Position numbers and translations under genes: made by a program. This document shows positions 1 through 64,000 of a DNA stretch of 64,000 nt, piece by piece. Source of the stretch: Eubacterium sp. (lineage in GTDB: Bacteria > Bacillota > Clostridia > Peptostreptococcales > Anaerovoracaceae). Each line of letters starts with the position of its first letter. Positions within the stretch are counted from its first letter, which is position 1. The notes under the pieces are model-generated. The model saw nothing but the letters and a program-made list of their open reading frames with translations, had not been told where the DNA came from and ran no database searches. Location: NCBI GenBank assembly GCA_017533915.1, contig JAFWHX010000014.1:43836-107835 (forward strand), given 5' to 3'.

Positions 1-435
1 CTTCTAAACACACTCTGGCCGCTGTTCCTTCCGTCGATCGCGGCGCCTGCTGTATTCTACTTCATGTACAGCTACATGCAGTCGAGCCTCCCGATGGAGC
101 TCGTTGAAGCAGCCAGAATAGACGGATGCAATGAATTCAGGATCTTCAACCGAATCGTCATTCCGATCATGAAGCCGGCGATGGCGGTGCAGGCGATATT
201 CGCATTCGTAACAGCATGGAACAACTTCTTCATCCCGGCTTTGATCATATCCGACAACAGCAAGAAAACGCTGCCGATACTGATCGCAGCCCTGAGAAGC
301 GCCGACTTCCTGAAGTTCGACCTCGGGAAAGTCTACATGCTTATCCTGATCGCGATCGTACCGATCATCATCGTATACATCATGCTTTCAAGATACATCG
401 TCGCAGGCGTTGCCCTTGGCGGCGTCAAAGAGTAG
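1..435 (+). CDS. Carbohydrate ABC transporter permease, MalG type (5' end outside window)
   Basis: This is the C-terminal part of an inner-membrane permease that moves a sugar or oligosaccharide across the membrane. The reading frame is open from base 1, so the start lies upstream of the window. The EAA loop that docks onto the ATPase is visible (ELVEAARIDGCNEF followed by RIVIP), as are two later hydrophobic stretches and the usual end (RYIVAGVALGGVKE). The ATPase gene starts 9 bases after the stop, with its ribosome site directly behind it, so the two are co-transcribed. The substrate cannot be read from this fragment. The binding protein and partner permease are presumably just upstream. 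Confidence 0.93.
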   Translation, partial: LLNTLWPLFLPSIAAPAVFYFMYSYMQSSLPMELVEAARIDGCNEFRIFNRIVIPIMKPAMAVQAIFAFVTAWNNFFIPALIISDNSKKTLPILIAALRSADFLKFDLGKVYMLILIAIVPIIIVYIMLSRYIVAGVALGGVKE

Positions 436-444
436 GAGGAAGAA

Positions 445-1545
445 ATGGCTGGAATCAAATTTGAACATATCGTAAAATCATACGACGGCGAAGTTACGGT
501 CATTCCTGACCTTAACCTCGAGATAAAAGACAAGGAATTCGTGGTGCTCGTCGGTCCGTCAGGATGCGGCAAATCCACCACATTAAGGATGATCGCGGGA
601 CTTGAGACGATCACGGGCGGCAGGCTCTATATCGGCGACAAAGTCATCAACGCGGTCCCGCCTAAAGACAGGGACATCGCGATGGTGTTCCAGAACTACG
701 CTCTCTATCCGCATATGTCCGTGTACAAAAACATGGCGTTTGCGCTGGACCTGCAGCACGTTGATAAGAAGGAGATCGATCAGAAGGTACACGACGCCGC
801 AAAGATGCTGGGCCTCGAGGAATACCTCGACCGCAAGCCTAAGGCTCTTTCCGGCGGCCAGAGACAGAGAGTGGCGCTCGGGCGCGCGCTGGTACGCAAC
901 CCGTCCGTGTTCCTGCTCGACGAGCCTCTGTCCAACCTGGACGCTAAGCTCCGTACAGAGATGAGGAGCCAGATAAGCAAGCTCCACAAGAAGCTCGGTA
1001 CTACATTCGTATACGTCACACATGACCAGATCGAGGCCATGACAATGGGCGACCGCATCTGTGTGATGAACGCCGGCGAAGTACAGCAGTTCGATACGCC
1101 AAGAGCGCTGTACAATAATCCATGCAACCTGTTCGTTGCCGGATTCATCGGGTCACCGCAGATGAATTTCATCGACGCAGTGGTAGAGAAAGCTGAAGGA
1201 TCTGAAGGTAAATATGAAGTCGTATTCGGCGACACAAGAATTCCTTCAGACAGAGAAGAGCTTGCGCCATACGTCGGAAAGACAGTCGTCCTCGGTATCA
1301 GGCCAGACGATCTCCATGTCGAGAAAGAATACATCCGCGGCAAGAACACAATCAAAGCCACCATCGACCTCGATGAGATGATGGGCTCTGAGACCCTGCT
1401 CTACATCAACTACGCAGGCGCAAAGCTTATCGCCAAGACCCCGTCCACCGTGACTGAAGAGACAGGCGATCCGATCGAGCTTGCCGTTAATCCGGACAAG
1501 ATCCACATCTTCGACAGGGACACAGAAGAAGCAGTGTTGAACTGA
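445..1545 (+). CDS. Sugar ABC transporter ATP-binding protein (MsmX/UgpC family)
   Basis: Cytoplasmic ATPase that powers a carbohydrate importer. All nucleotide-binding motifs are intact: Walker A GPSGCGKST at residues 37-45, Q-loop at 83, signature LSGGQ at 135-139, Walker B FLLDEP at 156-161 and the switch histidine at 193. The region from about residue 235 is the TOBE/OB-fold extension typical of MalK-like ATPases. At 366 residues it has normal family length. The start has AGGAGG five bases upstream. It follows the permease at 1-435, and a terminator follows at 1608-1635, so it is the last gene of the transporter operon. MsmX-type ATPases often serve several permeases, so the cognate sugar is open. 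Confidence 0.95.
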   Translation: MAGIKFEHIVKSYDGEVTVIPDLNLEIKDKEFVVLVGPSGCGKSTTLRMIAGLETITGGRLYIGDKVINAVPPKDRDIAMVFQNYALYPHMSVYKNMAFALDLQHVDKKEIDQKVHDAAKMLGLEEYLDRKPKALSGGQRQRVALGRALVRNPSVFLLDEPLSNLDAKLRTEMRSQISKLHKKLGTTFVYVTHDQIEAMTMGDRICVMNAGEVQQFDTPRALYNNPCNLFVAGFIGSPQMNFIDAVVEKAEGSEGKYEVVFGDTRIPSDREELAPYVGKTVVLGIRPDDLHVEKEYIRGKNTIKATIDLDEMMGSETLLYINYAGAKLIAKTPSTVTEETGDPIELAVNPDKIHIFDRDTEEAVLN

Positions 1546-1607
1546 TGCTCTGATCCGAAGCGATTCTGATCAGGCGAATTTAGAGACACCTGCAGACAGA
1601 TAAAATC

Positions 1608-1635
1608 GCCAGGCTGATTAACAGCCTGGCTTTTT
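1608..1635 (+). terminator. Rho-independent terminator of the sugar transporter operon
   Basis: A perfect 9-bp stem (GCCAGGCTG / CAGCCTGGC) with a 5-base loop is followed by TTTTT. It lies 62 bases after the ATPase stop and points the same way. Confidence 0.92.
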
Positions 1636-1637
1636 AG

Positions 1638-1701
1638 TGTTCCGATTCGGAGCAGGTGCGAACAATGGTGCTTCTGGCTGCACTTGTTCCGGCTCGGAAC
1701 A
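1638..1701. repeat. Pair of 17-bp palindromic sites behind the integrase gene
   Basis: Two copies of a 17-base dyad lie 47 bp apart, at 1638-1654 (TGTTCCG ATT CGGAGCA) and 1685-1701 (TGTTCCG GCT CGGAACA). The second is a perfect 7-bp inverted repeat with a 3-base spacer; the first has one mismatch. They sit between the sugar operon terminator and the stop of the recombinase gene. Such paired sites could be recombinase binding or crossover sites, or regulator operators; the sequence alone does not decide. Confidence 0.6.
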
Positions 1702-1707
1702 TGATGT

Positions 1708-2757
1708 TCAGTGCGCATGGACAGTGTCGAGCATATCGGCCATCTGGTCCTGTACAAATGCGAAAAGATGAGCATATCTGTAGGTTATTTTTTCTGCTTC
1801 ATGCCCTACTCTCTCGCCTATGGCAAGAGCCGAGAAGCCGTTATTTATAAGGAGCGATACGTGTGAGTGACGTAGATCGTGGACTCGTATGTGCTTGACG
1901 CCTGCAAGATCAGCGCCCTTTATGAGGGCTGTCCTCAGGTGGTAGCTGCTCATTGGGAACAGTCTGGAATTCTGCCATTTGTTTTCTTCAAATGGATCAG
2001 TACTGCTTCCCTGCCCTTCTGAAAGCATCATTTTTCTATGCATTCTCATCATGTAGTCTTCCATCTCATCACATAAGAATGCGGGCATGCTTATCTTCCT
2101 GTTGCTCTTTGCTGTTTTCGGGCTGGTTATCACATCTTCCTGCCCGATACGGTGGTATGTTTTGCTTACCGTGACGGTTTTGTTCGGGATATCAAGATCC
2201 GCTGGCATCAGAGCAAGCAGCTCGCCTTCGCGCATACCGGTCCAGTACAGCATTTCAAATGCATAGTAATAGTCCGGATACTGCTTCATCTGCCTGGCAA
2301 AGCTGGCATATTCATCTTTGGTCCAATACAGCATCTCCCGAGGCGCACCTTTCTCGAATGTTCCGACGACAGCCGCCGCGTTCCGCTCCAGGCCATAATA
2401 CCTTACAGCATGATTAAGTATCGCAGATAGCTGCGCATGGACGTCTCTCAGATAGTCCTGTGAATATGGCTGGCCTTTTTCATTCCGGTAAGCCATCAGC
2501 TCGTTCTGCCACCTGATCACATCCTGCGGTGTGATATCCTGAAGCGCCATCTTGCCGAAATACGGCAGCAGCGCAGTGTTCATCACCGCCCTTTTGAACG
2601 CCCACGTGCTTTCCTTCAGACGCGGGCCCTTATCTCTTGAGTAGATCTTACAGAATTCCGTGAACTTCATTCCTGAAACAGACTCTGTCTCGTAATTCAT
2701 GCCCACGGCCCATGCAGCATCTCCGCTGCTGAAGTCAATGTATAACTGCCGTTCCAT
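1708..2757 (-). CDS. Tyrosine recombinase / phage-type integrase
   Basis: A 349-residue site-specific recombinase that cuts and rejoins DNA through a covalent phosphotyrosine link. The N-terminal half (about 30-125) resembles the SAM-like core-binding domain, and the C-terminal half is the catalytic domain. Catalytic residues are visible: R176 (TGMREGE), H293 and R296 (VHDLRHSH), H319 (VGHE) and the likely nucleophile Y328 (TYRYAHLF). It looks complete and active. No excisionase, other phage gene or tRNA target is next to it, so it is either the last remnant of an island or a stand-alone recombinase. It lies 155 bp from an inverted motif shared by two surface-protein genes, which raises the possibility of a role in DNA inversion. 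Confidence 0.93.
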   Translation of the reverse strand: MERQLYIDFSSGDAAWAVGMNYETESVSGMKFTEFCKIYSRDKGPRLKESTWAFKRAVMNTALLPYFGKMALQDITPQDVIRWQNELMAYRNEKGQPYSQDYLRDVHAQLSAILNHAVRYYGLERNAAAVVGTFEKGAPREMLYWTKDEYASFARQMKQYPDYYYAFEMLYWTGMREGELLALMPADLDIPNKTVTVSKTYHRIGQEDVITSPKTAKSNRKISMPAFLCDEMEDYMMRMHRKMMLSEGQGSSTDPFEENKWQNSRLFPMSSYHLRTALIKGADLAGVKHIRVHDLRHSHVSLLINNGFSALAIGERVGHEAEKITYRYAHLFAFVQDQMADMLDTVHAH

Positions 2758-2784
2758 TGACCGCTCCTCCTAATAGTCTATTCA

Positions 2785-2852
2785 GTTGTACACAGATCCC
2801 GATAATATGTCAAAGTGCACGACATGCACATTGACATACATTTGTGTACAAC
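2785..2852. promoter_or_regulatory. Nested inverted repeats over the integrase promoter
   Basis: An outer 10-bp perfect inverted repeat (GTTGTACACA at 2785-2794, TGTGTACAAC at 2843-2852) encloses an inner 14-bp one (2806-2819 and 2825-2838, one mismatch, 5-base spacer). On the minus strand TTGACA (2808-2813) is followed after 17 bases by TACAAC (2785-2790), a credible promoter for the integrase. On the plus strand the inner dyad also carries a TTGACA (2831-2836). The arrangement suggests repressor or recombinase binding that occludes the promoter. Confidence 0.7.
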
Positions 2853-2907
2853 CATTCTATCATATACCGAGCATTGTTCAAAGGCTTGCTTTCAATGATT
2901 AGCCACT

Positions 2908-2934
2908 TTTAATTATTGGTTATCACTAATGAAA
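2908..2934 (+). promoter_or_regulatory. Motif shared with the 9135-12956 gene (inverted copy at 13022-13048)
   Basis: The 27-base segment with core ATTATTGGTTATCACT lies 74 bases before the start codon of the secreted protein at 3009. The same segment, 25 of 27 bases matching, lies 65 bases before the start of the paralogous protein at 12956 on the other strand. It may be a common regulator site in the promoter or leader, or one of two recombination sites in inverted orientation. Confidence 0.6.
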
Positions 2935-3008
2935 TGATGATCACCGAATACCTGTGATCGTTGATTCAGAAACCAATTGGTTATTGTAAGAAAAAGAGGA
3001 GAAAAGAA

Positions 3009-5198
3009 ATGAACAAAAAGACTAAGAAACTGCTTGTGTCACTTCTGTCAGTACTGATGGTTCTTTCCTTCATGCCGACAATGGCATTTGCGAAAACGGA
3101 TGAGCCTGTTACAGGCGGACATAGCTGGGAAGGGACATACTATGTAGATGCTGATGAAGAAGGTCTTAAAGTTATCGTAGCACCTACATGCACAGAAGAT
3201 GGTATTGGCCAGATCCCATGTACAGAAGAGCTTAACGGTGAAGCTTGCGGCGCTCTGAGAACTGTATGGATCAATGCTACTGGTCATTCAAGGCATGCTT
3301 TATCAAACAAAGTCAGAGTTACAGCTGAACAGATGATGGATAAATTCGGCTATACGCAGGAACAGAAAGATGCTTTCTATAACAGCCCATATGAATTCTG
3401 CGAAGCTAACATCTATGAATGCGCTGACTGCGGAATGTATCTTACAGCTTCTGGGAAAACAATTACATCGATGTATGATGATGATTTCAGCAGCCGCTAT
3501 AAGACAAAACATACAGCACCTGCAGGACTCAAGGACTGCGCTGCATCATTCAAATGCACAGTATGCGGAATCGAAGGAAGAACAAACGATGACTATAACG
3601 CTGAGACTTCCGCTGCAGCACATGCTGATACAGATAATCTTACCCATGAGGTTAAGAAGTATCATATGAAGGACACTACCGGTGACGGTGAGGCTGACGA
3701 ATACGTTGAAGTAGTCACAGACACATGCAAGCTCTGCGGAGTAGTAGTTAACAGGGAAGCAACACCTGTTCCTTCAGATAAACCAATGCCTTCATATGCT
3801 CATACTGCAGGCGCATGGGAAACAGAGCTTGAGCCTACATGCACAGTTCCTGGAAAGCAGATCAAGAAGTGCACTGAATGTGGAGAGCCTACAGGAGATC
3901 AGAAAGAGATCGCTCCGTTAGGACATGACTATAAGACTATCACATTTACAGGTGAAGACAATGTTATCTATTCTCAGAGCATGTGCACAAGATGCGGTGA
4001 TCTGAAAGACGATAGGACACCTATCGGATTCGTACCTCCAACACCAGAATCTTCTTACAAATACAGCTATGAGAAAGTCGTTGATGCAAACTGCGAGCAG
4101 GGTGCATGGATCAAAGTAACTGTTACACTTGATGGTAAAGTAGTAGAAGAATGGTACGAGGATGATCTTGATATCGAAGGTTATATCGAAGATGGTGATA
4201 TCATCCTGATCAACGGTAAATACTATGATAAGTATAATCAGACAGAGATCCCTTATGTAAAGGCTCTTGGACATGAGTTTGGCGAGATGAAGCAGGTTGC
4301 TGAGGCTACTTGCACAGAGCGTGCTATCGAAGCACAGGTCTGCAGCAAGTGCGGTAAAGTAAACCACAAAACACAGAAGACTATCGGCAAGGCTCTTGGT
4401 CATGATGTTAAGGAACAGGTAGTTCCTGCAACATGCGGAGAAGCAGGATATTCCTACAAGATCTGCGCAAGATGCAACAAGTATCTGGACAAGGCTGGCG
4501 AAAATGCTTCAGACGAAATGATCAAATACGACGAGACTAAGCCAGTAGTTGCTCTTGGTGAGAAGTGCACATTCGACACATGGAAAGTCATCAAGGAAGC
4601 TACAGCTGACGAAGATGGATCAAAGATCCTCGTATGCTCAAAGTGCGGCGCAGAGCTTGCTGGCTCAGAGACAGTTATCCCTGCAGACACAAACGCTAAG
4701 AAAGATCAGGAGATCGAAGCTGCTAAGACAACTATCGAAGAAGCAGCAAAGATCGTTGGCGACGATACATACACAGCTGACAGCATCAAAGCTATCACAG
4801 AAGCTCAGGCAGCTCTGAATCAGGCTATTGCAAGCGGAACAGCTGCTGATGTAAAGAGAGCTAAAGAGAACCTGGAAGCTGCAGTTTCAGCAGCTCAGAA
4901 GAAGGCAGAGAGCACACTGTCAGCAAAGGGCAAGACAGTCAAGGCTAAGTCAAATAAGGTTACAAAGATCAAGGCCAAGAAGGCATTCACAGTTAAGAAC
5001 GCTGCTGGTAAGGTTACTTACAAGAAGACCAAGGGCAACGCAAAGGTAAAAGTCAGCAAGGCTGGTAAAGTTACTGTTAAGAAGGGTCTGAAGAAGGGTA
5101 AGACCTATAAGATCAAGGTTAAGATCACAGACGCTGGAAGCGACACTGTTCTTGGAGCTGCTAAGACAGTTACACTGAAGGTTAAGATCACTAAGTAA
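3009..5198 (+). CDS. Secreted surface protein with CxxC repeats, FIVAR motif and basic C-terminal tail
   Basis: A 729-residue exported protein of unknown function. The ATG at 3009 is chosen because AGAGGAGA precedes it and a clean signal peptide follows, cut after residue 28 (TMAFA); the frame is open further upstream to a TTG at 2961. The body holds about nine modules ending in a CxxC pair (for example CTVCG, CKLCG, CTECG, CSKCG, CARCN), most with a preceding TC..G and a following GH, suggesting small metal-binding or disulfide units outside the cell. Next comes a FIVAR-like helical motif, then a lysine-rich tail of about 90 residues shared with other proteins here. No LPXTG anchor is present. 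It is a paralogue of the protein at 9135-12956. A surface adhesion role is only inference. Confidence 0.85.
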   Translation: MNKKTKKLLVSLLSVLMVLSFMPTMAFAKTDEPVTGGHSWEGTYYVDADEEGLKVIVAPTCTEDGIGQIPCTEELNGEACGALRTVWINATGHSRHALSNKVRVTAEQMMDKFGYTQEQKDAFYNSPYEFCEANIYECADCGMYLTASGKTITSMYDDDFSSRYKTKHTAPAGLKDCAASFKCTVCGIEGRTNDDYNAETSAAAHADTDNLTHEVKKYHMKDTTGDGEADEYVEVVTDTCKLCGVVVNREATPVPSDKPMPSYAHTAGAWETELEPTCTVPGKQIKKCTECGEPTGDQKEIAPLGHDYKTITFTGEDNVIYSQSMCTRCGDLKDDRTPIGFVPPTPESSYKYSYEKVVDANCEQGAWIKVTVTLDGKVVEEWYEDDLDIEGYIEDGDIILINGKYYDKYNQTEIPYVKALGHEFGEMKQVAEATCTERAIEAQVCSKCGKVNHKTQKTIGKALGHDVKEQVVPATCGEAGYSYKICARCNKYLDKAGENASDEMIKYDETKPVVALGEKCTFDTWKVIKEATADEDGSKILVCSKCGAELAGSETVIPADTNAKKDQEIEAAKTTIEEAAKIVGDDTYTADSIKAITEAQAALNQAIASGTAADVKRAKENLEAAVSAAQKKAESTLSAKGKTVKAKSNKVTKIKAKKAFTVKNAAGKVTYKKTKGNAKVKVSKAGKVTVKKGLKKGKTYKIKVKITDAGSDTVLGAAKTVTLKVKITK

Positions 5199-5233
5199 TT
5201 CAGATCAATCTGAATACTGAACAGTAATGAAAC

Positions 5234-5260
5234 GGGGATGTCCCTTATGGGGCATCCCCA
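5234..5260 (+). terminator. Hairpin terminator after the secreted protein
   Basis: GGGGATGTCCC and GGGGCATCCCC form an 11-bp stem with one G-T pair around a TTAT loop, followed by ATATTTC. The T-run is weak, so some read-through into the gene at 5290 is possible. Confidence 0.7.
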
Positions 5261-5289
5261 TATTTCTTAGAAATACATAGGAGCAAGAC

Positions 5290-7827
5290 ATGCTGCGTAT
5301 CTCAAGAATGAACCTAAGACTTTTTGCGTTTCTGACAGGACTTTTGCTTATAGTCGGCCAGATCGGTTTTTTATCTCCAGTTAAGATCTATGCTGATGAT
5401 TCTGAACCAGTAGGTCAGTTTATCGCATTCACATCTGATGTACATAACAGACCAGGAAATGAATCTGCGGAGCGCCTTGGATCATGGATCGATACAATGA
5501 AGGCTGCATATAATATATGTTATATGGGCTTCTGCGGAGATATGGCCGATTCAGATGTAAGTGAATCTGAATACTGGGATCTTACACAATCTGTAATTAA
5601 TATAGTCAGTGGTAAAGGGTTCCCAGTATGCTACACTACCGGAAATCATGAATTCAATCCGGGGAAATTCAGTTCTACCTCTAGTCCTGCCAAAAATTAT
5701 TTTAGTGTAGATTCAATTGTTGATAACCTTCCATCAGATGCCGATTTCCAGATATACGCACTTGGAGCAGTTAATGACAGCCAGAGCTGGCAAGGAATAA
5801 CAAGCACTCAGATCAATAAACTCGAGACATTTCTAAACAACGCAGGCGCTGAAAAGCCAATTATTATTCTATCCCACTTTCCTCTGCATTCTATTGATAA
5901 TAATGGATATGACCGCCGCTTGACAGCAAATGCGTCTAGCGTGATAAATATTCTGAATACCGCCTCAGAGAATGGTAAGACGATCATCTTTCTTTGGGGG
6001 CACAATCATACTAAGGCTGATTCATCTGAGCATAATTACGATAAGATCATTGGACCGGATTCTGATCTTCAATATTCATATGACAGTAGTAAGAAAAAAA
6101 CTATTAAGTTCTACTATGCCGCTGCCGGATGCATGAGCGATACAGATTACAGTGCCGGCAGTCATGCCGTAAAAGGCAAGGGCCTTGTGATCCAGATAAG
6201 GCCTGATCACACAATGGGGTTCGGATACTTTGATGCTAATGGGAACGACGTCACAGATGGCGGCTCAACTATAGATATTAATTATGTAGCTCCATCTGTG
6301 CATGCGCACCCTCTCGTAAAAACAGATGCTCATCCGGCAACGTGTACGATTGCAGGAAATACTGCTTATTGGAGTTGTGATGAATGTAAAAAATACTTCT
6401 CTGATAAAAATGGAGAAAACGAGATCTTAAAGGACAGCTGGATAATAGCAGCTACAGGTCATCAGTATGGCTCGTGGACTTCATTGAATGACAGTCAGCA
6501 TCAAAGAGTATGCTCTGCTGACCCGTCACATATAGAAAAGCAAGATCATGTATGGAATGATGGTGTAGTAACTACACAGCCTACCGCAGATACTGACGGT
6601 GTTAAAACATATACATGTACGATCTGCAATGCTGAGAAAACAGAAAAGATAGATGCTACAGGTGGTGGAGATACACCTTCCGGAGGAGGCGGCGGAACAC
6701 CATCAGGCGGTGGCGGAGGAGGCATTCCTTCAGGCGGCGGTGGAGGTATGTTCCCGGTAGAAGAAGATCTGTGTGAAGACGATGATCATGATTGGGACTT
6801 TGATCATATCTCTTGGGAGTGGTCAGATGATTACAGCAGTGCCAAGGCGATCTTGATATGCAAGCGAAATCCTGAGCATAAGAAGGAGATCCAGGCTTCT
6901 GTTGCAGATGAGACTTCCGACGGGGAAACAACATATACTGCCGTTATTACCGGGCCAGACGGAAAGCAGTACAAAAAGACCGTTACAACAGTCCATGTCC
7001 ATTCGCTTACACATTTTGAAGCGAAAGAAGCTGCCTGCACTGAGGCAGGAAACAGCGAATACTGGGCGTGCAGCGGCTGCGGCGGATTCTATGCGGATAA
7101 AGAAGGCGAAACAAGCATTGAAAAGAACAGCTGGATAGTCCCTGCAGCAGGTCATGATCCCGGGGAGTATAAACTTGCTGGTAAAGCAAATATGGAACGA
7201 TCTGGAAAACTGATCACAGTATGCGATAAGTGTGGAAAAGAAATGGGATCCATCTCTGTATCACCAGTGATCGCAAAGGCCAGAGTCAACAGCAGCACAA
7301 AGGCAACGATAAGCTGGTCAGCAGTGAATGGCGCTCAGAGATATCAGGTGTACTTCTCAGATTACAGCAAAAAAACGATCAAATACGCAGGAAGAACGAC
7401 CAGATCGAAATACGTCAAAAAAGGTCTTAAAAAGGGAAGATGCTACCGGTTCAAAGTCCTGGCACAGAGGAAGATCGAAGGTAAATGGGAGACTATTTCC
7501 TATGGTTACATCGGGCATTTTGTCTCCGGGGATCTGACTAAAGATAAAAAATATACTAATCCAAAGAGTATCACAGTAAGCAGACCCGAGTTGTCGGTCG
7601 CAGTAGGCGGAACTGCCAGGGTCAAGCCATCTATGAAACTCGTAAAGAAAGGGAAAAAGCTGCTTAAAAAGGGTCACTCGCAGAAGTATCGTTACCTAAG
7701 CGATAACACTGAAGTTGCTGTTGTAAACAGCAGCGGCAAGATCACTGGCGTTGGTATCGGGACATGTAAAGTATACGTGATCGGTGTCAACGGAGTGAGT
7801 AAAGCAGTCAAAGTGACAGTAATTTAA
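5290..7827 (+). CDS. Secreted calcineurin-like metallophosphoesterase with surface-binding domains
   Basis: An 845-residue exported enzyme predicted to hydrolyse phosphoesters outside the cell. An N-terminal hydrophobic segment (about 10-29) is the signal peptide. The metallophosphoesterase metal motifs are complete: DVH at 50-52, GDMAD at 83-87, GNHE at 118-121, SHFPLH at 195-200 and GHNH at 237-240. After about residue 335 come two similar modules with a TC..G, CxxC and GH pattern, separated by a glycine-rich linker (about 455-485). A fibronectin-III-like segment with a KKGLKKG motif follows, and the last 90 residues resemble a bacterial Ig-like (BIG2) domain. It lies between two inverted surface-protein paralogues. 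The substrate is unknown; nucleotides or phospholipid headgroups are possible. Confidence 0.88.
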   Translation: MLRISRMNLRLFAFLTGLLLIVGQIGFLSPVKIYADDSEPVGQFIAFTSDVHNRPGNESAERLGSWIDTMKAAYNICYMGFCGDMADSDVSESEYWDLTQSVINIVSGKGFPVCYTTGNHEFNPGKFSSTSSPAKNYFSVDSIVDNLPSDADFQIYALGAVNDSQSWQGITSTQINKLETFLNNAGAEKPIIILSHFPLHSIDNNGYDRRLTANASSVINILNTASENGKTIIFLWGHNHTKADSSEHNYDKIIGPDSDLQYSYDSSKKKTIKFYYAAAGCMSDTDYSAGSHAVKGKGLVIQIRPDHTMGFGYFDANGNDVTDGGSTIDINYVAPSVHAHPLVKTDAHPATCTIAGNTAYWSCDECKKYFSDKNGENEILKDSWIIAATGHQYGSWTSLNDSQHQRVCSADPSHIEKQDHVWNDGVVTTQPTADTDGVKTYTCTICNAEKTEKIDATGGGDTPSGGGGGTPSGGGGGGIPSGGGGGMFPVEEDLCEDDDHDWDFDHISWEWSDDYSSAKAILICKRNPEHKKEIQASVADETSDGETTYTAVITGPDGKQYKKTVTTVHVHSLTHFEAKEAACTEAGNSEYWACSGCGGFYADKEGETSIEKNSWIVPAAGHDPGEYKLAGKANMERSGKLITVCDKCGKEMGSISVSPVIAKARVNSSTKATISWSAVNGAQRYQVYFSDYSKKTIKYAGRTTRSKYVKKGLKKGRCYRFKVLAQRKIEGKWETISYGYIGHFVSGDLTKDKKYTNPKSITVSRPELSVAVGGTARVKPSMKLVKKGKKLLKKGHSQKYRYLSDNTEVAVVNSSGKITGVGIGTCKVYVIGVNGVSKAVKVTVI

Positions 7828-7932
7828 AACTGCCGCCATCATACTACAATTAGAGAGGTCAGTCCCTCTTGGACACGAATCTGACTTGTTATATAATATT
7901 AACAGGAAATGATCTGATCATAGGAGGGAACT

Positions 7933-8967
7933 ATGAGTAAATATAATATCGGAGTAGATGTCGGCGGAACTACCGTGAAGATAGGTGTTTTTGATCGTGA
8001 GAAGGCTGCAATTGATATCGAGACGAAAACCTCGATCCCGACACGGACTGAAAATGACGGTGTACATATCCTCCCGGACATTGCGGAAGCGATCGCTGTA
8101 CTGATGGAGGAATATGGAGCCGAAATGGACGACGTCGCAAGGATAGGAATAGGTGTGCCAGGTCCTGTGATAACCGACCGGAAGACTGGCCAAATGTTCG
8201 TAAACAAATGTGTGAACCTCGGGTGGAGCTCGATGATCGACGTACCCCAGGAGCTTTCAGAGCTCACAGGAGTGCAGAATATATCGGTAATTAACGATGC
8301 GAATGCGGCTGCGCTAGGTGAAGTCATCGCGGGCTCATGTAGCGACAAAACAGTAGTAGTCGTTACGCTGGGCACCGGGATCGGCGGCGGTATCGTACAG
8401 TCCGGCAGGATCATGCCAGGCGCGTTCGGAGCTGCAGGCGAGATCGGACACATCAAGATCCAGCCCCAGCATCCGCTGATTAAAAATCTTTCGACATTAA
8501 AACCATTCGCTGATCTTGAGTATTATGTATCTGCAACAGGGATAGCGAGAACAGCAAAAGCTGCGCTACAGATTCTTCCTGATCAGAGTATACTCAGAGA
8601 CGATCTCAATGCGGAAAACAGCTTGACGGATAAAGATAAAACTTCTGAAGATACTGGTAACAGCTTGAACTGGCCTGATGCGAAGGCAGTAATGGATGCC
8701 GCGAAAAAAGGAGACGCCCTTGCACTTAAGCTGACTGACTTCTTCTTCGATACATTAGGGATTGGTCTTGCGTCGGTCGCAGGTGTAGTTGACCCGGACA
8801 TGTTCATCATTGGAGGCGGGGTAGCAGGCGCAGGCTTGTTCCTTACTGACGGTCTGCAGGCATCATATAGAAAATACGTCTTCCACGCGTCAAGTGAAAC
8901 AGAATTCCGTCTTGCCGTTCTTGGAAATGACGCCGGCATGATCGGAGCCGCGTGCAGTGGTAACTGA
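7933..8967 (+). CDS. ROK-family sugar kinase (glucokinase-like), lacking the zinc motif
   Basis: A 344-residue cytoplasmic kinase of the ROK family, predicted to phosphorylate glucose or a related sugar with ATP. The phosphate-1 motif DVGGTT is at residues 9-14, the catalytic pair ND at 121-122, the GTGIGGG loop at 147-153 and the sugar-contacting E170 with H173 (GEIGH). The family's CxCGxxGCxE zinc-binding stretch, normally right after this histidine, is absent; the sequence there is QPQHPLIKNLSTLKP. A stretch rich in Asp, Ser and Lys near residues 220-245 also departs from the norm. The ribosome site AGGAGGG is nine bases before ATG. It could be a kinase for another sugar or a regulatory paralogue. 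Confidence 0.88.
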   Translation: MSKYNIGVDVGGTTVKIGVFDREKAAIDIETKTSIPTRTENDGVHILPDIAEAIAVLMEEYGAEMDDVARIGIGVPGPVITDRKTGQMFVNKCVNLGWSSMIDVPQELSELTGVQNISVINDANAAALGEVIAGSCSDKTVVVVTLGTGIGGGIVQSGRIMPGAFGAAGEIGHIKIQPQHPLIKNLSTLKPFADLEYYVSATGIARTAKAALQILPDQSILRDDLNAENSLTDKDKTSEDTGNSLNWPDAKAVMDAAKKGDALALKLTDFFFDTLGIGLASVAGVVDPDMFIIGGGVAGAGLFLTDGLQASYRKYVFHASSETEFRLAVLGNDAGMIGAACSGN

Positions 8968-9060
8968 CATATATAAAGCTGGAAACAGATCTGACTGCAG
9001 ACACTTACGACTGGTTATATGTATATTCACTAAAGGCAGAAAATGAACATGTAATGTAAA

Positions 9061-9089
9061 GCGGGGATGCTCCGATGGAACATCCCCGC
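9061..9089. terminator. Bidirectional terminator between the ROK kinase and the surface protein
   Basis: GCGGGGATG pairs with CATCCCCGC, with inner pairs extending the stem, and TGTTTT follows on the plus strand. It sits between two convergent genes and can serve both. Its core resembles the hairpin at 5234-5260. Confidence 0.8.
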
Positions 9090-9134
9090 TGTTTTACTGT
9101 GTTTCTGAAAAGTCAGATCAGAATAGCCCTTAGA

Positions 9135-12100
9135 CTATTTTCCAACCTTTACTTTCAGTGTTACGGTCTTTGACTTTGACTTATATTCAGCATTTCCTGC
9201 TGCTGTGATCTTTACCTTGATCTTATAAGTCTTGCCCTTCTTCAGACCCTTCTTGACAGTAACTTTACCAGCCTTGCTGACTGTTACTTTCTTGCTGCCC
9301 TTTGTCTTCTTGAAGGTAACCTTGCCCTGAGCCTTCTTAACTGTGAATGCCTTGGACTTAGCAAACTTCTTTGTCTTCTTGGCACTAGCCTTGACTGTCT
9401 TGCCCTTTGCTACCATCGGGTTAGACTTAAGAGCAACTGCATTATTGATAGCTTCGTTCAGTGCAGCTGTAGCAGCCTTAATCTCTGCTGTGCTTCTGTT
9501 ATTCTCGATAGCATCCTTCAGAGCTGTTACAGCATCTTCAACAGCCTTTACGCTGTCAGCTGTGTATCCCTTTGCGTCGATCTTTGCAGCATCTGCAAGA
9601 GCGAGGTCAGCAGCCTCAGCAGCATCCTTGGCATCCTGCTCAGGTGTCTTACCTTCCTTGGTAAGAACTGTGACTGTACCTACACGGCCTTCGATGAACT
9701 CTGTATAAACTGCATAGTTTTCAGATGAAACAAGGATTCTGTAATCACCCGGCAGCAGATCTTCAAGTTTCTGTCCACCTGCTGAAGTTACGGTGAAGGC
9801 TGACTTGTCAACATCAATAGGTGCACCTGTAACAGAATCGAGGATCGTCATGTTGAATGATGGGGTCTCTCCCTGCTTCATTGTGAAGTTGTCGACCTGA
9901 GCTTTAACACTCTTCTTCTCGATCGTGATCTCTGCAGCAAGTACTGAGTAATTGGTGTATCCATCTTTGCTGAGCTGTGCATATACATAGTATGTACCAG
10001 CATTCTGGATATCATCTACCTTGTCAAGGCTGTAGTCGAGAGCATCGATAGCTTTCTGATCTTCAGCTTCAGCATCTACTACTGCGTACTTAACAGCTGC
10101 GCCCTTAACGGTCGTTGCAGCTTCAACTGACCACTTTGTGGCAGCGTCATAAACGCCATCATATTCCTTGCTGGCAACTGTAACTGTCTTTGTTCCCTGT
10201 TTTACAGTGTATGTAGGAGCTGCAAATCTTGTCTTTGCGGCAACATGGTATTCTTTTGCATATGCTCTTGTATTGGCATTTCCTGTCATAACTGTAGCAT
10301 CATCATCGAATGCCTTGTCTTCAGCCCATGTCACATACAGAGTAACTGTATTTCCTGTGTAGCCCCAGTGTTCTTCGAGCTCTGAGCTGTCGATCACAGT
10401 TCCATTCAGCTTAACAGTAACTTCAGGTGTCTGAGCTGCTGCTCCAGGTACTCCCAGTACCAGATTTCCATCTGTGAGCTTGGAAGTATCATATGTTACT
10501 TCTGCGCCCTTGAGTGTATATGCTTTCTTGACATCAGTCTTTGCGCCAAGAGTTCCACCATATGAAGCTGTGTAAGTCGTAAGTCCTGTTGAATCTGTTG
10601 CCTTTGCGACCTTTGCTTCCTTTGTGAATGTCTTGTTAGCTTCTGGGCAATCCTTGAATGTGCACTTTGTAGTTACTGTTGCAGCTTCAAAGTCAGAGCT
10701 CCAGTTGAAGTTCTGCACTTCGAGGATATGGTCGCCTCTTGTTGAATCGTCGCCCTCTGCTGTTGCTGTGATAGCAGCGCCTGTTCTGTCCTTGATGCCC
10801 TTAACTGTATAAGTTGTCTTTGCCTTTGTAGCACAGTCCTTACCCTTTGCTTCCTTAACGATTTCAATTGCATCGTATTTATCGGTAAGTGTATCTGTAC
10901 CCTTCTTTGAATGGAATGTGACTTCATACAATCCATCCGCGATTGGCAAAACATAACCGTCACAAGCTGGATTGCTGCACATCATGAATCCTATGTATCT
11001 ATAGTCATTTTTGTCAGCAGCATAATCAGGCTGAGGATCACCCCAAGCACCTGTGACTACTGTGATCAGGTTATGGCCTGTTGCAGGTGTTGCCTCCATG
11101 ACTACCCAGTGCTCGCCTGCTGTGCAGTATTTGAATGTGCCGCCCGGCTGTGTGCATGTCGGTGTTACGACTGCTTCTGTCTTGTCAGCATTCAGTGTGA
11201 TCGTGTGCTTTGTTCCTGAAAGTACGACACCATCGATAACGAAATCTTCGATATCAGGAAGTGTCTGACCAGGTCTGCTTGGAGTCCATGCACCGAATGT
11301 GTCTGGAAGCTTAGGAATAGTTACTGGAACTTCACCATCACCACAGATCGCGCACTTGATAAGAGCGGTTCCTTCATGTTTGCATGTCGGCTGCTCTATA
11401 ACATTATACATTGTGCCATCGCTTACATGTGAGAAGTACTTTTCTGCTTTATCTGTTTCACTGAAATTAAGTGTGCTTGTGAATGTGCTCTGTGCAGCAC
11501 CTGTTCCGAATGTGTATGTGATAGCCTTTGATTCATATGCCCATTTGACGCACTTTGAATGCTTGCCGTCAGCTGCTTCTGCTGCAGTCTTGGCATCTGC
11601 GAGAGGCTTTACTACCTCTGCCTTGTCATCTACTTCATTTTCATCTTCGAAATTGCAGAAGAATACCGGCATGATAGTGAAGCTGCCATCTTCTTCAAGG
11701 TTCTTTGGTGCGACTTCAACAGCTTTAACAGTATTGCTTACTTTTGTCCCTGCGATCTCAGCGAGTTCGCCATAGAACCAATAATTATACTTTGTAGCGC
11801 CTTCTACTGTCTTTGATGTAACTTTTACAACGCTCTTGTGAGCATCTTTACCTGCCTGTATAGCAGCTTCTTCAGAGTCATAATCTGCTTCAGATTTCTC
11901 AAGAAGCTTGTATCCCTTGAGAGCACCTTTTACATGACCTGTCTTAGCAGCAGCCTGGCTGTCCTGCAGGTACTTTGTCTCAACTTCTTTTCCATCTGGA
12001 TCAGCTACGACTACTTTATAAGTCGTCTTGCCCATAGCTGTGCATGTAGGATCAGCGTTATATGGCTTTCCAACAACGTTCGTTCCGTTTTCTGCATACA

Positions 12101-12956
12101 CTTTTACGCCTTCAGCATCGAGCTCAGCCTTTGTAGCAGCTGTTACTGTAACAGTAGGCTCTACGTCATTACCTACGGCATCTTTCATCTCTGCTTTTAC
12201 TACTGGAAGTCCGTCCTTATGCTGGTTGATCCCGTTTACTACTACGATCTGTGTTGTTCCTGAAAGAACATATTTGTCAGCTTCCGGTCCATCGATGACT
12301 TTAGTAGTAAGTGTAGTCCACTGCCAACGACCCTGTCTTCTCTCAGTTCCCTGGAACTGATAAGTATATTTTCCATCTGGGCCAAGTGTAGGTTGCGCTG
12401 GAGTTGTACGATATACGTTCCGATCTGGGTAGGTTGCTTCTCTTATTTCTGTTTCATGCTGACCGCAGTTCTCACAGAAAGCCTGCATGCTTACCACATG
12501 CCATGCATCATTATTTTCTCTCTTTGCCCAGTTGTAGACTGTGCTTGCAGCAAGTGCATGCTCTTTGAAAATGATCTCACCAACACCGTCTTTACGGCAG
12601 ATACCAGCAGGGTTAGCTCCCCAGCTGCCCTTAGCAGGATCAAACGCAACAGGATCCTCTGTAAGAGTATGTCCGTTGAGCTTGATGGTCATCGGGATAT
12701 TGATCTGTTCTAATTCTGTAAGCGCTGCATCTTCAAGCAGTGTGATCACAGCATTAGTCTCTGCATTTGCGTCAACGTTTGTTGCATGTAATGCCTCTTC
12801 AAATGTGTCATAGTGTATCGGTTCTGTTGTCTCATCTGTAGTAACGTTTGCGCCAGAGAGTACAACTTCATCAGCAAATGCCATTGCAGGCATATACGCC
12901 ATGAGCATGAGAACGGACAGAAGCGAAACAATGACTTTCTTGAGTTTCTTGTTCAT
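9135..12956 (-). CDS. Large secreted surface protein with repeats, FIVAR motif and basic tail
   Basis: A 1273-residue exported protein of unknown function and a paralogue of the protein at 3009-5198. The signal peptide is nearly the same (MNKKLKK at the start, AMAFA at the cut after residue 28). The body contains TC..G / CxxC or CxxxxxH / GH modules like those of its paralogue, several beta-sandwich-like repeats, and an MBG/YDG-like Ig segment at about 975-1070 (KEYDGVYDA). A FIVAR-like helical motif at about 1115-1180 precedes the basic tail, which ends YKIKVKIT...TVTLKVKVGK. The DNA coding part of the tail is 75/79 identical to that of the paralogue. No sortase signal is present. The long, AT-rich leader suggests independent regulation. 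Confidence 0.85.
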   Translation of the reverse strand: MNKKLKKVIVSLLSVLMLMAYMPAMAFADEVVLSGANVTTDETTEPIHYDTFEEALHATNVDANAETNAVITLLEDAALTELEQINIPMTIKLNGHTLTEDPVAFDPAKGSWGANPAGICRKDGVGEIIFKEHALAASTVYNWAKRENNDAWHVVSMQAFCENCGQHETEIREATYPDRNVYRTTPAQPTLGPDGKYTYQFQGTERRQGRWQWTTLTTKVIDGPEADKYVLSGTTQIVVVNGINQHKDGLPVVKAEMKDAVGNDVEPTVTVTAATKAELDAEGVKVYAENGTNVVGKPYNADPTCTAMGKTTYKVVVADPDGKEVETKYLQDSQAAAKTGHVKGALKGYKLLEKSEADYDSEEAAIQAGKDAHKSVVKVTSKTVEGATKYNYWFYGELAEIAGTKVSNTVKAVEVAPKNLEEDGSFTIMPVFFCNFEDENEVDDKAEVVKPLADAKTAAEAADGKHSKCVKWAYESKAITYTFGTGAAQSTFTSTLNFSETDKAEKYFSHVSDGTMYNVIEQPTCKHEGTALIKCAICGDGEVPVTIPKLPDTFGAWTPSRPGQTLPDIEDFVIDGVVLSGTKHTITLNADKTEAVVTPTCTQPGGTFKYCTAGEHWVVMEATPATGHNLITVVTGAWGDPQPDYAADKNDYRYIGFMMCSNPACDGYVLPIADGLYEVTFHSKKGTDTLTDKYDAIEIVKEAKGKDCATKAKTTYTVKGIKDRTGAAITATAEGDDSTRGDHILEVQNFNWSSDFEAATVTTKCTFKDCPEANKTFTKEAKVAKATDSTGLTTYTASYGGTLGAKTDVKKAYTLKGAEVTYDTSKLTDGNLVLGVPGAAAQTPEVTVKLNGTVIDSSELEEHWGYTGNTVTLYVTWAEDKAFDDDATVMTGNANTRAYAKEYHVAAKTRFAAPTYTVKQGTKTVTVASKEYDGVYDAATKWSVEAATTVKGAAVKYAVVDAEAEDQKAIDALDYSLDKVDDIQNAGTYYVYAQLSKDGYTNYSVLAAEITIEKKSVKAQVDNFTMKQGETPSFNMTILDSVTGAPIDVDKSAFTVTSAGGQKLEDLLPGDYRILVSSENYAVYTEFIEGRVGTVTVLTKEGKTPEQDAKDAAEAADLALADAAKIDAKGYTADSVKAVEDAVTALKDAIENNRSTAEIKAATAALNEAINNAVALKSNPMVAKGKTVKASAKKTKKFAKSKAFTVKKAQGKVTFKKTKGSKKVTVSKAGKVTVKKGLKKGKTYKIKVKITAAGNAEYKSKSKTVTLKVKVGK

Positions 12957-13021
12957 TCTTTTTATCTCCTCTTAAATAAAACAATAACTAATCAAAAAAT
13001 TTTCAAGCAAACCTATTGCTT

Positions 13022-13048
13022 TTTCATGAGTGATAACCAATAATCAAA
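13022..13048 (-). promoter_or_regulatory. Motif shared with the 3009 gene (inverted partner of 2908-2934)
   Basis: Read on the minus strand, this is the 27-base segment with core ATTATTGGTTATCACT that also precedes the gene at 3009. It lies 65 bases before the start codon at 12956. Confidence 0.6.
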
Positions 13049-13087
13049 TCTTTAGTAATAACGAATTAATTAAACAATAGCGATAAC
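13029..13087 (-). repeat. Three direct repeats with a 25-bp period
   Basis: AGTGATAAC (13029-13037), AGTAATAAC (13054-13062) and AGCGATAAC (13079-13087) start exactly 25 bp apart in plus-strand spelling. The regular spacing suggests cooperative binding of a regulator on nearly the same DNA face, upstream of the surface-protein gene at 12956. Confidence 0.55.
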
Positions 13088-13485
13088 TTTAAACTTTGAT
13101 CAAAATTTAAAAGTGATGGCATTATCTGCTTTTAAATTGTTCCGACCTCCTTTCATAATGTAAACTATCTCAAACGCATACCATCGGTGCGCAGAAACCA
13201 ACTACATTTAGCCAGTCAATCAAAGTGTCATCAGTTAACTTCTCGTTCCCTGATGCTGTATCATAGGATCTGTCGTACCCAATGCCCCTGTGATCATTTG
13301 TATTTGACCACATATATGATCGCTATGGTACAGAACCCTAATCTACAGCAAATAATATACCGCAAATTGTCCTTTAAGTCAATATATTGGACATGTATAG
13401 GTGTACTAAATTAATATTAATAATTCATTAAAGTATTTTTATTTTATCAAAAATCTTCTGATATTTTTCATATTTTTTTCACAGG

Positions 13486-13520
13486 AAAAGGCGGCTTTGG
13501 GTCTTCAGCCCGCTGCCGCC
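13486..13520 (-). terminator. Terminator of the liv operon
   Basis: On the minus strand GGCGGC and GCCGCC enclose a second small stem (GGGC/GCCC type) and TTTTCC follows. It lies 35 bases beyond the livF stop. Confidence 0.8.
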
Positions 13521-13554
13521 CTGTATTTCCAACACTTCTGTGCTTTGGCCGCGA

Positions 13555-14259
13555 TCAGCCTCCCAGGTATGCTTTCTGGACAGTATCATTGTTTCTCATG
13601 TTTTCAGCCGTGTCTGAGATCACGATGTTGCCCGTCTCAAGTACATATCCCCTGTCAGCGATCTTGAGCGCTTTGTTCGCGTTCTGCTCGACGACCAGGA
13701 CTGTTATCCCGTCATCGTTAAGCTTTTTGATGACGTCAAAGCACGTGTTCACCATGATCGGCATCAGTCCCATGGACACCTCATCGATAAGGAGCATCTT
13801 AGGATCAAGCATGAGAGCCCGTCCTATCGCGAGCATCTGCTGTTCACCCCCTGACATCGTAGCCGCAAGCTGCTTTGACCGCTCGCCGAGCCTCGGGAAG
13901 ATATCATAGACCATGTCCATATTCTTCTTTATCTCAGCTTTGTCTTTCAGCTCATACGCGCCCATCTTCAGGTTGTCTTCTACTGAGAGCTTCCCGAATA
14001 CGCGGCGCCCTTCAGGAACGTAGCCGATCCCGAGAGCTGCCCTCTTATGCGCAGGAAGACTTGTTATATCCTCTCCATTATATACAATGCTTCCTGAAGT
14101 CGGCTTGACAAGACCCATGACAGTCTTGATCAGTGTGGTCTTCCCCGCTCCGTTCGGGCCGATGATCGAAACGAGCTCGTCATCTTCTACATTGACAGAT
14201 ACGCCGTGGAGGACCTCCATCATGCCGTATGATACATACAGATCTTTTATTTCCAGCAT
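13555..14259 (-). CDS. livF: Branched-chain amino-acid ABC transporter ATPase LivF
   Basis: A 234-residue cytoplasmic ATPase that, paired with LivG, drives import of leucine, isoleucine and valine. Walker A GPNGAGKT is at 34-41, the signature reads MSGGEQQ, and the Walker B region reads LLIDEVSMGL, with Val where most family members have Pro. Length and full sequence pattern are typical of LivF. Its ATG shares one base with the livG stop, and a GAGGAGG ribosome site lies inside the end of livG, so translation is coupled. It is the last gene of the livKHMGF cluster and is followed by a terminator. Confidence 0.95.
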   Translation of the reverse strand: MLEIKDLYVSYGMMEVLHGVSVNVEDDELVSIIGPNGAGKTTLIKTVMGLVKPTSGSIVYNGEDITSLPAHKRAALGIGYVPEGRRVFGKLSVEDNLKMGAYELKDKAEIKKNMDMVYDIFPRLGERSKQLAATMSGGEQQMLAIGRALMLDPKMLLIDEVSMGLMPIMVNTCFDVIKKLNDDGITVLVVEQNANKALKIADRGYVLETGNIVISDTAENMRNNDTVQKAYLGG

Positions 14260-15014
14260 CAGTCCTTGTCCTCCTCTCCCAGATAAGCTTCAATGACCTG
14301 CTTGTCGTTCTTGACGTATTCAGGCGTTCCTTCGCAGATCTTCTTGCCGTACGAGAGCACGGTGATCCTGTCACAGACCTTCATGGTAAGCGGAAGGTTG
14401 TGCTCGATGAGCACGATGGATCTCTTCTGCTCCTTAAGGTGCAGGATCAGGTCAGTTATCTCATTAATGGCGAAGTTAGACAGTCCCGCGCACGGTTCGT
14501 CCAGAAGTATCAGCTTAGGATCCGTGACAAGCGCACGCGCGATCTCAAGTCTCCTCAGGTATCCGAGCGAAACGTCCGAAGCCTTTTTGTTCGCGACACC
14601 GGCCAGTCCTGTCTCGTATATAACCTCTTCGACCTTCTGCTCTACCTCAGGGGTGTGCGATTTGTGGAAGTACGAGCCTATACCCGTATAGTCATGTACG
14701 CCCGCAGCCGCGAGCACATTATCAAAGATCGTAAGTCCGCGCAGCGGCTTGCTGATCTGGAACGTCCGGGCAAAACCCATCTTGGCCATCTTGTAAGCCG
14801 GCGTCCCTGTTATTTCTTTACCTTCCAGTGTGACCTTGCCTGCAGTCGGCTTGTACACTCCGCATATCGCGTTGAACAATGTCGTCTTTCCAGCTCCATT
14901 CGGCCCGATGATCCCGAGCGTCTCGCCCTTGTTCACAGTAAGATCAAAACCATCTATCGCCTTAAGTCCTCCGAAATACATCTTGAGGCCTTCGATCTTC
15001 ATTAATTCTTCCAT
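14259..15014 (-). CDS. livG: Branched-chain amino-acid ABC transporter ATPase LivG
   Basis: A 251-residue partner ATPase of LivF. Walker A GPNGAGKTT lies near residue 36 and Walker B LILLDEPCAGL is normal. The signature helix reads VSLGYLRRLEIARAL; the Tyr-Leu after Gly replaces the usual Gln-Gln, a mild departure from LSYGQQRR. The C-terminal ISxVEHN-like switch region is seen as IVLIEHNLPL. It overlaps livM by one base at its start and livF by one base at its end. Confidence 0.95.
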   Translation of the reverse strand: MEELMKIEGLKMYFGGLKAIDGFDLTVNKGETLGIIGPNGAGKTTLFNAICGVYKPTAGKVTLEGKEITGTPAYKMAKMGFARTFQISKPLRGLTIFDNVLAAAGVHDYTGIGSYFHKSHTPEVEQKVEEVIYETGLAGVANKKASDVSLGYLRRLEIARALVTDPKLILLDEPCAGLSNFAINEITDLILHLKEQKRSIVLIEHNLPLTMKVCDRITVLSYGKKICEGTPEYVKNDKQVIEAYLGEEDKD

Positions 15015-16039
15015 TACGCGAGGCCTCCTTCCGTATTATCTGGGTTTTGATCGGCATCAGGCGCAGCACCCGGATCGGTGTTCACGACCTGTGCGCCGGC
15101 AACATCGCCGACCGAAGCCGCCTGCTCCGCTATGAGGTCAGCTCTCGTCTTCTTCTTAGGAACAAACTTCCTGAAGATCTTAACGAACAGCTTCCAGATC
15201 GGGCTGTCGTCTCCGAGAAGCCCGCCCGGCATGAACCTTACCATAATGACGAGGAGGAGTGCATATACGAGCGCGCGGTAGTTATCCGCGAACCTGAGGA
15301 TCTCGGGAAGAGACGTTATCAGCAAAGCCCCGAATATCGGGCCTCTCAGAGTTCCGAGTCCTCCTATTACGCACATCGACACTACCTGGATGGATACCGT
15401 AAATGCAAAGTCCGTAGCGGATATGAATCCCATCCTGTGGGCGTAAATGCCGCCGGCAAGACCCGCGAGCGCTGTCCCTATTATGAACGCCAGGATCTGA
15501 TATTCACTTACATTGATGCCGAACGACCTAGCCGCGCCAGGATCATTCTCGATCGAAGCGAGCGCCATGCCGAACCATGAATGCCTCATCTTTGTTATGA
15601 GGAGGCACACGATGATTATTATCACCACCGTCATGATGAAGAAATGGAAATTATTCATCCTTATCCCGAAGATCACCGGCTTACGAGTAGTAAGGCCGAG
15701 CGTCCCTCCGGTTATCTTCAGCGTGTTGAATATCGCCGCCATAACGAAGTTTATTCCGATAGTAGTTATCGCAAGGAAGTCCGCCTGGAGCCTGAGCGAG
15801 ATCACGCCCAGCACAGCTCCGAACGCTCCTGATACCACCATAGCAGCAAGAAGAGCCAGCGGAAACGGAAGTATCTCATTCGTCGTAAGGATCGCTGCCG
15901 TATAAGCGCCGATACCGAAGAAAGCCGCGATACCCATCATAGCCTGCCCCGCGTATCCTGTGATGATATTCAGGGACAGCGCAAGGAGCGTGAAGATAGC
16001 GGCAGTAGCAAGGATCGAATACAAATATGCATTAGCCAT
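15014..16039 (-). CDS. livM: Branched-chain amino-acid ABC transporter permease LivM
   Basis: A 341-residue membrane permease with about eight hydrophobic segments and the family motif TGYAGQAMMGIAAFFGIGAY near residues 28-47. The conserved cytoplasmic loop that contacts the ATPases is recognisable (GINVSEYQILAFIIG). Beyond about residue 300 there is a hydrophilic Ala/Asp/Pro-rich extension (VNTDPGAAPDADQNPDNTEGG) not needed for transport in relatives. It starts 12 bases after livH, with GGGGGTGAGG as ribosome site, and forms the translocation pore with LivH. Confidence 0.95.
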   Translation of the reverse strand: MANAYLYSILATAAIFTLLALSLNIITGYAGQAMMGIAAFFGIGAYTAAILTTNEILPFPLALLAAMVVSGAFGAVLGVISLRLQADFLAITTIGINFVMAAIFNTLKITGGTLGLTTRKPVIFGIRMNNFHFFIMTVVIIIIVCLLITKMRHSWFGMALASIENDPGAARSFGINVSEYQILAFIIGTALAGLAGGIYAHRMGFISATDFAFTVSIQVVSMCVIGGLGTLRGPIFGALLITSLPEILRFADNYRALVYALLLVIMVRFMPGGLLGDDSPIWKLFVKIFRKFVPKKKTRADLIAEQAASVGDVAGAQVVNTDPGAAPDADQNPDNTEGGLA

Positions 16040-16051
16040 TACCTCACCCCC

Positions 16052-16927
16052 TTACATCTTGTTCTTCTGCCCCAGCAGGCCTTCAGGCTTGATGAGGAGC
16101 ATGATGATGAGCACCACGAATGCGATCGCGTCCTTAGGGATCGGAAGGTTCGTGTATGCTGAAACGAAAACTTCAACAAAACCTATGATCAGTCCGGCGA
16201 GCACAGTTCCGAGCGGATTACCGAGACCGCCGAGAACGATTATAGCGAGCATCTTGTATGACGGGACCTCGCCAAGAGCAGGCGTGATCGAGTTATACAG
16301 GATACCTACCATTATTCCCGCTATCGCGGCGAACCCGTATCCGAGAATATATGAAAGTGCCATGGCGTTGTTCGTGTTTACACCACAGACCTTTGCTATC
16401 TCAGCATCATTAGCAGTCGCGCGCCACGCAAGACCGAGCTTGGTCTTATTCAGCAGGAACCACAATATCAAAAGGCAGAATGCGGTAAGTGCGAATATCA
16501 GGATCCACGCAGGGATGAGAACGACCGGTCCTATCTTTATAGAGTCGACGCCGACGTCAAAGTTGTATGACTTGGAATACGGTCCGCAGATCAGCCTTAT
16601 CACGTCGGACGACATCGTAAAAAGTCCTACCGCAGCTACGAGCGGAATGATGGACAAAGTGTTCGGCTTGGCCAGGATAGGCGAATAAATGAATTTCTGG
16701 AGCACGACTCCAAGAGCGCCTACGGCGATCGCAGACCCGATAAAGGCCAGCGCAATGTTCCCCGTGGCGTGGTAGATGTACCATCCCAGGTACGCGCCTA
16801 CCAGGTAGGCGCCTGCGTTCGCGATATCAAGGATCCCCATGATACCATAGATAAGCGTTGCGCCCATAGCAGTCAGGGCGTACACGCTTCCTATCGCGAG
16901 CGCGTTCATAAACTGTTGCTCAAACAT
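16052..16927 (-). CDS. livH: Branched-chain amino-acid ABC transporter permease LivH
   Basis: A 291-residue permease with about eight hydrophobic segments, beginning with the family pattern NALAIGSVYALTAMGATLIYG-type (shown here in part: GSVYALTAMGATLIYG) and MGILDIANAGAYLVGAY. The conserved loop GCGVN-like element appears as KVCGVNTNNAMALSY. It pairs with LivM. It is separated from the binding-protein gene by 235 bases containing a strong hairpin, an arrangement that would give more binding protein than permease. Confidence 0.94.
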   Translation of the reverse strand: MFEQQFMNALAIGSVYALTAMGATLIYGIMGILDIANAGAYLVGAYLGWYIYHATGNIALAFIGSAIAVGALGVVLQKFIYSPILAKPNTLSIIPLVAAVGLFTMSSDVIRLICGPYSKSYNFDVGVDSIKIGPVVLIPAWILIFALTAFCLLILWFLLNKTKLGLAWRATANDAEIAKVCGVNTNNAMALSYILGYGFAAIAGIMVGILYNSITPALGEVPSYKMLAIIVLGGLGNPLGTVLAGLIIGFVEVFVSAYTNLPIPKDAIAFVVLIIMLLIKPEGLLGQKNKM

Positions 16928-17019
16928 ATAGACCTCGCAAGTAAAAACTCGTAAGCATTATCTGCTGTGCAGCCGGCTGCTTCATGCAGTCAGCGCACAT
17001 TTCACTTAAAATAGTCACA

Positions 17020-17044
17020 GGGGAGGCGGATCACCCGCCTCCCC
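17020..17044 (-). terminator. Hairpin between livK and livH, probable attenuating terminator
   Basis: A 10-bp GC-rich stem (GGGGAGGCGG / CCGCCTCCCC) with a 5-base loop lies 119 bases after the livK stop. On the minus strand it is followed by TGTGACTATTTT, a poor T-run, so it more likely stabilises livK mRNA or partly terminates than stops all transcription. Confidence 0.7.
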
Positions 17045-17162
17045 TACTAGTGAATCATATTATTCTGTTCTTACATTCTATATATCCACTGTCACAGTTT
17101 TGACCGTGTGCAGAGCACAGATACCGTCAGACTGTGACGAGGAGATTTTGATCGAATGCAGA

Positions 17163-18365
17163 TTAATAGTTAGCCGGGTCAATGATCTGTGGATCGTCGA
17201 TAACTCCGGCATAGTGATACTCACCATCTGTTACGAGCTGGATCTGTACCGGCTTGACAGCGGAACCATCCTCGTTGTAGCGGATCAGCTCGCCTGTTAC
17301 TGTATTGAAGTTCTGGAGTCCTGCGATGTATTCCTTCATTGCCTGTGTGTCTTCTCCGCACTCAGTGAGGGCAGCGAATACTACCTGGAATGCGTCGTAT
17401 ACGGAAGCACCTACCATGTCGGCCTGGATTCCATATTTGTCAACATAGTTCTTGATGTATTCCTGTGTCTGCTCGTTCTCATCATCACGGTTCATGTTAG
17501 TTGTGATGTAGAGTCCGTTAGCATATTCGCCAGCGATGTTAAGAAGCTCGAATGAGTCAGCTCCTTCGCAGCCGAGTACAGGGATGTCAAGCTTCTTCTG
17601 GCCGACTTCTCTCAGTACCTGAGCAGCCTGCTCATAGTAGTTTACAGAGTAGATCAGGTCAGCGCCTGCTGCAGCAGCTGCAGTTACAGGTGAAGACATG
17701 TCGTTGTCGGAAATGGCGATAGCCTGCTCATAGACGATCTCGATAGGTGAATTGATCTTCTCCAGCTGAGCCTTGAAGCCTTCTACCTGAGCTGAACCGA
17801 AGTCGAGGTCTACACTGATGATAGCGACCTTCTTAGCCTTGAGCTCATCTGTTGCGTACTGAGCAGCAGCAGCTCCCTGCAGTTTCTGCGGGAATGACTG
17901 TGAGAAGATCAGGTCTCCGGCGTTAACTACGTCAGGGTGTACTGCGTAAGCAGAAACCATGAGCTTTCCGGCATCCTGGAAGATAGGAGCAGCGACCTTG
18001 GTCGGTCCTGAATATGATCCGGAAACAACGGCAGCGATGCTGTCGTCTGATGCAAGTTTCTCAGCGATGTTAGCAGCTTCTGTCGTATCCAGCTTATCAT
18101 CGTAATCAACGAGCTCTACCTGTCTGCCGTTGATCCCGCCGTTTGCGTTGCAGATCTCTACAGCAAGCTTAGCTGAGTTCAGTGATGAAGTTCCGTCAGC
18201 TGATGCAGCCGGAGCAGAAACAGGAGCAAAGAATCCGATCTTGATAGGAGCTTCGCTGTCTCCGCCTTCTCCGCCTTCACCTGAACCGCCGCCATTGGAT
18301 CCTCCGCATGCTGTCATTGCGAATACCATAGCAACTGCTAACAGTAATACAAGTAATTTCTTCAT
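17163..18365 (-). CDS. livK: Branched-chain amino-acid ABC transporter substrate-binding lipoprotein
   Basis: A 400-residue extracytoplasmic binding protein that captures amino acids for LivHMGF. A lipoprotein signal peptide ends in the lipobox AMTAC, with Cys20 as lipid attachment residue, followed by a Gly/Ser/Glu linker. The mature part has the type I periplasmic-binding fold pattern: KIGFFAPVSAP at the first strand, then VELVDYDDKLDTTEAANIA, and the hinge region with VVSGSYSGPTKV. AAGGAGGATT is the ribosome site. A TTTACA / TAAACT promoter precedes it. Branched-chain amino acids are the family default; another amino acid is possible. Confidence 0.93.
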   Translation of the reverse strand: MKKLLVLLLAVAMVFAMTACGGSNGGGSGEGGEGGDSEAPIKIGFFAPVSAPAASADGTSSLNSAKLAVEICNANGGINGRQVELVDYDDKLDTTEAANIAEKLASDDSIAAVVSGSYSGPTKVAAPIFQDAGKLMVSAYAVHPDVVNAGDLIFSQSFPQKLQGAAAAQYATDELKAKKVAIISVDLDFGSAQVEGFKAQLEKINSPIEIVYEQAIAISDNDMSSPVTAAAAAGADLIYSVNYYEQAAQVLREVGQKKLDIPVLGCEGADSFELLNIAGEYANGLYITTNMNRDDENEQTQEYIKNYVDKYGIQADMVGASVYDAFQVVFAALTECGEDTQAMKEYIAGLQNFNTVTGELIRYNEDGSAVKPVQIQLVTDGEYHYAGVIDDPQIIDPANY

Positions 18366-18428
18366 TTTTCAATCCTCCTTATTATAAAATCATTACATAC
18401 ATTTCCACAAGGAATATTACTGTTTAAC

Positions 18429-18457
18429 AGTTTATCACACTAAACTGAAATTGTAAA
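18429..18457 (-). promoter_or_regulatory. Probable livK promoter
   Basis: On the minus strand TTTACA (18452-18457) and TAAACT (18429-18434) are separated by 17 bases, 64 bases before the livK start. Confidence 0.55.
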
Positions 18458-18564
18458 GATGTGCTGTTCTGATCTCACTGTCGATTTGACCGGATCTTCA
18501 CCACGTCTTCCTGCACGTAACCATGTTAATTCTTCAAAAGAGTCAAAGCAAACCGGAGTATATA

Positions 18565-18573
18565 TGATATAAT
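18565..18573 (+). promoter_or_regulatory. Extended -10 promoter of the acyl-CoA synthetase gene
   Basis: TGATATAAT is a perfect extended -10 element (TGn then TATAAT at 18568-18573). No good -35 box is seen 17 bases upstream, as expected for this promoter class. The same word occurs before the surface protease at 42050. Confidence 0.6.
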
Positions 18574-18636
18574 TATATATACAACAAAATGCCTCTATGA
18601 TAGTTTGAACGAAATGGATCGTAAAGGGAACAGATC

Positions 18637-20640
18637 ATGGACGAGATCATCAAAGGCAGTAGCTTCAGCAGTTACTGGTACACCGACATCAGGGAGATCG
18701 TAACGATCAAAGACATGCTTGCCGGAAGCGCGGATCTTTACCGCGCTAATCCTGCATTCTGGGTCAAGAAGAAAAAAGGCTCTCCGTATGAAGCTGTAAA
18801 TTACGAGCTTCTTCAGCATGACGTGAACGCGCTCGGAACTATGCTTTGCCATATGGGACTAAAAGGCGAGAGGATCGCTGTGATGGGGCAGAATTCATAT
18901 GAGTGGATAGTCTCTTATCTTTCTGTCATCAACGGTACCGGCATCGTAGTACCGATCGATAAAGAGCTGACAGGTCCTGAGATCGGAAACCTGCTCCGCG
19001 CAGGCGACGCGCATACTATCTTCTGCACCAGGCAGGAATGCAAGAAGCTCGCCGGCCTGCCTGAGATAGACCGCCTTATCGTAATGGAATTCTACGGGGA
19101 CAGGACCGACATACACGAGCAGCTCGAGCCTGTCACAGATGACAATTTTGACAGGAACAAATATATGAATATGATCCTTGGCGATGCCGCTTCAGGCAGC
19201 GATGCCGAAACAGTCACGGCTGATCTCAAGGACAGCGAACAGCGTAAGGTAGAAGTCTACAGCTGGCGCGAGCTTCTGGCATGGGGCGAGCAGTTACTGA
19301 CAGGAAAATTCAGCGTCGATCCGGCTAAGGAAGCAGATGTTGAAGCCAGCGCGGCAAAAGCTGGCGATCCGCACAGCGGCCTTGGCGAAGAAGATCGTGT
19401 TCCTGACAGATCATTCCTGGATGCGGAGATAGATCCTGATGCGCTTGCGGTCATTCTCTTCACATCCGGCACGACCGGGAACCCTAAGGGCGTAATGCTG
19501 AGCCACAGGAATATAACGAGCAACATCATGGACGTCTGCAGGATCTGCCAGGTATACCAGAGCGATAAGACTTTGTCGCTGCTGCCTATACATCACACGT
19601 ATGAATGCACGCTCGGAATGCTGCTCGTGCTCTACCGTGGCGCGAGCACGGCTTTCTGCGAAGGCTTCAAGTATATCAGCCAGAACATGAAAGAAGCTCA
19701 GAACACATTCATCATCGTGGTGCCGCGCGTGCTCGAGCTCGTGTACGACAGGATCCAGAAGGGCATCGAAAAGCAGGGCAAAGAGAAGACTTTCCGCCGC
19801 GCTATGAAAGTCAACAAAGCGCTGAGAAAAGTCGGCATCAACATCAGCAGGACGATATTCAAATCTGTGATCGACGGCCTCGGAGGGAAGCTCCGCGTAG
19901 TGATCACCGGCGCCGCCGCGCTCAACCCGAATATCTTCCGGGCGTTTGAGGATTTTGGCATCATGGTGCTCCAGGGCTACGGCATGACTGAGTGCACACC
20001 GCTCATCTCCGGTACTCCCGGAAGTGCGCCTGATGAGAGGTACCGCAAAGCGGGCTCAGTCGGGACGACTGTAGACAAGGGCGAGATAAAGATCATAAAC
20101 AAAGATGAGAACGGAATAGGAGAGGTGCTCTTCCGCGGGCCGAACGTCATGCTCGGCTACTACAACATGCCGGAAGAGACCGCAGATACGATAGAGCCGG
20201 ACGGATTCATGCATACAGGCGATCTGGGTTTTGTTGACAAAGAGGGATGGCTGTATCTGACGGGCCGCGCAAAGAATGTAATCGTCACGAAGACAGGCGA
20301 GAACGTGTACCCGGAGGAGATCGAGGATGAGATCAGAAGCGATCCTGCGATCGAAGAGTGCATGGTCTTCCCGTATAACGACCACGGCGAAGAGACGGTC
20401 GGTATCCAGATCCTCCCGGCGATGGAAAATATCACTGAGCAGCTGGGCTGCGAGCCTTCCGAGGCAGAGCTGAACGAGTACTTCAAAAAACTCGTCACCG
20501 ATTTCAATCAGAATCTCGCGGTATACAAGAGGATCCGCGCAGTATTCGTACGGAAAGAAGATTTCATCCGCACTACTACGAAAAAGATACGCAGGCAGGA
20601 CAACCCGCTGACGCCGGAAACGATCATAGGATATAAATAG
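18637..20640 (+). CDS. Long-chain acyl-CoA synthetase (AMP-forming, FadD15-like)
   Basis: A 667-residue ANL-superfamily ligase expected to activate fatty acids to acyl-CoA through an acyl-adenylate. The AMP-binding loop FTSGTTGNPKG is at 275-285, the adenine-binding YGMTE motif follows (LQGYGMTECTPL), and GYYNMPEET...GDLG and the C-terminal lysine region (TKKIRRQDN) are present. The segment about 150-260 is longer and more acidic than in relatives and contains an Ala-rich run. The N-terminal half lies immediately behind an extended -10 promoter. The acetolactate decarboxylase gene follows after 32 bases. Chain-length preference cannot be told. Confidence 0.92.
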   Translation: MDEIIKGSSFSSYWYTDIREIVTIKDMLAGSADLYRANPAFWVKKKKGSPYEAVNYELLQHDVNALGTMLCHMGLKGERIAVMGQNSYEWIVSYLSVINGTGIVVPIDKELTGPEIGNLLRAGDAHTIFCTRQECKKLAGLPEIDRLIVMEFYGDRTDIHEQLEPVTDDNFDRNKYMNMILGDAASGSDAETVTADLKDSEQRKVEVYSWRELLAWGEQLLTGKFSVDPAKEADVEASAAKAGDPHSGLGEEDRVPDRSFLDAEIDPDALAVILFTSGTTGNPKGVMLSHRNITSNIMDVCRICQVYQSDKTLSLLPIHHTYECTLGMLLVLYRGASTAFCEGFKYISQNMKEAQNTFIIVVPRVLELVYDRIQKGIEKQGKEKTFRRAMKVNKALRKVGINISRTIFKSVIDGLGGKLRVVITGAAALNPNIFRAFEDFGIMVLQGYGMTECTPLISGTPGSAPDERYRKAGSVGTTVDKGEIKIINKDENGIGEVLFRGPNVMLGYYNMPEETADTIEPDGFMHTGDLGFVDKEGWLYLTGRAKNVIVTKTGENVYPEEIEDEIRSDPAIEECMVFPYNDHGEETVGIQILPAMENITEQLGCEPSEAELNEYFKKLVTDFNQNLAVYKRIRAVFVRKEDFIRTTTKKIRRQDNPLTPETIIGYK

Positions 20641-20670
20641 CAGGTGAATGGATATAAACAGCAGGTGATA
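20629..20670 (+). repeat. 21-bp tandem duplication over the stop codon
   Basis: Two adjacent 21-base units (20629-20649 and 20650-20670, 18 of 21 identical) share GGATATAAA-AGCAGGTGA. The first includes the TAG of the acyl-CoA synthetase; the second supplies the AGGTGA ribosome site of the next gene. Confidence 0.8.
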
Positions 20671-20672
20671 GC

Positions 20673-21410
20673 ATGAGCAGCACAATGTATCAGGTAGCGA
20701 CTCTGCAGTCGCTCATGACGGGGTACACCCGCGCGGTGATAACGGTCGACGATCTAATGAAGCACGGTGATACCGGGCTTGGGACTTTTGAGGATGTAAA
20801 CGGCGAAATGATCGTCTGCGGCGGGCACTGCTACAAGGCAGCGGACGACGGGTCGGTCACGGAGGCAGATCCTGAAGAAGGCGTGCCGTTCGCGTCAGTC
20901 GCGTTCGTCGGCTATGGAAGTGATATCATCAAAACCTTTGACCTTGATAATATACCTGACATCGATGCCATGAAGGCTGAGCTCGACCGGCGGATAGAGG
21001 AATGGTTCGGCCTTAACAGCATGCACGTCGTAAGGATCGATGGTTCTTTCAGAAAGATCGCCGCAAGGTCTGAAGCTCCGCTCAGGACACAGCACATCTC
21101 GCTGAAGCAGATTCTGAGCGGTACGCAGAGATCATTCGAGTTCGACGATGTGGAAGGCAGTATGGTCTGCGTATATTACCCCGACTACATGAAAGGCATC
21201 AACGCGCCGGGCTGGCATCTGCACTTCCTGTCCAAAGACCGAAGCCTTGGCGGCCACGTGTTTGACCTTGAGATGATCCGCGGTACCGCCTCTATGGTCA
21301 AGCTTTCATCGATAGAGATACAGCTCCCTACAGCTCCGGCGTTCGACACTTATTCGCTTGCCGACGACTCAAGCGACGACATCAAGACCGTAGAGCAGGG
21401 CAAAAAGTAG
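20673..21410 (+). CDS. budA: Alpha-acetolactate decarboxylase
   Basis: A 245-residue zinc enzyme that converts acetolactate to acetoin, diverting pyruvate-derived acetolactate away from valine/leucine synthesis or balancing intracellular pH. The zinc ligands are visible as H182, H184 and H195 (GWHLHFLSKDRSLGGHVFDL), and the family start YQVATLQSLMTGYTRAVITV-like pattern is present (QSLMTG...DLMKHGDTGLGTF). Length is normal. No acetolactate synthase or butanediol dehydrogenase is in this window. It is probably co-transcribed with the preceding acyl-CoA synthetase. Also called alsD. Confidence 0.94.
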   Translation: MSSTMYQVATLQSLMTGYTRAVITVDDLMKHGDTGLGTFEDVNGEMIVCGGHCYKAADDGSVTEADPEEGVPFASVAFVGYGSDIIKTFDLDNIPDIDAMKAELDRRIEEWFGLNSMHVVRIDGSFRKIAARSEAPLRTQHISLKQILSGTQRSFEFDDVEGSMVCVYYPDYMKGINAPGWHLHFLSKDRSLGGHVFDLEMIRGTASMVKLSSIEIQLPTAPAFDTYSLADDSSDDIKTVEQGKK

Positions 21411-21419
21411 CGGCAGCAT

Positions 21420-24400
21420 CTACATTATCTGAATGTCATTTTTCTTCAGCAGGCTGTATATCTCTTTATTCACTATTTTCTCTACTTTAAAGAAATCTCT
21501 CTGACGGCATTCCGTAAGGATCAAAATAGTAAGCTTGCCATTTCCGACTGCTTCTACACCTCTGTATTCAGGCCCGCTGATGATCATATCGTATTTTGCT
21601 CCGATACTCGGCAGTTTTTCTTCAAATATGCTCTCCAGCTGCTCGATGTCAATTGATGCCGGAACATTGATCTCCATAGGATACCATGAATTCTGTGCTG
21701 ACAGATTGATCACGTTCCCTATATTGCTGTTTCTGATGGTTTTGATGTTGCCGCCGTCACCGACGAGCCATGTCGTACGAAGCGTCAGTTCCTGCACGGT
21801 CCCCGTATACCCATCGACCTGTACTATATCGCCCATCTGATATGTGTTATTCGCAAGAAGATCGAACCCAGCGAATATATCAGCAACAAAGTCTTTTGCG
21901 CCGAATGAGAACGCCATGCTGAAGATCCCAACGGAAGCGATTATCGCTTTATAGTCGACTCCAAGATACCCCAGCGCGACGCACAAGGCAATGACCGCGG
22001 CGACCGTCTGGACGACGCTGATCACCAGAGCGCCTATCGTGCTTCCCCTCGAGTCGAATATAGCTTTTATCGCATTCCGCATAAGGTAAAGACCGACCTC
22101 GACCATAGCAAAAACACATCCTATAAAGAACACTGCGGATATTGAGAAGATGTTTACGCCTTTTTCCCAGTCGCCCTTCATGATATATCTGATGACCGAA
22201 GCATTTGTGGCATTCATGTTTACTGTATTCGACATCGTCGTAAACAGTATGAGTACCAGATACGCCACTCCCAGAAGCATCAGTGTAACTAAAGCCATAT
22301 GGAACGGCGATCCTTCAATGCCTAGAGCTTTTCTGATCTTCCTCATCACATTATGACGCTTCACTGGCGCTACCGCGGCAGCATCCGCGCTGACTGCAGC
22401 ATCAGCATCATTCTCAGCAGGCTCATCACCGCCTTTAAGGTAATACTCGTAGGTCTCATTATTATACCCATAGTTCAGAACTATTGCGATCAGGAGTATA
22501 ACTGCAAGGAACAGCAGCATGCATATCACTGTAAATCCTCCGATCCCAGCGTACATATCATTGCTGTCTATTGCGTAGTAGTATATGAGTCCCTCATTTT
22601 CTACGGATCTTCCAAACAGCGCGGCCTGACCAAGATTGAAGAATCCCATGATCGAGCCCTTCAGATACTTCATATTGAATCCCAGATCCTCAAGATATGC
22701 GCCTCTGAGCTTCTTTTTGCTGCTGTATTTGATTTTACCTTTTTTCGGATCGGCTGCGAATGAGGTATAGCCGCCCATGGTATGTGTCTCCATGATCTCA
22801 TTCACATTCATAACGCTGGCTGAGATCCTCTTGTCAGGATCTACCGCAATGATAAGCGCACCGTACAGATCATCATCTTTTCCCGCGTACTCAAGGGGAA
22901 TACCGTACATGTCACGTACCTCGCCGGTGACCTCATCTTCAACTTTTTCATGTGCAATACTGCTTACACCTTTGAGCAGCCTTCTGAAATCGTAAGTTGC
23001 CGACTCCTCGCTCTTTCCAAGACACATGCCTTTATACCTGGAGTTGGTCAGTATCTCATCTCCTTTGGTATCGTACAGCATCACGTAATCCGCATCGATT
23101 ATGTCTGAAACTTCCTGCAGCCAGGTCTTATTTCTAAGTTCCGGATTATAATCAAGAAGCGTCGCTATCACATCAGCATAATCTACATACTCGGATCTCA
23201 TGCTTTCCCAGATCCTGCTGTCAGCGCTGCGTGCTGTATTTATACTGTCTGTCATACTGCCGAGCGCGTCATATGTATGTACAGATTTCCGGAAAAGATC
23301 GTTCAGAACATACGAATAAGCGCAGCTGACGCCCATGATGAGAGCAGTTACGATAACATATACGATCACTTTCTTTTTTACAGAAGAAGGACTCATGTCA
23401 TCTGTGTTCTTACCTGCTGCGCCGCCTTCCATAATGATATCAAATGTAGCCAGCGTCCAGATCATCAGAACTACTGACAGGAGGATCATTGTGAAAAGGA
23501 ATGTCATCAGAAGCCCCTTATAGTTCAAAAGCAGCTCTTTCATCGGTATAAGCGTCACAAAAACTATACCCGTGTCGACTACAGTATCCCCTTCTTTATT
23601 TTCATCATTGTTTACCAAATCGTCGTAATTCTTCGCATGTATCAGATAAAATCCGTTATCCAGGAAAGCAGGTATCATGCCGCGTTCAAGTGACTCATCT
23701 ATAGTCGACCAGTTGAGATTCAGTTCCTCGATATTATTATAGTTCCTGAAGTCATTGGTGCCATCCAGCAGCGCAGGCTTTCCCTCATCCTGCCTGATAA
23801 CGAACATGAAATCCGCATCGAGCGTCTGAGCTATATGATCGACCATCGTCTGCCAGTCTACCGAGACCGATACAGATTCTTCTGAGGCATAATTATCAAG
23901 ACTCCACTCTGCGTAATATAGATCGCCAGTGATCTTTGCATAGACAGCGTTATAGATCTGCCCTGTGCTTTCATCATTTACAGTTTCCTCGGCCGCGATC
24001 AGAATGCCGCTTTCATCTTCAGGCTTTATTGTTGCAGTGTTCAGATCTTCCGGGATACCTTCGGGGAAAATCGCTTTCTTCCCATCATAGCGGAATATGG
24101 CTCCATCGGCATAAAGCTTGACATCCAGATCCATATTCCCCTGCCCATACTTGTTTCTCAGGACAGAAGCCATAAGCTCAGCACTCTTGACCATCCTCAG
24201 ATCATCGATATTGTTCAGCTTTGACATATGCTTTACCTGATATGAGCTGTACTTTAAGAATTTCTGCTGCATATCCTCGGCATAGGCACTCCTGCTCTTC
24301 AGGTTATCCAGTACGCACGTGTAAAACAGTATTACCGTCCCGATGAGCGACGTGAGCACAAGGATCAGCACGCAGATTATTATCTTACGCCTGATGTTCA

Positions 24401-24428
24401 GTCCCGGTTTTTTAACAGAATCGTTCAT
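21420..24428 (-). CDS. Sensor-type MscS mechanosensitive channel with two extracellular domains
   Basis: A 1002-residue membrane protein. The start at 24428 (MNDSVKK) is preferred because AGGAG lies nine bases upstream; the frame is open 18 codons further. TM1 at about 14-36 and TM2 near 320 flank a large extracellular region resembling a Cache-type sensor; a second TM pair (near 370 and 640) flanks another. The C-terminal third has further TMs and the MscS pore and beta-domain: GVDYKAIIASVGIFSMAFSF, then KDFVADIFAGFDLLANN and GDIVQVDGYTGTVQELTLRT. The usual role is releasing solutes upon membrane tension. The long sensor part suggests chemical gating or ligand input. It points away from budA and ends downstream of nifJ. 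Confidence 0.88.
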   Translation of the reverse strand: MNDSVKKPGLNIRRKIIICVLILVLTSLIGTVILFYTCVLDNLKSRSAYAEDMQQKFLKYSSYQVKHMSKLNNIDDLRMVKSAELMASVLRNKYGQGNMDLDVKLYADGAIFRYDGKKAIFPEGIPEDLNTATIKPEDESGILIAAEETVNDESTGQIYNAVYAKITGDLYYAEWSLDNYASEESVSVSVDWQTMVDHIAQTLDADFMFVIRQDEGKPALLDGTNDFRNYNNIEELNLNWSTIDESLERGMIPAFLDNGFYLIHAKNYDDLVNNDENKEGDTVVDTGIVFVTLIPMKELLLNYKGLLMTFLFTMILLSVVLMIWTLATFDIIMEGGAAGKNTDDMSPSSVKKKVIVYVIVTALIMGVSCAYSYVLNDLFRKSVHTYDALGSMTDSINTARSADSRIWESMRSEYVDYADVIATLLDYNPELRNKTWLQEVSDIIDADYVMLYDTKGDEILTNSRYKGMCLGKSEESATYDFRRLLKGVSSIAHEKVEDEVTGEVRDMYGIPLEYAGKDDDLYGALIIAVDPDKRISASVMNVNEIMETHTMGGYTSFAADPKKGKIKYSSKKKLRGAYLEDLGFNMKYLKGSIMGFFNLGQAALFGRSVENEGLIYYYAIDSNDMYAGIGGFTVICMLLFLAVILLIAIVLNYGYNNETYEYYLKGGDEPAENDADAAVSADAAAVAPVKRHNVMRKIRKALGIEGSPFHMALVTLMLLGVAYLVLILFTTMSNTVNMNATNASVIRYIMKGDWEKGVNIFSISAVFFIGCVFAMVEVGLYLMRNAIKAIFDSRGSTIGALVISVVQTVAAVIALCVALGYLGVDYKAIIASVGIFSMAFSFGAKDFVADIFAGFDLLANNTYQMGDIVQVDGYTGTVQELTLRTTWLVGDGGNIKTIRNSNIGNVINLSAQNSWYPMEINVPASIDIEQLESIFEEKLPSIGAKYDMIISGPEYRGVEAVGNGKLTILILTECRQRDFFKVEKIVNKEIYSLLKKNDIQIM

Positions 24429-24449
24429 GGCAACCAACTCCTGTGGATG

Positions 24450-24477
24450 AAAAGGCAGCCGTGTGTCCCAGCTGCCT
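24450..24477 (-). terminator. Probable terminator of the nifJ operon
   Basis: On the minus strand AGGCAGC and GCTGCCT form a 7-bp stem around an 11-base loop, followed by TTTC. It lies 42 bases past the nifJ stop and overlaps the ribosome-site region of the MscS gene; the T-run is short. Confidence 0.55.
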
Positions 24478-24518
24478 CTCAAACAAATGCTTACACAAAA
24501 CTGATTATATCATGTGCA

Positions 24519-27500
24519 TTAGTTCTCTTCCATATGTTTATAATGAGCGTATCTCACGTCTGCGTCTTTGGCGCCGATCGAGAACAGCTCCTCTGCGTTC
24601 TTCGGGAACGTTCTCTTCAAGGCACTGTATCTCGTCTCTCCGTCGAGGAAGTCCTCATACGCCATCATCGGCTGTTTCGAATCGACCACAAGCGGCTGTT
24701 CTTTCCTCGGATCGTATCTGTAAAGCAGCCAGTATCCGGAGTCGACCGCCCTCTTCATCTCTTCCTGGACTTTGTTCATTCCATTCCTGATGCCGTGAGC
24801 CGTACATGGTGTATATGCGATGATGACGCTCGGTCCGTCGTATTCTTCAGCCTCTCGGAGGGCTTTGATAAGCTGGTTCGGATCTGCGCCCATAGCGACC
24901 TGCGCCACGTATACGTTGCCGTAGCTCATCATGATTCCGCCGAGGTCCATTTTTCTGCTCTTCTTACCGCTGGAAGCGAACTGCGCGACAGCTCCGATAG
25001 GCGTTGCCTTACTGCTCTGTCCGCCTGTGTTCGAATATACTTCAGTATCGATGACGAATACATTCACATTCTCACCGCTCGCGATAACGTGCGCCAGTCC
25101 GCCGAATCCGATATCATAAGCCCATCCGTCGCCGCCGTACATCCAGAACGTCTTCTTCGCCAGCTGGTCACGGTGTTCCAGTATTGCCTTCGCGTCGTCG
25201 CTGCCATCTTTCTCGAGAATACCGCAAAGTATGTCTGCTGTCTCTCTTGATCCATCAAAATCATCAAAGGCTTCAAGGTAGTTCTCGCATGCTTCTTTCA
25301 GAGAGATCTCCCTCTCTTCCTGTGATGACTCCGGAGCCTTTGCCTCTTCATTCTTGATCTCAGCGCCGGCTTTTTCAAGAAGCTCTTCTACCTGTGCCTT
25401 CACGGCTTCTCTCTGCTGCTTTACTGAAAGCACCATTCCCAGACACAGCTCTGCGTTATTCTCAAACAGTGAATTCGTCCATGCAGGACCGAATCCCCTG
25501 TCGTTTACCGTATATGGGATGCCGGGCATCGGAGCGCCCCAGGCCTGTGAGCACCCAGTTCCGTTCGCCCAGTATACACGTTCTCCGAAGAGCTGTGTCA
25601 TGAGCTTTGCATAAGGTGTCTCGCCGCATCCTGCGCACGCCGCCGAGAATTCAACGAGCGGCTGTCTGAACTGGCTTCCCTTCACCGACCAGCGGTTGAA
25701 CAGATCTCCTTTGCTCTTTGTAGTGAGAAGATAGTTCCATCTCTCCTTGCTTTCTTCTTTAAGATCTGCCGATACCATCTCCAGGGCATGTGTCGGGCAT
25801 ACCTCGGCGCAGCTGCCGCAGCTCGTACAGTCAAACTCTGACACTGCCATCGTGAAGTGCAGACCCTTTGCAGGGCCGTTCGTCTTCATCATCTCGATGC
25901 CGGCAGGAGCTTTTTCCATTTCCTCATCTGAAAGCAGATATGGACGGATCACCGCATGCGGGCAGACAAGTGCACAGCGGTTGCACTGAACACACTTGGA
26001 GGCGTCCCACTTAGGGATCTTCACCGCGATCCCGCGCTTTTCATATGCGGTAAGCCCCATGTCGATATTACCATTTTCATATCCCCTGAACGAACTTACC
26101 GGAAGGTCGTCGCCCTTCTGCGCGTTGAGCGGATTAAGGATCCTCCTGACTACGTCAGGAAGCGGGCATTCTCCATCAGAACAGCTTTCACAGCTTCCTT
26201 TGCATGAGCTGTCAGAAGCCCCGGCCTTCGACGCATCCGAACTGCCTTCGCCGCAGAGCTCAGGTAATTTCACAGCACCGCCCTTTGCTGCCGCCGCGAT
26301 CCCGTTCGCTCCGTATTTTTTGTCAGGATCTTCTTCAAGCGCCGCATTCAGGATCCTGATCGCGGCGTTCGGTGTATCAGGGATCTCAGCCCATGAAGCC
26401 GGTACGTCGATCTTCACTATTTCTTTAGCTCCGGCATCGATCGCGGCGATGTTCTGAGCGATGACGTCGTCTCCTTTAGCATAATAAGTCGTGCGTGCCG
26501 CATCCTTCATCTTGTCGAGCGCATCCTCAAGAGGGATCAGGTCTGATACCGCAAAGAACGCTGCCTGAAGCACTGTATTCGTATGGCTTCCAAGTCCGAG
26601 CCTCAAAGCGATCTTGGTCGCGTCTATGGTGTAGAACCGTATCTTCTTCAATGCAAGGATCCGCTTTACATCGTCAGGAAGGTTTTGTTCCAGCTCCTCC
26701 GGCTTCCACTGACAGTTCAGCAGGAAGATGCCCCCTGTCCTGAGCTCGCTGACCATGTCGTACTGACGGAGGAAGCTCTGGTTATGGCAGGCCACGAACT
26801 CAGCCTTTTTTACAAGATAGCTTCCGCGTATCTGCTCACGCGAGAATCGGAGATTCGACTTGGTCACGCCGAACGATTTTTTAGCGTCGTATTCAAAGTA
26901 TGCCTGCGCGTAGATGTTCGCGGCTTCTGCGAGGATGTGAACAGTGTTTTTGTTGGCGCCGACTGTTCCGTCTCCGCCCAGCCCCCAGAACTTGCAGCGG
27001 AACACCTTATCGCCGACTCCCTTGATATGCGGAGCATCGAGCGAGAGGTGCGTGACATCGTCTTTGATGCCGATCGTAAAGCCGTCTATCGGTGAATCGC
27101 TCTCGAGATTCCGGAACGTCGCGATGATCTGGTCAGGATCTGTATCCTTGGATGACAGACCGTAGCGTCCGCCGATTATCCTCATCATGCGGCCTGTTTT
27201 TATTGCTGCTGTGCAGACATCCTTATACAGCGGCTCGCCTTCTGCTCCCATCTCCTTGCAGCGGTCAAGCACCGCGACGCGCTTTACTGTCTCCGGTATC
27301 GCCTCCATGAGCTTCTCCGCTGAGAACGGCCTGAATAAATGCACCTGAACAAAGCCGACTTTCTTTCCATGTGCGTTCAGATAGTCGACTGCGAGGTGCG
27401 CGACACCTGTAACTGAGCCCATCGCGATGATCACGTCAGTCGCCTCCGGGTCTCCGTAATAATTGAACAATCTATAGTCGCGGCCTGTGAGGTCGCTTAC

Positions 27501-28259
27501 TTTCTTCATATATTTTTCAACGATGGCCGGCACCGCGTCGTAGAAGCCGTTGTTGGCTTCGCGGACCTGGAAGTACACATCAGGATTCTGTACGGTATTC
27601 CTGAGGACCGGATGTTCAGGGTTCAGCGCGCTCGCCTTGAAGTCTGCGAGTGCTTCCTTATCCATCATCTCAACAAGAGCATGCTCGTCTATCTGCTCGA
27701 TAGTAGCGACTTCATGGCTGGTGCGGAAGCCGTCAAAGAAATGCATGAACGGGACTTTGCTCTCGACTGCGGCAAGGTGCGCCACGCCTGCGAGGTCCAT
27801 TACCTCCTGTACAGAACCCGTGCACATCATCGCCAGGCCGCACGCTCTGCAGTCCATGACATCGCTCTGGTCTCCGAAGATACTCATGCCGTGCGTTCCT
27901 ACCGTACGCGCAGCAACATGCATGACCGCCGGAAGCCTCTCTCCCGCTATCCTGTGAAGGACCGGGATCATCAGCATCAGGCCTTGGCTTGACGTAAATG
28001 TAGTCGCGAGAGTACCGGCCTGAAGCGCGCCGTGCACCGCGCCGATCGCGCCGGCTTCACTCTGCATTTCCTGCAGCGTCACCCTCTGACCGAACATGTT
28101 CTTCCTGCCGTTCGCCGACCATACATCCGTGTGCTCAGCCATAGGCGATGAAGGCGTGATCGGATAGATCGCGGCGATCTCCGTGAAGTTGTACGCGACA
28201 TGCGCTGCGGCCTCATTGCCGTCCATTGTTACAAGTTTCTTCTTCTCGTTTTCAGACAT
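24519..28259 (-). CDS. nifJ: Pyruvate:ferredoxin (flavodoxin) oxidoreductase with extra cysteine-rich insert
   Basis: A 1246-residue single-chain enzyme that converts pyruvate and CoA to acetyl-CoA and CO2 with reduced ferredoxin. Domain I starts with the pyrimidine-binding YPITPSSPMAE; two [4Fe-4S] ferredoxin clusters are at C756/759/762/766 and C811/814/817/821; the TPP-binding domain has GDGWAYDIGFGG and SNTGGQSSK. Family members normally have about 1170-1190 residues. The extra length lies at about 640-710 and contains C669, C686, C690, C693 and C698, not part of the known clusters. The spacer to the upstream fusion gene is 71 bases with no terminator, so it may belong to the T-box operon, although it could have its own promoter. 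A different 2-oxoacid is possible. Confidence 0.93.
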   Translation of the reverse strand: MSENEKKKLVTMDGNEAAAHVAYNFTEIAAIYPITPSSPMAEHTDVWSANGRKNMFGQRVTLQEMQSEAGAIGAVHGALQAGTLATTFTSSQGLMLMIPVLHRIAGERLPAVMHVAARTVGTHGMSIFGDQSDVMDCRACGLAMMCTGSVQEVMDLAGVAHLAAVESKVPFMHFFDGFRTSHEVATIEQIDEHALVEMMDKEALADFKASALNPEHPVLRNTVQNPDVYFQVREANNGFYDAVPAIVEKYMKKVSDLTGRDYRLFNYYGDPEATDVIIAMGSVTGVAHLAVDYLNAHGKKVGFVQVHLFRPFSAEKLMEAIPETVKRVAVLDRCKEMGAEGEPLYKDVCTAAIKTGRMMRIIGGRYGLSSKDTDPDQIIATFRNLESDSPIDGFTIGIKDDVTHLSLDAPHIKGVGDKVFRCKFWGLGGDGTVGANKNTVHILAEAANIYAQAYFEYDAKKSFGVTKSNLRFSREQIRGSYLVKKAEFVACHNQSFLRQYDMVSELRTGGIFLLNCQWKPEELEQNLPDDVKRILALKKIRFYTIDATKIALRLGLGSHTNTVLQAAFFAVSDLIPLEDALDKMKDAARTTYYAKGDDVIAQNIAAIDAGAKEIVKIDVPASWAEIPDTPNAAIRILNAALEEDPDKKYGANGIAAAAKGGAVKLPELCGEGSSDASKAGASDSSCKGSCESCSDGECPLPDVVRRILNPLNAQKGDDLPVSSFRGYENGNIDMGLTAYEKRGIAVKIPKWDASKCVQCNRCALVCPHAVIRPYLLSDEEMEKAPAGIEMMKTNGPAKGLHFTMAVSEFDCTSCGSCAEVCPTHALEMVSADLKEESKERWNYLLTTKSKGDLFNRWSVKGSQFRQPLVEFSAACAGCGETPYAKLMTQLFGERVYWANGTGCSQAWGAPMPGIPYTVNDRGFGPAWTNSLFENNAELCLGMVLSVKQQREAVKAQVEELLEKAGAEIKNEEAKAPESSQEEREISLKEACENYLEAFDDFDGSRETADILCGILEKDGSDDAKAILEHRDQLAKKTFWMYGGDGWAYDIGFGGLAHVIASGENVNVFVIDTEVYSNTGGQSSKATPIGAVAQFASSGKKSRKMDLGGIMMSYGNVYVAQVAMGADPNQLIKALREAEEYDGPSVIIAYTPCTAHGIRNGMNKVQEEMKRAVDSGYWLLYRYDPRKEQPLVVDSKQPMMAYEDFLDGETRYSALKRTFPKNAEELFSIGAKDADVRYAHYKHMEEN

Positions 28260-28330
28260 TGTTTAACTCCTGTATCAAATACCTGTATTAAATATTCAGA
28301 TCATCGTTTTGCCGCACGCGTTCCTGAAGG

Positions 28331-30814
28331 TCAGTCAGTGAGCCCCAGCTCTTTGGCGAATTGCTCTCTCATCTTATATTTCAGGATCTTTCCGGCGGCA
28401 TTCATCGGAAATGAATCGACGAAGCGGATGTACTTAGGGACTTTGTGGCGGGCCAGGCGGCCTACGATGAAGTCATGCATTTCTTCCTCGGTCAAAGTCT
28501 CCCCTTCTTTAAGTATTATACACACTAATGCCTCTTCGCCGTACTTTTTATCCGGAACTCCGATGACCTGTACGTCCTGAACAGCAGGATGTGTATAAAT
28601 AAACTCTTCTATCTCTTTCGGATATATGTTCTCGCCGCCACGGATGATCATGTCTTTCAGACGTCCCGTGATGCGGTAGTTCCCGTTCTCGTCTTTGCAG
28701 GCCAGATCTCCTGAATGAAGCCAGCCGTCTGCGTCGATCGTTTCGTTCGTGGCTTCAGGCATCTTGTAATAACCCTTCATCTGGTTGTAGCCCTTTGCGC
28801 AGAACTCGCCGTTTACTCCCGGCGGGACTTCTTTTCCTGTCTCGGGATCGATCACTTTGCAGCGCACATGTGGAAAGTCGTATCCTACAGTCTCTGTTCG
28901 GACATCGAGAGGGTCCGTCCATGCAGACATAGTATTTCCCGGCGCCGTTTCAGTCTGGCCGTAGACGCTTACTATTCCTGTCATGTTCATCTCGTCAGGC
29001 TGCGCCGCGCGCTTCATTAACTCAGGCGGACAGCCGGACCCTGCCATGATGCCGGTCCTCATATATGAGAAATCCGTCTTTCTGTAATCCGGATGGTTGA
29101 ACATGGCGATAAACATCGTAGGCACGCCGTTAAAGCAGGTGATCTTCTCCTGATTGATACATGCAAGTGAAGATTTTGCCGAGAAATACGGCATCGGGCA
29201 CATCGTGGCGCCGTGCGTCATCGAGCTCGTCATCGAGAGCACCATGCCGAAGCAGTGGAACATAGGCACCTGGATCATCATACGGTCTGCTGTGGAAAGT
29301 CCCATCCGGTCGCCGATGCACTTGCCGTTATTGACGACGTTATAGTGTGTCAGCATCACGCCTTTAGGGAAGCCTGTCGTTCCTGACGTGTACTGCATGT
29401 TGCAGACGTCATCAGGCTGTACCTGGGCTGCAAGGCGTGCCGTCTCCTCAGGCGGCACCATATCTGCACGGTCGAGCGCCTCTTCAAACGTAAGGCATCC
29501 CGGCTGACTGAATCCTGACGTGATCACGTTTCTCAGGAACGGGAGCCGCTTACAGTGCAGCGGAGCACCCGGCTTGCTTGTTTTGATCTCCGGGCACAGC
29601 TCATTTATGATAGCTGCATAATCGCTGTCGAGCGCGTGGTCGATCATGACGAGTGTATGTGTGTCAGACTGACGGAGCAGATATTCCGCCTCATGGATCT
29701 TGTATGCCGTGTTCATGGTGACGAGCACAGCGCCTATCCTGCAGCACGCCCAGAACGTGATGTACCACGCCGGGACATTCGTGCACCAGACGGTCACTTT
29801 GTAGCCCGGCTTTACACCCATCGAAACGAGCGCTCGTGCGAACCTGTCGACGTCCTCGCGGAATTCCGAGTATGTCCTGGTATAGTCAAGGGTCGTATAT
29901 TTGAAGCAGTACTGGTCCGGGAACTCCTGTGCCATACGGTCGAGCACCTGCGGGAACGTGAGGTCGATCAGCTCGTCCTTCTTCCATACGTATCTGCCTG
30001 TGCCGTCGTGGTTGTAGTACAGGCCGTTCTCGCGTGCCCTTGACCTGTTGTATCTGCTCATATAATTAACAAAATACGGGAGGATTATGTCAAGGTCCTG
30101 GAGGTCTTCCAGCCACGCCGGCTTCCATTCAAGTGATACAAAGCCTGCGTAGTCCACGCTCTCGAGAGCACGCATCACCTCGTCCACAGGGAAGTCGCCC
30201 TCGCCGATGAGCTCGAACTGGTCTTTGCTGCTCGAGTCTCTCATATGGACGTGCTTGACGTATGCTCCAAGGTTCGTGATAGTCTCCGCCGGGCTCTCTC
30301 CGAAGTCGCGGTACGGGTGGTGCACATCCCAGAGCACGGCGATCTGATCGCATGCAAAGCGATCGAGCAGTTCGCGGAGCTGTTTTGTCGACGAGAAGAT
30401 CCCGCACGTCTTGATCAAAATCGTCACGCCAAGGTCGTCTGCCGCCGGGATTAGCTTTCTGAGGTTCTCTTCGGCTGCGCCGTCCTCGCCGCCGCTCGCC
30501 CACACTGCCACGTACGGCGACCTCATGTCAGACGCGAGTTTCATCTCAGCGCGGATGGCGTCGAGCGCCTCATCATCTGCTTCCGCTATGTCGGCCGCGC
30601 TGTCGAAACATGGAATACAGAGCTTTTTCTCACAAAGAGTCCTGTAAGATGAAGCCACTGAATACCTGTGGAACGGCCCGCCTTTATCGGTGAGCTCCGG
30701 GTTCGCCGAAACATGGTAGATCTCGATCCCGCTGAATTCCATCTCGTTCGCGGTATCGATCATATCCTGCCAGGAAAGCCCCGGCCATCCTCTTGTAGAA
30801 AACGAAAGTTTCAT
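28331..30814 (-). CDS. Fusion of sugar-phosphate isomerase-like TIM barrel and acyl-CoA ligase
   Basis: An 827-residue two-domain protein. Residues 1 to about 255 form a xylose-isomerase-like TIM barrel of the sugar-phosphate isomerase/epimerase (AP endonuclease 2) family, with candidate metal ligands E31, D163, H165/H166, H188/H190 and E229. Residues about 280-827 are a complete AMP-forming acyl-CoA ligase: TSGTTGFPKG at 476-485, YGQTE, a GYYKMPEAT motif, SGDL and the catalytic C-terminal lysine in PMNAAGKILKYKM. The ligase half resembles medium-chain or branched-chain acyl-CoA ligases. The frame is continuous, with no stop or frameshift at the join. GGAGG precedes the ATG. It lies 47 bases after the LeuA-like gene, which places it under the T-box. 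The barrel's substrate is unknown. Confidence 0.9.
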   Translation of the reverse strand: MKLSFSTRGWPGLSWQDMIDTANEMEFSGIEIYHVSANPELTDKGGPFHRYSVASSYRTLCEKKLCIPCFDSAADIAEADDEALDAIRAEMKLASDMRSPYVAVWASGGEDGAAEENLRKLIPAADDLGVTILIKTCGIFSSTKQLRELLDRFACDQIAVLWDVHHPYRDFGESPAETITNLGAYVKHVHMRDSSSKDQFELIGEGDFPVDEVMRALESVDYAGFVSLEWKPAWLEDLQDLDIILPYFVNYMSRYNRSRARENGLYYNHDGTGRYVWKKDELIDLTFPQVLDRMAQEFPDQYCFKYTTLDYTRTYSEFREDVDRFARALVSMGVKPGYKVTVWCTNVPAWYITFWACCRIGAVLVTMNTAYKIHEAEYLLRQSDTHTLVMIDHALDSDYAAIINELCPEIKTSKPGAPLHCKRLPFLRNVITSGFSQPGCLTFEEALDRADMVPPEETARLAAQVQPDDVCNMQYTSGTTGFPKGVMLTHYNVVNNGKCIGDRMGLSTADRMMIQVPMFHCFGMVLSMTSSMTHGATMCPMPYFSAKSSLACINQEKITCFNGVPTMFIAMFNHPDYRKTDFSYMRTGIMAGSGCPPELMKRAAQPDEMNMTGIVSVYGQTETAPGNTMSAWTDPLDVRTETVGYDFPHVRCKVIDPETGKEVPPGVNGEFCAKGYNQMKGYYKMPEATNETIDADGWLHSGDLACKDENGNYRITGRLKDMIIRGGENIYPKEIEEFIYTHPAVQDVQVIGVPDKKYGEEALVCIILKEGETLTEEEMHDFIVGRLARHKVPKYIRFVDSFPMNAAGKILKYKMREQFAKELGLTD

Positions 30815-30861
30815 ATTATATCCTCCATGCTGGCAGGGATCTGTCCCCGCTCAGCAGACTG

Positions 30862-32274
30862 CTATTCTCCTTCTTCGTAGACGATCTTGTTTACGGCGCT
30901 GACATAGGCGTCAATCGATGAGCCTATTATGTCTGTGGATATGCCGCGGCCGGAATAGACTTTACCGTCGGCTGCGCGGAGACGTACCACTGTCTCGCCC
31001 ATTGCTTCGCGGCCTTCTGTTACCGCCTGCATCTCGAACTCATCGAGCTCGTAGTGATGCCCTATTATCTGTTCTATCGCGAGGAATGACGCGTCGACCG
31101 GGCCGTCTCCTACCGCGAGGCCGTCAAGTGTCTGACCGTCCTTCTCCATCCTGAGGTGGCACGTTGCGGTGATGGTGTTTCCTGAGTTTATAACAAAATC
31201 ATTAAGCTTGTATGTCGGCGGGACCTGCATCGCAGCAGATGCTACGATAGCATCGAGCTCTTTTGCTCCGACCGATTCTTTCTTTGACGCGATCCTTGCA
31301 AAAGCTTCGTATACGTTCACCGCGTCTTCTTCCGAAAGGTCGTACCCGATCTCAGCCGCCGCCTTCGTGACTGCCGTCATATCGTCATGTATAGTGAGCA
31401 CCACTCCGTGCTCATCGTGAACGGCACTGTCATATGTGGATGTGCCGGTGCCCTTCTCTTCGCATATCCTTCTTATCTGGCTGACGATCCTCTTAAGCTC
31501 TGTGTCGTGGACATCGCATGAGACTCCGTTCTCCATCCCTCTTACTTTCAGAATATGCACAAGCCCTTCGAGAGAAGATGTGAATGTGCCGCATGCAGAG
31601 ACTTTTACCTCGTCTGCCCCTGCGAGCACGGCGGATACCGCACATGCGTCAGCAAGTGAAAGCTCATTTGATATCATGACTCCGAGCTTCACGTTTTCCG
31701 GGATGTCTGCCCTCGCATTCTTTACGCGCTCATAAAATTCATCCGGAAGAAGGTTCCCCGCTGTATCGCAGAGAGTAACTGCTGTAGCTCCTGCCTCTAC
31801 TGCCGCTTCTATCGTCTCTTTCAGGAAATCCGCTTCACTCCTTCCCGCGTCCCACGCAACGAACTCTACGTCGCTGCAGACTGCCTTAGCATCTGCGGTA
31901 AGCTTTGCGATCTTCTTTACGATCTGTGAAGGCTTCATCCTGGAGATGTATTCCATCTGGACGGTACTTACCGGAGCGACAACCTGCAGGCGCGGCTTTT
32001 TTGCTTCTTTCAGGGCGTTCCATGTGATCTTGACGGTATCTTTTTCCGTAAGGACGAGTGGGACCGCGACAGCGCTTCCCTTCACAGCGCTCGCTATCGA
32101 TTTGATCAGGAGACTGTCTGTCCTTTTGTCTTTGATCGCCGCTGTCTCGATGACCTGTATGCCGACCCTGTCAAGCAGCTTGGCGACTTCGATCTTCTCC
32201 CTGAAAGAGAGATCATATCCGCCGGTCTTTGCTGGCATCGACATCGTAATGTCACTCAGGTAAATGCTTCTCAT
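30862..32274 (-). CDS. LeuA-like DRE-TIM protein without the usual catalytic motifs
   Basis: A 470-residue relative of 2-isopropylmalate/citramalate synthases. The N-terminal TIM barrel and the C-terminal LeuA allosteric (dimer) domain (about 350-465) are recognisable. However, the RDG motif reads LSDIT (D8 kept, Arg and Gly lost) and the metal-binding HxHND reads MISNE at 200-204, so both histidines are missing; the ERAGN motif is also absent. The protein therefore probably does not make isopropylmalate by the standard mechanism. I recall similar divergent proteins in other clostridia annotated as 2-isopropylmalate synthase. It follows a T-box leader with an AAAGGAG ribosome site just after the terminator. 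A regulatory or altered-substrate role is possible. Confidence 0.85.
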   Translation of the reverse strand: MRSIYLSDITMSMPAKTGGYDLSFREKIEVAKLLDRVGIQVIETAAIKDKRTDSLLIKSIASAVKGSAVAVPLVLTEKDTVKITWNALKEAKKPRLQVVAPVSTVQMEYISRMKPSQIVKKIAKLTADAKAVCSDVEFVAWDAGRSEADFLKETIEAAVEAGATAVTLCDTAGNLLPDEFYERVKNARADIPENVKLGVMISNELSLADACAVSAVLAGADEVKVSACGTFTSSLEGLVHILKVRGMENGVSCDVHDTELKRIVSQIRRICEEKGTGTSTYDSAVHDEHGVVLTIHDDMTAVTKAAAEIGYDLSEEDAVNVYEAFARIASKKESVGAKELDAIVASAAMQVPPTYKLNDFVINSGNTITATCHLRMEKDGQTLDGLAVGDGPVDASFLAIEQIIGHHYELDEFEMQAVTEGREAMGETVVRLRAADGKVYSGRGISTDIIGSSIDAYVSAVNKIVYEEGE

Positions 32275-32289
32275 ATTTCTTTCTCCTTT

Positions 32290-32630
32290 AAAAAATCCCT
32301 GAAGCCGCTCTCGCAGCCTCAGGGACGAAAATCATATTCCGCGGTACCACCCTGATTCCTTCCTTACGCAGTCCTGGCTTTGATCGCCCTGACTCCCGGG
32401 AAGACATCTCTCGGACTCCATCAAGTCCATGGCCTGTAACGGGGCCTGCCGGATCACACTACTTGACTTGTCTCCGATCCATACATCGCATATTGACGAT
32501 ACTGGATACGGCCTGCTTTCGCATGACCTGCTCAGGAGCGAGATGCATGTGACGCGTGGTACCGGCTCGCACCGCCCGCCGGCTCTCTGAAACGCTTACG
32601 CCACAGCAATTCTCCGTCATCGCATTTTGG
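32290..32630 (-). ncRNA. T-box riboswitch (probably leucine or isoleucine specific)
   Basis: A leader that senses uncharged tRNA and controls the operon starting at 32274. The T-box core GGTGGTACCGCGG is at about 32339-32351, the distal Stem I with AGAGAGCC and GGTGCGA-type loop at 32561-32587, and the terminator (CCCTGAAG stem, TTTTTT) at 32290-32325. A lower Stem I helix GGAG/CTCC places the specifier loop at about 32539-32547, where the minus strand reads TGCATCTCG. CTC (Leu, followed by a purine) at 32540-32542 is the best specifier; ATC (Ile) at 32542-32544 is the alternative. Both fit a branched-chain amino-acid operon. Confidence 0.93.
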
Positions 32631-32764
32631 TATGTATTAAATTACTATATCGTGAATATTAAACCATAAAACGCGGGCTCTTGTCAACATAAATATTGAT
32701 CCCGGCCTGTTTTTTCCGCCGTCAGAGTAATTCCATGTTCAGAGCTGGCCGGTCCGCATGATCA

Positions 32765-32974
32765 CTATTTCACTATGATCTTAACCGTTACGGTCTTTGT
32801 GGTCTTGCCCTCATCAGCTGTCGATATACTAGTACCTCCAACATACAGCATCTGGTCTTCCTCCAGCTGTGCCGCAGACTCTGCGTACACAGACTGCGCT
32901 CCGGCAGCTGCGACGATCAAAGCAATGACTGCGGTGAGCGCTGCTATTATTGCGTTCCTGTAACAGATCTTCAT
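32765..32974 (-). CDS. Small secreted protein with the end of the basic tail
   Basis: A 69-residue exported peptide. A perfect AGGAGG precedes the ATG by seven bases, and a signal peptide runs to about residue 31 (SVYAESA). The mature part is only about 38 residues and ends KTTKTVTVKIIVK, which matches the last strand of the lysine-rich tail found on the large surface proteins (TVTVKIKVK). It may be a mini-member of that family, a decayed remnant of a large gene, or a peptide with a role of its own. It is divergent from the TetR-type regulator at 33234. Confidence 0.7.
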   Translation of the reverse strand: MKICYRNAIIAALTAVIALIVAAAGAQSVYAESAAQLEEDQMLYVGGTSISTADEGKTTKTVTVKIIVK

Positions 32975-33086
32975 TTCCCGCCTCCTAAGTCAGTTTCCTG
33001 AATCTTATCAAGATAGATTAATTCATTATTTTACATTCGTTTATGCTGTTAATGAAATACAGTCTCAGAAAAAACAAACCACCAAA

Positions 33087-33165
33087 AATAGACATTAATT
33101 AACAATCGTCTATTAACAGACATGCATTTAATAATAGTCATTAATAAACTATCTCAATGCGTATC
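33087..33165. promoter_or_regulatory. Operator-like region between the small secreted protein and the TetR gene
   Basis: An inverted repeat AATAGAC (33087-33093) / GTCTATT (33108-33114) lies between the divergent genes, followed by TAAACTATCTCAATGCGTA (33145-33163). The first 13 bases of the latter also occur at 13161-13173 upstream of the large surface protein. The inverted repeat is a candidate site for the neighbouring TetR protein. Confidence 0.5.
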
Positions 33166-33233
33166 AAATGATGTATTATATATATAATCAATAGTACTTT
33201 CTTTTGAAATTAAGATCTGAAAGGTATCACAAA

Positions 33234-33779
33234 ATGGCAAAACTGGACCTGCGGGTAATAAAGACCCTTGACAGTATCGAGACTGCTTTGATCACACTTC
33301 TCAAAACCCGTCCTATAGACAGAATAACAGTAACGGAGCTCGCTCACACCGCTAGGATAAATAAAGGGACGTTCTATCTGCACTATACAGATATATATGA
33401 TCTGTATGATCAGACGCTGCGTAAATACCTGAAAAAGCCGATAGAAGAGAGCGATTTTTTCTCTGATTTCTTTGATGATCCAGAATTGTTCCTCAACGAG
33501 CTTAGCGGTGCTTTGGACGCAGGCTTCCCGGTGATCGACAGGATAACACGAAACGGAGAGCGGTCTATCGATTATAAATTTGTCATCGCGACTCTTCGTG
33601 AAAAGACATTTGAGACAGGACGTATCCACAGAGATCTTACAAACGAGATGAAGCTCACTATGATCTTCGGGTCATTTGCAGTACTTCATAGCGATTATCC
33701 GACGGAAAACGCCGAACAGGTCAAAAAGCTGACCGCAGATATGATAAGAAGCCTGTTCCTGAATGCTGAAACAGCATAA
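33234..33779 (+). CDS. TetR/AcrR-family transcriptional regulator
   Basis: A 181-residue DNA-binding protein. The ATG at 33234 is chosen because AAAGG lies nine bases upstream; the frame also has a TTG at 33204. The helix-turn-helix is in residues about 20-55 (RITVTELAHTARINKGTFYLHY), a strong TetR signature, and the rest is a helical ligand-binding domain of the short kind seen in TetR regulators with the YxDL motif (TDIYDLYDQTL). It is divergent from the small secreted protein, its most likely target, and it may also control itself. The ligand is unknown. Confidence 0.9.
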   Translation: MAKLDLRVIKTLDSIETALITLLKTRPIDRITVTELAHTARINKGTFYLHYTDIYDLYDQTLRKYLKKPIEESDFFSDFFDDPELFLNELSGALDAGFPVIDRITRNGERSIDYKFVIATLREKTFETGRIHRDLTNEMKLTMIFGSFAVLHSDYPTENAEQVKKLTADMIRSLFLNAETA

Positions 33780-33850
33780 AAAGAGGATCGTACCCACCTG
33801 TGAAAGAGCATAAGAAGAGGATCGTGCCCACCTGTTGAAAGAGCATAAAG
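33773..33850 (+). repeat. 34/35-bp tandem repeat over the TetR stop codon
   Basis: Two units (33773-33806 and 33807-33841) share AGCATAA-AAGAGGATCGT and CCCACCTGT, and a partial third (AGCATAAAG, 33842-33850) leads into the terminator. The first unit includes the TAA of the regulator gene. Confidence 0.85.
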
Positions 33851-33885
33851 CGGGGCGTTGCCATCATGGCAGTGCCCGCTTTTTT
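33850..33885 (+). terminator. Terminator of the TetR gene
   Basis: GCGGGGC and GCCCGC flank an inner stem TGCCAT/ATGGCA, and TTTTTT follows. Confidence 0.9.
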
Positions 33886-33908
33886 GGTGGGGGCAAGTAT
33901 GCTATTGG

Positions 33909-34077
33909 GTAGGAGCAAACTCCTACTATTTCCCCGAAATGACGGCCATAAAAAAACCTGATTTTTTATAAATCAGGTTTTTTGGTAGGAGTAAAATCTG
34001 CATTTTGGTAGGAGCTTGCTCCTACTTTTCCCTGAAATGACGTCCAAAAAACACCTGATTTCCATAGATCAGGTGTT
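33909..34077. repeat. 99-bp tandem module of two hairpins, present twice
   Basis: Each module has a GTAGGAG/CTCCTAC hairpin (33909-33926 and 34008-34025), a CCC-GAAATGACG spacer, then a CCTGAT/ATCAGG hairpin flanked by A and T runs (33951-33983 and about 34046-34077). A further half-copy, GGTAGGAGTAAAA, starts at 33984. The loops differ while the stems are kept. This may be a small RNA, a mobile intergenic repeat, or repeated bidirectional terminators between the converging TetR and DUF975 genes. Confidence 0.75.
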
Positions 34078-34091
34078 TCCAGAAAGATATA

Positions 34092-34129
34092 ACCGCTATA
34101 CCCATTGATTTTCCAATGAATATAGCGGT
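34092..34129. terminator. Long hairpin before the DUF975 gene end
   Basis: ACCGCTATA (34092-34100) pairs with TATAGCGGT (34121-34129), with an inner CATTG/CAATG stem. There is no T-run, so it may instead protect mRNA ends. From here to 34266 nothing else was seen. Confidence 0.5.
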
Positions 34130-34266
34130 CATTACCAATACGTTTTGTCCTATGAGCTCTTTATTAAATTGCGTTATCCTGCTTCAGCGCCTGGCAGCTT
34201 ATCCAACCTCCGCCAGGCTGATCTGCAGATGCAGCGCTTTCCTGGCGAGCAGACTTCCTTTTACTG

Positions 34267-34995
34267 TTATGCTGTAAACTGCTGCGGGTTGTCTCTAAGC
34301 TCAAGATACAGCGCGGCGTCTGAGCTGTTCTTATATGGTCCGTACCAGAACAGTCCAACCAGTCCGCATGTCAGGATCGTAAGAAGCATCCAGCCGATGA
34401 ACGAAAGGTCATAGCAGAACGCATGCCATTTGTGTCCGTCCATCATCTGCCTTGAGCGGGTTATCGTATCTGTCGGCGACAGTTCTGGCTCATCCGCAAG
34501 GATATAAGGGACCATTCTGTAAGAATAGCTCTTGATTATACCAGGTACTATCAGCAGGCAGAACCACAGTGACAGGAACAGGTCATTCAGGAACAGTGTT
34601 ATAAACGTATGCAGATAGTTCTTGAATCCCACACCGATCTCATTCAGATCAGCCGGCGCGTTGATGACGTTCTGCTTGAAGAATGCCAGACCGCCTACTT
34701 TGAGCGGGTTGTAGACAAAGATCTTCACTACGAGAGCGATCACGAACACCAGTGTGAAAACACCTGCAACACCTGCCGCGACAGCGATCCGCTGGCCTGG
34801 CGTCAGTGATTCCATCGAATCCTGGAGTTCCTGCATCATCTGCTGTGACTCTTCACTGTTTCCCGTCGACCTTGTTGAAAAAGATGTCGTTCCTGACATC
34901 ACAAATCCCATGATGAAGGATACCAGCACGCATTTCCAGTAATTGAGCCTGAACGCGGCCTTACCCCTCTCTTTGATCTCACTTGTACTCCACAT
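34267..34995 (-). CDS. DUF975 family membrane protein
   Basis: A 242-residue integral membrane protein of unknown function. It opens with the family pattern SEIKERGKAAFRLNYWKCVLVSFI and has about five hydrophobic segments. The conserved central motif SYRMVPYILADEP and the C-terminal GLVGLFWYGPY are present. TAGGAGGT precedes the ATG. It is preceded by a 147-base spacer with a 31-bp-spaced repeat of TCTATAATTCCA-CTTA (35008 and 35039), and is not obviously in the operon of the exporters upstream. Confidence 0.9.
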   Translation of the reverse strand: MWSTSEIKERGKAAFRLNYWKCVLVSFIMGFVMSGTTSFSTRSTGNSEESQQMMQELQDSMESLTPGQRIAVAAGVAGVFTLVFVIALVVKIFVYNPLKVGGLAFFKQNVINAPADLNEIGVGFKNYLHTFITLFLNDLFLSLWFCLLIVPGIIKSYSYRMVPYILADEPELSPTDTITRSRQMMDGHKWHAFCYDLSFIGWMLLTILTCGLVGLFWYGPYKNSSDAALYLELRDNPQQFTA

Positions 34996-35142
34996 AATAA
35001 CCTCCTATCTATAATTCCAACTTAATAATAACTTCCGATCTATAATTCCAGCTTACAGTCAGTATAGCATAAGAATCTGGCGGTGTTTTTTAATTATTAT
35101 TAACATTTGCGCTGTCCGAGATCTCTTTCAGGATCAGCGCCG

Positions 35143-36075
35143 CTACTCTTTTAGTCCGCTTATTATCGCTGATCCGAGTATGAGGACACCTCCAAAGATC
35201 CCGAGAAACGTGAGCTCTTCATGAAGAATCACGTTCGACAGGACCAGTGCAGTGAGAGGGTCTATGTAACTGAAGAGCGCAATTGTGTGCGTCTTAAGTT
35301 TTTCCATAGTGCCGAAATAGATCGTATAGCAGAGACCGGTATGTATGACGCCGACAGTGATAAGGAGAGCGATCAGCGTTATATCCCATTTGACATCCGG
35401 CGCGCCGTCTCTGAGTATGAGGAACGGGATCAGCACGACCGTTGCTGAAACCAGCTGTATCGCAGTCTTATGATATGGATCAAAGCCTGTGATGGTTTTG
35501 TTCAATATGACTTCTGTCGCATACATGCCGCCCGCCGCCAGAGCGAGGATGATCCCAAGCGCCTCGCCGGACAGCCCCGACCCTGCAAAAAGGCCGGAAA
35601 AAGATACGCCGCCGTCCTGCCCGGGAGCAATGACTCCTGATATGAGCACCATGCCGGTCAGAGACGTGACCGCACACACTGCCTTGACGAGCGTGAGCCT
35701 CTCACGAAGAAAGACACACGACATGATGATGACGAACGTCGGCTGCATATAATAGCAGAGAGTAGCAATCGAGACTGACGTGAGATTATATGCCTCGAAC
35801 AGCAACGCCCAGTTCACTCCTATTAGGGCGCCTGTGATGACCAGCTTGACCGTATCAACAGTAGAATGCTCTTTCCGGCGGCCGCTCTTCCTGCTGGCCA
35901 ACATAAACAGGATCAGGAACAAACTTCCGATCGCGCCTCTGAAGAAGGCGACCCACGCAGAAGAAAGCGGTATCATCCTCCTGAAGATACCGATAGTCCC
36001 GAAAATAGCCATTGCAAGCGCCATCAGCGCCGCCGCCCTCGGATCATTATGTTGTACGCCACGTGGATTACTCAT
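35143..36075 (-). CDS. EamA-family (DMT superfamily) exporter
   Basis: A 310-residue membrane transporter with ten predicted helices in two EamA repeats (about 15-145 and 165-305). The helix-end motifs are visible, such as NWALLFEAYNLTSVSIATLCYYMQP and the second-repeat SYIDPLTALVLS. Family members export amino acids or metabolites, or scavenge them. It lies 35 bases after the MATE gene, in the same direction, and is probably the last gene of that run. The substrate is unknown. Confidence 0.9.
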   Translation of the reverse strand: MSNPRGVQHNDPRAAALMALAMAIFGTIGIFRRMIPLSSAWVAFFRGAIGSLFLILFMLASRKSGRRKEHSTVDTVKLVITGALIGVNWALLFEAYNLTSVSIATLCYYMQPTFVIIMSCVFLRERLTLVKAVCAVTSLTGMVLISGVIAPGQDGGVSFSGLFAGSGLSGEALGIILALAAGGMYATEVILNKTITGFDPYHKTAIQLVSATVVLIPFLILRDGAPDVKWDITLIALLITVGVIHTGLCYTIYFGTMEKLKTHTIALFSYIDPLTALVLSNVILHEELTFLGIFGGVLILGSAIISGLKE

Positions 36076-36110
36076 ACTTAAGCTTTATAATACTATCCGT
36101 ACGGATTTTG

Positions 36111-37469
36111 TTATAACTCTGCCAGTTCGCCGCTTTTTCTATGACGCCGCTTCAAGTAGAACAAGAACGCGAAGCACATTATGATCTGGAGAACTGTCGA
36201 ACATGGCGTCGCAAGGCCGATGTGGAAAAGCGATACCGGCTCCCATCTGCTCATGATAAATGATACCGGGATCCTGACAAGGAACGCGCCGATGATGCCC
36301 TGGATCATTACGAACTTCGTGTGCTCCATGCCATTGTAGAATCCGATGAAGCAGAACAGGAAGCACGTGAACATGCAGTCGATCGCGTAGGCTTTCAGGT
36401 AGTCTGCAGCGGCAGCGATGACTTCAGGCTCCCTTGTGAAGATCAAAGCGATCACGTCGCCGTGGAAGAATGATATGTATGCCATCGTAACTCCGAATAC
36501 GAACGATACCATGATCGCGTACCTGAGGCCTTTGAATGCACGGTCCAGCTTTCCCGCGCCGCGGTTCTGCGCTACGAACGCGGACATCGCCTGCATGAAG
36601 GCGAGCGGTACCAGCATGATGAAGCCGCAGGCTTTCTCCGCGACTCCTACGCCTGCCGACGCGATCAGGCCGAGGCCGTTCACTATCGCAAGCACGACCA
36701 GGAACGAAATCCCGACGAGCAGATCCTGCAGCGCGATCGGGAATCCGAGCATTATGATCTTCCCCACGATCATGCCGTTCCAGCGTATACAGCTCCTGTC
36801 AAACTCAAACGGGAATCTTTTTCTCCTGATCAGTATGAACGAGATGACGACGCTTATCAGCTGAGCAGCTACTGTAGCCGTCGCTGCTCCGGCAGTTCCC
36901 ATACCGAAGTATGCCACAAGCAGAAGATCTCCTGCGATGTTTGCCGCACACGCTATCATGACCGTGATGAGCGGTGTATGTGAATCTCCGAACCCTCTGA
37001 AGATGCTCCCGATCAGATTATATGCGATTATGACTATCATCCCGGCTCCGCATATCCTGATATACGTCGCCGTGAGGTCGAACGCCTCTTGAGGAGCATG
37101 CATCAAAGCAGCCAGCTGCGGTGCGAGCAGCGGAATGAGCACGGTAAACACCGCTCCTATCGCAAGAAAGAGCAGCATTCCTGTTCCGATTATCAGTCCT
37201 CCCGCCTTATTATCTTTTTCTCCTGTTTTTTCGCCGATAAAGATCGTAACTCCCATAGCAAGGCTGCTCACGAGATTAGTCAGCGTACCCATTATCTGCG
37301 ATCCTGTCGATACAGCGGACACATCTTCAGAACCTGCAAACTGTCCTACGACAAGCAGGTCTACAGCTCCATACAGCGACTGCAGGAACAGCGCGAACAG
37401 CACCGGAAAAACGAATCGCAGCAGCGGAGCGAGGATCTTCCCTTCTGTGAAATCTATACTTTTATTCAT
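36111..37469 (-). CDS. MATE-family efflux transporter
   Basis: A 452-residue cation-coupled multidrug/toxic-compound exporter with twelve predicted helices in two MatE halves. Motifs include the first-helix stretch FVFPVLFALFLQSLYGAVDLLVVGQF and the second-half VAQNRGAGKLDRAFKG. Length is normal. It starts 65 bases after the C69 dipeptidase stop and is followed 35 bases later by the EamA exporter. Confidence 0.92.
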   Translation of the reverse strand: MNKSIDFTEGKILAPLLRFVFPVLFALFLQSLYGAVDLLVVGQFAGSEDVSAVSTGSQIMGTLTNLVSSLAMGVTIFIGEKTGEKDNKAGGLIIGTGMLLFLAIGAVFTVLIPLLAPQLAALMHAPQEAFDLTATYIRICGAGMIVIIAYNLIGSIFRGFGDSHTPLITVMIACAANIAGDLLLVAYFGMGTAGAATATVAAQLISVVISFILIRRKRFPFEFDRSCIRWNGMIVGKIIMLGFPIALQDLLVGISFLVVLAIVNGLGLIASAGVGVAEKACGFIMLVPLAFMQAMSAFVAQNRGAGKLDRAFKGLRYAIMVSFVFGVTMAYISFFHGDVIALIFTREPEVIAAAADYLKAYAIDCMFTCFLFCFIGFYNGMEHTKFVMIQGIIGAFLVRIPVSFIMSRWEPVSLFHIGLATPCSTVLQIIMCFAFLFYLKRRHRKSGELAEL

Positions 37470-37534
37470 GTATTACCTGATTGTATCGTTATTGCCTTTC
37501 TGATATGCCTGCTGCCAGCCGGCAGATCATCCTC

Positions 37535-38998
37535 TTAGTTGTCTTTCAGATTATATCCGTTCTTCATGTCCACGCTGGACGTCTTGAGGACTTTACCCAG
37601 AGTCTTCACGGCTTCTTTCTTCACCATGTCGCAGATCTTTTTATCGGCTTCTGCGGTAAGTGAAAAGTCAGCGGACTCCTTCATGCGCTGGTCATACTCC
37701 CGTATGATCTTTCTCGCATTTATATTTACTTTGTCTCTGAAGCGGTCGATGTCCTGCATGCAGCCTGCGTATGATTTATCCGCCATAGCTGCGATCAGCC
37801 TGCAGGTCCAGTAGAGGTTGTTCGTCGATACATCGAGCGTGATCCTGCTCAGATAGTCCGGCAGCGCCGGAACGTTCGTATATACCGGGACCCAGCACGA
37901 GAATGAAGTCGGGCCGTAGCAGATCCACTCGATCGCTTTGATCTCGTCAGGAACACCTGTCCTTATCTGACAGATCGACGTCACTCCGGTCCTGTTGATG
38001 CCGATAGAACGGTACATGCCGCGCTTACCTGTGTCGTGGCTCTTGTACGGGTCGTACGGCGTGCCCTGGAAATGGCCGGAAAGCATGTACTGCACATCCT
38101 CCGCCGCGATCTTTCTGTCAGGTACCAGCGACCATGGAAGATCGTCGCTCTCTGGCCTGAACTCGGCGCTGTCGCCGTCCCATGTGTGCGACCATGGCGC
38201 TATGTATCTTCCCATGAACCACGCGCGCGGCGTGTTATATATGTGATCCATATCTTCATGCGACCCGAAGATATCGCGCGGATTGAACCTTCCCTCCTGA
38301 TTGAGGTCCAGATGGTTATCGTCGATGAACTCGCGCATATCAGCCGAGCACATGTGCGCTTTCTGCTTCCCGAGTGCATCATCTAAGTCGAATGAATTAG
38401 TCCCGAACTGGTTCGGATTCATGACGACTACGTCATCCGGCACTTTTTTCGCGATCCAGTGGTGGCCGCCGATCGTCTCCATCCACCATATCTCCTTCTC
38501 ATCGTTGAAGGCGATCCCGTTGGATTCATACGTCCCATATTCCTCCAGAAGCGAAGCAAGCCTCTTTACTCCTTCCCTCGCACTTCTGATATACGGCAGT
38601 ACCAGGACGACTATGTCTTCCTCACCGATCCCGCCTTTTGCCTTATTCTCCAGCCTGCCGCCGCTGCGCTCTGTCTCAAAAAGCGGATCAGCTGCAAGAA
38701 CACGTGGATTGGACGTTATGGTCTCGGTCGCAGTCATGCCCACGTTCGCAGCGTTGATCCCTGTCGCCGCCCAGATGCCGTTGCTGCGGTCCACACTCGG
38801 ACTCGCAGTATACGCCATCGGATCATCCGGAAGAGTGATCTCAAACCGGGACAGTTTGCTTTTATACTTCCGCGGCTGGTCCTGAGGCCTGACTACATGT
38901 GTTCTGTTTACATCAAAATCTCCATCGTCTGTTCTTGCGATCATAGTAGATCCGTCATTACTTGCAAGCCTTCCAACAAGCACAGTTGTACACGACAT
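37535..38998 (-). CDS. Family C69 dipeptidase
   Basis: A 487-residue dipeptidase of the PepD/C69 family, an N-terminal nucleophile hydrolase that splits dipeptides. The start MSCTTVLVG with Cys3 as nucleophile matches the short-leader cytoplasmic members, and the following DGSTMIARTDD and the ...GINAANVGMTATET motif are typical. AGGAGGAA precedes the ATG. There is no signal peptide, so it acts on imported peptides inside the cell. It sits 55 bases after glmS. Confidence 0.92.
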   Translation of the reverse strand: MSCTTVLVGRLASNDGSTMIARTDDGDFDVNRTHVVRPQDQPRKYKSKLSRFEITLPDDPMAYTASPSVDRSNGIWAATGINAANVGMTATETITSNPRVLAADPLFETERSGGRLENKAKGGIGEEDIVVLVLPYIRSAREGVKRLASLLEEYGTYESNGIAFNDEKEIWWMETIGGHHWIAKKVPDDVVVMNPNQFGTNSFDLDDALGKQKAHMCSADMREFIDDNHLDLNQEGRFNPRDIFGSHEDMDHIYNTPRAWFMGRYIAPWSHTWDGDSAEFRPESDDLPWSLVPDRKIAAEDVQYMLSGHFQGTPYDPYKSHDTGKRGMYRSIGINRTGVTSICQIRTGVPDEIKAIEWICYGPTSFSCWVPVYTNVPALPDYLSRITLDVSTNNLYWTCRLIAAMADKSYAGCMQDIDRFRDKVNINARKIIREYDQRMKESADFSLTAEADKKICDMVKKEAVKTLGKVLKTSSVDMKNGYNLKDN

Positions 38999-39053
38999 TA
39001 TGATTCCTCCTGCATATATTCTTATCAGATCCGCTGCTGATGCGGATCGGAGT

Positions 39054-40922
39054 TTATTCTACTGTAACTGATTTAGCGAGGTTGCGCGGCTTGTCGACGT
39101 CGAGGCCGCGTGCGACGCTGGTGTAGTATCCTAAGAGCTGAAGTGGGATGACCGCGAGGCTGCCCACGAAGTGCTGGTCCGCCTTTGGTACGTATACCGT
39201 GAAGTTGACCGAGTCTTCAACATTATAGTTCCCGTCGGTCGTGACTCCCATGAGATATGCTCCGCGGGCTTTGCACTCCGCCATGTTGCTTACTGTCTTC
39301 TCCAGAAGATCTTCCTGCGTAAGGATACCGATCACGAGTATCCCGTCTTCCACCAGGCTGATCGTACCGTGCTTAAGCTCGCCGGCAGCATACGCCTCGC
39401 TGTGTATATAGCTTATCTCCTTCATCTTCAGGCTGCCTTCCAGGCTTATCGCGTAGTCGAGGCCGCGGCCTATGTAGAAGATGTCATGCGCGTTTGAGTA
39501 TTTCGCGGAAAACCACTGGATACGCTTCTTGTTCTCCAGAACTTTTTCCATTTTTTCAGGAAGCGACTCAAGCTCGCTTACATAATTCTGATAGTCGATG
39601 TCATCGATCTCTCCCTTGGCTTTAGCAAGCGCAGTCGCTATTCCGTACATCGCCGCGAGCTGAGCACTGTACGCCTTTGTCGTTGCGACCGCGATCTCCG
39701 GTCCTGCAAGCGTGTACAGAACATTATCGGCTTCTCTCGCGATCGTAGACCCTACGACGTTCACGATCGCAAGCGTTCTGATGCCGCGCTCTTTCGCAGC
39801 CCTCAAAGCAGCCAGCGAATCAGCAGTCTCTCCTGACTGCGATATAACGATGACCAGTGCATCTTTATCGATCAGCATCTTTCCGTATCTGAACTCTGAC
39901 GCAAGCTCAGCGTTCGCAGGAACTCCTGCCATGTCTTCTATCACATATTTCCCGACCATTCCGGCATGCCAGGCCGATCCGCATGCCGTTATACGGATCT
40001 CTGAGACACCCGCGAGCACGTCGTCCGTGAGCCCCGCTGCGGAAAGATCGATCTTTCCATCTTTGAGCATGCTCGTCACAGTATCGCGTACAGCCTTAGG
40101 CTGCTCATAGATCTCTTTGATCATGAAATGCTCAAAGCCGCCCTTCTCTGCAGCCTCGGCATCCCATGAAATATGCGTCGGCTCCATCTGGACCTCGTCG
40201 CCGTTAAGGTCGAAGAAATGGACTTCGCCCGGCAGCATCCTGACCGACTGAAGATTATCGATATAGTAGATGTCGCGCGTGTATTTCAGAAGCGCCGGCA
40301 CGTCAGACGCAAGGAAAGTCTCACCATCCGCGGTCCCGATCACCATCGGGCTGTCCTTCCTCGCCGCATAGATCTCGCCCGGATAGTCTTTGAACATAAG
40401 AGCCAGGGCATAGGATCCCCTGACACGGACCATCATCCTGTTTATCGCGTCGATAGGCCCGATCTTGTACTTTTTGTAGTAATAGTCGACGAGCTTCACG
40501 ACTATCTCGGTGTCTGTCGTACTGTAGAATGTGTAACCGTTCCTCAGAAGCTTTGCGCGAAGCTCCTCATAGTTCTCGATGATCCCGTTGTGAACGCCGA
40601 CAACGTCTGACTCCACCGGGCCGGAAGCAGATCCTCTGGCATTTCCGCTGACATGCGGATGCGCGTTTATCTGCGTAGGCTCTCCGTGTGTCGCCCATCT
40701 GGTGTGGCCGATACCGCACGTCCCGGGGAGATCCTTCCCGAACCCCGTTTTCTCCGCGAGATTCCGAAGCTTCCCCGTAGCCTTCACGACCTCAGCGAGC
40801 TTCTCGCCGTCACGCACCGCGAGTCCCGCCGAATCATATCCTCTGTATTCCAGCTTTGACAGCCCGTCCAGAAGGACCGGCGCCGCCTGCTGCTTACCTG
40901 TAAATCCAACAATTCCACACAT
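39054..40922 (-). CDS. glmS: Glutamine-fructose-6-phosphate aminotransferase (isomerizing)
   Basis: A 622-residue cytoplasmic enzyme that makes glucosamine-6-phosphate, the first step to cell-wall amino sugars. The glutaminase domain begins MCGIVGFTG with Cys2 as nucleophile, and has HTRWATHG; two SIS sugar-binding domains follow (ITACGSAWHAG, SQSGETADSL, and LEGSLKMKEISYIHSEAYAAGELKHG); the end reads NLAKSVTVE as expected. Only 43 bases separate it from the upstream GMP-synthetase gene, so the glucosamine-6-phosphate ribozyme common in Bacillota glmS leaders is absent here. Confidence 0.96.
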   Translation of the reverse strand: MCGIVGFTGKQQAAPVLLDGLSKLEYRGYDSAGLAVRDGEKLAEVVKATGKLRNLAEKTGFGKDLPGTCGIGHTRWATHGEPTQINAHPHVSGNARGSASGPVESDVVGVHNGIIENYEELRAKLLRNGYTFYSTTDTEIVVKLVDYYYKKYKIGPIDAINRMMVRVRGSYALALMFKDYPGEIYAARKDSPMVIGTADGETFLASDVPALLKYTRDIYYIDNLQSVRMLPGEVHFFDLNGDEVQMEPTHISWDAEAAEKGGFEHFMIKEIYEQPKAVRDTVTSMLKDGKIDLSAAGLTDDVLAGVSEIRITACGSAWHAGMVGKYVIEDMAGVPANAELASEFRYGKMLIDKDALVIVISQSGETADSLAALRAAKERGIRTLAIVNVVGSTIAREADNVLYTLAGPEIAVATTKAYSAQLAAMYGIATALAKAKGEIDDIDYQNYVSELESLPEKMEKVLENKKRIQWFSAKYSNAHDIFYIGRGLDYAISLEGSLKMKEISYIHSEAYAAGELKHGTISLVEDGILVIGILTQEDLLEKTVSNMAECKARGAYLMGVTTDGNYNVEDSVNFTVYVPKADQHFVGSLAVIPLQLLGYYTSVARGLDVDKPRNLAKSVTVE

Positions 40923-40965
40923 CGATCAAAGCCTTCCTGCTTTTCATTCAGCTTTTCCGTTCTCT

Positions 40966-41949
40966 TTATTCATATTCCACTGTAGCCGGCGGCTTCGGCG
41001 TATAGTCGATAAGCACGCGGTTGATACCCGGAACTTCTGTTGTTATCCTCTTCACGAGGTGGTCTATAAGCTCATCCGGAAGATGTTCTACCGTTACTTC
41101 CATGACATCCGTCGTATTTATCGCGCGGATTATGCACGGCCAGTTGAACGTTCTTTTTCCATCTGTTATTCCTGTCGACTTGAAGTCAGGTACTACTGTG
41201 AAGTACTGCCATACTTTTCCTTCCAGGCCGTTCTTCGCGAACTCTTCTCTGAGGATCGCGTCAGACTCTCTTACAGCTTCAAGCCTGTCACGCGTGATCG
41301 CGCCTGGACATCTTACACCGAGTCCCGGTCCCGGGAACGGCTGGCGGTATACCATGTTGTCCGGAAGTCCAAGCTCTTTTCCGACCATGCGGACTTCATC
41401 CTTGAACAGTATTCTTACCGGCTCGACGAGCTCAAATCTCGACGCTATATCCTCTGGGAGTCCCCCGGCGTTATGATGCGCCTTGATCCCGGCTTCGCTC
41501 TCAAGTATGTCCGGCCAGATGGTACCCTGTGCCAGGAATTCAACGCCTTCCAGCTTCCTCGCCTCGTCCGCGAAAACATCGATGAACTCCGCTCCGATGA
41601 TATGCCTTTTCTGTTCCGGATCTGACACTCCCTCAAGCTTGTCGAGGAACCTGTCGACTGCGTCCACGTAGATCAGATTTGCGTTCATTTCGTCGCGGAA
41701 CACCTGAATCACCTGCTCCGGCTCACCTTTACGCAGAAGCCCATGATTGACATGCACACAAACGAGATTCTGCCCGATGGCTTTGATGAGAAGCGCTGCG
41801 ACTACCGACGAGTCGACACCTCCCGACAGCGCGAGCAAAACCTTCTTGTCGCCTACCTGTTCTCTGATCGCTCTTATCTGTTCATCAATAAATTTCTGTG
41901 CCAGCTCAGGAGTGTTTATACGCTCCATATCTTCCGGTCTTCTATCCAT
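40966..41949 (-). CDS. Stand-alone GMP synthase ATP-pyrophosphatase subunit (GuaAb-like)
   Basis: A 327-residue enzyme half that adenylates XMP and aminates it to GMP. The start at 41949 is chosen for GGAGGG five bases upstream; the frame is open much further but codes an implausible sequence. The P-loop SGGVDSS is at 42-48, and the dimerisation domain ends in LIDYTPKPPATVEYE. The glutaminase (class I amidotransferase) domain of normal bacterial GuaA is missing, as in archaeal two-subunit enzymes; no separate glutaminase gene lies nearby. A conventional guaA end is at 63830-64000, so this is a second enzyme. It could use free ammonia or act in a related pathway. It is upstream of glmS in the same direction. 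Confidence 0.9.
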   Translation of the reverse strand: MDRRPEDMERINTPELAQKFIDEQIRAIREQVGDKKVLLALSGGVDSSVVAALLIKAIGQNLVCVHVNHGLLRKGEPEQVIQVFRDEMNANLIYVDAVDRFLDKLEGVSDPEQKRHIIGAEFIDVFADEARKLEGVEFLAQGTIWPDILESEAGIKAHHNAGGLPEDIASRFELVEPVRILFKDEVRMVGKELGLPDNMVYRQPFPGPGLGVRCPGAITRDRLEAVRESDAILREEFAKNGLEGKVWQYFTVVPDFKSTGITDGKRTFNWPCIIRAINTTDVMEVTVEHLPDELIDHLVKRITTEVPGINRVLIDYTPKPPATVEYE

Positions 41950-42020
41950 ATCATCCCTCCATGTACACAAATAACCTATTATAATATAATAACACATTTC
42001 GGAATAAAGTGCCGCTGATA

Positions 42021-42029
42021 TGATATAAT
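42021..42029 (+). promoter_or_regulatory. Extended -10 promoter of the surface protease
   Basis: TGATATAAT, with TATAAT at 42024-42029, lies 20 bases before the ATG at 42050. The transcript would have a very short leader carrying AGGAGGA. Confidence 0.55.
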
Positions 42030-42049
42030 CAGAGCAGGAGGACAGAACG

Positions 42050-44803
42050 ATGATTAAGAAATATATACTGATCATGCTCGCCGCCGTGCTCGTGATCACT
42101 ATGGTGCCTGCGGCATATGCAGCTGACAGCACCGAGAGCACGTCAGAGCAGAAGAAACATGATGAGATCCGTGAAGAAGCGATCCGGGATCTCGCATCAC
42201 AGCTCCAGGACAAGTCAAGAGACCCGTATGATTATGAAGGCGGGAGATCCAGCGGCAGGCTGAGGCTGAATGCAGATGACTATCCGGCGAAGTTTGATCT
42301 AAGGGACGTGGATACTGATGGCGACGGCAAAGGCGATACGTCATACATCACACCTGTAAAATTCCAGAATCCGTTTGGCTCATGCTGGGGATTCGCGGCT
42401 ATCGCCGCAGCGGAGTCGAGCATCCTTTCGAACAAGGAGCTTAACAATGACGGTACCGGAAAGCCGCTGTACAGCACCAGTCCTGACCAGTCAGTCAGCC
42501 CTGACGGCAAAGCTGACTCCGCAGGAAAAACGATCCTGGACCTCTCTGAGAAACATCTCGTATATTTTGCCGCAACAGCGATCGACGATCCTGACGACTC
42601 ACAGAACGGCGAGGGCACACACTTCCTGTATCCGAAAAACGCAAGCGGAAGAATGAGCGTCGGCGGTCTCCCGTTTATCGCCACATCGCTGTTTTCTTCA
42701 GGCATAGGACCGAATCTTACTTCAAGAAGATTCCCTGCGTCTTCCGGTAAAGAAGGCGACATGTCTGACATACTGTCCTACAGAGGCAAAAACGGCGAGA
42801 TAGAGTCCCGGAAAGTAAACGGCAAATGGATCGACTTCAGCTACAGCGCTGAGGATGAATGGGGCATAGATGACGAATACAGGTTCCTCCAGTCATATAA
42901 GCTGAAAGAATCTTACCTGCTTCCGTCTCCTGCAAAGGAAGTTGCTGATGATCCTGATCAGCCATATTCGGAGATGCACTATGAGTATGATCCGGACGGC
43001 ACTCTGGCGATCAAAAAGCAGCTTATGGAAGGCCGTGCAGTACAGATAGGCTTCTGGGCGGATACATCGACACCTGACCCTGTTACGAAACAGGCAGAAT
43101 ACCTCAACGAAGATACCTGGGCCCAGTTCACTGATAAGATTCTCGACGCAAACCACGCAGTGACCATCGTCGGATGGGACGATGATTTCGATAAAAACAG
43201 CTTTGTTGACGGAAAAATCCCTGAAGATAACGGCGCCTGGCTCGTGAAGAACAGCTGGGGCACAGGCGAAAGGCCTTTCCCTTATAAAGGCGCTGGAGAC
43301 TGGGGCATGGTGAATGAGAAAGGCGAGCACACCGGATACTTCTGGCTTTCGTACTACGACCGCACGATCTCGTTCCCTGAATCGCTCGCTTTTGACAGAA
43401 GCAATGTAGGAAGTGAGTACTATCTGGACCAGTACGACTTCATGCCTGTAAATACAGCCAGCAGCGGCACGACAGAAGCAGCTGTCAGCACAGCGAACAT
43501 GTTCTGCGCCGAGCAGGCCGAGCTCCTCGAACAGGTATCCTGCCAGACATCTGTCCCGGGCACACACGTTACATACGACGTTTATCTGCTCACACAATAT
43601 CACCGCGATCCTCAGGACGGCATCAAAGTCGCTTCAGAAGAAGCTGACTACGAGTTCGGGGGATTTCACAAGGTGACCCTGAAAAAGCCTGTTTTCATCC
43701 AGAAAGGACAGTACTATTCCATCGTTGTCACTCAGACGACGCCTGCCGGTCAATACGCTTTCAGCCTTCAAGAAGGTTTGAGCAAGGAAGTTGCTATCTT
43801 CTTTAACTCCGACCGCTATCAGGTGGGCGTGATCAACAGAAACGAAAGCTTTGTCTGCATAGACGGACAGTGGCTGGATCTCGCAGAACCGGAGGTCCTT
43901 GAGCGCCTCGCCGGTGAAGAATCTGAGCTTATGAGCTTTGACAACTTCCCAATCAAGGGATACTGCACCAAAGTCGACTCTCCTGCAGTGATCAAAATCA
44001 CCGGCGACAGTTTCCTCAGCCTGCTCCCTATCGACAACACCTGCAGGCTCACGGCCAGATTCTTCGGCGCCTCTCTGTCAGGCAGCGACCCGAAGATAAA
44101 ATGGTCTGTGGCAGATGACAGTGAAGGTATCATCTCCGTAGCTCCTGATGACGAGAGCGGATCGAGCGACAGTGCGACAGTGACAGCCAGAAACTATGGA
44201 AAAGGATTCGTTACCGTCGAAGCAGAAGGCATCGGAACTGCCGTTATAAGCATCTTCGTAATGAAACACGAGATCATGGGCGTTGAATTCAAAGATTACA
44301 TTTCTGTGTTCGACTATACAGGAGAGCCGATCGAACCTGAGGTCACTGCGAGCTGCTACTTAGGGTGCAAAGATCTAAAAGAAGGCGTGGATTACGAAGT
44401 CGCATACAGTGATAACGTGAATGCCGGAACGGCGACAGTCACAGTTACAGGTATTGGCGACCACGCAGGATCAGCGACCAATACATTCACTATAAGGAAA
44501 GCCGCAAACGGCCTCAAAGCTTCCGGCCGAAAGGTTTCTGTGAAGGCATCGGCCCTCCGTAAGAAAGCAGTCACCGTGAAGCGTTCACGCGTGATCAAAG
44601 TAAGCGGCGCCGACGGCAAGCTAAGCTTCAAAAAGAAGAGCGGCTCCAAAAAGATCAGCGTAAATAAAAAGACAGGAAAGATAAAGATCGCAAAAGGCCT
44701 GAAAAAAGGCACTTATACAATAAAAATACTGGTATCCGCTGAAGGCGGCAGAAACCATGAAGCCGCAGCGATACCAGTCAAGGCAGTCATTCGCGTAAAG
44801 TGA
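42050..44803 (+). CDS. Secreted papain-like (C1) cysteine protease with basic tail
   Basis: A 917-residue surface protease. The signal peptide ends near residue 25 (AAYAADS). The catalytic domain begins at about 78 (YPAKFDLRDV) and has Q106, the nucleophile C112 (GSCWGFA), H369 (NHAVTIVGWDD) and N401 (VKNSWGTG). A lectin-like beta domain follows at about 430-600, then a bacterial Ig-like stretch, and the last 90 residues form the lysine-rich tail (GLKKGTYTIKI). The order protease, lectin-like domain, Ig-like repeats resembles clostridial surface C1 peptidases. AGGAGGA precedes the ATG. A lipoprotein with a chagasin-like region, a class that inhibits C1 proteases, is encoded 6 kb away. Confidence 0.93.
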   Translation: MIKKYILIMLAAVLVITMVPAAYAADSTESTSEQKKHDEIREEAIRDLASQLQDKSRDPYDYEGGRSSGRLRLNADDYPAKFDLRDVDTDGDGKGDTSYITPVKFQNPFGSCWGFAAIAAAESSILSNKELNNDGTGKPLYSTSPDQSVSPDGKADSAGKTILDLSEKHLVYFAATAIDDPDDSQNGEGTHFLYPKNASGRMSVGGLPFIATSLFSSGIGPNLTSRRFPASSGKEGDMSDILSYRGKNGEIESRKVNGKWIDFSYSAEDEWGIDDEYRFLQSYKLKESYLLPSPAKEVADDPDQPYSEMHYEYDPDGTLAIKKQLMEGRAVQIGFWADTSTPDPVTKQAEYLNEDTWAQFTDKILDANHAVTIVGWDDDFDKNSFVDGKIPEDNGAWLVKNSWGTGERPFPYKGAGDWGMVNEKGEHTGYFWLSYYDRTISFPESLAFDRSNVGSEYYLDQYDFMPVNTASSGTTEAAVSTANMFCAEQAELLEQVSCQTSVPGTHVTYDVYLLTQYHRDPQDGIKVASEEADYEFGGFHKVTLKKPVFIQKGQYYSIVVTQTTPAGQYAFSLQEGLSKEVAIFFNSDRYQVGVINRNESFVCIDGQWLDLAEPEVLERLAGEESELMSFDNFPIKGYCTKVDSPAVIKITGDSFLSLLPIDNTCRLTARFFGASLSGSDPKIKWSVADDSEGIISVAPDDESGSSDSATVTARNYGKGFVTVEAEGIGTAVISIFVMKHEIMGVEFKDYISVFDYTGEPIEPEVTASCYLGCKDLKEGVDYEVAYSDNVNAGTATVTVTGIGDHAGSATNTFTIRKAANGLKASGRKVSVKASALRKKAVTVKRSRVIKVSGADGKLSFKKKSGSKKISVNKKTGKIKIAKGLKKGTYTIKILVSAEGGRNHEAAAIPVKAVIRVK

Positions 44804-44858
44804 CGCTATATTAATGCTTATGGAACTGATCCCTGTTCATCCGTGAAGTGACGCTCCG

Positions 44859-45686
44859 CTAGTTATCAAGGGCACGGTTCATGCTTCCCATAACGTAGCC
44901 GCCGAGGTCCAGGGCAACATACCGGAATCCCAGTTCCTGCATATAGGTGTTCAGTGTCGATGCATTCCCCGGCTGGAGGATCTTCCCGAACTGCTCAGGT
45001 TCTATCTCGATTCTCGCGATATCTCCGTGGATCCTCACTCTCACCTGATCAAAACCCATATCTATGAGTTTCTGCTCCGCAAGGTCGACCATGCGGAGCT
45101 TTTCTTTTGTTATCTTCTCGCCGTATGGAAACCGTGTCGCAAGGCATGCGAACGAAGGCTTGTCCCATGTCGGAAGGCCGAGCTCTTTTGACAGCGCGCG
45201 GATGTCGGCTTTATAAAGGCCGGCCTCCTTCAGCGGGCTCCGGACGCCCAGCTCTTTCAATGCCACAAGGCCGGGGCGGTAATCGCCCGTGTCATCCATG
45301 TTTGATCCGTCTACGAGATCTTTTATCCCGATGTTCTCAGCCGCTTTGATCATTTCAGCAAAAAGCCTGCTCTTGCAGAGATAGCAGCGGTCAGGCGGGT
45401 TATCACAGAACCCGTCGATTGACAGCTCATCTACTTCTACTATGATGTGCCGTATCCCTTCTGCTTCACAGAAAGCTTCAGCTTCCGCGATATCCCGGTC
45501 CGGAACAGAATTCAGCTTTGCTGTCACCGCGGCCGCATCGTCACCCAGGGTATCGTGCGCGACCTTGAGCAGGAACGTGGAATCTACTCCTGCCGAAAAC
45601 GCCACCGCGACGCTGCCCAGGTCAGCGAGGATACTTTCAAGCTTCGCTTTTTTTCTGTGCATATCATCCATAGACATATCTTTCAT
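44859..45686 (-). CDS. larE: LarE, sulfur transferase for nickel-pincer cofactor
   Basis: A 275-residue ATP-dependent sulfur transferase that converts the dicarboxylated pyridinium precursor to the dithiocarboxylate of the nickel-pincer nucleotide. The PP-loop AFSAGVDSTFLL is near residues 29-40. Three cysteines are at conserved family positions: C101 and C104 (DRCYLCK) and C181 (SFACLATRFPYG), the pattern of LarE homologues reported to bind a [4Fe-4S] cluster rather than sacrifice one cysteine. It lies 52 bases after larC. No strong ribosome site is visible, so the exact start among the nearby Met codons is uncertain. Confidence 0.93.
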   Translation of the reverse strand: MKDMSMDDMHRKKAKLESILADLGSVAVAFSAGVDSTFLLKVAHDTLGDDAAAVTAKLNSVPDRDIAEAEAFCEAEGIRHIIVEVDELSIDGFCDNPPDRCYLCKSRLFAEMIKAAENIGIKDLVDGSNMDDTGDYRPGLVALKELGVRSPLKEAGLYKADIRALSKELGLPTWDKPSFACLATRFPYGEKITKEKLRMVDLAEQKLIDMGFDQVRVRIHGDIARIEIEPEQFGKILQPGNASTLNTYMQELGFRYVALDLGGYVMGSMNRALDN

Positions 45687-45738
45687 CTCATTCGATCAGT
45701 GCTGTCTGCAGTCATTTTCTATACAGCCGGTCAAGACC

Positions 45739-47019
45739 TCATTCCTTTTCATCAAGCATCATGCGGACTTCTGAGACTGACAGACCTTTTTCTTTTGCGA
45801 TGCGTGCTACGTCATCGTATTCATATTTCCTGCGTTCGACTCCATAGCCGGATGAGGTTTTGATGCGTACATCGCCGTACTCTGTCTTCTCTGTGCTTAT
45901 CTTACGGTCAAGGATGTACCGACGTGTCTGTGTCTCGCGCACACCTATCGTTGACGTGTATTTATATATGAGGCGGACCATCTTATCCACGTCCTCGGGG
46001 TCGACCATCACGCGGATCAGCGTTCCAGGGCGTCCCTTCTTCATGCCGATAGGTACCGTGTACACTTCATTCGCTCCGCCCTCAAACAGCCTCTCCACAG
46101 CAAAGCCTATCTCCTCGGCGGTCATGTCGTCCACGTTGCATGACAGCTCGCTAACAGTATCAGTCCTGTCAGACGACTCCCCGAGCAAAGCCCTTACGCA
46201 GTTCGCCGCTGGAAAGTCTTTCCTTCCCATGCCATAACCGATCGCTTTTACCGCCATTGCAGGCATAGCACCGAATCTGGTGGCGTAATACTTGAGCAAA
46301 GCCGCTCCCGTCGGGGTGCAGAGCTCGCCTTTGATCTCCCCGCCGTAGATCGGGACATCTTTAAGGATCAAAGCCGTGGCAGGCGCCGGAACAGGAAGTA
46401 TCCCGTGCGCGCATTCTACCTGGCCGCTTCCGACATGCACAGGAGAGACTACTACTTCATCAGGCGAGATCTCCTTCATGAGTAGGCAGACAGCCGTGAT
46501 ATCCGCGACTGCGTCGATCGTTCCGACTTCATGGAAATGTATGTCAGTCACAGGCACTCCATGCACCTGGCTCTCGGCGTCCGCAATTATCGAGTAGACA
46601 TTCATGACGTCTTCCGCGATCTCTGGCGGAAGAGACATATGCTCAGTAACGATATGACGGATGCCGGCCATGTTATTATGACTGTGTCCATGATGGTGGT
46701 CGTGCTCACCGTGCTCATGCTCATGGTCGTGGTGATGCTCATCGTGCTCGTGATCATGGCCGTGGTGATGCTCATGGTCATGGTGATGCTCATGGTCGTG
46801 CATCATCTCACCTTCTTCAGCACCGTTCACCTTAACCGACATATGAGCGCCGGTAATTCCGCACTTTACAGATTTCCCGTATTCATATTCTACTCCTGGG
46901 ATCCCGAGGGAGTTCAGCTTGTCGACAAACTTATCCGGCTCAGGAAGCAGGTCGAGCAGCGCCGCTGTCAGCATATCGCCCGCGGCGCCCATACCGCAGT
47001 CTATATAAAGTGTTTTCAT
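45739..47019 (-). CDS. larC: LarC, nickel insertion enzyme for nickel-pincer cofactor
   Basis: A 426-residue protein that inserts nickel into the pincer nucleotide using CTP. It starts with the family stretch TLYIDCGMGAAGDMLTAALLDL, has a long His/Asp/Glu-rich loop (about 73-115) fit for binding nickel, and conserved VSPVHVGSGQVECAHG and PVPAPATALIL. It is one continuous frame, unlike the split larC1/larC2 that needs frameshifting in Lactobacillus plantarum. Its start overlaps the end of larB by four bases (ATGA), so translation is coupled. Confidence 0.95.
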   Translation of the reverse strand: MKTLYIDCGMGAAGDMLTAALLDLLPEPDKFVDKLNSLGIPGVEYEYGKSVKCGITGAHMSVKVNGAEEGEMMHDHEHHHDHEHHHGHDHEHDEHHHDHEHEHGEHDHHHGHSHNNMAGIRHIVTEHMSLPPEIAEDVMNVYSIIADAESQVHGVPVTDIHFHEVGTIDAVADITAVCLLMKEISPDEVVVSPVHVGSGQVECAHGILPVPAPATALILKDVPIYGGEIKGELCTPTGAALLKYYATRFGAMPAMAVKAIGYGMGRKDFPAANCVRALLGESSDRTDTVSELSCNVDDMTAEEIGFAVERLFEGGANEVYTVPIGMKKGRPGTLIRVMVDPEDVDKMVRLIYKYTSTIGVRETQTRRYILDRKISTEKTEYGDVRIKTSSGYGVERRKYEYDDVARIAKEKGLSVSEVRMMLDEKE

Positions 47020-47771
47020 TTTTTTACCTCCATATGGTTGATCATCCCTGCCATATAGCCTGCGCCGTAGCCGTTGTCTATATTTACGACAGATACGCCG
47101 CTTGCGCAGGAATTGAGCATCGAAAGAAGCGCGGAAAGTCCGTTGAACGACGATCCGTATCCAACGCTTGTCGGTACTGCGATGACAGGACAGTCTGCCA
47201 GTCCGCCGATGACGCTCGCAAGAGCTCCTTCCATTCCGGCTGCCGCGATGATGACTGATGCGTTCATTATCTCATCCATATGTGAGAGCAGCCGGTGCAG
47301 TCCGGCTACGCCGACGTCATAAAGTCGCACGACCTCGTTTCCTGAATATTCGGCCGTTAGTGCTGCTTCTTCTGCGACCGGTATATCGCTGGTCCCGCCG
47401 GTAGCGATGACGATCCTGCCAAGTCCATCCGGCTCCGGCATATCTCCATAGAGTCCGATCCTCGCATCGGGATAATAGTGGAAACGCGAGTCACCTGCCA
47501 GATGCCGGGAGGCCTCTTCAGAAAGGCGCGTAATGAGGATCCTGTTCTGCCCTTTTTTCTGCATCGCCTCAACTATCCCTTTGATCTGTTCAGGCGTCTT
47601 CCCTGCTCCATATATCACCTCGGGGAATCCGTTACGGATCTTACGATGCATATCTATCTTGGCGTATCCTATATCCTCATACGGAGACATCTTAAGCTTA
47701 AGCAGCGCGTCATCTACAGAAAGCGCCCCGCTCTGGACATCTTCAAGTATCTCTTTGACTTCAGTTTTCAT
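47016..47771 (-). CDS. larB: LarB, nicotinic acid adenine dinucleotide carboxylase
   Basis: A 251-residue PurE-like enzyme that carboxylates and hydrolyses NaAD, the first step of the nickel-pincer cofactor. The family stretches EVIYGAGKTPEQI, IATGGTSDIPVAEEAALTAE, AGMEGALASVIGGL and PTSVGYG are all present, followed by LLSMLNSCASGVSVVNIDNG. It begins four bases after the small membrane protein at 47776-48090 and overlaps larC. No LarA-type racemase gene lies in the window. Confidence 0.95.
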   Translation of the reverse strand: MKTEVKEILEDVQSGALSVDDALLKLKMSPYEDIGYAKIDMHRKIRNGFPEVIYGAGKTPEQIKGIVEAMQKKGQNRILITRLSEEASRHLAGDSRFHYYPDARIGLYGDMPEPDGLGRIVIATGGTSDIPVAEEAALTAEYSGNEVVRLYDVGVAGLHRLLSHMDEIMNASVIIAAAGMEGALASVIGGLADCPVIAVPTSVGYGSSFNGLSALLSMLNSCASGVSVVNIDNGYGAGYMAGMINHMEVKK

Positions 47772-47775
47772 AAAG

Positions 47776-48090
47776 CTATTTCTTCCTTACAAGCATGGTT
47801 TTGATGACGCCCTTCGGGTCTTTGATGAGAAGGACGACGAGCCATATGATCAGCCCCAGCGCGACAACTGAAAACCCGAGGAACATGTCGTTAAGCATGT
47901 CGGCCGGCGCCGGCGTAAAGTATGCAGACTTGAGCTCCACATATTCGAAAACGGCGTCGACGAGCCACATGAGCGATGCGCCCCAGTACATCAGGCAGAG
48001 CGTCCCGACTTTTATCTCATTTTTCGGCGCGATCACATACCATACTATCGTGCTGATGATGGCGGCAAAAACTGTGATCAGTAAAGTCAT
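47776..48090 (-). CDS. Small three-helix membrane protein in the lar operon
   Basis: A 104-residue protein I do not recognise. Hydrophobic segments at about 2-21, 28-51 and 69-89 predict three membrane helices, with a short basic C-terminus (KTMLVRKK). An Asp and Glu lie within the second segment (WLVDAVFEYVE), which is unusual in a helix and could contact an ion. It is 12 bases after the gene for a second small membrane protein and four bases before larB, so it is almost surely co-expressed with the cofactor genes. A part in nickel supply or in substrate transport is inference only. Confidence 0.8.
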   Translation of the reverse strand: MTLLITVFAAIISTIVWYVIAPKNEIKVGTLCLMYWGASLMWLVDAVFEYVELKSAYFTPAPADMLNDMFLGFSVVALGLIIWLVVLLIKDPKGVIKTMLVRKK

Positions 48091-48102
48091 GATCCCACCC
48101 CT

Positions 48103-48570
48103 CTATTCCTCATAAGGCACGATATGCGGCTCCTCGCTGATCGCTTTTTTCTCGATCAAAACCGACACGCCTACCATTACGAGCCATGCTGCCGTTACGA
48201 GCACGGCCATTGCTACGCCCACTGTCGACATCTCCTTAAGCATCTCAGCGGCGTCTTTCGGATCTTGCGCAGCTGTAAGGAACGGGAACCACGGCACTAT
48301 CTCACCGTGCCACAGATGCTCGAACAGAAGAAGCACCGAGCCGCCCCACAGCATATTGCTGAGCCATTTCAGCTTTCTTGAAAACGGTATATGTGCTGCT
48401 GTCTTCGCCGTGTTTCTACTAGCCAGTATCTCTGATTTGTCTGCAGGCGCCTCTGTGTTTCCACAAGCTTTGATCCTTGCTTCTTCAGCAGATCTCTCTT
48501 TTTTCTCGATCGCCTTCGCGGCGACTGTGACTACCGCTGCCTCAGCAGCTGACACAAGAAAACAAGCCAT
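48103..48570 (-). CDS. Small membrane protein, first gene of the lar operon
   Basis: A 155-residue protein I do not recognise. The N-terminus is hydrophobic (about 2-19), then comes a charged cytoplasmic-like region, then two further hydrophobic segments at about 67-85 and 117-140. Two histidines lie next to the middle helix (FEHLWHGE), a possible metal site. GGGAGGATG precedes the ATG. It is the first gene of the run with the 104-residue protein, larB, larC and larE. A palindrome CTTGTACAAG at about 48658 lies in its upstream region. The N-terminal hydrophobic part may be a signal anchor. Confidence 0.8.
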   Translation of the reverse strand: MACFLVSAAEAAVVTVAAKAIEKKERSAEEARIKACGNTEAPADKSEILASRNTAKTAAHIPFSRKLKWLSNMLWGGSVLLLFEHLWHGEIVPWFPFLTAAQDPKDAAEMLKEMSTVGVAMAVLVTAAWLVMVGVSVLIEKKAISEEPHIVPYEE

Positions 48571-48815
48571 AACATCCTCCCTTTTTTAGATAATTCTTCC
48601 TTTTAAGATACACACATGTTTTTTGTTGTATACATATAAAGGCCAAAATGAAATTTCTTGTACAAGGTTTTTCATTACTTTTATATCGATAGTATATCAT
48701 GCGAGGACACACTGCGCCATAATGACGATCCTCCCAATATGAACCTTTATACGATTCTAGCAGTATGATTCGGCATACGATCTTTCCAGTTTAGGTCCAT
48801 TTCTGTTATGGACTG
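48571..48815. promoter_or_regulatory. Spacer upstream of the lar operon
   Basis: AT-rich, with the 10-bp palindrome CTTGTACAAG near 48656-48665 and a purine-rich leader before the ATG at 48570. I see no clear -35/-10 pair. It also holds the 3' end region of the regulator gene at 48816. Confidence 0.4.
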
Positions 48816-50285
48816 TCAAAATGGTTCTTTCATGTATGACCTGAAGGCTCGTACGATCATCGGGTGTGTGAATTTAAACATCAGATATGGAGGCTCGATC
48901 CTCCTGATGATCACCTGCTCCGCGTCGGCCTTTACCATTACCTTATCTGTTTGTATATACCCGCCATCCTCTGGAGTATCCGCACTGCATTCTTCGATAT
49001 ACACCAGAGAGCTGGAATCCTGCAGGAGGCGGCTGAAGGCTTCTTCAGCCAGCCCGGTCACTTCCGCATCCTCACTATAGCTGTATATTGCGCGTCTTTC
49101 CAGGCCCACGACGCTCGTGCCAGCGATACAGGCCTTACCCGGGCGGATGAACAGCGTATGAGAAAAACGTCTTCCTGCACTAGGCATACAGTAATATGAT
49201 GTGATCCTACCAGAAAGATAAAGCGGCATCCACCACTCGATCGCTGAGATCAGCTCTGCCAGCGATCGGTTCACCGTGTGGATCGCGCTGATCATGACAT
49301 CTCTGCGGATAAGTTCAGCCATGAGCGCTGTGAGTACCTTTCTATATTCTCCATCCATCCATTCCATCGACTGGTCAGAATAAAGCAAAAGCTCTTTATC
49401 CCCGCATCTAATCATATCTGCGAGGAATCTGGTCACTGCAGCCCTGAGTCCATTGATCCCAAGGTATTTTTCTTCGCTTTCGGGTGACACGCCTCGGTCT
49501 TCGGTCTCAGCCTTTTTCAGTATTTCTTCTATATCAAAGCCTTCGGCGGCCTGCTCATGCGCCTTCCTGATCATATCGTCGATCGATCCGATCGTTCCCA
49601 TCAGCTCATCAGCAGCCATATATCTGGTCACGGCTCCATATCCGAACAGCCACCTTCTGAGTCCGTCTATTCCATCTTCACCGGTCAGCTCTTCTGGTGT
49701 AAGAGAAGTCAGGCCTGACAGGCATTCCAGTTTTCCATCTGCTTTCATGCTTTCAAGAACAGCCTGGCAGATCCGGATAAGGTAAGCAGACTGATATCTT
49801 GGTATGCGTTCTCCGCGGCGCAGCCTGCTTATATATGACGGATCCAGTCCCGTTTCATGCCCAAGCCTGCGATTGCTGATGCCCGCAGTTTTCATGAGCT
49901 CATCAAGATTCTTTGCAAATTCCACTGACGGCGTTTTCTCACCCGATCCACTCCCGGACTGCTCATAATTCTGTTTTTGATATGTCCTGACATATGGAGG
50001 CTCATCTTCATACAGCCACTGGATAAGTTTTGATCTGAGGATCTCGTCACTGTCTTTCAGATCTGCGCCGCAGAGGCTTATGAGCTCACCTCTCATGTGC
50101 CGCTGACCTGCGATGGCCATGAAGCCGTCTACAAGAAATCGTATCGTCGGGCTTGACTCAGGAGGTGTGCGCACGCCGTTTTTTACACGGTTAAGATTAG
50201 ACGGAGTACAGCCTCCTGCTCTCGCGACGTCACTGATAGTGACGTCCATAGTCTCAAGTATAGTGTTTATTTTATCTGACAACAT
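48816..50285 (-). CDS. Transcriptional regulator with two helix-turn-helix domains and a large unknown C-terminal domain
   Basis: A 489-residue protein. A first XRE-like HTH is at about 5-40 (ISDVARAGGCTPSNLNRVKNG) and a second at about 125-165 (ISNRRLGHETGLDPSYISRLRRG). Between them is a helical region; beyond about 200 is a 290-residue domain I do not recognise, which has no transmembrane segment and could bind a ligand. The two HTH motifs on one chain suggest that a monomer or dimer reads a long operator. A perfect 22-bp palindrome lies about 140 bases upstream, a good candidate for autoregulation. Nearby targets may be the lipoproteins at 50605 and 51490, or the lar operon. Confidence 0.8.
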   Translation of the reverse strand: MLSDKINTILETMDVTISDVARAGGCTPSNLNRVKNGVRTPPESSPTIRFLVDGFMAIAGQRHMRGELISLCGADLKDSDEILRSKLIQWLYEDEPPYVRTYQKQNYEQSGSGSGEKTPSVEFAKNLDELMKTAGISNRRLGHETGLDPSYISRLRRGERIPRYQSAYLIRICQAVLESMKADGKLECLSGLTSLTPEELTGEDGIDGLRRWLFGYGAVTRYMAADELMGTIGSIDDMIRKAHEQAAEGFDIEEILKKAETEDRGVSPESEEKYLGINGLRAAVTRFLADMIRCGDKELLLYSDQSMEWMDGEYRKVLTALMAELIRRDVMISAIHTVNRSLAELISAIEWWMPLYLSGRITSYYCMPSAGRRFSHTLFIRPGKACIAGTSVVGLERRAIYSYSEDAEVTGLAEEAFSRLLQDSSSLVYIEECSADTPEDGGYIQTDKVMVKADAEQVIIRRIEPPYLMFKFTHPMIVRAFRSYMKEPF

Positions 50286-50604
50286 GACTCATGTCCTCAT
50301 TAAAGAATTCAGCCCGGAGAATTCCTCTTTGCTGCGGGATCTGAATATGCTATGTATATGTGCAGACGCCGCATACCATATCATTATTGTTAGTCATAGT
50401 TTTATCTCATACTCATATAATATCATCACGTGACAAATTTGTCACGTGTGCCAGAACAATGACACATCTTGAAAGCATATCAGCCGTGCGGTATTCTGAA
50501 ATCAGGATAAGTACCGTTATCCGATGAAAGCTGGTAGTATCTGTAAACCCGAACAAAGCGGCGCGTCTACGGTTTTGCTATGCTCGGGATCAAAGGAGGC
50601 TATA
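50286..50604. promoter_or_regulatory. Divergent regulatory spacer with a 22-bp palindrome
   Basis: The spacer separates the double-HTH regulator from the lipoprotein gene. It contains the perfect palindrome at 50427-50448 and AT-rich promoter-like sequence next to it (CATATAATATCATC). No gene was found in it. Confidence 0.6.
50427..50448. promoter_or_regulatory. Perfect 22-bp palindrome, candidate operator
   Basis: CACGTGACAAA and its exact complement TTTGTCACGTG meet with no spacer. Each half includes TGACAA/TTGTCA, a possible -35 element facing each direction. The most likely binder is the neighbouring double-HTH regulator. Confidence 0.75.
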
Positions 50605-51435
50605 ATGAAAAAGATCTTATTTGCGGTTCTCATCTTGATGCTGTGCACATCTGCGGTTTTGATGACTGCATGCGGAGGAGGCGGCGGCAAAACTGACTAT
50701 GAGAATCTTCGCGAGGTATCATGGGATGGGACCGAACTGACTATAAAGCTCGGCGAGAACAAAAGCACCGGCTGTGAATGGACGACAAAGCCTGAGGATG
50801 ATTCTGTGATAGACTATTCGACTAACAGGGTCTTCCATATGGCCGGCGACGGGCTCTCTAAAGGAGAAGCCATAGGCACACTTGAGGCAGGGTTCAAAGG
50901 GAAAGGCGCCGGAACGTCAAGGATCATATGCACGACTCCGGTAAGCTGGGATGGAAAAGGACCGGGCCTCACCTACATCGTGACGGTCACTGTAAATGAA
51001 GACGGGACTATCGAGAGCGCTGAAGGAGAGGAATCTGATACTCCGCCGGAAACAGAAGCTGAAGAAACGGAGGCCGAAGGATCTGAAGAGGCCGAGGCTA
51101 CGCTGGAGGGTTATTTCAAAGAGCATCCGGACGAGGTCGAGGATATGAAGGAAAACATCAACTCGGACGAAAGCCTCAATAAGATGGTGGATGTCGATCT
51201 TAAGGCAGAAGGAAACACATTATGCTACATCTACACTTTTAAAGAAACTTATTCTGAAGACCAGATCGCACAGCTGAAGCCAGATCTGAAAGAGAGTATG
51301 GAAGGTGAAGTGGCAGACGACATGAAGACAAGGATCCCCGATATCGAAAAAGGCTTCGGCGTGACCGGCGTCAAGATCTATATGGAATACAGGAACGGCG
51401 ACGGGAAAAAGATTCTCGGTACGACGATCGAGTAG
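50605..51435 (+). CDS. Lipoprotein with chagasin-like (I42) region and DUF4854-like C-terminus
   Basis: A 276-residue lipoprotein. The ATG at 50605 is chosen for AAAGGAGG five bases upstream; the lipobox is LMTAC with Cys23. Residues about 35-140 carry the loop pattern of the I42 inhibitor family: NKSTGCEW where chagasin has NPTTG.xW, GAGTSRI for the glycine loop, and a later Trp (PVSW) for the RPW loop. An acidic linker (Glu/Ala-rich, about 150-175) leads to a C-terminal domain resembling DUF4854 lipoproteins (NTLCYIYTFKE). If the I42 assignment is right, it inhibits papain-like proteases such as the one at 42050. The similarity is by eye and needs structure comparison. Confidence 0.75.
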   Translation: MKKILFAVLILMLCTSAVLMTACGGGGGKTDYENLREVSWDGTELTIKLGENKSTGCEWTTKPEDDSVIDYSTNRVFHMAGDGLSKGEAIGTLEAGFKGKGAGTSRIICTTPVSWDGKGPGLTYIVTVTVNEDGTIESAEGEESDTPPETEAEETEAEGSEEAEATLEGYFKEHPDEVEDMKENINSDESLNKMVDVDLKAEGNTLCYIYTFKETYSEDQIAQLKPDLKESMEGEVADDMKTRIPDIEKGFGVTGVKIYMEYRNGDGKKILGTTIE

Positions 51436-51452
51436 AAGATGATCGAGTAGAA
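51426..51452 (+). repeat. 15-bp-period tandem repeat over the lipoprotein stop codon
   Basis: GATCGAGTAGAA occurs at 51426-51437, including the TAG stop, and again at 51441-51452. Confidence 0.7.
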
Positions 51453-51489
51453 TAAACACGGATATTTTGTCCAAAAGGAGATAATCATC

Positions 51490-52245
51490 ATGAAGAAATA
51501 TCTGATCATATTAGCAGCACTCCTGATGGCTCTCATGCTGGCGGCATGCGGCTCTTCATCAGGTACACCTTCACAGGAAGGAGCGGAAAACGGCGGACAG
51601 GAGCCGGCTGCAGAGGAAGAAGAAGCTGCTGAACCTGAAGTGCATCCATATGCTTGGCTCGGCTTTCAGGATATGCCTGAATGCGACTTTCTGAACGCGC
51701 TTGCGGCTAATCACTACTATAAAAAATCCGAGATGCATATCGACGGTATGTCATACGTCAGCAAGCAGATCAACGCGGTAGACGGGATCAATACATACAA
51801 AGAAGACGAGAACAGCAAAGTATGGTCCGTCGGCGGCAAGATAGTCTCACTGAATGAAGGCTCCAAGTCTTACATGGAAGAAGACATGAGCGACATGGCG
51901 GAAGACAGGGAAGAGATCCTCAAAACCGCCATGGAAGAAGGCACCAACCTTTATGGACGCGAGTTCAGGGAGACCGGTAAAGAAGTTGTGCCGATCCAGG
52001 AAGACGACAAGGAAGAATACGAATACTACGAATACTATTTCCCTGAAATGGAAGAATCATCCGACAATTCGACCACAGAGCGCTACTATCTGAAAGACGG
52101 CGACGTATTCGCGATATATACGAAAGCAGCTCTTGGAGAGACAGTAGTCGAGAGCACAGAGATCATAAAGAAGATGTCGCAGGATATCCCGGACGGCACA
52201 TTTGATCTTCCTGACACTTCAGGCTACGAGAAGATCGAGTTCTGA
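51490..52245 (+). CDS. Lipoprotein of unknown function
   Basis: A 251-residue exported lipoprotein. AAAGGAG precedes the ATG and the lipobox is LAAC with Cys20, followed by a Gly/Glu-rich linker (about 25-50). The mature part, VHPYAWLGFQDMPECDFLNALAAN-type in its first lines, has no motif I recognise; it is rich in Glu, Asp and Tyr (a YEYYEYYF run). It follows the chagasin-like lipoprotein by 54 bases in the same direction and ends before a strong terminator, so the two are probably one transcript. Confidence 0.8.
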   Translation: MKKYLIILAALLMALMLAACGSSSGTPSQEGAENGGQEPAAEEEEAAEPEVHPYAWLGFQDMPECDFLNALAANHYYKKSEMHIDGMSYVSKQINAVDGINTYKEDENSKVWSVGGKIVSLNEGSKSYMEEDMSDMAEDREEILKTAMEEGTNLYGREFRETGKEVVPIQEDDKEEYEYYEYYFPEMEESSDNSTTERYYLKDGDVFAIYTKAALGETVVESTEIIKKMSQDIPDGTFDLPDTSGYEKIEF

Positions 52246-52320
52246 TCGTGATCTCTGATCAGGATCAGCAGCGTCAGCACAAAATCGTATAATAGCGATA
52301 TATCAGGCTTTTCAATTAAC

Positions 52321-52360
52321 AAGTGCCGCAGAGCGATATCACTCTGCGGTACTTGTTTTA
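52321..52360 (+). terminator. Terminator of the lipoprotein pair
   Basis: A 13-bp stem (AAGTGCCGCAGAG / CTCTGCGGTACTT, one G-T pair) with an 8-base loop is followed by GTTTTA. Confidence 0.9.
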
Positions 52361-52400
52361 TGATTATAAACCCATTGGAGCAATAGACAATGTACAGTGC

Positions 52401-52444
52401 CTGTAACGCTTCCGTCACGGCAATTCTCCGTCATCGCATTTTGG
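52401..52444 (-). ncRNA. Orphan 5' fragment of a T-box leader
   Basis: This segment matches bases 32587-32630, the beginning of the T-box leader, at 40 of 44 positions, including an unbroken 24-base run at the 5' end of the RNA. The rest of the T-box (AGAGAGCC apex, GGTACCGCG core, terminator) is missing. It lies 75 bases beyond the stop of the surface lipase on the same strand, with no gene downstream on that strand, so it is most likely a relic of duplication and deletion. Confidence 0.8.
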
Positions 52445-52519
52445 TCCGTATGAAATTTTATTTACATATTGTTATTAAAACACATTATTACAGACTGTGT
52501 CATTTTATTTTTTACTGCG

Positions 52520-55429
52520 CTATTTTACTTTGATCTTTACAGTAACAGTCTTGGACCCCGCCTTGTATGCGGTAGTTCCGGCAGCGGTCACCTTGATCTG
52601 CAGCTTGTATGTGCCCTTCTTCAGGCCCTTCTTCACTGTGATCTTCCCTGTCTTCTTATTTACTGTGATCTTCTTGGCGAACTTCTTCTTAATAACGCTG
52701 ACTTTCTTATAAGTCACCTTGCCCTTGGCCTTTGTGACTGTTACAGCCTTCTTGCGGGCGATCTTGACGGCTTTCTTCTTAAGCCTGGAAGCCTTGATCG
52801 TGACTTTCTTTGCCTTTACTTTCAGCGTGTTCTTTTTCTTTGTGAGCTTAGGTATAGATTCTTCCTTTGTCTCGCCGCAGGCTTTGCAGAGGCAGATCCT
52901 CTTACCTTCAGATATGTAGGTCGCCTTGTCCTCATATGTGACTTCCCACTCATGCTTCGCTGTTTCCTTATGTGAAGGATCGTTCAGGCATGTGTGCTCG
53001 TGCTCATCCTTGCCTTCTACCGGCGTCCATGTTCCCCACTTGTGACCTGTGGCAGGGATCACTACGCCTGTACGCATTTCAGGACATACTGTGCAGCGGT
53101 AATCGACTGTTCCCGGCGTATCGCATGTCGCAGGCGTGTAGCTTATGATCTCCCATTTATGGCCCTCAACGCTTACCTTGTAGTTCACGTCTGAAGGCTT
53201 GGTCATATCATATCCCGCAGCTGTCTCTTTGATCTTCGGCATAAGGAGCATGACGCATCCGTGTGATCCCGATCTCAGCTTGCTCCAGTCTTTATTGTCA
53301 GCGTCACCTTCGACTGTACGTACTTCTTCATTATTGTATACCGAGTACTCAGTCACTTTCAGTCCGATCTCTGAATCCTTGTCTGTGCGAAGGATCACAG
53401 TATATGTGTCGTCCGCAGGTATCCTGAGCCAGTCTCCTTTATCACTTGTCGTGATGCCGATCCACTTGTCTGTTCTTGATGTGATCTTTCCGTCTTTGAA
53501 TTCAGCGACCTCTTCACCGGCTGAATCTCTTACTTCACCTGTCAGCACAGCACCTTCAGGCTTCGTGATATATACACGTCTGTAGCCTGCGATCTGAGCG
53601 GAATATTCCTTTACGAAGTCATCGTATGACGGGTCCAGCGTACGGAGCCATGAAAGTATGACTTCATTGTTATGCGGCCTCATGAAGCTTGACGCGTTAC
53701 CTGCGAATGTCGCAAGATGCTTCATCTGCTGTACGACCTCTGTGAAGCTGATGATCTTATCTGTCTGGTTGATGTCATACAGAAGCATGTATGCGATGAG
53801 TCTGGATACTGCCCTGCCCTCGTCCTTGTTGATAAGCTCCGCGAACTTTTCCGGGTCTTCTTTATCGTACCCGGCGTTTGTGAGTCCGGACTTCAGTACG
53901 TTGGAATAGAGGATTCCTGTAATGTTCCACGACAGGTCGCTTGCGTCTCTCCATCTGTTTGCGACCTTCAGCTGTTTCCTGAGCTCTTTTACATATTCCT
54001 CCAGTTCCTCAGGGATCTCGACTCCTGCTTCCCTGTAGATCTCGACTATTTCATCAAGCAGGCTGAGAGCCTTCTCGATCTCAGCGATCGTCTGCTCGTC
54101 GAAATTGGTCTCGCTGTATCTGTCAAGCATATATGATACGTACAGCATAGCGACGAGCGCCTTGGAAAAGCGGTTCTCTTTCACACCGTCCATGACTTTG
54201 CCAAGATCACCCATGTGGGAGAAGATGTACCCTGTCAGATGTGAGAAAGCCGGCTGATAGTTTTCATAGAAGTTCTGTCTTGTTCCGGTAGCCTGTATTA
54301 TGGAGTCACTCATCATCGAGAGGAATTCTTTCTGGTCGGATGGTATATATGAATTCTCATCGTCCTTCAGAGCAAACTCTTTCCCTTTTATGAGCTTCTC
54401 TATATCGATAGTCTTAGTAGCGAATTTGTCCGGATCTCCGCCGTTCGTGTAGAGATCATACACCTTGCTGTTCGTTCCCTTCATGAAGGCAAGCATGCGT
54501 TCCTTGTTCTCCGCTTTGGCATATCCTGTGCTGGTTCCGTATCTCGCAAATCCCAGACCCTGCGGCGGAGCGATCGTAACGATATCGTAGCCTTCCCATG
54601 TATTATGGACATATGCGAACTTGCTGTCTGTCGGAACACCTGACTCTCCTTCCGGTGAAGCAGCGCTGTTCGGAGTCCCGTAAGTATAGCAGTAAAGATC
54701 AGAAGGCTTGAGCTCTATCGAGTCTCCGAGTTCCTTCTTCGGGTCTTTGATAAGAGCTGCCCCGACCTGGTTGGTAACGCCTGCGCCGCGGCTGTATCCG
54801 GCGGTCCAGACTTTTATATCACCTGTGATGCCGTACTTCTCAACATATTCCTTCGCGAATGCAAGAACTTTCTCCTTGCCTTTTCTGAAGCCTTCATGGT
54901 CGCCTGTCGCTCCCATCTGGAAGTTGCCTCCCCACTCAGCCTCGTATCCCGCGCTTCTTGGGACGATCGCAAGGAGAGTGTATGTTTTCCCGCCGTCCGT
55001 GATGGTCTTATGCGCGCATGCCGCACCCATCGTCTCGGTGGTCATCTTCTCTTTGTAGTATCTGTTGGTATCAAAATCAACAAACCCGTTGTCCTCGAGA
55101 TATGCCTTCAGGTTTCTGCTCTTGTTCTTGTATCCTTCCAGCGTCCTCGGCTCACGCTCACTGCTTATCGACGCGATCGCTAGCTCGTACGACATCGTGG
55201 CGAGCTTCTGGTTATACTCCAGCGAGTCCCCCGTAAGCAGGCTGTCGTCATAGATATACGTGTCTGTCAGGTCCGTCCCGACTTCGTGCGGGTCGAACCA
55301 GTATACGCCCTTTGTCGACGTCAGGCTGTCCTTGTCCGCCCCTTCCGCGAATGAGACCGCAGGCAGGCTCATGATCGAGCTCAGCGCCATAACGGCGCTC
55401 ATCAGCAGTGCAATCAGTTTTCTGTTCAT
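52520..55429 (-). CDS. Secreted lipase-like surface protein with basic tail
   Basis: A 969-residue exported protein. The signal peptide ends near residue 28 (AVSFAEG). The alpha/beta-hydrolase part (about 60-480) resembles lipase class 3, with the nucleophile elbow GYSRG at 211-215 (S213). Later modules include a TC..G / CxxC / GH unit (VDYRCTVCPEMRTG) and another CxxC (CLCKACG). The C-terminal 100 residues form the lysine-rich tail (KKGLKKGTYKLQIKVTAAG). No LPXTG motif is present. It starts 22 bases after the stop of the giant neighbour upstream and shares its lipase-like domain, so the pair is an operon of paralogues. Whether it cleaves lipids is untested. Confidence 0.85.
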   Translation of the reverse strand: MNRKLIALLMSAVMALSSIMSLPAVSFAEGADKDSLTSTKGVYWFDPHEVGTDLTDTYIYDDSLLTGDSLEYNQKLATMSYELAIASISSEREPRTLEGYKNKSRNLKAYLEDNGFVDFDTNRYYKEKMTTETMGAACAHKTITDGGKTYTLLAIVPRSAGYEAEWGGNFQMGATGDHEGFRKGKEKVLAFAKEYVEKYGITGDIKVWTAGYSRGAGVTNQVGAALIKDPKKELGDSIELKPSDLYCYTYGTPNSAASPEGESGVPTDSKFAYVHNTWEGYDIVTIAPPQGLGFARYGTSTGYAKAENKERMLAFMKGTNSKVYDLYTNGGDPDKFATKTIDIEKLIKGKEFALKDDENSYIPSDQKEFLSMMSDSIIQATGTRQNFYENYQPAFSHLTGYIFSHMGDLGKVMDGVKENRFSKALVAMLYVSYMLDRYSETNFDEQTIAEIEKALSLLDEIVEIYREAGVEIPEELEEYVKELRKQLKVANRWRDASDLSWNITGILYSNVLKSGLTNAGYDKEDPEKFAELINKDEGRAVSRLIAYMLLYDINQTDKIISFTEVVQQMKHLATFAGNASSFMRPHNNEVILSWLRTLDPSYDDFVKEYSAQIAGYRRVYITKPEGAVLTGEVRDSAGEEVAEFKDGKITSRTDKWIGITTSDKGDWLRIPADDTYTVILRTDKDSEIGLKVTEYSVYNNEEVRTVEGDADNKDWSKLRSGSHGCVMLLMPKIKETAAGYDMTKPSDVNYKVSVEGHKWEIISYTPATCDTPGTVDYRCTVCPEMRTGVVIPATGHKWGTWTPVEGKDEHEHTCLNDPSHKETAKHEWEVTYEDKATYISEGKRICLCKACGETKEESIPKLTKKKNTLKVKAKKVTIKASRLKKKAVKIARKKAVTVTKAKGKVTYKKVSVIKKKFAKKITVNKKTGKITVKKGLKKGTYKLQIKVTAAGTTAYKAGSKTVTVKIKVK

Positions 55430-55451
55430 CTTTCCACCTCTCCCTTAAACA

Positions 55452-58400
55452 TTATTTTACTGTGATCTTGACGGTCTTCACTATACCACTCTGTGCAAAC
55501 ACGTATATCTTGCATGTGCCTTTCTTCAGGGCTTTCACCTTGCCCTTTGACGTCACTTTAGCGATCTTCACATTGCTGGACTCATAGCGGGCACCGACAT
55601 GCTTCTTCACTTTAGTCTTCTTCGCCTTCTTAAGCACAGCCTTGAGCGTCGCCGCCTTGCCCTTCTTCAGGAGGACCGCACTGGTCGCCTTGTACTTCTT
55701 CAGCTTCTTCCCTGTCTTCGTGACTTTAGCCTTTACGATCACTTTCCTGTAGTTGGCCTTCTTCTTACTTCCGGCTGTGGCTACATGTTTGATCTTTGAT
55801 GTCGTCACCACGTCGTTGTTCTTATCGACCGCGATGATGATGAACTTGTAGTATGTCGCCTTACGGAGCTTCTTTCCGGCGGCTTTCTTCACGTTATACG
55901 CGCGTTTGCCGGAGCTGAGCGTTACGAGCTTCTTGAACTTCCTGCCCTTTCCGCATCTGTTCGTGTAGATGATATACTTCTTTGCTCCTGAGGCTTTCTT
56001 CCATGTGATCTTTATGCTCTTCTTTGTCTGCTTCGTGCTCTTCACCTTGAGCGGAGCAAACTTTGTTCCCTTAGGATCTTTATCGGTCGTGAGTCTCGAG
56101 AGCGCTGCTTCTGCCGCTTCAAGAGACGCGCCCTTACCGAACCATGTGCCGTCCTCGCCTTTCTGCTTACTTCTGTCTTCCGGCTCCGGCTCTTTATCTT
56201 TCCACTGTGCCTTTACGGTCGAATGGGCGGTAATGTCTGCCTGTTCTCCCGGCGCGTACTTCACGGCTTCGGCATCGTCCGGAGTCTCTTCCTTTCCGGT
56301 CTCCGATATGGTCCATCCGTCGAATTCTTTACCTGCCGGCGCATCAAAGCCGTTCTCCGGCAGCTTGTACTTCTTGCCTTTCGTGACGTACTCGTCCTTC
56401 ATCTCGCCTGTTCCGCCGTTACCGTCAAAGGTCAGCGTCCAGGTCCTGTCTGAAGGGCCTCTCTCGATGATCGTGAACTTTCCGTTCACGTACCGTACGT
56501 TGAAGTTGTCGAATGAAGTCTCTCCGGATACCATGATCTCATACGTACCGACATCTTCTCCCGGCTGTCTGACTATCACTGCCGGTATCAGCTTCAGGAC
56601 GTCCTTGTTTGCCACGCCTTCTGCTGTCCATGTGAGTTCCGGATCCTCATCGCCGTGTATCTTGTCTTTATCGTCTGCGGTCACTGTCACGGACGCGCGT
56701 GTGATGTTGAACGCTCCGCTGACCGCACCTTCGAAGCTGCCTCTTCCGTTGACTGTGACCATCGCTGTCCCGACGTCCACATTATCTCTGTACGTGCAGA
56801 AGTAGTCCACGCCTTCTGTCAGTTCTTTTTCTCCGAACATCACCTTGAGTGACGTCTGTACTCCGTATCCTGTGTATACCTGATCCGAGATGTCCTTTAT
56901 GACGACATTTTTCATGGTGTTCTTTAGGATCTCGAACTCGATCGTCTGATCTTCCTCAGTATACTCAAAGTCATCTCCGGAGTCTCCGCTCTCTGACGTA
57001 TCCTTAGGGATCTTCCAGCGGTATCCTTCTTTCACCTTGGCGGTCACTGTGTATCTGCCTGCGTCAAGCGCCGTTGCGTTACCCTTCTCATCGATCACAA
57101 CGCCGCTTCCTTTCGCAGCCACAAGCTCGTAGAACGCTCCACCGTCAACTCCTGTCTGGTGCTCTCCGCTGTACATCAGACTTCTTCCTGAAGGAACTGT
57201 TACATCGTTGGTGAAGTCATATACGTATGTCGCGACCTGGCTGTCAAACTCTGATCCGTCTTCCTTTATCGTATATGCTTTGAGCGTTATGCGCTTTACA
57301 GTGCCTTCGCCCTGTGCTTCAGATCTCAGAAGCGCTATCTCTTCTCCCTCTGTATATTTCTTACTGGTCTTTGTAGGATCGGACCCATCTGTCGTGTAAT
57401 ATGTCGAATATCCTTCACCAGCTGCTGTCTCAAGAGCGGTAGACTGGTCATACAGATATTCTCCTGAAGGGAGTACAGCGACCGGCGCCGATATGTGATT
57501 CGCTTCATTTACGAACACCTTTACGTTCACCGTAAGATCTGCATCCGGCTGAGCCTTCACGGTCGCCGGAAGTGTCACTGTGCCCTGAGCGGTCCACACT
57601 GTCTCGTTCCTCGGGTCAGCAGGCGCCGATGATACAGGTTCACCCCAGGTGACCTCAGCGTCCAGGGATACGCCGTTCCTGGTAGTCACCTTGGTAGTCG
57701 CAGGAAGCATGCCCGTTATATCTTCCTTACTTGCTCCGTGCTTCACTCCTGTTATGTCTTCCGGATCTGTTACTGAGTCGAGCGTATACTTCGTTGCTCC
57801 GAACGTATAGCTTACGGTGCCGTTTACTGTATCGCAGACCGCTTTGTTCCCGTTAACGGTCACAGTGAGAGCGTCTGAATAGATGAACGTCATATTGACA
57901 CTTTCATAGTCAGAAGCATCCGGCGCTTTCACATTTACATTTCCATCTTCATCCGGCTCAATGGATACGACCGCGGTATATGCGGTCATGTATTCAGCCT
58001 TCTTGTCGTCTCCATCACCTGAAGGAGCCGGGAACCACTGTATACTGATGTTCTCAGGAGATATCTGATATTCGTTCGTGATTTTTATAGTTATTCCCGC
58101 TGTATCCGCCAGCTTTTTCCCGCCGACAGGCTCGTCTGCAGTCACTTTGATCTCATTCACGACCGGCATGTACTTAGCTTCGATAACAAGCTCTTCCACA
58201 CTGATCTCCTCAGCTGTAGTGATCGTTATCGTTTTATCTTCCGGATCACTTCCGGTCTTCAGAGCTATCTGACCGTAGTTGGCTTCGCCATCTTTTATCT
58301 TGAGGTCCCAGCCGGCGAATCTCTCGTCCTCGAGCTCAGGCGCCGTAATAGTGACTTCCTGACCCTGAAGAACGCTGCTGTCAACTGTTCCAAGAACATT

Positions 58401-61400
58401 ATCCTCACTGCGGCTCAGATCCATCTCATTGATCGTGAGTGGTATGTAAGCATCCGGACGAGTATGTGTCTCTCCTTCGACCTTGTCTGTCTTGTATTCG
58501 AGAAGGATGGTCACACTGCCGTCTGTATCATTCCTCCTAATGCTCTTAAGCGTGAAGTCCGTACCGCCTGCCCATTCAAGCTCTTTACTGAACATCAGCC
58601 CCTCCGCCTGATCCGGGGAAATGCTGATCTCTGCCTGATAAGTGGTATCGTCATATCCCTTGTCAGCTGATACAGTCTTTTCTGCTCCTTCACTGTCTTC
58701 ATATGTATATGTCCAGGTCACAGGGCGTTTCACAGCAGATGCCCCGTTATCAAATGTGAGCTCAGCTTCTGTATCAAGCGCCTGTCCGGGCACTGGCTCA
58801 TCGAGAGCACCGGTTATCTTCTTTACCCTGTCTCCATATGAGGCTTTGAGTCTGATCTCATATCCTTCAGGATGATCTTCTCCGGCTGCAGGCATAGTAA
58901 ACGCCGCGGTGGTGCTGCCTGTGCTGTCTCCGAGAAGTTCTTCGGTTATGTCTCTTACTTTATTTCCGTCCTGATCGAACAATTCCGCTGCCCAGCTTGT
59001 GAAGTACTTTTCTGAAGGTGATACTGCTGTGATCCTGACTTTATCGCCTTCCTTGTACCACTGCTCGTTTGTCTCTTCACCTGTCCCGTCAGCCTTCTCA
59101 GCCGTTACCATGACTTTATGTCTGTCGTTATGGACCTCGATGACATATTCAGCTTCACTGCTCTTGACTCCATATGACATCGCGTAGGCTTTCACTTTAT
59201 ATTTTGTGACGCTGCGGTTATCATTTGCCTCAAGGGTAGCTCCCTTTCTGTAGAGCTGGTTTTCTGTGACCGGGACGTATTTATCTACGCCGTTGTATTT
59301 CAGTACATCATAGTAGACAGCTTCTCCTGCGATGCTGCCGACATCAAAGATCATCTCCTGATCGCCGCTGACCTCATTGGCCTGCTCGCCTTCTTCCAGC
59401 TCTTCTTCTTTCCCGTCTGTGCTCTTCAGGGAAAGCGCCGGCTTATCAACAGTATAGCCGTCAGTCTTTATCTCGTACTCTGTCTTCTCATTTTCATAGT
59501 AGCTGTCATAGCTTCTGGTCCAGGCTATATTTATCTCCGGATAATGGTTCTGGAGAATGAATGATGAGAAAGTAGCGAACGTCGGTACAAACGCCATACG
59601 TACGTCTCGTTCATCCGTAGTGCCTTTGCCCCACATTTTTGATTTATTATATGAACTTATATTCGCCGGATAATAATTATAGTCAGCGTCAGTGATATGG
59701 AATATGAAGTCTGCCAGAGCCGGCCAGTTCTTCTCCAGATTCGACCTGTCCGATTCGCTGAGAAATTCAAACGCACCTGTCTCCTTAAGCTTCTTCATCA
59801 GGAACGTGGTGTATTTATCCTTGTCTGCCTGACTGAGTTTATACCACTCACCGAGGACGTTTCTGTATATCTCCCACATGGAGACTTCACCGCCGACATA
59901 ACTGATCTTATCCATTATGCTGCCGGCTCTTCCTATGAAACCTGCGCTGTCATCGCCTGACATGCTGAACACAAGAGACATCGTGTCTCTCATGGCAGGC
60001 TGCAGAGTCTCCGCCCAGTAGTCTCTGCTTTTCACTGCCCGCGACCAGTGATTCGCATCGTTTATGTCTGTTCCTTCCTGCAGGATGCGCACAAAGTCCT
60101 GAACAAAGAATTCGATATGATTTCCCTTGTAATATCCATACTCCTTCATCTTAGGCGGTATGAAATCCATTGTCATAGGATGGAAGTAGTTGTCATATAC
60201 TATACCGGAGTCTATCGCCCGCAGCTGAGGCAGCATATATTTCTTGTAGAATTCATTGGTCTCGGCGCTTCCTTCTTCTCCAACTTCGTTTCCATCCAGG
60301 AAATTGGACTGCAGCCTTATGTCGTTATCCCGGTATGTCGTGACTTTATCAGGACCGCCTGCTCCTCCCTGACTTACATTTGTCACCGTCTTTTTGATCC
60401 TGCAGCTGCCGGATTCGATAACGGATGTTTCACTTCGGTCTTTCTCGTCAAGATATGCGCCGTCATCGTACGCATACTGATTTTTGGTCACATCAGATTT
60501 ATATGTGTATTTATCAGTTCCCGGAATATAATGGTCGACGCCATATCTTTTGCATCCCATCTGTGTCGTCGCGACGAGAGGTACTATGTCGATCGCGTTG
60601 ATCATGTTATGTATGCAGAAGTATTTTTCCGGATCCTTCTTCTCTGCCGCATCCGTACCACCTTTAGGAGCCTCACACGGATACGCGAAAACTTTATTAC
60701 GTTTGCCGTCTTCGTCACATGCGTATTTCTCTATGAGACGCTTTGCTGTCAGGTTTGCCGTGGCTCCCGCGCGGGAGAAGCCGCTTACCCAGAACACCAG
60801 ATCGCCGTCTGCTGCCTTTTCTTCAAGCTCATAGCTTCTGATATATTTATCTATCTCTTTTGTTACTTCGTTCGCCGCCTCGGCAAATCCCTGCGCCTCT
60901 TTGTCCGCGACTGCAGCCGCCTTGCCGAGGGTCACGTTGCTTGCCCACTCAGCCTCATAGCCTCCGCCTCTCACAGCTACAGGTATGAGTATCTTCCCGG
61001 TCTTGTCTCCGCCTGTCTTCGCAAGCTCTTTGCTTCCAATCGTTACTCCGATCGTATCCAGTCCAGGCTTGCTCATCATGCTTTTATTCACATATATGTT
61101 CCGGTCAGGGCAGCCGATATCAGCAAAAAACTGCCTCGCGCCCGCATGCTTGTTATAGTATATGTTTCCGTTCGCGTCCTCTTCATCGAACTTCCTTAAG
61201 TACGTTCCGCTGAACGCGAGGATCCACGACGCTGTAGCCAGGTGTTCGTTATATATCTTAGGATCTACTGTCTCATCAAAGAAAGCGTCTGAATAATAGA
61301 ACGATGACTCTGTATCTTCTGTATCACTGTCAGTTTTCTCATGAGTGTAGAAACCACGGATGAGATCATACTCACCGCTGTCACTCTTCTCACCGCCGGC

Positions 61401-62972
61401 GCTTACTTTCCCGACAACGCCTGCGCTGGTCGAATGGTCTGAAGCTGTTTTGCCCGACGCATTATTGGCGCTGGATGCGGAGACATCCGTCGGGTTGTTC
61501 GGCTTCTGTTCCGGATCGCCGTAGCTGGCTGTATCGTCCTTCCCGTCTTTAACATAGAAGATCTTTCTGTAATTCGGCTTTGGGTTGAATGTAAAATGAT
61601 ATCCCGGATTGTCTGCAGTCAGGAACTGTATGCAGTTGATGTCTTTATACGCACTTCCGTCGCGGTTTACCATTATGGCGTTGCGGTCTTCAGTATTGTA
61701 GTAGCTTAAATGAACATCTGAACCCTTTGTCAGATTGAACGCGACCTTGGAATCATCCGGATCATTGTCACTGATATACAGATTGTGACCTGAATTGTCT
61801 CTGATGATCGTCTTTCCTGTCACTGCAAAGTCTTTATCCACATCCTCGTTGACGTATACTCCTGCACCTGAAATACCGGCCTGATTACCTGTTATCTCAC
61901 ATGCTGATATGGAGTTCCCGTCATTGCTTATATAAATACCGCCGCCCCTTTCGGAAGCCTTGTTGTTCCTTATGGTAAGAGCAGAAAGAGAGATCGTCGA
62001 TTCTTTGGTATATACCGCTCCGCCGTTCTTGCTCTCATTGTTCTCCATCGTGAATCCGGTAAGACTTGTATCGTCATTCCAGATATAGATGCCGCCGCCT
62101 GCCGTAGCAGACTTGTTCCCGGAGATCGTGGATCCGTTCGTACCGCTGAGATGTATATACTCACCGTCGACATCCAGGCCGCCGCCTTCATCCGCGGCAT
62201 AGTTCTCATCTATATGTGAGTTCTTGAGCTCGATATTCACGTAATTATGATTGGACTGGAAAACGCCTCCGCCGTCGTAGTACGCGAAGCATCCTGTGAT
62301 CGTGGAGTTGTTCATGCGGAGGTTGCTGTTCCCGCCCTTGAGCCAGATGCCTCCTCCGTATGCGCTGTTGGTCCCTGCCGAATCGTACCATGGTGCTTCT
62401 GCTCTGCAGCCTGCGAGAGTAACGTCGTTCAGCGTTATCGTGCAGTCGCTCTTGACATGGATGCCTCCCGCTCCGCCGGTGCTCGCGCCGCCCGTAAGAA
62501 CGCCGCCATGGAAAGCTCTTGACGCAGTCGCTTTGCCGTCTCTGCTCGTCGAAGTGTAAACGTTCTCATAGTGCAGTGTCTTAGGTCCGCCGTTTACCGT
62601 GAGGCTGGCGCCGCTCTCGACGCAGATCAGCTCTCCGTTATACGACCAGTCGTTCTCGATATTATTGCCTCTGTCGAATACCCATCCGTTCATGTTCAGG
62701 GTCGCCTTGCATCCCGACGGGATGATCAGCCTCTCGTCATAGTCGCTGTCTTCAAGCGCATCCCAGTTGGTAGTCATCTCGATAGTGACCGGCCTGTTCT
62801 CATAGTCATCTTCCAGATCATCTATAAGATCATCAAAATCATCATATGGCGTTCCGTTCAGCGTACCTATTGTCGCCGCCGCATGGATATCCATCTGATC
62901 CGCCGGGATAAATGAAAACAGCATTACCAGTATCAATGCTGTCACAGATATTCTTCTAAGCATTCCAGTCAT
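55452..62972 (-). CDS. Giant secreted protein with beta-helix, lipase-like and Ig-type domains
   Basis: A 2506-residue exported protein. After a signal peptide (to about residue 31) a right-handed beta-helix region (about 130-400) has repeated NNSTITGC, GGGIY and GNKSAT turns. A lipase-like domain (about 570-1120) has the elbow GFSRAG near residue 729 and the stretch GGYEAEWASN also seen in the neighbour. Then follow Ig-like repeats, a chitobiase-like YTTDGSDPT segment, an MBG-2-like repeat (VTADDKDKIHGDEDPEL), an InlB-type B repeat (TLTFDGNGGTGEM) and a final fibronectin/BIG2-type lysine-rich end (KGTCKIYVFAQSG). GGAGG precedes the ATG. It probably binds host or bacterial surfaces and acts on lipid; both are inference. 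Confidence 0.87.
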   Translation of the reverse strand: MTGMLRRISVTALILVMLFSFIPADQMDIHAAATIGTLNGTPYDDFDDLIDDLEDDYENRPVTIEMTTNWDALEDSDYDERLIIPSGCKATLNMNGWVFDRGNNIENDWSYNGELICVESGASLTVNGGPKTLHYENVYTSTSRDGKATASRAFHGGVLTGGASTGGAGGIHVKSDCTITLNDVTLAGCRAEAPWYDSAGTNSAYGGGIWLKGGNSNLRMNNSTITGCFAYYDGGGVFQSNHNYVNIELKNSHIDENYAADEGGGLDVDGEYIHLSGTNGSTISGNKSATAGGGIYIWNDDTSLTGFTMENNESKNGGAVYTKESTISLSALTIRNNKASERGGGIYISNDGNSISACEITGNQAGISGAGVYVNEDVDKDFAVTGKTIIRDNSGHNLYISDNDPDDSKVAFNLTKGSDVHLSYYNTEDRNAIMVNRDGSAYKDINCIQFLTADNPGYHFTFNPKPNYRKIFYVKDGKDDTASYGDPEQKPNNPTDVSASSANNASGKTASDHSTSAGVVGKVSAGGEKSDSGEYDLIRGFYTHEKTDSDTEDTESSFYYSDAFFDETVDPKIYNEHLATASWILAFSGTYLRKFDEEDANGNIYYNKHAGARQFFADIGCPDRNIYVNKSMMSKPGLDTIGVTIGSKELAKTGGDKTGKILIPVAVRGGGYEAEWASNVTLGKAAAVADKEAQGFAEAANEVTKEIDKYIRSYELEEKAADGDLVFWVSGFSRAGATANLTAKRLIEKYACDEDGKRNKVFAYPCEAPKGGTDAAEKKDPEKYFCIHNMINAIDIVPLVATTQMGCKRYGVDHYIPGTDKYTYKSDVTKNQYAYDDGAYLDEKDRSETSVIESGSCRIKKTVTNVSQGGAGGPDKVTTYRDNDIRLQSNFLDGNEVGEEGSAETNEFYKKYMLPQLRAIDSGIVYDNYFHPMTMDFIPPKMKEYGYYKGNHIEFFVQDFVRILQEGTDINDANHWSRAVKSRDYWAETLQPAMRDTMSLVFSMSGDDSAGFIGRAGSIMDKISYVGGEVSMWEIYRNVLGEWYKLSQADKDKYTTFLMKKLKETGAFEFLSESDRSNLEKNWPALADFIFHITDADYNYYPANISSYNKSKMWGKGTTDERDVRMAFVPTFATFSSFILQNHYPEINIAWTRSYDSYYENEKTEYEIKTDGYTVDKPALSLKSTDGKEEELEEGEQANEVSGDQEMIFDVGSIAGEAVYYDVLKYNGVDKYVPVTENQLYRKGATLEANDNRSVTKYKVKAYAMSYGVKSSEAEYVIEVHNDRHKVMVTAEKADGTGEETNEQWYKEGDKVRITAVSPSEKYFTSWAAELFDQDGNKVRDITEELLGDSTGSTTAAFTMPAAGEDHPEGYEIRLKASYGDRVKKITGALDEPVPGQALDTEAELTFDNGASAVKRPVTWTYTYEDSEGAEKTVSADKGYDDTTYQAEISISPDQAEGLMFSKELEWAGGTDFTLKSIRRNDTDGSVTILLEYKTDKVEGETHTRPDAYIPLTINEMDLSRSEDNVLGTVDSSVLQGQEVTITAPELEDERFAGWDLKIKDGEANYGQIALKTGSDPEDKTITITTAEEISVEELVIEAKYMPVVNEIKVTADEPVGGKKLADTAGITIKITNEYQISPENISIQWFPAPSGDGDDKKAEYMTAYTAVVSIEPDEDGNVNVKAPDASDYESVNMTFIYSDALTVTVNGNKAVCDTVNGTVSYTFGATKYTLDSVTDPEDITGVKHGASKEDITGMLPATTKVTTRNGVSLDAEVTWGEPVSSAPADPRNETVWTAQGTVTLPATVKAQPDADLTVNVKVFVNEANHISAPVAVLPSGEYLYDQSTALETAAGEGYSTYYTTDGSDPTKTSKKYTEGEEIALLRSEAQGEGTVKRITLKAYTIKEDGSEFDSQVATYVYDFTNDVTVPSGRSLMYSGEHQTGVDGGAFYELVAAKGSGVVIDEKGNATALDAGRYTVTAKVKEGYRWKIPKDTSESGDSGDDFEYTEEDQTIEFEILKNTMKNVVIKDISDQVYTGYGVQTSLKVMFGEKELTEGVDYFCTYRDNVDVGTAMVTVNGRGSFEGAVSGAFNITRASVTVTADDKDKIHGDEDPELTWTAEGVANKDVLKLIPAVIVRQPGEDVGTYEIMVSGETSFDNFNVRYVNGKFTIIERGPSDRTWTLTFDGNGGTGEMKDEYVTKGKKYKLPENGFDAPAGKEFDGWTISETGKEETPDDAEAVKYAPGEQADITAHSTVKAQWKDKEPEPEDRSKQKGEDGTWFGKGASLEAAEAALSRLTTDKDPKGTKFAPLKVKSTKQTKKSIKITWKKASGAKKYIIYTNRCGKGRKFKKLVTLSSGKRAYNVKKAAGKKLRKATYYKFIIIAVDKNNDVVTTSKIKHVATAGSKKKANYRKVIVKAKVTKTGKKLKKYKATSAVLLKKGKAATLKAVLKKAKKTKVKKHVGARYESSNVKIAKVTSKGKVKALKKGTCKIYVFAQSGIVKTVKITVK

Positions 62973-63009
62973 TTCACAGCCTCCGCATCAAGTTCATCTT
63001 TCCTTTACC

Positions 63010-63037
63010 CGAAATATATTCTTTGCCATATATTTCG
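63010..63037 (-). promoter_or_regulatory. 10-bp inverted repeat in the leader of the giant surface protein
   Basis: CGAAATATAT (63010-63019) and ATATATTTCG (63028-63037) form a perfect dyad with an 8-base spacer, 38 to 65 bases before the start codon. A minus-strand TATAAT lies just upstream (about 63048-63053), so the dyad sits in the leader, where a repressor could block transcription. Confidence 0.6.
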
Positions 63038-63100
63038 ACATTTTATTATACTATATGCGGTATGAAAAAAAAATTAACCGACGCCGTAAAATCATAAAAA

Positions 63101-63125
63101 AAGAACACCGCGCCGCAGTGTTCTT
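63101..63125. terminator. Bidirectional hairpin terminator
   Basis: AAGAACAC and GTGTTCTT flank a 9-base GC-rich loop, with an A-run on one side and TTTT on the other. It would insulate the surface gene from upstream transcription. Confidence 0.75.
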
Positions 63126-63196
63126 TTCCATATTTTTTCTGTTTTCTGACCTTTTATCTCTGTCCCCAGGGGTCGCATCCGTGTCACCCACATCTC

Positions 63197-63619
63197 TGTC
63201 CCTGTGTAATGTCCTCTATCCTGTGATGTAACTTTTGTTATCGTCTCTTAACAAGAATTCGGTACATCATTCACGTACTGATATTTCTTACTAAACTTCT
63301 GTGTACCTAACCCATTATTTCTAACGGTATATACCGTTAGAAATAAAAGTGCGCATCGCACAGAGGCTCTGAAACGAAGTATTTCGTGCCCTTAAGAATA
63401 AAATCATTTACCCTGTGACATTTTGTGTCCCTGTGTAATGTCCTCTATCCTGTGATGTAACTTTTGTTATCGTCTCTTTACAAGAATTCGGTACATCATT
63501 CACATACCGATATTTCTTACTAAACTCCTGTGTACCTAACCCATTATTTTTAACGGTATATACCGTTAATAATAAAAGCGCGCACATCGCACAAAAGTCC
63601 TGAAGCGAAGTAATTTCAA
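63197..63619. repeat. Two about 190-bp direct repeats, each with a long palindrome
   Basis: Copies at about 63197-63388 and 63426-63619 have a period of 229 bp and begin TGTCCCTGTGTAATGTCC. Each contains a palindrome with core TAACGGTATATACCGTTA: 32 bp and perfect at 63315-63346, and with one mismatched pair in the second copy. The pattern suggests a duplicated MITE or insertion-sequence remnant; no transposase is present. Confidence 0.8.
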
Positions 63620-63825
63620 CGATTTGAAGTCAGAAGCAGACATCTCCTCACGATTGTCTTTTCGAGATTCGGGGCGAGATCGCTGCCGGAAATCTGCACT
63701 AAAAAAAGACTTCAGGAGAGGAAGGCACCCTCTCCGGAAGTCCTTGGTTTAGTGATTGATTTATGGCTTAGGGACGATAGTATTTCGTGCCCTTAAGAAT
63801 AAAATCATTTACCCTGTGACATTTT
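63378..63825. repeat. Identical 47-bp direct repeat pair
   Basis: The 47 bases at 63378-63424 recur without change at 63779-63825; they start AGTATTTCGTGCCC and end CCTGTGACATTTT. The first copy joins the two 190-bp repeats and the second abuts the guaA end, consistent with a third, partly deleted unit of the same repeat. Confidence 0.8.
63701..63742 (-). terminator. Terminator of guaA
   Basis: On the minus strand GACTTCCGGAGAGG and CCTCTCCTGAAGTC form a long stem followed by TTTTTTT, 88 bases beyond the guaA stop. Confidence 0.9.
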
Positions 63826-63829
63826 GAAT

Positions 63830-64000
63830 TTATTCGAACTCGATAGTTCCCGGCGGCTTGGACGTTATGTCGTAGAACACGCGGTTTACGTTGTCCACTT
63901 CATTCACGATCCTCGTCGTGATCTTCTTCAGTACGTCCCATGGGATCTCCGCAGATTCTGCCGTCATGAAATCCGAGGTCTTCACGGCGCGAAGTGCTAT
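63830..64000 (-). CDS. guaA: GMP synthase (glutamine-hydrolysing), 3' end
   Basis: The last 56 residues of a conventional GuaA, which makes GMP from XMP with glutamine. The sequence reads [20 protein letters not shown] and ends [10 protein letters not shown], the hallmark C-terminus of the dimerisation domain of bacterial GuaA. The frame is open to the window edge, so the rest lies beyond base 64000. It differs from the stand-alone enzyme at 40966-41949, which ends KPPATVEYE, so the genome has two GMP-synthase-type genes. Confidence 0.93.

Follow-up and report, generated by a model that had tools for sequence, protein, structure and literature searches.

The operon described here lies on the minus strand of the analysed window (the whole stretch of 64,000 nucleotides from Eubacterium sp.) and, judged from its sequence, probably serves leucine synthesis by a route that bypasses isopropylmalate, with a LeuA-like protein as a putative feedback pseudoenzyme. 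Directly observed are the leader with its leucine specifier, the arrangement of the genes, the missing catalytic motifs of the LeuA-like protein, the variant pocket of the oxidoreductase, and genome searches in which neither LeuA nor LeuC was found. In many rumen and gut anaerobes, synthesis of leucine, isoleucine and valine depends on branched-chain fatty acids; the clostridial genes for using these acids have been hard to name.

We infer the substrates, the reaction direction and the regulatory role of the operon products as follows. Accumulation of uncharged tRNA-Leu would lead to antitermination at the T-box; the TIM-barrel/AMP-ligase fusion would convert isovalerate to isovaleryl-CoA, from which the variant NifJ, with ferredoxin, would form 4-methyl-2-oxopentanoate by reductive carboxylation; a branched-chain aminotransferase (BCAT) encoded elsewhere in the genome would then yield leucine. 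The LeuA-like pseudoenzyme may bind the ligase and relay leucine feedback, replacing the control lost with LeuA. A preliminary description of this DNA had suggested a tRNA-controlled salvage of leucine or isoleucine; synthesis of leucine from isovalerate is supported by specifier conservation, the missing LeuA, the changed nifJ pocket and the sister isoleucine and valine modules, and the isoleucine option was not upheld. According to the accessible part of PMC10658910, rumen methanogens carry out the conversions predicted in such modules, forming leucine from isovalerate and isoleucine from 2-methylbutyrate; the present route differs in being bacterial, in its predicted control by tRNA, and in relying on a NifJ-type enzyme, a TIM-barrel/ligase fusion and a proposed LeuA pseudoenzyme.

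Operon layout and T-box leader

Three genes on the same strand follow the T-box, and a terminator closes the operon (Table 1). As previously described, the genes are separated by gaps of 47 (LeuA-like/ligase) and 71 bases (ligase/nifJ), and a consensus scan detected neither promoters nor terminators within these gaps. The promoter-like element upstream of the leader is unlisted by the promoter scan because the latter accepts only A as the second base of the second hexamer, and the closing hairpin (24476-24450) was missed by the terminator scan, whose loop limit is 8. Folding energies were -26.8 kcal/mol (z -6.96) for the leader terminator window (32288-32330) and -19.6 kcal/mol (z -4.02) for the closing one (24446-24490).

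Table 1. Operon features, with positions in the window.
Feature	Position	Strand	Basis or remark
Promoter-like TTGACA-18-TTTAAT upstream of leader	32658..32687	-	Read by eye
T-box leader	32318..32629	-	RF00230, 88.6 bits, E 1.1e-19
Specifier codon CUC (Leu)	32540..32542	-	Followed by G32539 and by helix 32538-32535, pairing with 32615-32612
T-box core GGGTGGTACCGCG	32340..32352	-	Leader sequence
Leader terminator hairpin and T-run	32295..32326	-	Terminator scan and folding
LeuA-like protein (proposed pseudoenzyme), 470 aa	30862..32274	-	PF00682 + PF08502; IPMS motifs lost
AP_endonuc_2 TIM barrel + AMP-forming acyl-CoA ligase fusion, 827 aa	28331..30814	-	Proposed isovalerate--CoA ligase
NifJ-type 2-oxoacid:ferredoxin oxidoreductase, 1246 aa	24519..28259	-	Variant pocket M125, V223, A906; proposed 4-methyl-2-oxopentanoate synthase
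Operon-closing terminator hairpin and T-run, just 3' of nifJ	24450..24476	-	Folding

The leader is a T-box with a leucine specifier, for which a response to tRNA is predicted. It displays the T-box layout, namely a Stem I with an AGAGA bulge, an in-register specifier codon, a UGGN core and a terminator; these are the traits shared with RF00230 T-boxes (the AGAGA bulge of Stem I, the specifier, the GGGUGGUACCGCG core and the competing terminator). Because its RF00230 score of 88.6 bits falls just short of the gathering cut-off (93), no T-box was returned when the window was scanned with default settings; the leaders ahead of the same gene in four relatives scored 103.6-107.6 bits. The UGGU of the core presumably fits, by the pairing rule, a tRNA acceptor end bearing A73.

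The specifier had been read as either CUC (Leu) or AUC (Ile), and only the former stands. CUC is flanked by the helix GGAG 32615-32612 / CUCC 32538-32535, and the in-register codon was CUC or CUG in all 42 related leaders preceding LeuA-like genes: 39 were parsed by a script that imposes no codon but requires pairing of the flanking helix, so that helix changes constitute no independent test, and the three that it misparsed (L065, L085, L097) were read by eye. AUC is found in the leader's own loop but out of helix register, and none of the related leaders has it in register; it was therefore rejected as the specifier. Of the 60 loci in which the sequence upstream of the LeuA-like gene extends for 350 nt or more, 18 lack a T-box core in the nearest 500 nt.

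T-boxes usually precede genes for tRNA synthetases, amino acid biosynthesis and transporters, as stated in the accessible text of PMC3766115; unlike these targets, the genes behind the present leader form a predicted fatty-acid-to-leucine operon. Among the papers accessible to our searches, none was recognised that links T-boxes with these ligases or that describes a LeuA pseudoenzyme.

The LeuA-like protein and its ligase partner

The first gene product consists of an HMGL barrel (PF00682) and a LeuA_dimer domain (PF08502, 104.9 bits, positions 4-130 of 131), the barrel and allosteric domain of true LeuA; the C-terminal domain alone had no PDB sequence match at E 0.01. It falls below every LeuA cut-off listed, including those of the equivalog models (283.4 against 532, and 257.7 against 598.7 bits). 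The family resemblance noted in the preliminary description holds, but the loss of catalytic motifs had been overlooked: RDGEQ, HxH, GERAGN and HxxGIH are missing from all 54 LeuA-like members (this protein and 53 named relatives), with L095 retaining the RD of the first motif and one H of the second, whereas all four occur in the 11 true LeuA proteins aligned from 27 loci (one with HxxGMH). Members of this family could easily be taken for LeuA, and the classical leucine pathway would then be wrongly attributed to their carriers.

We propose that this protein is a leucine-sensing pseudoenzyme in which catalysis was lost and the predicted leucine-binding domain retained. The main competing view, that it retains an enzymatic function and carries out a changed, metal-free reaction with an acyl-CoA or 2-oxoacid, draws on six barrel residues (D8, E108, E137, D142, R145 and D170) that are invariant in 49 aligned members; this alignment omits L065, which has an internal stop, and L086, L089, L091 and L093, whose sequence stretch began at residue 21-22 (these four do possess the N-terminus, and RDGEQ is missing there). 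We consider it rather doubtful, since the four motifs are lost, two loop segments are deleted, and the dimer domain is closer to presumed true LeuA (35-46%) than the barrel is (26-36%). Taken by itself, the regulatory role of the LeuA-like protein, as a ligase partner relaying leucine feedback, seems slightly more likely than not. In HisZ-HisG, a dead enzyme paralogue acts as a regulatory subunit, which resembles the role proposed here, although the families differ and the complex with the ligase is only proposed.

The gene neighbourhood points to the same partner. The ligase fusion lies immediately 3' of the LeuA-like gene in 53/53 named loci (median gap, 2 nt; 10 of these ligases, clipped by contig ends, were set aside from the ligase analysis), and near true LeuA in none of 27 loci, some of which extend only a short way beyond the gene. 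The fusion also occurs with no LeuA-like neighbour, in 4 of the 13 genomes of the order, indicating that it can do without the pseudoenzyme.

The oxidoreductase

The operon NifJ shares the single-chain architecture and domains of DaPFOR and of Moorella PFOR (6cin), and its TIGR02176 score (1605.8 bits; cut-off, 911.35) confirms the resemblance to a pyruvate enzyme that had earlier called for caution. That caution is largely answered, as to the predicted substrate, by a separate clade and an altered pocket. In the tree, which omits op_L069 (a 270-aa fragment) and hk_L140 (partial), the operon proteins are split off with an SH-aLRT of 100. The pyruvate pocket of DaPFOR, as given in the accessible part of PMC5020499, comprises L121, A219, I843, N996 and M1202; among operon NifJ proteins A219 is replaced by V in 12/12, I843 by A in 11/11 and L121 by M in 9/12. 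The protein studied here carries M125, V223 and A906 at these positions and so departs from the pyruvate pocket; its N996 is kept, and M1202 is not alignable. The pocket changes are thus part of a wider divergence, in which 52 positions distinguish the two NifJ groups by our own criterion.

An ordinary pyruvate:ferredoxin oxidoreductase merely located behind leucine genes would also match TIGR02176 and keep the carboxylate ligands T31 and R114, which are retained in 12/12 operon proteins. We regard this as improbable on account of the clade and the pocket; in addition, a second, canonical nifJ with the TGCSSIW motif exists elsewhere in the genome, and NifJ recurs beside the ligase, 3' of it in 8/53 named loci and in G046, G117, G064 and G266, and 5' of it in G063. 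The G063 protein, which was not used to find the positions, shows all three pocket changes.

Leucine pathway genes and reaction direction

The genome (completeness, 96.94%) carries ilvBHCD, with an ilv operon, and BCAT. Its only HMGL-family matches are the LeuA-like protein and a protein of 1154 aa, which aligns with the C-terminal half of the profile; a search for yeast-type LeuA returned none, and true LeuA of neither class was found in this genome. Nor was a LeuC-sized aconitase found there, the 475-aa limit having been set after the search result was seen. The gene set for leucine synthesis by reductive carboxylation is represented by acyl-CoA ligase, oxidoreductase and BCAT, with LeuA not found.

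Among 12 genomes of the genus, yeast-type LeuA occurs in 8, the operon in 2 and both in none, suggesting that, inside a single genus, a fatty-acid route has taken the place of a leucine pathway; two of the LeuA carriers, G004 and G093, had been missed by the P0001 search, and the search for ordinary bacterial-type LeuA left out G252 and G351. Replacement is not strict, because G037 and G112 possess both LeuA-like and true LeuA, G063 carries true LeuA beside its NifJ-ligase pair, and L066 has a second LeuA-type gene (28%). A fragment in G013 matches at 40% across the dimer domain.

AMP-forming ligases push the reaction towards acyl-CoA, and the oxidoreductase reaction is reversible. The latter would permit the opposite direction, a Stickland-type degradation of leucine to isovalerate, as with porA of Clostridium sporogenes, which is needed for branched acid production (accessible text of PMC11271093). 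PorA handles branched 2-oxoacids and acyl-CoAs as proposed for the operon NifJ, a likeness of described function, but it acts in degradation (same source). Given the drive towards acyl-CoA, a T-box that turns genes on when charged tRNA is scarce, which suits synthesis, and the failure to find LeuA and LeuC, the oxidative direction appears very doubtful.

Sister isoleucine and valine modules

Sister T-boxes with Ile (AUC, 15/15) and Val (8/8) specifiers precede two further ligases, in clusters that also hold VorABC and BCAT. It is highly improbable that the operon studied here serves isoleucine (2-methylbutyrate to isoleucine) through AUC, which occurs in its specifier loop and might find an echo in another T-box of this genome (Ile by eye) before another oxidoreductase: the Ile T-boxes precede a different ligase, AUC is out of register, and all 42 related leaders carry CUC or CUG.

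For the leucine operon, the chances seem evenly balanced on a broader reading, in which a dead IPMS was kept across Clostridia as a leucine-sensing subunit co-produced with the ligase, and Leu, Ile and Val T-boxes mark three ligases by product. If so, feedback control outlived the loss of its original pathway, and a pseudoenzyme may transfer feedback regulation between pathways. The specifiers offer a testable substrate assignment: isovalerate for the TIM-barrel fusion, and 2-methylbutyrate and isobutyrate for the two cupin-fusion ligases.

The best NCBIfam match of the sister ligases is MbcS, at 435.5 and 433.9 bits against a cut-off of 850, so they are related to MbcS but are not members; unlike the S. 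aureus acyl-CoA synthetase, as described in the accessible part of PMC10026030, they bear a cupin domain, and one has an HTH match. The best match of the leucine ligase fusion is a different subfamily.

Organization of the operon and its leader

The preliminary description proposed a T-box leader followed by three genes on one strand, 47 and 71 bases apart and with no terminator between them, and this arrangement was borne out: the leader matches the Rfam T-box model, and a consensus scan of both intergenic gaps returned neither promoters nor terminators. The sequence thus shows both the leader and the gene order. Since the leader scores below the gathering score of the model (93), the default Rfam scan of the window was empty; against the same model, four relatives have leaders ahead of the LeuA-like gene with scores of 103.6 to 107.6 bits. 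The 69-aa ORF listed in the table has the T-box promoter on one side and a divergent TetR-like gene on the other, and a further ligase-like gene lies near the operon on the opposite strand.

Features of the operon, its surroundings and the two further T-boxes of the same genome (G000)
Feature	Position	Strand	Details
T-box leader	32629-32318	-	Rfam T-box model, 88.6 bits, E 1.1e-19
Promoter-like TTGACA-18-TTTAAT	upstream of T-box leader	-	
Leader terminator, strong	32326-32295	-	
LeuA-like gene	32274-30862	-	P0001, 470 aa
Ligase fusion	30814-28331	-	
nifJ	28259-24519	-	
Hairpin and T-run ending the operon	3' of nifJ	-	
69-aa ORF	32974-32765	-	signal-peptide-like N-terminal start (by eye)
AMP-forming acyl-CoA ligase-like gene	18637-20640	+	about 29% to the ligase fusion
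Second T-box	G000:C10:96227-96457 (L003; L047 8228-8458)		specifier AUC (Ile), by eye
Third T-box	G000:C1:57374-57575 (L002; L046 7375-7576)		specifier UGG (Trp), by eye; core UGGC

Specifier codon

With the specifier taken as the codon one base ahead of the helix that closes the specifier loop, the window leader reads CUC in register. Thus, of the two readings first offered, CUC (Leu) stands and AUC (Ile), which is out of register, was rejected. Among 62 LeuA-like loci examined, 60 had at least 350 nt of upstream sequence; a T-box core was located within 300 nt of the gene in 42 of these 60, and was absent within 500 nt in 18. The in-register codon was CUC or CUG in all 42 leaders, 39 being read by script (27 CUC, 12 CUG) and three by eye. 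The helix beside the specifier varies (GGAG/CTCC, GGAA/TTCC, GATA/TATC, GGCA/TGCC, ACGG/CCGT) while the codon is constant; the script requires no particular codon, and because it requires pairing of the flanking helix, the helix variation is not an independent test. The window T-box core ends in UGGU, which by the pairing rule fits the A73 discriminator of tRNA-Leu.

The LeuA-like protein and the ligase fusion

The LeuA-like protein P0001 comprises an HMGL barrel plus a complete LeuA_dimer domain, and scores far under every LeuA cut-off listed. In the alignment, the RDGEQ, HxH, GERAGN and HxxGIH motifs were missing from P0001 and from 53/53 named relatives, and all four were carried by 11/11 true LeuA sequences, one as HxxGMH; motif loss is thus established at the sequence level. 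For four relatives (L086, L089, L091, L093) the alignment covered residue 21-22 onward; RDGEQ is missing from their separately read N-termini as well. The LeuA-like proteins also have two loops deleted. One member, L095, retains RD and one histidine (TLRDLEQ, HFKDN); it is the most ancestral-looking of the group, and of use in dating the loss of catalysis. Identity to the rows that we take as true LeuA is higher in the dimer domain (35-46%) than in the barrel (26-36%). In 2-isopropylmalate synthase, the binding site for leucine is in the regulatory domain, where the dimer partners meet (PMC11057210).

The ligase fusion is the next gene after the LeuA-like gene in 53/53 named loci and in 12/12 other LeuA-like loci with a following gene present, window included; within the available flanking sequence it was found near none of 27 true LeuA loci. 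The gap between both genes has a median of 2 nt in the 53 loci, 18 of which overlap by 4, and is 47 in the window. Thirteen genomes of the order have the ligase fusion, with a full LeuA-like gene in seven, a fragmentary one in two and none in the available stretch in four; in one of these four (G062), a T-box that we read as CUG lies directly 5' of the ligase. An accessory regulatory subunit would show such a pattern. The fusion itself combines an AP_endonuc_2 barrel with an AMP-forming ligase, and the barrel positions which we take to be the usual metal ligands are not strictly conserved (27, 29, 37 and 26 of 44), so this TIM barrel may be non-catalytic as well.

The oxidoreductase

Besides the operon nifJ, the genome has a second copy, which resembles that of its genus. 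In a tree of 25 NifJ sequences, operon nifJ together with a non-adjacent copy from genome G045 are split from the rest by a branch with SH-aLRT 100. At the pocket positions of DaPFOR (PMC5020499), operon nifJ carry M at L121 (9/12), V at A219 (12/12), A at I843 (11/11) and N at N996 (10/10), Met1202 not being alignable in this set; the 15 other nifJ carry L (14/15), A (12/15) and I (13/14) at the first three, a count that includes the G045 copy, which has the operon residues at all three. By our criterion, operon and other nifJ differ at 52 positions, and therefore the pocket changes belong to a wider split. The nifJ adjoining a ligase fusion in genome G063, which played no part in finding the pocket positions, likewise has M, V and QAW. 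T31 and R114, the ligands of the carboxylate, are conserved in 12/12 operon nifJ. Downstream of the ligase, nifJ is found in 8/53 named loci, one of the eight being cut.

Leucine-pathway genes

Full-length relatives of P0001 occur in 9/119 genomes of the family, own genome included, and fragments in three more; two of these 12 genomes (G037, G112) also have a true LeuA, and G013 has one further, unassigned fragment. Across the order, a profile at E 1e-120 found LeuA-like genes in 7/297 genomes. The HMGL-family matches of the own genome in the profile search were P0001 and a 1154-aa protein aligning to the profile over its C-terminal half alone, as would a pyruvate carboxylase, which is our reading of it.

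Within the genus, yeast-type LeuA is present in 8/12 genomes and the LeuA-like operon in two, the own genome and G266, a one-contig genome in which T-box, LeuA-like gene, ligase and nifJ recur together between different flanks. Species of one genus thus carry one or the other, and two of 12 (G252, G351) carried neither in a search covering these two types. In G004, yeast-type LeuA is grouped with what we interpret as leuC, leuD and leuB, and the LeuA of G093 adjoins a LeuC-sized match, with a T-box match near each. Aconitase-family proteins of LeuC size (no longer than 475 aa, a cut-off chosen after seeing the data) were present in 7/7 genomes without LeuA-like versus 1/9 with it; the latter, G038, has two such pairs, resembling other genes.

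In the own genome, a profile identified ilvD, with ilvB, ilvH and ilvC adjoining (ilvB and ilvH by eye); an ilvE-type aminotransferase is present as well, and no LeuA or LeuC was found in our searches; therefore, the 2-oxoacid of valine can be made, with no visible lengthening to that of leucine. With an assembly of 21 contigs and 96.94% completeness, a gene may have been overlooked. Strict replacement is countered by G063, with a true LeuA and a NifJ-ligase pair, and by locus L066, with a second LeuA-type gene (28% identity).

Proposed mechanism

Under leucine shortage, uncharged tRNA-Leu would let the leader read through; isovalerate would be activated, carboxylated using reduced ferredoxin and then transaminated. 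We infer from sequence the substrates, the reaction direction and the sensor role of the LeuA-like protein. Rumen methanogens are reported to convert isovalerate to leucine and 2-methylbutyrate to isoleucine (PMC10658910). In a literature search with most subscription papers outside its reach, we recognised no paper tying T-boxes to these ligases or describing a LeuA-like pseudoenzyme.

Related modules and further T-boxes

At other loci, the LeuA-like and ligase genes adjoin two cupin-type ligases, a CbiA-like ATPase, VorABC and a branched-chain aminotransferase. For both cupin-type ligases NCBIfam ranks MbcS first, with 435.5 and 433.9 bits against a cut-off of 850, making them relatives of MbcS rather than members; the remaining genes gave VorB and ilvE_II. 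A T-box core precedes the first cupin-type ligase in 15/17 ORFs with at least 350 nt upstream, with AUC in 15/15, and the second in 8/17 ORFs (GUA 7, GUC 1). Eight LeuA-like genomes were searched for IlvD and these ligases: the four without IlvD have the ligases at 59% or above, which is not so in the four with IlvD, own genome included, so the modules match what each genome lacks. Cupin/AMP-ligase fusions were also seen in L038, L039, L048, L053, L058, L092, L094, L121 and other loci, often behind an Ile or Val T-box; many of these loci also have the CbiA-like ATPase beside VorABC.

The second T-box of the own genome precedes a four-gene 2-oxoacid:ferredoxin oxidoreductase, whose alpha subunit best matches PorA_Arch (470.8 bits, below the cut-off of 550); given the ilv genes, this enzyme may form 2-oxobutyrate from propionyl-CoA, or may act on 2-methylbutyryl-CoA. 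The third lies ahead of a gene of TrpB2 type (NF009057, 668.7 bits against a cut-off of 366), which suggests indole salvage under tRNA control.
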